Below, piece after piece: positions 1 to 26,100 of a DNA stretch of 26,100 nucleotides. Source of the DNA: a virus. Both the position numbers and the translations under genes were made by a program. Within the stretch, counting starts at the first letter, position 1. Each line of letters opens with the position of its first letter. The stretch spans positions 1-26,100 of the IMG/VR virus record IMGVR_UViG_3300017776_000158. One strand, given 5' to 3'. The notes beneath the pieces were generated by a model, which saw nothing but the letters and a program-made list of their open reading frames with translations, had not been told where the DNA came from and made no database searches.

Positions 1-41
1 ACGAATGCCATAACTAAATATAAAAATAATGCAAATAATGG

Positions 42-70
42 TTTACATTTAAGTCAATTTATGATATAAT
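42..70 (+). promoter_or_regulatory. sigma70-type early promoter
   Basis: TTTACA at 42-47 and a perfect TATAAT at 65-70 are separated by 17 bp. The same arrangement recurs five more times in the window. The predicted start of transcription (about 76-78) coincides with the ATG at 78, so this promoter would make a leaderless mRNA. The other bases of 1-77 hold no gene I can support. Confidence 0.7.
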
Positions 71-77
71 ATACTAT

Positions 78-998
78 ATGATATCGGGTACACTATTTAA
101 ATCACTTTATGATACTGCGACAGTCAACAAGATTGACTTTGAGTCGTTTGACCAATTTGAACAAGTGTTATATAAATTGGCAGGTATCCCTAGAAAGAAC
201 AAGACATCAGCATATCTAATGTCTCCAGCATCTTATTTGGACAAAACAACTAGAAAGAATGATAATGTTACCAAATGGGGCAGCTGGTGTGCTGTAGATG
301 TGGATGAATTTGTAGGTGACTTACATGAATTCTTAAAACATAAATGTGGTAACTATCACTTTGTATGCTACTCTACTGCTTCTTCTACCGAAGATAATCC
401 AAAATTCAGATTGGTATTCCCCTTAACCAGAGAAATTAAAAGAGAAGAAATTAAGCATTTCTGGTTTGCCTTGAATACTGAACTAGGCGAAATGGGTGAT
501 ATACAAACTAAAGATTTATCACGTATGTATTATATCCCCGGCAAGTATGCCAATGCCAATAACTTCATTTTTAGTAATGAAGGCTCTCATATAGACCCAG
601 ACAGTTTAATGGATAAACATGAGTACATAGAAAAAACTGGTAATACCTTCTTTGATAAATTACCCAAATCTATGCAAGAGGCATTAATCAATCATACAAA
701 GAATTCGTTAACCAATACAGATATTAAATGGACTTCCTATCGTGACTGTCCATTCTTCCCAAGACAATTAGAATCTGAATATAGAACTATTAGTGGCACT
801 GGCTGGTATTATAAAATGTATCAGATTATGGTGGCACTGGCAGGTAATGCGATTAAGTCTAAATACCCTATAACAAGTAAGGAAATTGCATGGATGTGCA
901 GAGAACTTGATATGGATACTGGAAACTGGTACGACAAGAGACCTCTTGATAAAGAGGCCGAACGTGCCCTAGATTATGTAATGAGGAATCAACTATGA
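78..998 (+). CDS. archaeo-eukaryotic primase (AEP)-like protein
   Basis: 306 aa. Seen: a D74-x-D76 pair after a hydrophobic strand (CAVDVDEF), then KFRLVFPL at 109-116, then DLSRMYYIPG at 146-155. This order resembles primase-polymerase/replication proteins of the AEP superfamily, where the DxD binds metal and the later strands complete the active site. Inference: a DNA primase or primase-polymerase acting in phage replication. Odd: the His of the usual second motif is not evident (the equivalent stretch reads STASSTEDN), so catalysis is uncertain. No Shine-Dalgarno sequence precedes the ATG and the promoter -10 ends only 7 bases upstream, suggesting leaderless translation. The next in-frame Met (residue 48) would remove the N-terminal region. 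It ends overlapping the next gene (ATGA). Confidence 0.5.
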   Translation: MISGTLFKSLYDTATVNKIDFESFDQFEQVLYKLAGIPRKNKTSAYLMSPASYLDKTTRKNDNVTKWGSWCAVDVDEFVGDLHEFLKHKCGNYHFVCYSTASSTEDNPKFRLVFPLTREIKREEIKHFWFALNTELGEMGDIQTKDLSRMYYIPGKYANANNFIFSNEGSHIDPDSLMDKHEYIEKTGNTFFDKLPKSMQEALINHTKNSLTNTDIKWTSYRDCPFFPRQLESEYRTISGTGWYYKMYQIMVALAGNAIKSKYPITSKEIAWMCRELDMDTGNWYDKRPLDKEAERALDYVMRNQL

Positions 999-1267
999 CA
1001 CAATATGATGAAACTGTAGAAAGACAAAGGCTTTTATTAGAGGCTGAAGATTGGGCAATGGGAGTTAAATCACTTCACGTCCATTGTTTTACTTCTATGT
1101 GGTATGATGATCGGCCACAGGATACAAGTCACGGTAAAGAAAATGTTACTGATGTAGAGTATAACTGTGGATTAATTAAAAGAAGCAAGGGTGGTAAACA
1201 CATTCATACCTTTGGTAAGGCTTTAAAAGGTACTGAATTATTGAACCACTATATAAGGAACACTTAA
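995..1267 (+). CDS. hypothetical protein
   Basis: 90 aa, no family recognised. The start overlaps the upstream stop as ATGA (995-998) and GAGG lies about 9 bases before it, so it is translationally coupled to the primase-like gene. It is soluble and polar, with several His and Cys residues (HVHCF near residue 30, one more Cys near 58, HIH near 70) that could bind metal, though no canonical zinc motif is formed. Its position between a replication protein and a small membrane protein does not fix a role. Confidence 0.6.
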   Translation: MTQYDETVERQRLLLEAEDWAMGVKSLHVHCFTSMWYDDRPQDTSHGKENVTDVEYNCGLIKRSKGGKHIHTFGKALKGTELLNHYIRNT

Positions 1268-1431
1268 TGAAAAGAATGTGGCAAATTTGGAAATATGCAT
1301 TAGGGTCATTTAATGATGAAGATACCCGACCAGTAGAAGACCAAATCACCATTATTAGAACCATAATTCTATTAGTCAATTTACTTTGTGCTGTTATGAT
1401 TATGGCAAATATTATAAGGAGCTGGTTATGA
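1267..1431 (+). CDS. small membrane protein (54 aa)
   Basis: Starts MKRMWQIWKYALGSF and has one hydrophobic segment at about residues 29-49, ending in RSWL. The start overlaps the previous stop (TAATG), and AAGGA at 1255-1259 is well placed as ribosome binding site. The stop overlaps the next ATG (ATGA at 1428-1431). From memory, near-identical small proteins with the same N-terminus recur in marine T4-like and Pelagibacter-type phages, always of unknown function. A single-span inner-membrane protein with a cytoplasmic N-terminal segment is likely. A minus-strand reading frame here is a shadow. Confidence 0.75.
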   Translation: MKRMWQIWKYALGSFNDEDTRPVEDQITIIRTIILLVNLLCAVMIMANIIRSWL

Positions 1432-2612
1432 AAAATATAACAGTAGTCGGATCAGGTTATGTAGGTATGGCTAATGCAACAATGTTGGCCAAATACAATA
1501 CTGTTACCATTTTGGATATTAATAAAGAACGTGTGGATATGGTTAATAATAAAAAGTCCACGGTTGAGGATGCATGCATACAAGAGTATTTGGATAACGA
1601 AGTATTATCCTTAACAGCAACTACTGATACTGAAATGGCATATACTGATGCTGACTGGGTAATCATTGCAACTCCTACAGATTATGACGAGACCAAAAAT
1701 TACTTTAACACTGATAGTGTGCAATCTTGTATCAGAGATTGTGTATCATATAATCCAAATGCAAATATTGTAGTAAAGTCCACTATACCTGTGGGGTTCA
1801 TCGACAGTATGCAAAGAAAATTTGGTAAGTTTAATATTTTATTCTCGCCAGAATTTCTACGAGAGGGTAGAGCATTACGCGATTGTTTACGACCAGAAAG
1901 AATAGTCATAAGTGATAGAACTGAAGTCGGCAAAGAATTTGCCGAGATTATAACTGAGTGTATCATACCTGAATATCCAATGGCCCCTGTGTATTTTACA
2001 GGTAAGAAAGAGGCAGAATCAATTAAACTCTTTGCCAATACATACCTTGCAATGAGAGTTGCATTTTTCAATGAATTGGATATGTATGCAGAGTCAATGA
2101 ATATGAACCCAGAGGAAATTATCCTAGGGGTAACATCAGACTCGCGTATCGGTAAAGGTTATTGTAATCCTTCTTTTGGGTATGGTGGTTATTGTTTTCC
2201 TAAAGACACTAGGCAACTACTTGCCAATTTTAGAAAGCAAAGAATACCTAATAAGATTATACAGAGTATTGTATATGCTAATGAAAATCGAAAAGACTGG
2301 ATAACCAATAAAATTTTACAATGTGATGGGGTATCAGTAGTAGGTATCCATAGGCTTGTAATGAAATCTGGTTCTGATAACTATAGGTCTTCGGCCATTC
2401 AAGGCGTTATTATGCAGTTATTAAATAATAATGTTAAGGTTATTATATACGAGCCAAGTCTAAATACAAAAGAATTTATGGGCTGTATAGTAGAAACCGA
2501 CCATGCAAAATTTAAAAAATTATCGGATCTGATTGTGACTAATAGGCTCGATCGAGATTTGGATGATGTACTAGAAAAAACTTACACAAGGGATATATTC
2601 AATGACAATTAA
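1428..2612 (+). CDS. ugd: UDP-glucose/GDP-mannose 6-dehydrogenase family
   Basis: 394 aa from ATG 1428, chosen over an in-frame ATG at 1386 because AAGGAG at 1416-1421 sits 6 bases before it and the protein then begins directly with the Rossmann strand MKNITVVGSGYVG (GxGxxG at 8-13). Further family signs are KSTIPVG, SPEFLREG and the active-site loop GYGGYCFPKDT with catalytic Cys256. The family oxidises the C6 hydroxyl of an NDP-sugar to the uronate using two NAD+, through a thioester on this Cys. UDP-glucose is the likely substrate, but GDP-mannose or UDP-N-acetyl sugars cannot be excluded. Its C-terminus overlaps mazG by 11 bases, and a sugar-nucleotide epimerase lies just downstream. Inference: a two-enzyme sugar-nucleotide route altering surface polysaccharide. 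Confidence 0.9.
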   Translation: MKNITVVGSGYVGMANATMLAKYNTVTILDINKERVDMVNNKKSTVEDACIQEYLDNEVLSLTATTDTEMAYTDADWVIIATPTDYDETKNYFNTDSVQSCIRDCVSYNPNANIVVKSTIPVGFIDSMQRKFGKFNILFSPEFLREGRALRDCLRPERIVISDRTEVGKEFAEIITECIIPEYPMAPVYFTGKKEAESIKLFANTYLAMRVAFFNELDMYAESMNMNPEEIILGVTSDSRIGKGYCNPSFGYGGYCFPKDTRQLLANFRKQRIPNKIIQSIVYANENRKDWITNKILQCDGVSVVGIHRLVMKSGSDNYRSSAIQGVIMQLLNNNVKVIIYEPSLNTKEFMGCIVETDHAKFKKLSDLIVTNRLDRDLDDVLEKTYTRDIFNDN

Positions 2613-2898
2613 TGAATTGATAGAAAAGACAGAACAATGGCATTACGACCGTAACCTAATTAATGGCGCTACTGATAAGGATCAAGTTTTAAAATTAATC
2701 CAAGAAGTGGGCGAACTCTCCGATAACGTATGTAAGGGACAAGATATCCGAGATGATATTGGAGATATAGTAGTAGTGCTAATTAATATCATGGCACGTA
2801 ATAGCTTGACGCTAGAAGAGTGTTTAGAAGTCGCCTATAATGATATTAAAGACCGTAGGGGTAAAATGGTTGATGGAATCTTTATCAAAGAGGGTTGA
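2602..2898 (+). CDS. mazG: MazG-like nucleotide pyrophosphohydrolase
   Basis: 98 aa, all-alpha MazG fold. The metal-binding acidic residues are visible as E35xxE38 (QEVGEL) and D51-D52xxD55 (RDDIGDIV). Family members hydrolyse (d)NTPs to the monophosphate plus pyrophosphate. Short phage MazG proteins are common in marine myoviruses and have been proposed to clean nucleotide pools or act on ppGpp-like signals; the substrate here is unknown. The start lies inside the dehydrogenase gene (11-base overlap), implying coupled translation. The early promoter of the next gene begins at 2895, inside the last codons of this gene. Confidence 0.85.
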   Translation: MTINELIEKTEQWHYDRNLINGATDKDQVLKLIQEVGELSDNVCKGQDIRDDIGDIVVVLINIMARNSLTLEECLEVAYNDIKDRRGKMVDGIFIKEG

Positions 2899-2923
2899 CA
2901 AATACTATAAAATGTGTTATAAT
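2895..2923 (+). promoter_or_regulatory. sigma70-type early promoter
   Basis: Perfect TTGACA (2895-2900), 17-bp spacer, TATAAT (2918-2923), with TGTG just upstream of the -10 (extended -10). It overlaps the 3' end of mazG and gives a short leader to the epimerase ATG at 2945, with AAAGGA as ribosome binding site. Confidence 0.85.
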
Positions 2924-2944
2924 AGAACAAAGAAAGGATAGAAT

Positions 2945-3805
2945 ATGAAACAGAAAGTGTTAGTAATCGGTGGTGCCGGTTTTGTTGGTTCCCACTTATG
3001 TAAACAACTTGCAGATATGGACTATGATGTAGTGTCATTGGATAACTACTTTACTGGCAGTAGTTCTAATCATCATGCTGGTGTTCAATATTTAGAAGGT
3101 AATGCCAGTGACCTATTCTCGGTATTTGGTTATGAACCTTTACAGTTTAATTATATCTTTCACTTTGGCGAATATGCTAGAGTAGAACAATCATTCGATG
3201 ATTATAAAACTGTAATGGATTATAATTATCATTCCTTTCCTAAAGTCCTAGAATTTGCAAACCATTCTAAGGCCAAATTTATCTATTCCGGTTCATCTAC
3301 TAAATTCTCTGTCGGAGAAGATGGTAAGATGATGAGTCCATACGCTTATACTAAAGCACAGAATACAGAATTCCTTAAGGCATATGCTGAATGGAATGAC
3401 CTAGAATATGCAATTGTCTATTTCTATAACGTATATGGAGACGGAGAAATTTCAGATGGTAAGTACGCAACTGTTATTGCTAAATTCCTAAAACAAATTA
3501 AGGAAGGTGCAACCGAACTTACTATTACACGACCAGGGACCCAGAAAAGAAACTTTACACACATTGACGATACTGTTGATGGATTAATCAAAGTTATGCA
3601 ATATGGTAAAGGAGATAAATGGGGAATCGGCAATAATAAGGCATACTCAATGTTAGAAGTTGCTGAGATGATGGGAGCAACTCCTGTTATGACACCCGAA
3701 AAACCTGGCAATAGAATGGCAGGTGAAGTCCATAATGAAATGCTAGTAGCGATTGGATGGAAACCTGAAGTTGATTTACAGGATTACATAAAGGAGAATT
3801 TATAA
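2945..3805 (+). CDS. NAD-dependent sugar-nucleotide epimerase/dehydratase (extended SDR)
   Basis: 286 aa. The NAD-binding GGAGFVGSH lies at residues 9-17. The catalytic Tyr133-xxx-Lys137 (YAYTK) is preceded by the serine-rich SGSS strand, and VYFYNVYG and RNFTHIDD follow, as in UDP-glucose 4-epimerases and UDP-glucuronate decarboxylases. The family interconverts or modifies NDP-sugars through a 4-keto intermediate. Exact product unknown. With the dehydrogenase at 1428 it may act on a UDP-uronate. It has its own strong promoter and overlaps the following SleB gene by one base (TAATG). It is somewhat shorter than the usual 310-340 residues. Confidence 0.85.
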   Translation: MKQKVLVIGGAGFVGSHLCKQLADMDYDVVSLDNYFTGSSSNHHAGVQYLEGNASDLFSVFGYEPLQFNYIFHFGEYARVEQSFDDYKTVMDYNYHSFPKVLEFANHSKAKFIYSGSSTKFSVGEDGKMMSPYAYTKAQNTEFLKAYAEWNDLEYAIVYFYNVYGDGEISDGKYATVIAKFLKQIKEGATELTITRPGTQKRNFTHIDDTVDGLIKVMQYGKGDKWGIGNNKAYSMLEVAEMMGATPVMTPEKPGNRMAGEVHNEMLVAIGWKPEVDLQDYIKENL

Positions 3806-4302
3806 TGGATTACGGAAAAATATCACTATGGATTGCAGCTGCAGTAGTTGGCATTCTTACAGTTCCGCATGTATTTGCATCGGATGAAAATGGTGAAGCA
3901 TACTGTATGGCAAAAAATATTTATTTTGAGGCTGGTAATCAACCAGTTGCAGGTAAGATTGCTGTATCACAAGTTGTATTAAATAGAGTTTATTCTGTTG
4001 CATATCCAGATAATGTATGTGATGTAATATATCAGGCCAAGTGGAGAACTAATTGGAGAGGCGAAGAAGTGCCAGTAAGACACATGTGCCAATTCTCTTG
4101 GTTCTGTGATGGCAAATCTGATGATCCAGTTGATAGTGATACTTGGATGTTTTCTCTTATGGTAGCCAATTCAGTTTTAAATGGGGACTTTGGAGATATT
4201 ACTGACGGGTCTACTCATTATCATGCTGATAGTGTTCATCCATACTGGGCAGACTCTTTAAATAGAACTGTGCAAATTGACAACCATATTTTTTATAAAT
4301 AG
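3805..4302 (+). CDS. cell wall hydrolase, SleB/CwlJ (Hydrolase_2) family, exported
   Basis: 165 aa. An N-terminal hydrophobic segment (about 6-24) ends in VFA-SD, which reads as a Sec signal peptide or signal-anchor. The mature part shows the SleB core: NIYFEAG with catalytic Glu42, GKIAVSQVVLNRV, CQFSWFCDG and THYHAD. The family cleaves the glycan strand of peptidoglycan. In marine myoviruses such genes are the usual candidate endolysin or envelope hydrolase. A signal sequence means a holin need not release it; a signal-anchor-release (SAR) mode is possible. Start fixed by the TAATG overlap at 3803-3807. It sits in an early operon rather than beside the spanins at 22 kb. Confidence 0.85.
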   Translation: MDYGKISLWIAAAVVGILTVPHVFASDENGEAYCMAKNIYFEAGNQPVAGKIAVSQVVLNRVYSVAYPDNVCDVIYQAKWRTNWRGEEVPVRHMCQFSWFCDGKSDDPVDSDTWMFSLMVANSVLNGDFGDITDGSTHYHADSVHPYWADSLNRTVQIDNHIFYK

Positions 4303-4311
4303 GAGTAAGTA

Positions 4312-4551
4312 ATGAGAAAGGAAAAGACCAACCACTTTGAATCTGAGTGTTCTATTGAGTGCACAGATAATGGCAAAACAGTAACAGCAACAGTAGACCG
4401 ATTTAAAGAAAAGGAATCACTAGTTGTTTTACTAGAAGGTAAAGTGAGAGTCAATCTCAGATACACTAAACACGGCGAATATGTAGGGTCAATGAGTGGC
4501 CTTGAATTCGTAACACAGGGGCCTAAATTTTTAGGTTCATCATATAGGTAA
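4312..4551 (+). CDS. hypothetical protein
   Basis: 79 aa, no family recognised. GGAG at 4302-4305 lies 6 bases before the ATG. The sequence is predicted beta-rich and charged, with two Cys near the N-terminus (SECSIECTD) and repeated short strands ending in a Gly/Ser-rich tail, like a small beta-barrel. It is cotranscribed between the SleB hydrolase and the thermonuclease-like gene. No catalytic motif is visible. Confidence 0.65.
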   Translation: MRKEKTNHFESECSIECTDNGKTVTATVDRFKEKESLVVLLEGKVRVNLRYTKHGEYVGSMSGLEFVTQGPKFLGSSYR

Positions 4552-4556
4552 AATTA

Positions 4557-4976
4557 ATGTACAGATATAATGTAAAGGTAACAAGAATCGTAGATGGTGA
4601 TACAGTTGATGTAGATATCGATTTAGGATTTGGAATGACCTACAAAAAGCAACGTGTCAGAATGATGGGGATTGACACACCCGAATCCAGAACTAGGGAT
4701 TTAGAAGAAAAATTTTATGGTAAACAATCCAAGGCGCACTTGGAAACCATTCTAGCTGAAGGTGATATTCAATTGCAATCACATGATAAAGGCAAGTTTG
4801 GTAGAATACTGGGAGAACTTTTTGTTGGTAGTAGCACATATAGTGTAAATCAACAGATGATTGATGAATACCACGCAGTACCTTATTTTGGTCAATCCAA
4901 AGATGATACAGAACTGGGACATCAAATGAATAAAGCAGCGTTGAATGAACAAGGTATCATTTACGAAGCAAAATAA
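4557..4976 (+). CDS. staphylococcal-nuclease-like (thermonuclease) endonuclease
   Basis: 139 aa. SNase-fold signature: VDGDTVDVDIDLGF near the N-terminus with metal ligand D15, then RVRMMGIDTPES with Arg35, Asp40 and Glu43, then KGKFGRILGELF with the second catalytic Arg83. These are the calcium-dependent phosphodiesterase residues of the family. No signal peptide is seen, so it should act in the cytoplasm, plausibly degrading host DNA or RNA for nucleotide recycling together with MazG, ThyX and NrdA. The upstream ribosome binding site is weak (AGG 8 bases before the ATG). A new promoter follows directly. Confidence 0.8.
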   Translation: MYRYNVKVTRIVDGDTVDVDIDLGFGMTYKKQRVRMMGIDTPESRTRDLEEKFYGKQSKAHLETILAEGDIQLQSHDKGKFGRILGELFVGSSTYSVNQQMIDEYHAVPYFGQSKDDTELGHQMNKAALNEQGIIYEAK

Positions 4977-4980
4977 ACAC

Positions 4981-5009
4981 TTTACTTTTATCGAAAAGTG
5001 TAGTATAAT
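4981..5009 (+). promoter_or_regulatory. sigma70-type early promoter with overlapping dyad
   Basis: TTTACT (4981-4986), 17-bp spacer, TATAAT (5004-5009). The -35 region overlaps an inverted repeat, ACACTTT (4977-4983) with AAAGTGT (4995-5001), with an inner CTTTT/AAAAG hairpin. This could be an operator, or a weak terminator for the upstream gene. The ATG of the next gene is at 5034, preceded by GGAG. Confidence 0.65.
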
Positions 5010-5033
5010 ATAATTAAATTATGGAGAAGTGAA

Positions 5034-5708
5034 ATGGCATACCCAAAAGCATTTATGGAAACCCTAGGACAATATGTTTATGCATATTACCCTGAGGGTG
5101 TGATTAATGGAACCCCCGAATATCAAGGCAAAGGTGTAGACACAAGATGTCTTGCTCATATTAAAGAAAAGGGGCTCGATCCAGCAAACTTATTTATTAT
5201 GGGTCGTAACCTAGAAACTTATGCAAAGTCAACTCCTGTTGAGGAAATTGCATCATTCGCTGCAGAAGCGGCACTTATTGCTGTACTTAATCCAGAGCAT
5301 AATAAAGTATCTGGTAGGTATGGGGATTTGTGGTGTATGTCTAAGTTGGATGACATATATCATGAATGGAAGAAAGAACAGATTGATCCAGTAAAAGAAT
5401 CAATGAGATTCTATAATGAACACCCAGAAATCCACGACAACATTAAAGGTATGACAGCAAGTGGTAATTCATTTACCTATTATGCATCTACAGTCGGCGG
5501 TATAGAATATATGTTAACCGTTATCCCAGATGTTGATGGATTTAATCCTATTGTGAAAGTTAAGTTCGCGAGTAGTAAGAGAGAAGAATTAAGAGAGCAA
5601 TGGGTGAAGGATAACCAAGACGAATATAAACTGGCAGCAGATGGAGAGATGATATCTGTTCAAGGGCTATCGGTTGAAAAGGCTATAGAATTATGGACAA
5701 GTCAATGA
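5034..5708 (+). CDS. divergent GIY-YIG-like protein, unknown function
   Basis: 224 aa. The N-terminal half reads like a diverged GIY-YIG nuclease of the LEM-3/ANKLE1 type: YVYAYY near residue 14 in place of GIY, YQGKG in place of YIGKG, a following R...H (CLAHIKEKG), and AAEAALIAVLNPEHN resembling the helix with the catalytic Glu and the conserved Asn. The C-terminal half (about 120-224) matches nothing I know. Inference: an endonuclease or a nuclease-derived nucleic-acid binder. The first motif is degraded, so activity is doubtful. It has its own early promoter and overlaps the next gene. Confidence 0.5.
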   Translation: MAYPKAFMETLGQYVYAYYPEGVINGTPEYQGKGVDTRCLAHIKEKGLDPANLFIMGRNLETYAKSTPVEEIASFAAEAALIAVLNPEHNKVSGRYGDLWCMSKLDDIYHEWKKEQIDPVKESMRFYNEHPEIHDNIKGMTASGNSFTYYASTVGGIEYMLTVIPDVDGFNPIVKVKFASSKREELREQWVKDNQDEYKLAADGEMISVQGLSVEKAIELWTSQ

Positions 5709-6127
5709 AGGTAGGAATAACGGCATCAACATTTGATCTGCTACACGCAGGTCATGTTGCCATGTTAAGAGAAGCAAAGACTGCATGTGATTACTTAATC
5801 TGTGCATTACAAAATGATCCGTCAGTAGATAGACCAGAGAAAAATAAACCAGTTCAAAACATTGTTGAAAGACAAGCGCAACTAGCCGCTATTAAATATG
5901 TGGATGAAATCCTTGTATATAATACCGAAGAAGAGTTATTGGATATTCTAGGCATGTATCAGATCCATGTCAAGATTATGGGTGAAGAATACCGAGACCA
6001 AGACTTTACAGGTAAGGACTTATGTCGACAGAGAGACATTGAGTTCTATTTCAACAAACGTGATCACAGATTTTCAACATCAGATTTAAGAAAAAGAGTT
6101 GCAGAAAACACTTTACAAACTGATTGA
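5693..6127 (+). CDS. cytidylyltransferase-like nucleotidyltransferase (TagD/RfaE-C type)
   Basis: 144 aa. Seen: TFDLLHAGH (HxGH at 18-21), RQAQLAAIKYVDEI, GEEYRDQDFTGK and STSDLRKR at 128-135, equivalent to the ISTT(E/D) motif. This is the complete small HxGH fold of glycerol-3-phosphate cytidylyltransferase and the heptose-phosphate adenylyltransferase domain. It joins a nucleotide to a sugar- or polyol-phosphate, giving an activated precursor for envelope polymers, consistent with the sugar-nucleotide enzymes upstream. Start: ATG 5693 has AAAAGG 10 bases upstream. ATG 5705, overlapping the previous stop as ATGA, is an alternative that removes 4 residues. Confidence 0.85.
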   Translation: MDKSMKVGITASTFDLLHAGHVAMLREAKTACDYLICALQNDPSVDRPEKNKPVQNIVERQAQLAAIKYVDEILVYNTEEELLDILGMYQIHVKIMGEEYRDQDFTGKDLCRQRDIEFYFNKRDHRFSTSDLRKRVAENTLQTD

Positions 6128-6140
6128 AATGTGATATAAT
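6112..6140 (+). promoter_or_regulatory. sigma70-type early promoter for bS21
   Basis: TTTACA (6112-6117), 17-bp spacer, TATAAT (6135-6140) with the extended TGTG before the -10. It overlaps the end of the cytidylyltransferase gene. The leader contains AAAGGAG just before the bS21 ATG at 6168. Confidence 0.85.
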
Positions 6141-6167
6141 ATACTTAATTATTTTAAAGGAGAATAT

Positions 6168-6431
6168 ATGCCAAGTATTGATTTACGACCTAGGAAAAAT
6201 AGAAACCCTAGAGACAAAAGACCACCAAGGGAAATGCCCTTTGATGTGGCACTAAGAAAATTTAGAAAGGCCGTTGAACGGGCTGGAACCTTACAAAAGG
6301 TAAGGGAAAAAGAGTTCTATGAAAAGCCAACTGCGAAGAGAAAGCGTAAGAAGGCAGAAGCAATCGCAAGGTGGCGTAAGAAAGAACGTTCACTTCAATT
6401 AGGGCCAGATAGGTCCAGGAGGATAAAATAA
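6168..6431 (+). CDS. rpsU: ribosomal protein bS21 (phage-encoded)
   Basis: 87 aa. The core [18 protein letters not shown] and [14 protein letters not shown] are diagnostic of bS21, a small basic 30S protein near the anti-Shine-Dalgarno end of 16S rRNA that is needed for efficient initiation. There is an Arg/Pro-rich N-terminal extension of about 20 residues ([14 protein letters not shown]) and a C-terminal extension ([10 protein letters not shown]) compared with typical bacterial S21 (about 70 aa). It has its own early promoter and precedes uvsX with a TAATG overlap. Phage bS21 genes are known from marine phages. The inferred role is swapping into host 30S subunits to favour phage mRNAs. Confidence 0.93.
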
Positions 6432-7480
6432 TGTCCGTGATGGATAAACTTAAAAAGAATTCAAAGATTAAAACAACCGAGGTGTTGGAAAAATCAGTTT
6501 TCTTTACTGAAAAAGATATGGTGGCCACGGAAGTGCCAATGGTTAATGTTGCCTTATCGGGTGATATGGATGGTGGTCTTACTTCAGGTCTTACCGTACT
6601 GGCTGGTCCAAGTAAACACTTTAAAACTTCATTTGCGCTACTTATGGCTAGTGCATATATGAAAGAACATGAAGATGCTGTAATGTTATTTTATGATTCA
6701 GAGTTTGGGTCACCCCAATCATATTTTGAATCATTTGGCATTGACACGTCAAGGGTACTACATACTCCTATTACGGATGTAGAACAACTAAAATTTGATT
6801 TGGTTAATCAATTGGATGAAATCGACAGAGGTGATAAGGTTATTATTGTTATTGATTCTATTGGTAACCTTGCAAGTAAGAAAGAGCTAGAAGACGCTCT
6901 TAATGAAAAGTCCGTGGCAGATATGTCAAGGGCCAAGGCATTAAAGGGATTATTCCGAATGGTAACTCCTTATCTCACTATGAAGAATATCCCTTTACTT
7001 GCTGTTAATCATACATATCAAGAAATTGGGTTGTTCCCTAAGGCTGTAGTATCGGGTGGTACTGGTATCTACTATTCTGCAGATAACATCTGGATTATCG
7101 GACGTCAACAGCAGAAACAAGGAACAGAGATTAAAGGATATAATTTCGTAATCAATGTAGAGAAATCAAGATTCGTTAAAGAGAAGTCTAAAATCCCAGT
7201 AAGTGTTACATGGGAAGGTGGTATCTCCGAGTTTGGTGGACTACTTGATGTTGCAATGGCTGGTGGTTATGTAGTAAAACCTTCAATGGGTTGGTACGCA
7301 CGAGTTGACCATGCCACTGGAGAGATTGTAGAACCTAAGGTGCGTGAGAAGAATACACAAACCAAAGAGTTCTGGGATCCTATTCTTAATGAAACAGACT
7401 TTAAAAAGTTTGTTAAATCACACTATCAGATTGGACATAAACCAATGCTTGATATTGAAATTGAAATCGAAGAGGAATAA
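6431..7480 (+). CDS. uvsX: UvsX, RecA-like recombinase
   Basis: 349 aa. Walker A GPSKHFKT at 59-66, a following YDSEFGSP with the catalytic Glu91, Walker B VIIVIDSIGNL at about 137-146, and the downstream QEIGLFPKAVVSGG region typical of UvsX. It polymerises on single-stranded DNA and drives strand exchange in recombination-dependent replication and repair. It is preceded by a very strong AGGAGG at 6417-6422 and starts in a TAATG overlap with bS21, so the two are coexpressed. The acidic C-terminal tail (EIEIEEE) is usual for the family. It lies directly upstream of the replicative helicase module. Confidence 0.93.
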   Translation: MSVMDKLKKNSKIKTTEVLEKSVFFTEKDMVATEVPMVNVALSGDMDGGLTSGLTVLAGPSKHFKTSFALLMASAYMKEHEDAVMLFYDSEFGSPQSYFESFGIDTSRVLHTPITDVEQLKFDLVNQLDEIDRGDKVIIVIDSIGNLASKKELEDALNEKSVADMSRAKALKGLFRMVTPYLTMKNIPLLAVNHTYQEIGLFPKAVVSGGTGIYYSADNIWIIGRQQQKQGTEIKGYNFVINVEKSRFVKEKSKIPVSVTWEGGISEFGGLLDVAMAGGYVVKPSMGWYARVDHATGEIVEPKVREKNTQTKEFWDPILNETDFKKFVKSHYQIGHKPMLDIEIEIEEE

Positions 7481-7830
7481 TGAACAATTATATTGATCAA
7501 TCAGATTACGGATTTGTTGAAAATGACTCAGCAGATTTTTGGGGAATTAAATTTAAAAACGGTTCCCCTTATGCCGGAGTTGTTGTAGTATATGGCACGG
7601 TATCAATTAAAGAGTCGGAAGAACTCGATCTAGCAACATTATCATTTTCATTTAATATTCAAGATGCTGGAGATTATAATATTGATGAATTGGATAACTC
7701 AGAAGAGTTTAAAAACTATTTAGGTAATGTTTTACAAAGTATAATTAATGATAATGTAATAGAAAAGGAGAAAAATGGATATTACGAACCAACTGCCGAC
7801 TCACATACTGAATCATCTTCTCAACAATGA
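7480..7830 (+). CDS. hypothetical protein between uvsX and the helicase gene
   Basis: 116 aa, acidic, no recognised domain. The start overlaps the uvsX stop (TAATG). The last 56 bases overlap the helicase gene in another frame, and its low-complexity Ser/Gln tail (SHTESSSQQ) is encoded there. The predicted fold is mixed beta/alpha with no catalytic motif. Conserved placement between uvsX and gene 41 suggests a replication or recombination accessory role, but that is inference from position only. Confidence 0.65.
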   Translation: MNNYIDQSDYGFVENDSADFWGIKFKNGSPYAGVVVVYGTVSIKESEELDLATLSFSFNIQDAGDYNIDELDNSEEFKNYLGNVLQSIINDNVIEKEKNGYYEPTADSHTESSSQQ

Positions 7831-9172
7831 GGAGTATTGCAGACGGGTAATTCCATATCTGCAGAAAGAGTATTTTGAAGGCACACATAAGACAGTATTT
7901 GATCTTATTGTCAAGTTCGTTGCAAAACATAATAAGTTACCTACGGGTAAAATCCTAGACCTTGAACTAAGAAAAATCCAGGCACCTGATGACATTCTAA
8001 ATAATGCAGCCAAACTTATATCCGAGATTAAAGAAAAGTCTGACATTGATACAGACTATCTTATTAAAGAATCTGAGAAGTGGTGTAAGGATAGGGCAGT
8101 ATATAATGCCATTATGGATTCAATTCAGATTATTGATGGTAAGAATGATGATAAGACCGAGGGTGCAATCCCAGAAATATTATCAGATGCATTAGGTGTT
8201 TCATTTGATCAGGCCATCGGCCATGATTACATAGACAACTCTGATGACCGATATGACTTTTATAATCGTGTAGAGAATAGAATACCATTCGACTTGGATT
8301 ACTTTAACAAGATTACAAAAGGTGGCCTACCAAATAAAACATTGAACATTGCATTGGCAGGAACTGGTGTAGGTAAATCATTATTCATGTGTCATTGTGC
8401 TGCATCAGTGCTAGAACAAGGTAAGAATGTCCTATACATAACCATGGAAATGGCTGAAGAGAGAATTGCAGAACGTATCGATGCAAACCTCATGGATCTT
8501 CCAATACAACAACTGGAATCATTACCTAAGAATGTATTTGATACAAAGATTCAAAAGATTGCACAGGCCTCGATAGGTAAATTAATTATTAAAGAATATC
8601 CTACAGGGTCTGCACATACAGGGCATTTTAGGGCTCTACTCAATGAACTTAAACTTAAAAAGAATTTTAGTCCAGATATGATTTATATCGACTATCTAAA
8701 TATTTGTGCGTCTTCCCGTATGAGAGGTATGGGCGGTAGTATAAATAGTTATACCTATATCAAAGCCATTGCAGAGGAAATGCGTGGACTTGCTGTAGAG
8801 TTTAACGTCCCGATTGTTTCGGCAACTCAGACCACTAGGTCAGGGTTCAGTAATACTGATGTCGGACTAGAGGACACTTCGGAATCATTTGGTTTACCGG
8901 CAACGGCAGATCTTATGTTTGCTCTAATATCAACAGAGGAACTAGAAGAAATGGGCCAACTGTTAGTAAAACAATTGAAAAATCGTTACAACGATCCGAC
9001 CAAATACAAGAGATTTGTGGTTGGAGTGGATCGTTCCCGCATGAAACTATATGATGTCGAAGAATCTGCTCAAACCGATTTGATTGGTGATGGCAGTTCT
9101 ATCCCCGATAAACCAATTGCAACGTGGGGTGATAGGGAAAATAAAGACACGTTTGCAGATTTTAATATATAG
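7775..9172 (+). CDS. 41: DnaB-family replicative helicase (T4 gp41-like)
   Basis: 465 aa. An N-terminal helical domain (1-150) is followed by a RecA-like motor: GTGVGKS (Walker A, 196-202), TMEMAEERIAERI (the DnaB H1a region), DMIYIDYLNI (Walker B, 301-310) and SATQTTRSG. It forms the hexameric 5'-3' helicase that unwinds the fork and works with a primase. Start chosen from AAAAGGAG ending about 5 bases before the ATG. This places the first 56 bases inside the previous gene, so the two proteins share DNA in different frames. The acidic C-terminal tail matches T4 gp41 style. Confidence 0.92.
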   Translation: MDITNQLPTHILNHLLNNEEYCRRVIPYLQKEYFEGTHKTVFDLIVKFVAKHNKLPTGKILDLELRKIQAPDDILNNAAKLISEIKEKSDIDTDYLIKESEKWCKDRAVYNAIMDSIQIIDGKNDDKTEGAIPEILSDALGVSFDQAIGHDYIDNSDDRYDFYNRVENRIPFDLDYFNKITKGGLPNKTLNIALAGTGVGKSLFMCHCAASVLEQGKNVLYITMEMAEERIAERIDANLMDLPIQQLESLPKNVFDTKIQKIAQASIGKLIIKEYPTGSAHTGHFRALLNELKLKKNFSPDMIYIDYLNICASSRMRGMGGSINSYTYIKAIAEEMRGLAVEFNVPIVSATQTTRSGFSNTDVGLEDTSESFGLPATADLMFALISTEELEEMGQLLVKQLKNRYNDPTKYKRFVVGVDRSRMKLYDVEESAQTDLIGDGSSIPDKPIATWGDRENKDTFADFNI

Positions 9173-9181
9173 GAGAAATAT

Positions 9182-9361
9182 ATGGATATGTTACTAAACG
9201 CAAAAGACTGGGCAATGGACAGATTAGGAGAAAGAACATCAATTGATGGACTTGGCCTTATTGTTGTCTGTGGATCAGTAATCTTGTTTGGCGGAATTGC
9301 CAAGTTACTCGCGTGGGTAGGCCTTGCGTGGGGTGTGTACACATTGGTAAAAAGTGACTAA
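9182..9361 (+). CDS. small membrane protein (59 aa)
   Basis: Begins MDMLLNAKDWAMDRLGER, then a hydrophobic stretch from about residue 23 to 55 that probably forms one long or two short membrane spans, ending KSD. AGGAG lies just before the ATG. It sits between the gp41 helicase and thyX. Similar small proteins recur in marine T4-like phages as I remember them, with no known function. Confidence is based on coding-frame continuity, ribosome binding site and tight packing. Confidence 0.7.
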   Translation: MDMLLNAKDWAMDRLGERTSIDGLGLIVVCGSVILFGGIAKLLAWVGLAWGVYTLVKSD

Positions 9362-9364
9362 TAT

Positions 9365-10024
9365 ATGTTCAACGTGAAAGTTATATCATATAGTCGACCA
9401 ACGGAGGAGTCTGAACTTAGTGACGACCTCCTCCAACTGGTCGCATATTGTGCACGGGTATCTAACCCGTCAAACCAAAACAATGAAAAAACGGCTGAGA
9501 AGCTTGTAAAATATCTAATCAAACACAAGCATTGGTCACCATTAGAAATGGTCAGTGCTTGCCTAGAAATAGAAACAACCAGAGATATTGGTCGACAAAT
9601 ATTGCGTCATCGTTCTTTTTCTTTCCAAGAGTTTTCACAGAGGTATGCAGATCCCACTCAGGACATGCAATTTATTACTCGTGATGCTCGTTTGCAAGAT
9701 GAAAAGAATAGACAGAATAGTGTCGATATACCTATGGAAGATTCTATCCACTATGTATGGGAATCATATCAAGAAGTTGTTATCGAAAGATGTAAACAGG
9801 CATATGAATGGGCCATTCAGGCTGGAATTGCAAAAGAACAAGCAAGGGCAGTATTACCTGAGGGGTTGACAATGTCGCGTATGTATGTTAATGGCACACT
9901 ACGTTCTTGGATTCACTATATACAATTAAGATCAGAAAACGGAACTCAGAAGGAGCACATAGAGATTGCAAAAGCAGTTGGGGATGTAATATATCAAATA
10001 TTCCCACTTGATGACGTAATTTAA
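9365..10024 (+). CDS. thyX: flavin-dependent thymidylate synthase ThyX
   Basis: 219 aa. Contains the signature RHRx7S as RHRSFSFQEFS (81-91), followed by QRYADP, then LPEGLTMSRMYVNGTLRSW. ThyX methylates dUMP to dTMP using methylenetetrahydrofolate, FAD and NADPH, and works as a homotetramer with an unusual mechanism in which reduced flavin takes part in the transfer. It replaces the ThyA-type enzyme (gene td) of T4 itself. With NrdA and MazG it forms the DNA-precursor set. It starts 3 bases after the small membrane protein and is followed by the tRNA. Confidence 0.95.
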   Translation: MFNVKVISYSRPTEESELSDDLLQLVAYCARVSNPSNQNNEKTAEKLVKYLIKHKHWSPLEMVSACLEIETTRDIGRQILRHRSFSFQEFSQRYADPTQDMQFITRDARLQDEKNRQNSVDIPMEDSIHYVWESYQEVVIERCKQAYEWAIQAGIAKEQARAVLPEGLTMSRMYVNGTLRSWIHYIQLRSENGTQKEHIEIAKAVGDVIYQIFPLDDVI

Positions 10025-10036
10025 AATTTAGTTTAT

Positions 10037-10113
10037 GCGCCCGTAGCTCAACAGGATAGAGCAACGGCCTTCTAAGCCGTAGGTTATAGGTTCGATTCCT
10101 ATCGGGTGCGCCA
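10037..10113 (+). tRNA. tRNA-Arg (anticodon UCU)
   Basis: Complete cloverleaf: acceptor GCGCCCG (10037-10043) pairs with CGGGTGC (10103-10109) with one G-U; anticodon stem ACGGC/GCCGT encloses the loop CTTCTAA with anticodon TCT; T stem ATAGG/CCTAT encloses TTCGATT; discriminator G, and the terminal CCA is encoded at 10111-10113. It reads AGA and AGG, the Arg codons favoured in the neighbouring AT-rich genes, so it probably supplements a scarce host tRNA. Confidence 0.95.
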
Positions 10114-10131
10114 ATTAAAAGGAAGAAAAAA

Positions 10132-10383
10132 ATGATGTATGTCGATTACCATTTTACTATAACAGAAGACGGATTAAAATTATCAGATACAGGCGCCCCT
10201 GATAAATGGGCCCAGGTTGATATCAATCGTACGCCACTAAATGTAGGTGATATGTTTGTACTCACTCTTGATGAAGATAATTGTATGCACTTCCGTAGAA
10301 TTGACCAAACCCCAGTGTTCGATGAATTAATACAAGCTGGGTTACCAACTAACGAAAAACAACTGGAGTTAGATTTTGGATAA
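10132..10383 (+). CDS. hypothetical protein
   Basis: 83 aa, unrecognised. AAAAGGAAG lies before the ATG (a second ATG follows immediately). The sequence is beta-rich (TITEDGLKLSD, VGDMFVLTLDEDN) and ends LELDFG. It overlaps the next gene by 8 bases. Its start lies 19 bases after the tRNA, so tRNA processing and this mRNA may share a transcript. No function inferred. Confidence 0.65.
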   Translation: MMYVDYHFTITEDGLKLSDTGAPDKWAQVDINRTPLNVGDMFVLTLDEDNCMHFRRIDQTPVFDELIQAGLPTNEKQLELDFG

Positions 10384-10594
10384 TTATAACCACAAGGCAC
10401 TGGATAAACCTTATATACAATTAATCTGTCACCCATACGAACATGAAACATCGGTGAACACTCGTATCACTATTGATGTGATGCAGAAAGATTTAAGTCG
10501 TGACGATATGCTACAAGTATTCCAAGACTTTTTAAAGGCTATGGGATATTCTTTAGGCGTTAAAGAGTATTTAACTATAGAGGCATACCCCTAA
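10376..10594 (+). CDS. hypothetical protein, TTG start
   Basis: 72 aa, unrecognised. The only suitable start is TTG at 10376, with GGAG at 10364-10367 (8-base spacing), inside the end of the previous gene. The content suggests a small alpha/beta protein (YIQLICHPYE, SRDDMLQVFQDFLKAMGYSL). The stop overlaps the ATG of the next ORF (TAATG), so three small genes are translationally coupled here. Function unknown. Confidence 0.6.
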   Translation: MDNYNHKALDKPYIQLICHPYEHETSVNTRITIDVMQKDLSRDDMLQVFQDFLKAMGYSLGVKEYLTIEAYP

Positions 10595-10764
10595 TGGAAA
10601 TTAATGCAACAATACCTGTTCAATATAATAAACCAAATATTGAATACCAACAGATTACTGTAAAGGTAAATGGACAACAACAATCACAAACAGTTTACAC
10701 TTATGATAAACGCGGTAATTTGATTGAAACTGTTGTACGTACACATAATATAGGATCAGTGTAA
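10594..10764 (+). CDS. small hypothetical protein (56 aa)
   Basis: Begins MEINATIPVQYNKPN and ends RTHNIGSV. Supported mainly by the TAATG overlap with the previous stop and an uninterrupted frame to a TAA just before a promoter. Gln-rich centre (VNGQQQSQTVYTYDKRG), predicted beta-hairpins. No family recognised. A minor chance frame remains possible. Confidence 0.5.
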   Translation: MEINATIPVQYNKPNIEYQQITVKVNGQQQSQTVYTYDKRGNLIETVVRTHNIGSV

Positions 10765-10792
10765 AATAAATAACATTTTTTTAAAAAAAGTG

Positions 10793-10821
10793 TTGACAAA
10801 GTGGTTATGATGTGTTATAAT
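10793..10821 (+). promoter_or_regulatory. sigma70-type early promoter with upstream A/T tract
   Basis: Perfect TTGACA (10793-10798), 17-bp spacer, TATAAT (10816-10821) with TGTG before the -10. A T7-A7 tract at 10776-10789 lies directly upstream and could act as an UP element. AACA (10772-10775) and GTGTT (10790-10794) flank it as an imperfect dyad. The leader carries AAGGAG before the ATG at 10853. Confidence 0.85.
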
Positions 10822-10852
10822 ATACATATATTAAATGATAAGGAGAATAAAA

Positions 10853-11035
10853 ATGTCAAATTTAACTAACACACAAATCATGGAATCAATCATTGAAGAT
10901 GTTGAGAAAATGAGTTTAGGAGCTATGGCCCACGAAATTGGACAACCATGGAGATGCGTTGGAATCAGAAGAGATGCAGTCGATAGTTTAATCGAAGATG
11001 TATGTAACAAAAGATTCGAGGCAATGGGAGACTAA
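10853..11035 (+). CDS. small hypothetical protein (60 aa)
   Basis: Start set at ATG 10853 because AAGGAGA lies about 7 bases upstream; the longer in-frame start at 10835 would put that ribosome binding site inside the gene. It begins MSNLTNTQIMESIIEDVEKM and is predicted largely alpha-helical, with a central GQPWRCVGIRRD. It is the first gene after a strong early promoter, which suggests an early host-takeover role, but no homology is recognised. Confidence 0.65.
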   Translation: MSNLTNTQIMESIIEDVEKMSLGAMAHEIGQPWRCVGIRRDAVDSLIEDVCNKRFEAMGD

Positions 11036-11036
11036 T

Positions 11037-11216
11037 ATGGACTATGCAAAATTACTAGCAGAGTGTTCTATTAGAGATGGAGAACAAAGATACACAGAAG
11101 ACCAGATTAGGTCTATGGTTGGTGCACCTTCTACGGAAGAAGAAGAACTATGCACCTGTGGTGAAGATTTAGAATCCTGTCCAGAGTCCTACGTCCATAT
11201 GACGTCAGGAGTTTAG
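11037..11216 (+). CDS. small acidic Cys-containing protein (59 aa)
   Basis: Start ATG 11037, just after the previous stop; a longer frame from 10998 would run through the preceding gene. The C-terminal half carries ELCTCGEDLESCP followed by YVHMTSG. The CxC...C...H spacing could bind one zinc, but it is not a standard finger. It is immediately followed, with no gap, by the structured GC-rich stretch at 11217. Function unknown. Confidence 0.6.
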   Translation: MDYAKLLAECSIRDGEQRYTEDQIRSMVGAPSTEEEELCTCGEDLESCPESYVHMTSGV

Positions 11217-11375
11217 AGGCAGTCGTCACCTATCGGACGAAATAAAGCGAGAGGGGGTAGTGGCCGAACACTCATACAGAAATGAAAAAGTCTGTACCAT
11301 CGGGGGACGAGTCCGGGGTCAGGGTGGCAACCTGTAACCCCCCAAATAGCCAACTTATGAGAAGGCCCCGGACTC
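11217..11375 (+). ncRNA. GC-rich structured RNA of unknown class
   Basis: No credible reading frame; roughly 55% G+C by hand count (87 of 159), far above the AT-rich neighbours. Helices readable by eye: TCGTC (11223-11227) with GACGA (11236-11240); AGTG (11259-11262) with CACT (11269-11272); TACAGA (11275-11280) with TCTGTA (11291-11296); GAGTCCGGGG (11309-11318) with CCCCGGACTC (11366-11375), a perfect 10-bp helix that extends by G-U and C-G; CAGG (11320-11323) with CCTG (11331-11334). GGGGG (11302-11306) can pair with the C-run 11338-11343 inside the big helix, a pseudoknot. An alternative pairing of GGGGT (11315-11319) with ACCCC (11337-11341) competes with the 10-bp helix. It may be a cis-regulatory leader of the gene at 11397 or a stable small RNA. 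I recognise no Rfam family. Confidence 0.65.
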
Positions 11376-11396
11376 AACTATTATTATGGAGAAGTT

Positions 11397-11699
11397 ATGA
11401 ATTTATACGCCTCACTTCGATACGACCCTTCTGGTCGTAAAAGAAAAACCAATTCACTTAAAACTCGGAAGAAAAAGGTAGTATTCAAACCTTACAAGGC
11501 CGAGAAAACTTACGCTCAATTACAGATGGAAGAATTTAATAAGAAATATCCATCTTGGACTGGCAATACTAAATATGAACCAGGGGAAGACCAATCTTGG
11601 AAACAAGAAGCTTCTAAAAACTTTACAGTTGCCCCTGCATATAACAAGGGAGCATACCAAGTGATTCCATCCAAAGATATAGAACACATAGGAAAGTAA
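11397..11699 (+). CDS. basic hypothetical protein
   Basis: 100 aa, Lys/Arg/Tyr-rich N-terminal half (SGRKRKTNSLKTRKKK), then a polar region with tryptophans (YPSWTGNTKYEPGEDQSWK). The basic region could bind nucleic acid. GGAGAAG lies just before the ATG, and a weak AACT/AGTT helix (11376-11379 with 11393-11396) could loop out this ribosome binding site. It is directly downstream of the structured RNA and is the obvious candidate for control by it. Family not recognised beyond a vague resemblance to marine T4-like phage hypotheticals. Confidence 0.65.
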   Translation: MNLYASLRYDPSGRKRKTNSLKTRKKKVVFKPYKAEKTYAQLQMEEFNKKYPSWTGNTKYEPGEDQSWKQEASKNFTVAPAYNKGAYQVIPSKDIEHIGK

Positions 11700-11700
11700 A

Positions 11701-11859
11701 ATGGAAGATTTACAAGCATACAAAGTTCTAGCAATAGATAAAGAAACAGATAAAATGGTTGCAGAATATATCTTTGATTCGTTAAAAGAGGCAATGAAAT
11801 TTCATGCCCAAATGACGGTTAAAGGTTATCTATCAATTTTAGAAAGAGTTGCAATTTAA
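11701..11859 (+). CDS. small hypothetical protein (52 aa)
   Basis: Begins MEDLQAYKVLAIDKETDKMV and ends LSILERVAI. It starts one base after the previous stop, and its stop overlaps the next ATG (TAATG). A beta-beta-alpha pattern with a helix SLKEAMKFHAQMTV resembles small phage proteins with no assigned role. The ribosome binding site (GGAAAG) lies inside the upstream gene's end. Function unknown. Confidence 0.55.
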   Translation: MEDLQAYKVLAIDKETDKMVAEYIFDSLKEAMKFHAQMTVKGYLSILERVAI

Positions 11860-12020
11860 TGGAACTAACAATTATTTTTGCATTCTGTATAATAGGTGTT
11901 GGTTATACATCTTATAAAATCGGCGTTAAAGAAGGTGCCGAGAAAATGCTTGATAGGCTAGAACAGATTAATATTATTAATATTGATCCAGAGGGAAGAA
12001 TATCGCCTAAAAAGCAATAA
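11859..12020 (+). CDS. small single-span membrane protein (53 aa)
   Basis: N-terminal hydrophobic segment (about residues 3-18, LTIIFAFCIIGVGY), then a charged amphipathic helix with VKEGAEKMLDRLEQ and a polar tail. The start is coupled to the previous stop by TAATG. It closes the early block; a late promoter follows at 12038. The topology resembles small regulatory or holin-like proteins, but nothing specific identifies it. Confidence 0.55.
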   Translation: MELTIIFAFCIIGVGYTSYKIGVKEGAEKMLDRLEQINIINIDPEGRISPKKQ

Positions 12021-12037
12021 GTGTATTGCCAAATTAT

Positions 12038-12045
12038 TATAAATA
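12038..12045 (+). promoter_or_regulatory. T4-type late promoter (TATAAATA)
   Basis: An exact TATAAATA lies in the only sizeable gap between the early small genes and the cargo region, 26 bases before the ATG at 12072. That spacing allows a start of transcription about 10 bases downstream plus a GAGG ribosome binding site. The same octamer occurs by chance inside genes elsewhere (8740, 14585, 19166), so position, not sequence alone, supports this one. Confidence 0.6.
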
Positions 12046-12071
12046 GATATACCAAGTAACGAGGGATTTTT

Positions 12072-13535
12072 ATGAAAAAGTTTGGCCAACATTACAGACA
12101 ATTAGTCCAAGAGGATTTGCAGAATCTAAAATTCGATGGCAATGAAAAGAAATTTGCACTTGAACTGTTGTCAGACATTGACGATCAAATCGGAAGTATT
12201 GATTCTACTATAGAATATGATACACGTCCCAAGAAACAAACTGGTAAACGATTAGCAATATCACAATTAATTGATGATAAAGACAGAGAGAAATTTACTG
12301 CTCTTGCTAATAAAATAATTGACGACCACCCCGCATTATCAAGAGGCCAAGTCCCTGGCGCTCGAAAAGAAAAAGACTACGCAATTGTATTCAAAGAACT
12401 AGATAAAACAATCTATGTTAATGTAAGACCTACAGGTAAGAGAAGTTCTGCAGGTGATGACCCTAACGAACTAATGACTGCAGTATTATGTTTATTTCCT
12501 AAACCACATAAAATAACTAATTCAGATGAAATGGATGCATTGATAGAATTGGTACGTGGTAATTTAAAGAAGGCAAAAGGATATAAACAAGGACAAGTTG
12601 ATTCTCTTAGTGGTGATTATCCTAATTTATGTCAGGCAGTATCTGCTGCCAACTCTATTATATCTGCAGGATATGGTGGGGCTGACATGGTCTATTTAAC
12701 TGGTCAGGCATGGGATGATGATGTAAAACAATTCCAAAGAACAAAATATGGAATGACAGATTTTAATTCATCTGATTTTATTATTAGAAAGGGTAACAAA
12801 TACCTAGGTGTATCTTTAAAGAAAAAGAAAAGACTCACAGAAGTTGATCCTACTCTTATTAATAAAGCATTTTCTAGTTTACTTAATGGATCGCCCGAAC
12901 TTAAAAAGGTAAGAGAAGGCATAGAAAAAGATGCTGGTGAATTTTATGTTCACGTAATAAAACTGGCAGCAAGATTAAAAATACTATCCCCTGATTTAAT
13001 GGCTGACTTAAAGAAAGACAGACCAACATCAAAGAATTGGAAACAGTATGTACAAAGAATCCCTAATGACTTAGTTAATAGGGTATTAAAAGGTAAAAGA
13101 ACTCTATTTAAAGTAATGGGCCAAACCATTATTAAGAATAGTGAATTAATCGCAAATCAATTGGTTCAATTAATATTTAAGGCTGATCTTAAAGAATTAA
13201 AGAAATCAGAATTTGATTTTACTTTGGTTACTGGGATAGGTGACTACGGCCCCTCAAAAGGCGTTGTAGTAGAGAAGGGAGAATATAAAGACATTGATTC
13301 CGTTACATCAGTATTGGATGATTTATTCTCACAAGGCAAACCCCAAATGGTATATACACCAGGCGAAAAACAAGCATTTCATGCTGGCGCCACAGCCGCT
13401 AATCTTAAATTTGATTTAATGATTGGTAAAATGGCTATAGCAAATATTACATTAAGATATAAAGGAGATTTTAGAAGTGCTCCTAATTTTAATGCCACAA
13501 TGACACCAGAATTTAAAAAATTATATAAAGGATAA
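12072..13535 (+). CDS. late protein with possible PD-(D/E)xK-like core
   Basis: 487 aa, first gene after the late promoter. The N-terminus MKKFGQHYRQLVQEDL faintly resembles the targeting peptides of the following genes, with cleavage-like VQE, but it is degenerate. In the middle, SSDFIIRKGNKYLGVSLKKKK (D235, then S248-L-K250) resembles the D...(E/S)xK strand pair of PD-(D/E)xK nucleases, and NELMTAVLC (E133) could supply the helix Glu. The C-terminal third has no assigned fold. Inference: a virion-associated nuclease-like protein. It might instead be a structural protein, since the motif is short and could be coincidental. Confidence 0.5.
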   Translation: MKKFGQHYRQLVQEDLQNLKFDGNEKKFALELLSDIDDQIGSIDSTIEYDTRPKKQTGKRLAISQLIDDKDREKFTALANKIIDDHPALSRGQVPGARKEKDYAIVFKELDKTIYVNVRPTGKRSSAGDDPNELMTAVLCLFPKPHKITNSDEMDALIELVRGNLKKAKGYKQGQVDSLSGDYPNLCQAVSAANSIISAGYGGADMVYLTGQAWDDDVKQFQRTKYGMTDFNSSDFIIRKGNKYLGVSLKKKKRLTEVDPTLINKAFSSLLNGSPELKKVREGIEKDAGEFYVHVIKLAARLKILSPDLMADLKKDRPTSKNWKQYVQRIPNDLVNRVLKGKRTLFKVMGQTIIKNSELIANQLVQLIFKADLKELKKSEFDFTLVTGIGDYGPSKGVVVEKGEYKDIDSVTSVLDDLFSQGKPQMVYTPGEKQAFHAGATAANLKFDLMIGKMAIANITLRYKGDFRSAPNFNATMTPEFKKLYKG

Positions 13536-13538
13536 TAG

Positions 13539-14780
13539 ATGAAATCATTAACTGGATACTTATCAGAGGCCGCAGGAAAGAATACTCATATGACTCATAT
13601 TGAGGATTTAATTCTTGACGGCGGAGTTAAGGGGGCGCGCCAGGCAATCCTAGCGCTAAGGTCATTGAGGGATATGTTGAGTGGTAATTCCAAATCACCT
13701 GTGGATATCACTGTTAAATGGGACGGCGCCCCCGCCGTATTTGCAGGAGAAGATCCAAGAGATGGATCATTCTTTGTTGCAAAAAAAGGAATCTTTAATG
13801 CCGATCCAAAAATTTATAAGTCACACGAGGATATTAAAGCAGATACTTCTGGAGACCTTACAAAGAAATTAATTCTTGCATTCGATGAATTACAGAAGTT
13901 AGGTATTAAAGGAGTTATCCAAGGTGACTTCATGTTCGATAAGTCAGATTTGAAGAAGGAGAAAATAAATGGAATATCTCATATTGTTTTTCATCCTAAT
14001 ACCATTGCTTATGCTGTCCCTGCTGACAGTGCTCTTGCTAAAGAAATATCGAAGGCTAAGATTGGAATTGTATGGCACACAATATATACTGGAGCAACAT
14101 TTGAAACAATGCAAGCGGAATTCGGAAGAGAAATTGTACCGAAGTTAAAGAAGTCAAGTAGTGTATGGATGCAAGATGCTACTCTGCCTGATTTATCAGG
14201 TACTGCAACATTTACCTCAAAAGAAACAGAAGAGGTAACTAAAAAATTATCTGACGCTGGTAAAATATTTAAACAAATTTCTTCTTCTACCTTAAAAGAA
14301 ATAGAACAGAACAAAGAATTAAATACAATTATTAATGTATATAACAATAGAAAGGTAAGAGAAGGGCAAAGAATTACAGATACAAAGAAACATGCTACTG
14401 GATTAATTATGTTCGTAAATGATAGGTGGCAAAAAGAGATAGATAAAGTATCCCGTCCAGAAACTAAAGCGGCCAAGGCCGGTAAAAGAGATGAATTATT
14501 AAAGTTTTTTGATAAAAAGAACTTAAAAAACTTGCAAAAAGTCTTTGATTTACAGAATTTAGTTGTGGATGCGAAATTAATTATTATAAATAAACTTAAC
14601 AGTCTTAATAAAATTGGGACGTTTGTAAAAACTAAATCCGGATTTAGAGTAACCAACCCTGAAGGTTTTGTTGCTATTGATCGTATGGAAGGTGGCGCTG
14701 TTAAACTTGTTGATAGAATGGAATTTTCTACTAACAACTTTAGCAAAGATATTATAAAAGGTTGGGACAACCCCAACTAA
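13539..14780 (+). CDS. ligase-like covalent nucleotidyltransferase with capsid-targeting N-terminus
   Basis: 413 aa. N-terminus MKSLTGYLSEAAG fits a capsid-targeting peptide with a cleavage site after LSE. The body shows the order of motifs of DNA/RNA ligases and capping enzymes: K60-WDG (motif I, VKWDGAPAVF), GVIQGDFMF near 125-133 (motif III-like), KIGIVWHTIYTG at 174-184 (motif IV-like) and PEGFVAIDRMEGGAVKLV at 374-391 (motif V, EGxV...K). Family chemistry is transfer of AMP or GMP to Lys60 and then to an RNA, DNA or protein end. Odd: the motif III acid appears as QGD, and no OB-fold is recognisable. Inference: an enzyme packaged in the head. Exact substrate unknown. Confidence 0.65.
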   Translation: MKSLTGYLSEAAGKNTHMTHIEDLILDGGVKGARQAILALRSLRDMLSGNSKSPVDITVKWDGAPAVFAGEDPRDGSFFVAKKGIFNADPKIYKSHEDIKADTSGDLTKKLILAFDELQKLGIKGVIQGDFMFDKSDLKKEKINGISHIVFHPNTIAYAVPADSALAKEISKAKIGIVWHTIYTGATFETMQAEFGREIVPKLKKSSSVWMQDATLPDLSGTATFTSKETEEVTKKLSDAGKIFKQISSSTLKEIEQNKELNTIINVYNNRKVREGQRITDTKKHATGLIMFVNDRWQKEIDKVSRPETKAAKAGKRDELLKFFDKKNLKNLQKVFDLQNLVVDAKLIIINKLNSLNKIGTFVKTKSGFRVTNPEGFVAIDRMEGGAVKLVDRMEFSTNNFSKDIIKGWDNPN

Positions 14781-14801
14781 TATGGGAAACCGAGGATAAG
14801 A

Positions 14802-15167
14802 ATGAAATCGTTCAAAGAATACACCGATGCTAATGAAGCCTTAACTATGGCGCAAAGGCAGAAAAGAAAAGCATCCTTCAGGAAAAATAAAGCAAAAATA
14901 ATGATCGCCCGTAAGAAGGCGGCCAAGAAACTAGCTAGTCCAGAGAAATTAAAAGCACGAGCAACAAAGGCTGCACGTACACTAATCATAAAGAAAATCC
15001 TTAAGAATAAATCCAAAGGTGATTTATCATTTGCTGCAAGAGCAGAAATCGAAAAGAAAGTAGCAAAGAAAAAAGGAGCTATAGCTAGAATTGCAAAGAA
15101 ATTATTGCCTCAAGTAAAGAAGGCAGATAGAGCTAAATTAAAGAAAAATAAAAATCCTGAAGGTTAA
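14802..15167 (+). CDS. very basic internal head protein candidate
   Basis: 121 aa, extremely rich in Lys, Arg and Ala, with helices such as IARKKAAKKLASPEKLKARA. N-terminus MKSFKEYTDANEALTMAQ belongs to the shared targeting-peptide family; the likely cleavage (ANE|A) departs from the (L/I)xE rule. Known parallels are T4 internal proteins, which are small, basic and packaged with DNA. Inference: a DNA-associated internal head protein or scaffold-core component. GAGGA precedes the ATG. It lies between two larger enzymes that carry the same tag. A minus-strand frame over it is a shadow. Confidence 0.7.
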   Translation: MKSFKEYTDANEALTMAQRQKRKASFRKNKAKIMIARKKAAKKLASPEKLKARATKAARTLIIKKILKNKSKGDLSFAARAEIEKKVAKKKGAIARIAKKLLPQVKKADRAKLKKNKNPEG

Positions 15168-15169
15168 TT

Positions 15170-16468
15170 ATGGCATTTAAAAGTTTTAACGATTACTTAA
15201 CAGAAGAGAAAGGAGAGATTACATTTGTCTTTGGCAGATTTAATCCACCGACTGTTGGGCATGAAAAATTATTTGATAAACTCAAATCCGTGTCCAGCGG
15301 CACATATAGAATCTACGGCTCTAAATCACAAGATCCTAAAAAGAATCCTCTTAATTTCAAACAGAAAGTAAAATTCCTACGAAAGATGTTTCCTAAACAT
15401 GCAAGATCTGTCATGGCTGATGGTGATGTAAGGCATGTTATGGACATTGCTGTAAAACTATATGACCAAGGTTATACAAAACTTAATATGGTTGCAGGTT
15501 CTGATAGAGTAAAGGAGTTTGATGTACTACTTAACAAATATAACGGTGTTAAGGCAAGACATGGCTTCTATGAATTCAAAGATAAAATTGAAGTAATCTC
15601 TGCTGGAGAAAGAGACCCAGATGCAGAGGGAGTGACAGGGATGTCTGCTTCTAAAATGAGAGCAGCTGCAGCGGATGGTTCACTACAAACATTTGCAAAA
15701 GGTGTTCCTAGTAGTTATAATCCAAAAGAATTATTTAATGCTGTAAGAAAGGGAATGGGCATTAAAGAATCTCCTAAATTTAGAGAGCATGTTGAACTAC
15801 CTAAAGTATCCGAGACTCGCGAAGAGTATGTTGAAGGCAATTTATTCTCCGAAGGGGATACAGTAGTATTAAAAGAAACAAATGATGTAGGTGTAATTAG
15901 TGTATGTGGTAGTAATTATTTAGTTGTAGAATTTGGTCAATGGAGAAAGAGAGTTTGGATAGACCAAGTTGAATTATTAGAAAAAATGACAGTTGCACAA
16001 AAAAGAAATAAAAGCAACTATTATGATGATGATTCAAAAGATGGAAAGTTATCTAAATCAACTGCAGCAAAAAGACATGCGCAATTTTCAAAACAGGCCA
16101 AGATGGACGATGATAACCCAGCAGCATACAAACCTGCTCCTGGAGATGCAGATGCAAAAACAAAACCATCCAAACATACAAAGAAATATAAACAAATGTA
16201 CGGAGAAGATATGTTGTCATTCGAGGACTATAATATTGACGAAGGTAAGGCCGATGCTGCATTGAAAAAGAAAGCAGATAAGTCTGGTATGCCTTTGGGT
16301 ATTTTAAGAAAGGTTTATAATAGAGGAGTTGCAGCATGGAGAACAGGTCATAGACCTGGGACTACTCCACAACAGTGGGGACTTGCAAGAGTTAATTCAT
16401 TTGTAACTAAATCATCAGGAACATGGGGTAAGGCAGATAAAGACCTTGCGGCTAAAGTAAGGGGATAA
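15170..16468 (+). CDS. HxGH nucleotidyltransferase fused to a second capsid-targeted domain
   Basis: 432 aa, several domains. Residues 1-15 (MAFKSFNDYLTEEKG) are a targeting-like peptide with LTE. Residues 16-200 form an NMN-adenylyltransferase-like domain: FVFGRFNPPTVGH with TxGH at 28-31, and GMSASKMR at 157-164 (the ISxTxxR position). Residues 222-272 look like a small KOW/SH3 barrel. Residues 273-345 are Lys/Asp-rich linker. At 348-359, MLSFEDYNIDEG repeats the targeting/cleavage pattern internally (IDE|G), followed by a compact Trp/Gly-rich C-terminal domain (GMPLGILRKVYNRG...). Inference: a polyprotein-like packaged enzyme, processed by the prohead protease. Substrate unknown. Confidence 0.65.
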   Translation: MAFKSFNDYLTEEKGEITFVFGRFNPPTVGHEKLFDKLKSVSSGTYRIYGSKSQDPKKNPLNFKQKVKFLRKMFPKHARSVMADGDVRHVMDIAVKLYDQGYTKLNMVAGSDRVKEFDVLLNKYNGVKARHGFYEFKDKIEVISAGERDPDAEGVTGMSASKMRAAAADGSLQTFAKGVPSSYNPKELFNAVRKGMGIKESPKFREHVELPKVSETREEYVEGNLFSEGDTVVLKETNDVGVISVCGSNYLVVEFGQWRKRVWIDQVELLEKMTVAQKRNKSNYYDDDSKDGKLSKSTAAKRHAQFSKQAKMDDDNPAAYKPAPGDADAKTKPSKHTKKYKQMYGEDMLSFEDYNIDEGKADAALKKKADKSGMPLGILRKVYNRGVAAWRTGHRPGTTPQQWGLARVNSFVTKSSGTWGKADKDLAAKVRG

Positions 16469-16469
16469 A

Positions 16470-17039
16470 ATGAAATCATTTAAAGAAATTAGAAATCAAA
16501 TAAGAGAAGATTATGCTCAAGATTTAGATCTTGCTCAAAAAAATATGGCAAGACTTGCAAAGAAAGAATCAGGTCAAGATAAGAAAGATTATATGGCAGT
16601 AGCAAGAGCTCTTAATCAAGGTAACCTCGGTGCAGTTAAGAAAGTAATTAAAGGTATTTCAACAAAAGAAATCCAAGCTGACATATTAAATGTCCTTGTA
16701 GGTTATAATGACTTAATTGCTAAAATGTATCCTAAAGCAATGTCAGGTGGTAAATTTAAAAGCGGCATGACTGTTGATAAGATGATTAAAGAAGAATCTG
16801 TTAATGAAAGAGTTACTTATCCTAAGACAATGAAGGACATTGTTCGCAGATATGGTAAAGAACTAAAACAGGCAGAAAGAACTGGTAACATAGATAAGTA
16901 CCTGTCAAGAGACGCTGAAGAAGCACTCAAGCATTGGGTATTTAAAAATGAACCTTATGTTGGTGATGACCCCGATGATTTCGATGAGTGGTTGGATGAT
17001 AACCTAGAAGACATTATTAAAGGTAAGATTAAAGGCTAA
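16470..17039 (+). CDS. capsid-targeted hypothetical protein
   Basis: 189 aa. N-terminus MKSFKEIRNQIREDYAQ matches the shared tag with candidate cleavage after IRE. The rest is alpha-helical and charged: a Lys-rich first half and an acidic end (GDDPDDFDEWLDDNLED). No catalytic motif recognised. A second tag-like cut could occur near residue 113 (SVNERV), but this lacks L/I. AAGGGG precedes the ATG, and the stop overlaps the next ATG (TAATG). Inference: internal virion protein of unknown activity. Confidence 0.65.
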   Translation: MKSFKEIRNQIREDYAQDLDLAQKNMARLAKKESGQDKKDYMAVARALNQGNLGAVKKVIKGISTKEIQADILNVLVGYNDLIAKMYPKAMSGGKFKSGMTVDKMIKEESVNERVTYPKTMKDIVRRYGKELKQAERTGNIDKYLSRDAEEALKHWVFKNEPYVGDDPDDFDEWLDDNLEDIIKGKIKG

Positions 17040-17278
17040 TGAAATCTTTTAAAGAGCAATCCAATCTTGATGAAGCACCATTGGTAATGAATGACATTGA
17101 CATGGCGGCAACGTTGTTTAAAGATATCAGAGATAAGATGATAAAAAATAATAGGCAAAAGAATAGAGAAAAGAACTGGCCTATGCTTCAACAACTGGCC
17201 TCTATGGCAGGGTATGGTATTACCAAGAAAGGACAATCGAAGGAAAAATCATTTAGGTATGATTTAAAGAAAAAATAA
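17039..17278 (+). CDS. small capsid-targeted protein
   Basis: 79 aa. N-terminus MKSFKEQSNLDEAPLVM is one of the clearest cases: cleavage after LDE would leave a 67-residue basic product beginning APLVMND. The remainder is a helix-rich, Lys/Asn-rich sequence ending FRYDLKKK. Coupled on both sides by TAATG overlaps, so it is translated with its tagged neighbours. Function unknown; the size and charge resemble T4 internal proteins. Confidence 0.65.
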   Translation: MKSFKEQSNLDEAPLVMNDIDMAATLFKDIRDKMIKNNRQKNREKNWPMLQQLASMAGYGITKKGQSKEKSFRYDLKKK

Positions 17279-17952
17279 TGAAATCATTAAAAGAACATAT
17301 AGGATTATATGAAGGTATTAATGATCCTTCTATTTTTAAGGCAGTATTCCTTGCAGGTGGCCCAGGTTCTGGTAAGTCATTTGTAGTAGGTAAGACATCA
17401 CTAAAGGCCTTAGGATTTAGATTAATTAACTCTGATGATTTATTTGAGAAGGGGCTAAAGAAAGCAGGCCTTACTACTAACCCAGATGATATAGCATCTG
17501 CTCAAGGTCAGGCAGTTAGAGCAAGTGCTAAGGCTCTCACTGGTAAAATGCTCGATCGAGCACTAGCTGGTAGAATGGGTGTAGTAATTGATGGGACTGG
17601 TAAAGACTATGCAAAAATTAAAAAGCAAGTTGATATGATGCGTGGAATAGGATATGCTGTACATATGATATTTGTAAACACAGACCTAGAAACGGCATTA
17701 ACTAGAAATAATAGTAGACCACGTTCTCTGCCAGATGATATGGTAGCACAAATGTGGAAAGAAGTGCAAAATAATATAGGTAAATTCCAGGCACTTTTTA
17801 GAAATAGGTTAACGGTAGTAGATAATTCTACAGATTCTAATATAGAAAAGGCCACTATGGATGCATATAAGGATATAAAAACTTGGGCGGCCAAGAAACC
17901 TGAAAATGCTATTGCAATGAAGTGGATAAAGGGGCAACAAAGTGGAAAGTAA
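17278..17952 (+). CDS. zeta-toxin-like P-loop kinase with capsid-targeting N-terminus
   Basis: 224 aa. MKSLKEHIGLYEG is a tag with cleavage after LYE (next residue Gly). Then Walker A GGPGSGKS (27-34), NSDDLFE with acidic D53/D54 in the zeta-toxin substrate/base position, VVIDGTG near 102-107 (second strand), and an Arg-rich lid RNNSRPRSLPDD. Zeta-type kinases phosphorylate UDP-N-acetylglucosamine; related P-loop kinases act on polynucleotide 5' ends or small molecules. Inference: a kinase packaged in the head and ejected into the host. Substrate cannot be read from sequence. Confidence 0.75.
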   Translation: MKSLKEHIGLYEGINDPSIFKAVFLAGGPGSGKSFVVGKTSLKALGFRLINSDDLFEKGLKKAGLTTNPDDIASAQGQAVRASAKALTGKMLDRALAGRMGVVIDGTGKDYAKIKKQVDMMRGIGYAVHMIFVNTDLETALTRNNSRPRSLPDDMVAQMWKEVQNNIGKFQALFRNRLTVVDNSTDSNIEKATMDAYKDIKTWAAKKPENAIAMKWIKGQQSGK

Positions 17953-18385
17953 AGAAAGAAATAAAATTGTATCATCATTTAATGGTAAATGGAAATATAG
18001 AAAAGATAAAGAACAATATGGTATGGCTGATGCATGGAAAATCATCTATTCACCAAATGTAGAAGGTAAGTATGTTGGTGATTGTGAAGACTATGCTCTA
18101 TCAATTCTTTACAGACTATGTGGTGAAAGTCATTTAAAAATGTGGTGGATGTTAATTACTCACCAAGCAGGTATTTGTTGTGTCGGTCCAAGTAAGTGGA
18201 AAATGTCACATGCAGTATTAAGATATAAGGGCGAATATGTAGATAACTGGACAAAGAAACTTGGTCCTAAATCTGCGATAGAAAAGAATCACACTTTCCA
18301 TATTTTTTATGGATATGGATGGGCATACTTTACTGCTATTAAAATGGTAATAAGTAAAGTAGTAAGGACAGTTAAGGGATTATAA
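17942..18385 (+). CDS. transglutaminase-like cysteine protease
   Basis: 147 aa, GTG start at 17942 with AAGGGG about 8 bases upstream, overlapping the kinase gene by 11 bases. Motifs GDCEDYALSI (Cys48), KMSHAVLRY (His90) and EYVDNW (Asp101) form the Cys-His-Asp order of bacterial transglutaminase-like cysteine proteases. The family cleaves or crosslinks proteins. The N-terminus carries no targeting peptide although both neighbours do, so it may act in the cell, for instance on head or envelope proteins. A hydrophobic stretch near the C-terminus (GWAYFTAIKMVISKVV) may contact membrane. Confidence 0.7.
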   Translation: MESKERNKIVSSFNGKWKYRKDKEQYGMADAWKIIYSPNVEGKYVGDCEDYALSILYRLCGESHLKMWWMLITHQAGICCVGPSKWKMSHAVLRYKGEYVDNWTKKLGPKSAIEKNHTFHIFYGYGWAYFTAIKMVISKVVRTVKGL

Positions 18386-18756
18386 TGCACAGTTTTTTAG
18401 AACACATTGACGAAAGATTTGGTCTCTATGAGGGTAGACACGTACCTCTAGAGCAACCTATGATTGAATCTGAATATCAAGGCCGAGATATAGAACTGAA
18501 TCAACCTAAAAGAGGTGGAAAGGCCAAGTACTATGTCTATGTTAAGAATGACAAAGGTAACGTAATTAAAATCCAATTTGGAGATACTACGGGACTTAGT
18601 GCAAAGATTAATGATAAAGAGGCAGCCAAAAGTTTTGCTGCTAGACATCAATGTAGTACAAAAACGGATAAAACAAAGGCAGGATATTGGGCTTGTAGGT
18701 TACCCAGATATGCCAAACAATTAGGGCTTAAAGGTGGTGGAAATTACTTTTGGTAA
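18385..18756 (+). CDS. capsid-targeted protein of a conserved T4-like phage family
   Basis: 123 aa. N-terminus MHSFLEHIDERFGLYEGRHV contains the same GLYE|G site as the kinase at 17278. The body (KYYVYVKNDKGNVIKIQFGD, then SFAARHQC and AGYWACR) matches a short conserved domain I associate with marine T4-like phages, with two Cys, one His and aromatic residues possibly binding zinc. Function unknown. The stop is followed inside the same DNA by the next gene's GTG start. Confidence 0.65.
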   Translation: MHSFLEHIDERFGLYEGRHVPLEQPMIESEYQGRDIELNQPKRGGKAKYYVYVKNDKGNVIKIQFGDTTGLSAKINDKEAAKSFAARHQCSTKTDKTKAGYWACRLPRYAKQLGLKGGGNYFW

Positions 18757-19012
18757 ACCGTACTGGGAAGACGGAGAAGTAAGAGAATTTGATCCGACTC
18801 GGGATGATTCGGAGTATGTATGGCACCGAGATGCTGAAGATAGAGAAATAGAAGTTTTAGGGGGCGAAGGTTGGCAATTTCAAGTAGATAAATGCTTACC
18901 TTGGTTACTAAAAGAAGGTATGGTATTTGATATTAAAAAAGAAGAATATCATAGACTAATAAAGGGGGTAACTCCCTTAAAATGTAGGGTTTACAAATAT
19001 GGCAACAGCTAA
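18734..19012 (+). CDS. hypothetical protein, GTG start
   Basis: 92 aa. No ATG is available; two adjacent GTG codons (18734, 18737) are possible starts, within the end of the previous gene. The sequence is acidic and Trp-rich, with EGWQFQVDKCLPWLLKEGM then EYHRLIKG. This pattern recurs in marine T4-like phages as I remember it, function unknown. It ends inside the next gene's start. Confidence 0.6.
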   Translation: MVEITFGKPYWEDGEVREFDPTRDDSEYVWHRDAEDREIEVLGGEGWQFQVDKCLPWLLKEGMVFDIKKEEYHRLIKGVTPLKCRVYKYGNS

Positions 19013-19298
19013 TGAACAGAGAGCAGAACAATCTGCTAGACTGGATAGAATCGAGCAAAAAATTGATCAGATGTCAGAGGCAATTATTGCTTTGGCTCGC
19101 GCCGAAGAAAAAATTATAACTCTTACAGAATTTGGTAAACAACAAGGGGAACAGATTCTTACCCTTATAAATAGAGTAGACAGACTGGAAGAATTGGTAA
19201 GACAAAATGCTTCTACTGTTAACGTAATAAATAAATTATTCTGGATAGTCATTGCGGCAGCTGCCACAGCTATTACAGGAATGCTTTTCATACAATAG
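18999..19298 (+). CDS. coiled-coil, C-terminally anchored membrane protein (XhlA-like)
   Basis: 99 aa. Residues 1-75 form a heptad-rich amphipathic helix (SARLDRIEQKIDQM, INRVDRLEELV), followed by one hydrophobic span at about 78-98 ending at the C-terminus. This architecture matches XhlA/hemolysin-like phage proteins associated with the inner membrane and lysis. The homology is by layout only. It may equally be a structural anchor. It overlaps the previous gene by 14 bases. Confidence 0.6.
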   Translation: MATANEQRAEQSARLDRIEQKIDQMSEAIIALARAEEKIITLTEFGKQQGEQILTLINRVDRLEELVRQNASTVNVINKLFWIVIAAAATAITGMLFIQ

Positions 19299-19307
19299 GA
19301 GACAAAT

Positions 19308-20168
19308 ATGAAACTCAATGATGAAAAAACTAGAAGCGTTGCTGGTGCAGTCAGTGACGTGCTAGAAGGTAAAAAGCCAAAGAAGGAAGAAGCAAAATAT
19401 CCACACGATATGTTTCATCCTGAAGCTGGCGAAAAAGTAGTAGCAAAGACTGAGAAGGATCACGAAGAACTTTCAAAGAAAGGTTACACCCACGAAAAAC
19501 CAAAAATGGAATCACCCGAAGAGCCTAGAGCAAAAGGTGAAAAAGAATTCAAGGCTAAACATAAAGTCAAGAAGTCTGGCGAAAAAGAAGACGGCACTGT
19601 AGTCAAAGAAAAGAAAGTTGACGAGGTACTAGGATTCGATAAGGAAAATCCTCATAAGGACGAAGACGAGAAAGAAAAAGAGAAGAAGGAAGGTAATGCT
19701 TTCACTAAGGCTCTTAATGCTGCTCGTAAGAATGGCGATGATGAATTCGTTGTTTCTGGTAAGAAGTATAAGGTAGAGGATTACGACAAGGATGAGGAAG
19801 ACGAAGTCGAAGAGACTTATTCTCCTGCAATGGTTAAAAAGGCAGTTGATATGGCTAAAAAATCAGGTGGTCAAATGACTCCAGTGTCTAAAAAGATTGA
19901 AGCAATGAAGAAAGGTTTATCCGATCATCCTAAAGTATCGGCCGCTTTTAAAGCAGCAAATGAAGATGTTGAAATTACTGATGAAGTAATTGAAGAAGCT
20001 CATGAAATGAATGAAGCAGAAGATAAGAAGTCTAAATATAAGGCATTCTTTGATAAGGCTCTGAAAAAGTTTGGTGTATCTTCTCCTGCTGAATTAAAAG
20101 GCGAGAAGAAAAAAGAATTCTTTGATTATGTTGATGCAAATTACGAAGCAGAGAACGAGACAGACTAA
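19308..20168 (+). CDS. highly charged Lys/Glu-rich head-core-like protein
   Basis: 286 aa, dominated by K and E with low-complexity stretches (KDEDEKEKEKKEG). It starts MKLNDEKTRSVAGAVSDVLEGKK: no MKSFKE tag, but a possible early cut DVLE|G. An internal IEE|A at 228-231 is another (L/I)xE match, after which a compact C-terminal domain (KYKAFFDKALKKFGV...FFDYVDANY) would be freed. Charged helices and multiple protease-like sites resemble scaffold/core proteins of T4-like proheads. Role inferred; gene 22 or 68-type identity is not demonstrated. Confidence 0.55.
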   Translation: MKLNDEKTRSVAGAVSDVLEGKKPKKEEAKYPHDMFHPEAGEKVVAKTEKDHEELSKKGYTHEKPKMESPEEPRAKGEKEFKAKHKVKKSGEKEDGTVVKEKKVDEVLGFDKENPHKDEDEKEKEKKEGNAFTKALNAARKNGDDEFVVSGKKYKVEDYDKDEEDEVEETYSPAMVKKAVDMAKKSGGQMTPVSKKIEAMKKGLSDHPKVSAAFKAANEDVEITDEVIEEAHEMNEAEDKKSKYKAFFDKALKKFGVSSPAELKGEKKKEFFDYVDANYEAENETD

Positions 20169-20518
20169 TGAAAACTTTTAAAGAAATCAGAGAAAACATT
20201 TTTAAATTGAAGAACTTCAAGGATCGTGATCGTAAAGGTCATGAGGCTCATATGAACATCGAAATTGTTAAAGGTAATACCAGTAATAAGTATGATGACA
20301 ATTTCGGGTTTAGTAAGCAAGAACTAGGTGTTATGGATAAGGTTATTAATAAAATTAAGAATATGCATATTTCTAGTTTTGATGGTGGTAACACTGCTCC
20401 TGCATCTTTAGAGTTTTATGGTGACGAGGCTTCTTTAAAGAAATTTGCATCAGATAACAATGTACAAAAGATTGTTAAAAAATACAAAGGTAAAGTATCT
20501 GGGCCGTATAAGTCATAA
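20168..20518 (+). CDS. capsid-targeted hypothetical protein
   Basis: 116 aa. N-terminus MKTFKEIRENIFKLKNF has the tag, with cleavage possible after IRE (next Asn, not the preferred Gly/Ala). The rest is a small alpha/beta protein with LEFYGDEASLKKFASDN and a basic end. The start overlaps the upstream stop (TAATG). No function recognised. Confidence 0.6.
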   Translation: MKTFKEIRENIFKLKNFKDRDRKGHEAHMNIEIVKGNTSNKYDDNFGFSKQELGVMDKVINKIKNMHISSFDGGNTAPASLEFYGDEASLKKFASDNNVQKIVKKYKGKVSGPYKS

Positions 20519-20519
20519 T

Positions 20520-20535
20520 TAACCTGAAGGGGTTA
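20520..20535 (+). other. short hairpin in an intergenic gap
   Basis: TAACC (20520-20524) pairs with GGTTA (20531-20535) around a 6-base loop, in one of the few gaps in this operon. A TATA-rich run follows up to the ATG at 20549, not a clean T-tract, so a terminator is unlikely. It may set local mRNA stability, or place GAAGGGG as the ribosome binding site for the next gene. Confidence 0.3.
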
Positions 20536-20548
20536 TATATAATATATA

Positions 20549-20917
20549 ATGAAAATATTTGATGAATTAAATAGGCGTAATTTTGAGATGTATGCTTCTC
20601 AGAATTATAATAACCCAGAATGTATAGACATTGAAGAATTCAAAGAGGACTTGGCAAGATTTAAATATCTGAAAAGACTTCTGAGAAGGTATGAGTTAAC
20701 CGAAGACCTACAAGAAAGATTGATTTTAAATCATCTGATTGTAATTTATAATGTCTTCGGTATAACTGCTGCTAATAGAATGATTTGGTATAAGATTGAG
20801 AAAGAACACTGGACTTATATTAAACCATTTCTGGTATTTTTAAATTATTTACCAATTGATGAGCAGGTTGATGTACCATTAGACCCATATATTGTAGATG
20901 TACTTAGGAAAATTTAA
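20549..20917 (+). CDS. conserved T4-like phage protein of unknown function
   Basis: 122 aa. The central segment FKYLKRLLRRYELTEDLQERLILNHLIVIYNVFG and the following HWTYIKPFLVFLNYLP form a hydrophobic, helix-rich family that recurs in marine T4-like myoviruses from memory. Starts MKIFDELNRRNFEM, superficially tag-like but without an (L/I)xE cut site. The stop overlaps the next ATG (TAATG). No enzymatic motif. A structural or assembly role is the simplest reading from its surroundings. Confidence 0.6.
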   Translation: MKIFDELNRRNFEMYASQNYNNPECIDIEEFKEDLARFKYLKRLLRRYELTEDLQERLILNHLIVIYNVFGITAANRMIWYKIEKEHWTYIKPFLVFLNYLPIDEQVDVPLDPYIVDVLRKI

Positions 20918-21501
20918 TGAGTGTAGTATCAAGAACAGCTGATTTATTTTACGCCTTTAGGTTTCTAAAGTTGTTGGTTACTCCATGGGATAAAATGGGT
21001 GCATATGAACACGGTATTGTTGACGAGAATGGAAAGGTTTTAATTAAGGGTAAAGATATAAAAGACCCTAAGGCAAAGGCAACCTATACCGTTTTCCATA
21101 GGTTAGTATTTAACCTAAAAAGAATTTTAAATAAATTACCATTTGGTAAGACTAAGTTGGCCTCTTATGCGGCCGCTTTATTTTTAATAAAAGAAAACAC
21201 TGGACTAACAGAAGAACAGATTAGAAAAGTGTTAGATGAAATTTTAGAGGACATGGATGAGACCCTTAACGAGAGTGTATTCTTTATTAAGGACGATGTC
21301 ATCAATCCAGGGAAGTATAAATTAGTTTCTGAAATGGCAAGTATGGATACGGGAGAAATTATTGCTTTCCCCGGCCAAGAAGTGGTAGTACCAGTTCACA
21401 GTAAACCAGTAGACTATATGTTTAATACTGGTATATATGAGGTAACACACTCCTTAACAAATCAGAAATTATATATAAGCAGTGGAGATATTAAGAAATG
21501 A
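20917..21501 (+). CDS. conserved T4-like phage protein of unknown function
   Basis: 194 aa. The N-terminal region SVVSRTADLFYAFRFLKLLVTPW and KLASYAAALFLIKENTG are hydrophobic helices. The C-terminal part (about 125-194) looks like a small beta-barrel with GEIIAFPGQEVVVPVHS. The pairing with the previous gene is tight (one-base overlap). I associate both with marine T4-like phages but no function is known. A candidate virion or membrane-associated assembly protein. Confidence 0.6.
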   Translation: MSVVSRTADLFYAFRFLKLLVTPWDKMGAYEHGIVDENGKVLIKGKDIKDPKAKATYTVFHRLVFNLKRILNKLPFGKTKLASYAAALFLIKENTGLTEEQIRKVLDEILEDMDETLNESVFFIKDDVINPGKYKLVSEMASMDTGEIIAFPGQEVVVPVHSKPVDYMFNTGIYEVTHSLTNQKLYISSGDIKK

Positions 21502-21944
21502 AAAATTTTAAAGACGTTTGGGAAGATGCAGCGGCCAACTCAGTATCGGGTGGCGGCGTAGAAATGCCAGCGGATGTTCAACACGATAAGAAAAAGAGGA
21601 AAAAAGCAGTGTACGATGGACGAACTAAAGAAGGCCGTAAATTTGTAGAGAGAATGTTGGCAAGAAGAAAGGCCAAAGAAGAAAAGTCTCAAAAGTCTTT
21701 ACAGGCACAAAATTTAAAATCCGTTGAGGTAAAGGAAGACCAAGAAGTTGAAGAGGCAAAGAAGGCGCCTAAGATTAAGAAAATGAGTATTTATGGTTCT
21801 GAAATTAATGGACTTAGGTCTGGTACAAAATACTATTCTGCAAAGGCAATTGATAATAAAGGTAAACTTGCGTTTAGAGTAGTGGATGAATTTGGTAGTA
21901 TTGAAACTCTTGATTTAAAAGCATTCGCCAAAAGATTCGGTTAA
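21498..21944 (+). CDS. capsid-targeted protein, basic middle region
   Basis: 148 aa. N-terminus MKNFKDVWEDAAANSVSGGG resembles the tag (MK-x-F-K-D), with a cut after VWE or within EDA, so it is a weaker match. The middle is strongly basic (KKKRKKAVYDGRTKEGRKF), then an acidic linker, then a C-terminal beta-rich domain (YYSAKAIDNKGKLAFRVVDEFG). The start overlaps the previous stop as ATGA. Role unknown; packaged-protein inference comes from the N-terminus and position. Confidence 0.6.
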   Translation: MKNFKDVWEDAAANSVSGGGVEMPADVQHDKKKRKKAVYDGRTKEGRKFVERMLARRKAKEEKSQKSLQAQNLKSVEVKEDQEVEEAKKAPKIKKMSIYGSEINGLRSGTKYYSAKAIDNKGKLAFRVVDEFGSIETLDLKAFAKRFG

Positions 21945-21960
21945 TAATATAGGTTAGATT

Positions 21961-22353
21961 ATGACAAAAATATTGATGGGCATTATAGGAGCAATGGGAC
22001 TAGCAGGTTTCATGTATTATAATTTTTCTGTAGTACCCATGAAGAATAAATTGGAAGAACAGGCAAAAGTTATAATTGCACAAGACCTAAGAGACCAAGA
22101 ACAAAAGGCCACTATCCAGGCAGTTCAGAATAACTTGGCTCAAACAACTCAAGCCCTTTCTGGGTTACAGAGTAAAAATCAACAGTACGAAATACAAATG
22201 GCAGATTATCTGGATATATTCAGACGACATAATCTATCTAAACTAGCAAGTGCAAAACCTGGATTGGTTGAAGTAGATGCAAATAATGGAACGAAGGAGG
22301 CATTCGATGCGATTGAAGCAGATAGTCAGCGTATTAGCTCTCTTAACGATTAG
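21961..22353 (+). CDS. inner-membrane spanin-like protein (Rz-like)
   Basis: 130 aa. One N-terminal membrane span (about 4-22), then a long coiled-coil periplasmic domain (KLEEQAKVIIAQDLRDQEQ, Gln-rich). This is the topology of an i-spanin, which bridges the envelope with an outer-membrane lipoprotein at lysis. The downstream lipoprotein gene starts inside its 3' end in another frame, the classic Rz/Rz1 arrangement. Homology is by architecture, not sequence. Confidence 0.65.
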   Translation: MTKILMGIIGAMGLAGFMYYNFSVVPMKNKLEEQAKVIIAQDLRDQEQKATIQAVQNNLAQTTQALSGLQSKNQQYEIQMADYLDIFRRHNLSKLASAKPGLVEVDANNGTKEAFDAIEADSQRISSLND

Positions 22354-22894
22354 TGGTTGTTCACTACTTCAACAAGCTCCAAGGGAAGTTGAAATAGTAA
22401 CCAAACCAGTAAAGATTGATATTGTTCAACCAGTATTACCTAGACCAATAGACCTAAAAGAGCCTAAGTGGTATGTGGTATCTGATACTAGAATTATCAA
22501 TCCATGCGCAAAAGAATTTTATAATCCTAAACAGTATGATGATAAAGGTCAAGAAAAATATAAAAGACCTAAGATGGATCACCCTGAGGGATTATTAAAT
22601 GAGAAGGGTAAGGTTATTAGGGTATGTAAACTGGGCAAAGAAAATGATTGGCCTGAAGGTTATACATATTTAGATAGGTTTATAGAAGATATTAAAAAGA
22701 AACACGGTGGAGATGTAGTATTCTTTGCCATGACTGTCGATGATTATGAGCTTATGTCTTATAATACCCAAGAGATTAAAAGATATATTAATCAATTAGG
22801 GGAAGTGATAGTTTATTATAGGAACGTGACAATAGGTGATGAAGATGCTGGAGCAGTTGAAATTAAAGTGGAGAAAGAAGATGGGAACAACTAG
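22307..22894 (+). CDS. outer-membrane lipoprotein, spanin-like (Rz1-like)
   Basis: 195 aa from ATG 22307, chosen because a full AAGGAGG lies at 22294-22300; the longer frame from 22277 would precede the signal peptide by 10 extra residues. MRLKQIVSVLALLTISGC is a type II signal peptide with lipobox ISGC (Cys18), so the mature protein starts with a lipidated Cys. A Pro-rich stretch follows (VQPVLPRPIDLKEP), as in o-spanins, then a globular domain larger than usual Rz1. It overlaps the i-spanin candidate by 47 bases. Inference: the pair fuses inner and outer membranes during lysis of a Gram-negative host. Confidence 0.7.
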   Translation: MRLKQIVSVLALLTISGCSLLQQAPREVEIVTKPVKIDIVQPVLPRPIDLKEPKWYVVSDTRIINPCAKEFYNPKQYDDKGQEKYKRPKMDHPEGLLNEKGKVIRVCKLGKENDWPEGYTYLDRFIEDIKKKHGGDVVFFAMTVDDYELMSYNTQEIKRYINQLGEVIVYYRNVTIGDEDAGAVEIKVEKEDGNN

Positions 22895-23642
22895 AATGAA
22901 GGATGAAATGGGTAAATGGGATAGAGCAGAGATTGCTGCACGTCTATCTGCAATTGCATATATGAATGAGAAACCAGCACAGACTGCTGCTAAGAAATTA
23001 GGTTTTGCATGGGTGAAGTTATTAAGTAAGGACGGCGCAGAAGTACTTATTGCAAAAGACCGTAATGATTTATGGTTTGCATTTAGAGGCACAGAGCCTT
23101 CTAAAATGAATGATGTAATGGCTGATCTTAAAATTATTAAAAATACTGCCAAGGCTGGTGGTAAAGTACACGGTGGTTTTCAACAAGAAGTTAATGATTT
23201 ATGGATGGATATAGTAAAAGAACTAGAACATAATGACCAATTAAAAATAAGAAAAGATGTTTATATGACTGGTCATAGTTTAGGTGCTGCAATGGCAACT
23301 ATTGCATCAACTAGATATCAACCACAGGAACTATTTACATTCGGTTCGCCTAGAGTAGGTGGATCAAGATTTATTAAAAATATCAAATGTCCTCATTATA
23401 GATTTATGAATAATAATGACATTGTTTGTCGTATCCCACCTGCGTGGTTAGGATTCAGACATCATGGAGAAATGATTTATTTTGATAGAAACGGAAATAA
23501 GTCGCCTAAACCTACATGGGGTGACCTATTCTATGGTATCTTAAACTCATGGAAAAGATTTAAATTCTTTGATGGTGTTGTAGACCATGGAATGCCTAAT
23601 TATGTTAAGGCATTAAAGAAACTCGCGAGGGTTGAAAAATAA
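22881..23642 (+). CDS. class 3 (Lipase_3-like) lipase
   Basis: 253 aa from ATG 22881, with GGAGA at 22870-22874 (6-base spacing); upstream in-frame GTG/ATG codons lack a ribosome binding site. Alpha/beta-hydrolase landmarks: FAFRGTEP, HGGF, nucleophile elbow GHSLG (Ser133), FGSPRVGG, NNNDIV (Asp180) and VVDHGMPNY (His236), giving a complete Ser-Asp-His triad. The family hydrolyses acylglycerols or phospholipids. No signal peptide is seen, so access to membrane would be from inside the cell. It overlaps the spanin lipoprotein by 14 bases, hence it may be part of a lysis cassette or remodel host lipids. Confidence 0.88.
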   Translation: MGTTRMKDEMGKWDRAEIAARLSAIAYMNEKPAQTAAKKLGFAWVKLLSKDGAEVLIAKDRNDLWFAFRGTEPSKMNDVMADLKIIKNTAKAGGKVHGGFQQEVNDLWMDIVKELEHNDQLKIRKDVYMTGHSLGAAMATIASTRYQPQELFTFGSPRVGGSRFIKNIKCPHYRFMNNNDIVCRIPPAWLGFRHHGEMIYFDRNGNKSPKPTWGDLFYGILNSWKRFKFFDGVVDHGMPNYVKALKKLARVEK

Positions 23643-23953
23643 TGTATTGGCTTCTTATTCTTACTGTTAAATCGATATTGAGTTCTGTTATAGGATCATC
23701 TTTCTATAATTGGTTCCAAGGCACCACTGCTGGTATCTGGTTCCAAAAACAAGTAGATAGATTCATGCAACACTTCGCTGAGAAGTATGATTTAGAACTG
23801 GCCAAGAAAGACGCCAAGTTCAGAAAGCAGTACCCTCTAGTGGCCGATCGGCTAGACAAACTAGAGAGCAATAGTCATCCGTGTAAAGAACTACACGAAT
23901 TTGATGCCTATCCCAAGTTGATTGAACGAATAGAAAAGCTAGAAAAAAAGTAA
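23642..23953 (+). CDS. small membrane-anchored coiled-coil protein
   Basis: 103 aa. N-terminal hydrophobic segment (MYWLLILTVKSILSSVIGSSF), then a helical charged body ending in IERIEKLEKK. It starts in a TAATG overlap with the lipase stop, placing it in the same cassette. The topology would fit a holin-like or antiholin-like partner, but no signature is visible. Marine phages carry similar unknown proteins by memory. Confidence 0.6.
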   Translation: MYWLLILTVKSILSSVIGSSFYNWFQGTTAGIWFQKQVDRFMQHFAEKYDLELAKKDAKFRKQYPLVADRLDKLESNSHPCKELHEFDAYPKLIERIEKLEKK

Positions 23954-23961
23954 AATAGTTG

Positions 23962-23990
23962 TTTACATTTCATGCGAAATGTGATATAAT
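23962..23990 (+). promoter_or_regulatory. sigma70-type early promoter with dyad in spacer (nrdA)
   Basis: TTTACA (23962-23967), 17-bp spacer, TATAAT (23985-23990), extended TGTG before the -10. A perfect inverted repeat ACATTTC (23965-23971) / GAAATGT (23976-23982) with a 4-base centre lies between the -35 and -10, suitable for a repressor or activator site. Confidence 0.85.
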
Positions 23991-24016
23991 ATATACTATT
24001 AAAACATGGAATAATA

Positions 24017-26100
24017 ATGAATGGGATAAATGCAATGAAAATAGATGTCACTAAACGTGATGGCACAAAACAAGAATTTGACTTAGAAAAAGTACACAAG
24101 GTTTTAGAATGGGCAGTTGAGGGTATTACTGGGGTAAGTATATCCGAGATTGAACTTAAAGCTAATATTCAGTTATATAATAATATACCTGCATACGACA
24201 TTCATGAGCTCTTAATTAAATCTGCAGCAGAACTTATTTCTGATCACACCCCTAATTATCAATTCGTGGCCGCAAGGTTAATTAACTATAAACTCCGAAA
24301 AGAAGTATATGGAGAATATGAGCCCTGGCCACTTGCACAGTTAATCATTGAGAACGTATCGCGTAATGTATATGATGGTGCAATTATGGAGAATTATAGT
24401 CGTGATGAAATTGATGAATTGGATAAATACATCAAGCATGATAGAGATGATACGTTCACCTATACTGGTATGGAACAGTTTAGAGGTAAGTATTTAGTCC
24501 AAGACCGTAAGAATAAAATCCATTACGAAACTCCACAAATGCTGTACATGATGGTAGCAGCAACACTATTTTCCAATTACCCAAAAGAAACACGTATGAG
24601 ATACGTTAAGGAATACTACGATGCAATTTCTCAATTCTATATTTCATTACCTACGCCGATCATGGCTGGAGTTCGTACACCAACAAGACAGTTTTCATCC
24701 TGTGTACTTATTGAATCTGGGGATAGCCTTGACTCTATTAATTCTACTGCTACTTCTATTGTCAAGTACATAAGTAAAAAGGCTGGTATCGGTATTGGTG
24801 CAGGTTCCATTCGAGCAGAAGGTGCAAAAGTAGGAGACGGTTCAGTAGTCCATACTGGGTTAATCCCATTCTTAAAATATTTCCAAGCGGCTGTTAAATC
24901 ATGTTCACAAGGTGGTGTTCGTGGTGGTGCCGCGACAGTATATATCCCAGTATGGCACTACGAGTTTGAGGACTTGGTAGTATTAAAGAATAATAAAGGA
25001 ACAGAAGAGAATAGAGTCCGTCACATGGACTATGCATTCCAATTTAACAAGTTGATGTATGAGCGTCTATTGACTAATGGTAATATAACCTTTTTCGACC
25101 CTAATGATGTCCCAGGGCTATATGAGGCCTTCTTTGCCGATCAAGATAAATTTAAAGCATTATATGAGAAGTATGAAAGGGCCCATAGTATCCGTAAAAA
25201 ATCATTACCAGCAGTTGAGGTATTCTCACAATTCTTGACAGAAAGAAAGGATACGGGTAGAATATATCTAATGAATGTTGACCATGCAAATGACCACGGA
25301 GCATTCTTGCCGGATCGAGCCCCTATTAAAATGAGTAATCTGTGTTGTGAGATTGACTTACCAACATCACCATTAGATGCATCGGATGAAAATGTGGGTG
25401 AAATTTCTCTATGTACTCTATCAGCCATTAATTGGGGACTTATAAATGATCCGAAAGATTTTGAAAAATACTGTAATCTTACTGTTAGGGCTCTTGACGA
25501 GTTACTTGATTATCAAGGGTATCCTGTACCTGCCGCTAAGCGCGGTACTCTCAACCGCAGACCTCTTGGAGTTGGCATAATTAATCTAGCATACTTCTTG
25601 GCCAAGAGAGGGCTCAAATATGATGAATCAGCATTTGAAGTGGTAGACCAATACGCAGAGGCATGGTCATACTATCTAATTAAGGCATCTGCTGACTTAG
25701 CCACAGAAAAAGGTAAAATTCCTTTAAATAATGAGACAAAATACGGCCATGGAGTTCTTCCAATTAATACATATAAGAGTGCGATAGATAATTTAATAGA
25801 GCATAAAGAGCGTATGAAGTGGGACGAGTTGAGCACTCAACTCAAAGCTACCGGAATTCGCAATAGTACTCTCATGGCATTAATGCCTTCGGAAACATCC
25901 GCACAGATTTCAAATAGTACAAATGGTATTGAACCTCCTAGAGCTTTAGTATCATATAAACAGAGTAAGGATGGTGTAATGGCCCAAGTTGTGCCAGGGT
26001 ATCATCACTTAAAGAATAAGTATGACCTGCTGTGGGATCAACAATCTCCGGACGGATACTTAAAAATCTGTGCTATCTTACAGAAGTATATTGACCAAGG
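24017..26100 (+). CDS. nrdA: class Ia ribonucleotide reductase, alpha subunit (3' end missing)
   Basis: Partial, about 694 codons, running off the window; by comparison with the T4 subunit (about 754 aa) roughly 60 C-terminal residues, including the tail cysteines, lie beyond. An N-terminal ATP-cone (MKIDVTKRDGTKQEF...) is followed by the catalytic barrel: PTPIMAGVRTPTRQFSSC (redox Cys), GGVRGGAATVYIPVWH, MSNLCCEI (radical Cys and Glu), SLCTLSA (partner Cys) and NSTNGIEPP. The enzyme converts NDPs to dNDPs with NrdB. ATG 24017 has GGA 6 bases upstream; ATG 24035 (MKIDV) is an alternative. nrdB is not in this window. Confidence 0.95.
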   Translation, partial: MNGINAMKIDVTKRDGTKQEFDLEKVHKVLEWAVEGITGVSISEIELKANIQLYNNIPAYDIHELLIKSAAELISDHTPNYQFVAARLINYKLRKEVYGEYEPWPLAQLIIENVSRNVYDGAIMENYSRDEIDELDKYIKHDRDDTFTYTGMEQFRGKYLVQDRKNKIHYETPQMLYMMVAATLFSNYPKETRMRYVKEYYDAISQFYISLPTPIMAGVRTPTRQFSSCVLIESGDSLDSINSTATSIVKYISKKAGIGIGAGSIRAEGAKVGDGSVVHTGLIPFLKYFQAAVKSCSQGGVRGGAATVYIPVWHYEFEDLVVLKNNKGTEENRVRHMDYAFQFNKLMYERLLTNGNITFFDPNDVPGLYEAFFADQDKFKALYEKYERAHSIRKKSLPAVEVFSQFLTERKDTGRIYLMNVDHANDHGAFLPDRAPIKMSNLCCEIDLPTSPLDASDENVGEISLCTLSAINWGLINDPKDFEKYCNLTVRALDELLDYQGYPVPAAKRGTLNRRPLGVGIINLAYFLAKRGLKYDESAFEVVDQYAEAWSYYLIKASADLATEKGKIPLNNETKYGHGVLPINTYKSAIDNLIEHKERMKWDELSTQLKATGIRNSTLMALMPSETSAQISNSTNGIEPPRALVSYKQSKDGVMAQVVPGYHHLKNKYDLLWDQQSPDGYLKICAILQKYIDQ

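Follow-up and report, generated by a model that had tools for sequence, protein, structure and literature searches.

A conserved two-pseudoknot RNA element ahead of small genes in marine T4-like phages, probably a new family of translational leader

Comparison of a 26,100-nucleotide stretch of viral DNA (hereafter the window) with its relatives confirms that positions 11174 to 11375 of the plus strand, within a small operon of a marine T4-like phage, encode a real and conserved pseudoknotted RNA structure. The evidence for this element in its two-module form comes from a 16-sequence alignment, counts of paired positions, and a tree-based covariation test, and the structure is kept in about two dozen related virus fragments. 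Judging from these comparisons, the element is probably a new family of translational leader that would work like a riboswitch or like the T4 gene 32 operator. Finding one RNA family ahead of six different small genes suggests that phage mRNAs are under regulon-like control acting through RNA. The fold is clear and testable, and the covariance models make the family searchable in other marine data.

The first-pass annotation of this DNA had described a GC-rich, unclassified, possibly pseudoknotted RNA at 11217 to 11375. The GC richness was borne out, as the 159-mers starting at 11215 to 11218 are the GC-richest in the whole window (0.55 vs. 0.36), and no ORF was found in 11217 to 11375. The folding energy of this interval is ordinary relative to shuffled sequences (z = 0.22), indicating that thermodynamics alone would not pick out the element and that the evidence for it is the covariation among relatives. 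While the proposed 3' end held, the real start lies approximately 40 nucleotides earlier than proposed, at about 11174 to 11177, within the 3' end of ORF 11040-11216.

Homologues were collected from IMG/VR loci encoding the 100-aa protein downstream of the element, and DNA-pattern searches then added more; all come from viral contigs of metagenomes, and many of these contigs are short. In eight loci from the protein-based set, the element lies directly 5' of the 100-aa gene. The two-module alignment contains 16 distinct sequences including that of the window, with long gaps confined to the P0 arm. Under a 61-pair model that includes three crossing helices, 97.1% of cells in these 16 sequences are paired and 12 pairs are changed on both sides, compared with 32 to 48% of cells paired in slid controls. 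The covariation score of the model is 0.170, and none of 500 shuffles matched any of its values. Because relatedness can inflate pair counts, we ran a second, tree-based null in which the inferred substitutions of each branch were redistributed over positions, covering about 20,000 column pairs. The best E(struct) values were 0.001 for P2, 0.008 and 0.026 for P1, 0.054 for Pd, 0.078 for Pc, and 0.12 for P1.1. The P2 pair is the best of the whole alignment and the two P1 pseudoknot pairs rank 2 and 4; also among the top-ranked column pairs are one P2 neighbor pair and two pairs tied with Pc that involve column 17. E values taken over all column pairs are weak (best 0.3) due to the small sample. 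The RNA is conserved above its downstream gene, with nucleotide identities of 78 to 92% vs. 73 to 75%.

At its 5' end, the element begins with the P0 arm (11177 to 11222, plus strand), in which 11177-11181 pairs with 11218-11222, 11184-11190 with 11207-11213, and 11191-11195 with 11201-11205. Three of these pairs are changed on both sides and 93 to 99% of cells are paired, and the covariation of the arm is the weakest in the model (best E 0.19). ORF 11040-11216 runs into the arm with its 3' end and stop codon, and some homologues lack the inner part of the arm. It is followed by the 5' module (11223 to 11296), which consists of an H-type pseudoknot and two hairpins. In the pseudoknot (11223 to 11254, plus strand), stem S1 pairs 11223-11227 with 11236-11240, stem S2 pairs 11229-11235 with 11248-11254, and the A-rich crossing loop (AAUAAAG) occupies 11241 to 11247. 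The earlier fold had correctly placed helices and a pseudoknot in the 3' half and had missed this second pseudoknot in the 5' half. Four S2 pairs are changed on both sides, and on S2 the hand alignment agrees with the model-fitted one. The S1 outer pair is variable and the S1 core (CGUC/GACG) is invariant, in a set of copies most of which came from patterns demanding that core. Hairpin Pc (11259 to 11272, plus strand; AGUG/CACU) has three of four pairs changed on both sides and carries the loop GCCGAA, which is NCCGAA in most homologues. Hairpin Pd (11275 to 11296, plus strand; UACAG/CUGUA) has all five pairs changed on both sides and carries the loop AAAUGAAAAAGU, of which the core AUGAAAAG is kept in most homologues but not in L233.

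Six other sequence types have the 5' module and lack the 3' module (L087; L005/L102; L111/L118/L131/L142; L122/L123; L124/L125; L233). Across 19 aligned copies, 13 of its 21 pairs are changed on both sides and the score is 0.410, compared with at most 0.095 in slid versions; these counts lean towards S2, Pc, and Pd because the alignment was model-fitted to those helices. L233 was found by the refined covariance model R3 only (46.6 bits), with no sequence pattern. It retains the S1 core, has G-C instead of U-A as the outer S1 pair, and keeps all but one of the seven S2 pairs (the exception is an A-C mismatch), with changed pair identities and the same spacing to the start codon. Two candidates were dropped: a match at 5827 of L133, in which the pseudoknot strand is missing, and a match of model R2 in L076, which sits in unrelated sequence.

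We observed the 3' module (11302 to 11375) in the window's clade only. Its pseudoknot helix P1 (11302 to 11342, plus strand) pairs 11302-11306 with 11338-11342; this is the G5/C6 pairing proposed in the first-pass annotation, and homologues show it as GGGGG/CCCCC, GAGGG/CCCUC, and GGGAG/CUCCC. The perfect 10-bp helix reported at 11309-11318/11366-11375 is likewise present, any such helix being found in only 5 of 2000 shuffles. Its extent requires correction, as the homologues give a 12-bp helix P2 (11309 to 11375, plus strand; 11309-11320 with 11364-11375) in which the added pairs covary as UC/GG, UG/CA, and GC/GC. P2 encloses P3, a 3-bp helix on the plus strand (11321-11323/11331-11333). P1.1 (11326 to 11351, plus strand) pairs 11326-11328 (GGY) with 11349-11351 (RCC); two of its pairs are invariant and one shows a C-G/U-A exchange, which is weak by itself. 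A competing 9-bp pairing that had been read as a possible switch can be drawn, but none of its pairs change on both sides, and two of them break in 10 and 5 of the 16 sequences, respectively; the comparison thus lends the proposed switch no support.

Searches for known families and for other carriers returned no relative of the element. In Rfam 15, only a tRNA reached the gathering threshold and weak matches at E up to 10 were unrelated, and neither ARAGORN nor Rfam detected a tmRNA or tRNA-like domain in the element. A likeness to the glutamine-II riboswitch vanished against the real sequence and the strand order differs (PMC6698751); Rfam gave no match to that family (RF01704), and its P1-PK-P2 arrangement is not found in the element. 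The first-pass annotation had named absent covariation and a match to a known family as the two findings that would speak against it; both were checked, and with covariation in the homologues and no Rfam family, its description as an unclassified, pseudoknotted RNA stands. Searching 50,697 phage records by blastn with three versions of the element yielded chance pieces only. Two exact patterns searched against 84,980 bacterial and archaeal genomes gave no match and then two matches, close to chance expectation and lacking the hairpins; since the patterns were exact, divergent copies in bacterial genomes could be missed. Model searches of ten complete or long phage records from isolates or single cells, among them HTVC008M, Mosig, Melnitz-1, C48C1, P-TIM68, S-SM2, and T4, gave weak chance scores only.

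The DnaB-type helicase of the window's phage is closest to those of a marine single-cell virus and of phages assigned to Kyanoviridae; phage C48C1 carries a NifU-like gene near its helicase. A tRNA-Arg (TCT) gene at 10037 to 10113, the sole ARAGORN/Rfam tRNA match, lies just 3' of thyX and 1.1 kb upstream of the element. A putative promoter with a 12/12 consensus match (TTGACA-17-TATAAT, extended TG; 10793 to 10821, plus strand) precedes the small operon that contains the RNA. Some relatives have IscU-like iron-sulfur assembly genes upstream of this operon (L095 1601-2295; L008, L023, L096, L099, L101), with an IscA-like gene in L095 as well. Elsewhere in the window, UDP-sugar dehydrogenase-like and epimerase-like genes at 1386 to 3805 are possible sugar-modifying cargo. 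Many consecutive genes (13539, 14802, 15170, 16470, 17039, 17278, 18385, 20168, and 21498) have MKSFKE-like starts (such as MKSLTGYLSEA, MKSFKEYTDANEA, and MKTFKEIREN), which are similar to the N-terminus that targets internal head proteins of T4 to the capsid; gene 17278 has an AAA/zeta-toxin-like kinase domain and gene 15170 a cytidylyltransferase-like start.

Directly 3' of the element, an AU-rich spacer (11376 to 11399, plus strand) contains the Shine-Dalgarno sequence GGAG (11388 to 11391) and the start codon (11397) of the 100-aa gene (11397 to 11699, plus strand). The 100-aa protein has no Pfam or PHROG match, and its alignment shows a variable middle between two short conserved ends, GSLRYDPxGRKRKT and SKNFTVAPAYNKGAYQVIP. 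In 15 of 16 homologues, 18 to 23 nucleotides separate P2 from the start of this gene. Six unrelated genes follow the 5' module on its own strand, and the last helix of the RNA lies 18 to 28 nucleotides from ATG or, for the ferredoxin gene of L082, 35 nucleotides from GTG. The six genes encode the 100-aa protein (window and most others), a ferredoxin-like protein (L082/L089), an 87-aa protein (L087), a 59-aa protein (L111/L118/L122), a 184-aa protein with DnaJ-like zinc motifs (L124/L125), and a 51-55-aa protein (L233). The ferredoxin-like ORF, which replaces the 100-aa gene in L082 (1344-1751) and L089, has two cysteine clusters of the CxxCxxC type and is fused in frame to a homologue of the window's 11702 gene; we considered L082 as a chimera and dropped this idea, as the expected phage genes follow along the contig. 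L124/L125 carries MoxR-type AAA and VWA/metallopeptidase-like genes and is apparently from another phage lineage; relatives of its 184-aa gene occur in Pelagibacter phage HTVC023P and Actinomycetia phage DSL-LC01.

Given this arrangement, we moderately favor the view that the element acts in cis as a leader RNA and controls translation of the gene that follows. Support comes from the compensatory changes, from the RNA being better conserved than the gene, and from L233, a copy found pattern-free with the same spacing. In genomes as compact as those of phages, proximity to a start codon counts for little by itself. In the inspected copies, the last helix lies 12 to 15 nucleotides from the Shine-Dalgarno sequence, which is where a bound 30S subunit has its upstream edge. 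The 5' module would act as the receptor for one trans-acting factor, which could be a metabolite or an RNA-binding protein of the phage or its host; the NCCGAA loop, AUGAAAAG, and the A-rich crossing loop are conserved on freely changing stems and thus look like a binding surface. Since the last helix borders the ribosome footprint on its upstream side, binding of the factor could change 30S loading on the start region just downstream. The 3' module, located between the 5' module and the ribosome-binding site, might be a second receptor or a relay from the 5' module to the start site. With one type of module before many genes, one signal could control several small phage genes. Several observations count against a leader: there is no conserved anti-Shine-Dalgarno helix and no terminator was seen in 10600 to 11800, so no expression platform is identified; the six downstream genes have no obvious common function; the RNA is missing ahead of most relatives of the 100-aa gene; and the promoter matches described below are near chance. 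More tentatively, the element could be a riboswitch of a new class or a new kind of RNA operator bound by a single phage protein, a two-pseudoknot, phage-only RNA that coordinates several unrelated phage genes to one signal in the infected marine cell; we regard this narrower reading as conceivable and hold it with some doubt.

It is unlikely that the element is a trans-acting structured non-coding RNA, cut from a polycistronic transcript and acting elsewhere as T4 rnaC and rnaD may, with the neighboring gene incidental. In its favor, the RNA is kept as the gene behind it varies, and, at about 200 nucleotides and with two pseudoknots, it is bigger than a simple leader would be expected to be. 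The T4 RNAs, two annotated stable RNAs whose role is unassigned, adjoin a tRNA-Arg gene, and the window has a tRNA-Arg gene 1.1 kb upstream of the element. However, models R1 and R2 do not match rnaC or rnaD, no terminator lies 3' of the element, and six different genes show a narrow spacing between the RNA and the start codon. Promoter-like sites end about 10 to 12 nucleotides 5' of the module in L087 (TTTACT-17-TATAAT, 10/12) and L124 (TTGACC-18-TAAAGT, 9/12), at near chance frequency, and would place it at the 5' end of the transcript. Together with the shared strand and narrow spacing, these sites favor a cis leader over a free RNA.

The same two sites would suit a role as a 5'-end stabilizer or processing site, in which the pseudoknot shields the mRNA from 5'-end degradation or marks an RNase E cut, and no T4 mRNA is more stable than that of gene 32, which carries a pseudoknot at its 5' end (PMC3014915). 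This role is improbable, as most copies lie inside operons and the NCCGAA and AUGAAAAG loops are kept while the stems change, beyond what a plain barrier needs.

HDV-like ribozymes are known in phages (theta ribozymes) and for the HDV-like family a catalytic cytosine in J4/2 is reported to be indispensable (PMC10879173). The 3' module shares their nested double-pseudoknot strand order of P1, P2, P3, and P1.1, including a 3-bp P3, with P1 and P2 well supported and P1.1 by one exchange. That it is a self-cleaving ribozyme of this kind is nevertheless very improbable, since no cytosine is common to all homologues in the stretch from P1.1 to the 3' strand of P2 (the segment in L096, UUAAUGAAAA, is without any C), P1 is shorter at 5 bp, the linkers are longer (6 nucleotides ahead of P1.1), P4 is absent, and no Rfam ribozyme matches even at E up to 10.

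Structured cis-regulatory RNAs also occur in marine T4-like phages as riboswitches, such as the glutamine riboswitch of Melnitz and Mosig (PMC9004378), although no Rfam riboswitch matches our element. The PeSL mobile regulatory cassettes of T4-like phages consist of a promoter and a terminator stem-loop (Arbiol et al. 2010, cited in PMC4503421). Both are regulatory elements ahead of changing small genes in a variable region, whereas our element has no terminator and its window copy has no adjacent promoter, the nearest consensus promoter being 350 nucleotides upstream.

In both the element and the gene 32 leader of T4, T2, and RB69, an H-type pseudoknot lies in the 5' leader of an mRNA from a T4-like phage, with an AU-rich stretch and then a ribosome-binding site after it. 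The stem and loop lengths of the T2 gene 32 pseudoknot are close to 5/1/7/7, the lengths found in the element. Like the element, the T4 gene 32 pseudoknot overlaps the end of the upstream ORF (PMC535899, PMC3014915). The gene 32 operator has an AU-rich stretch of more than 40 nucleotides with UUAAA repeats, compared with a spacer of about 12 to 15 nucleotides after the last helix of the element, which also has two extra conserved hairpins, the 3' module, and several unrelated target genes. None of the six downstream genes encodes gp32, the ssDNA-binding protein. Thus, because target gene and spacer differ, the element is not a member of the gene 32 operators, yet by its possible mode of action the gene 32 leader may be its nearest precedent.
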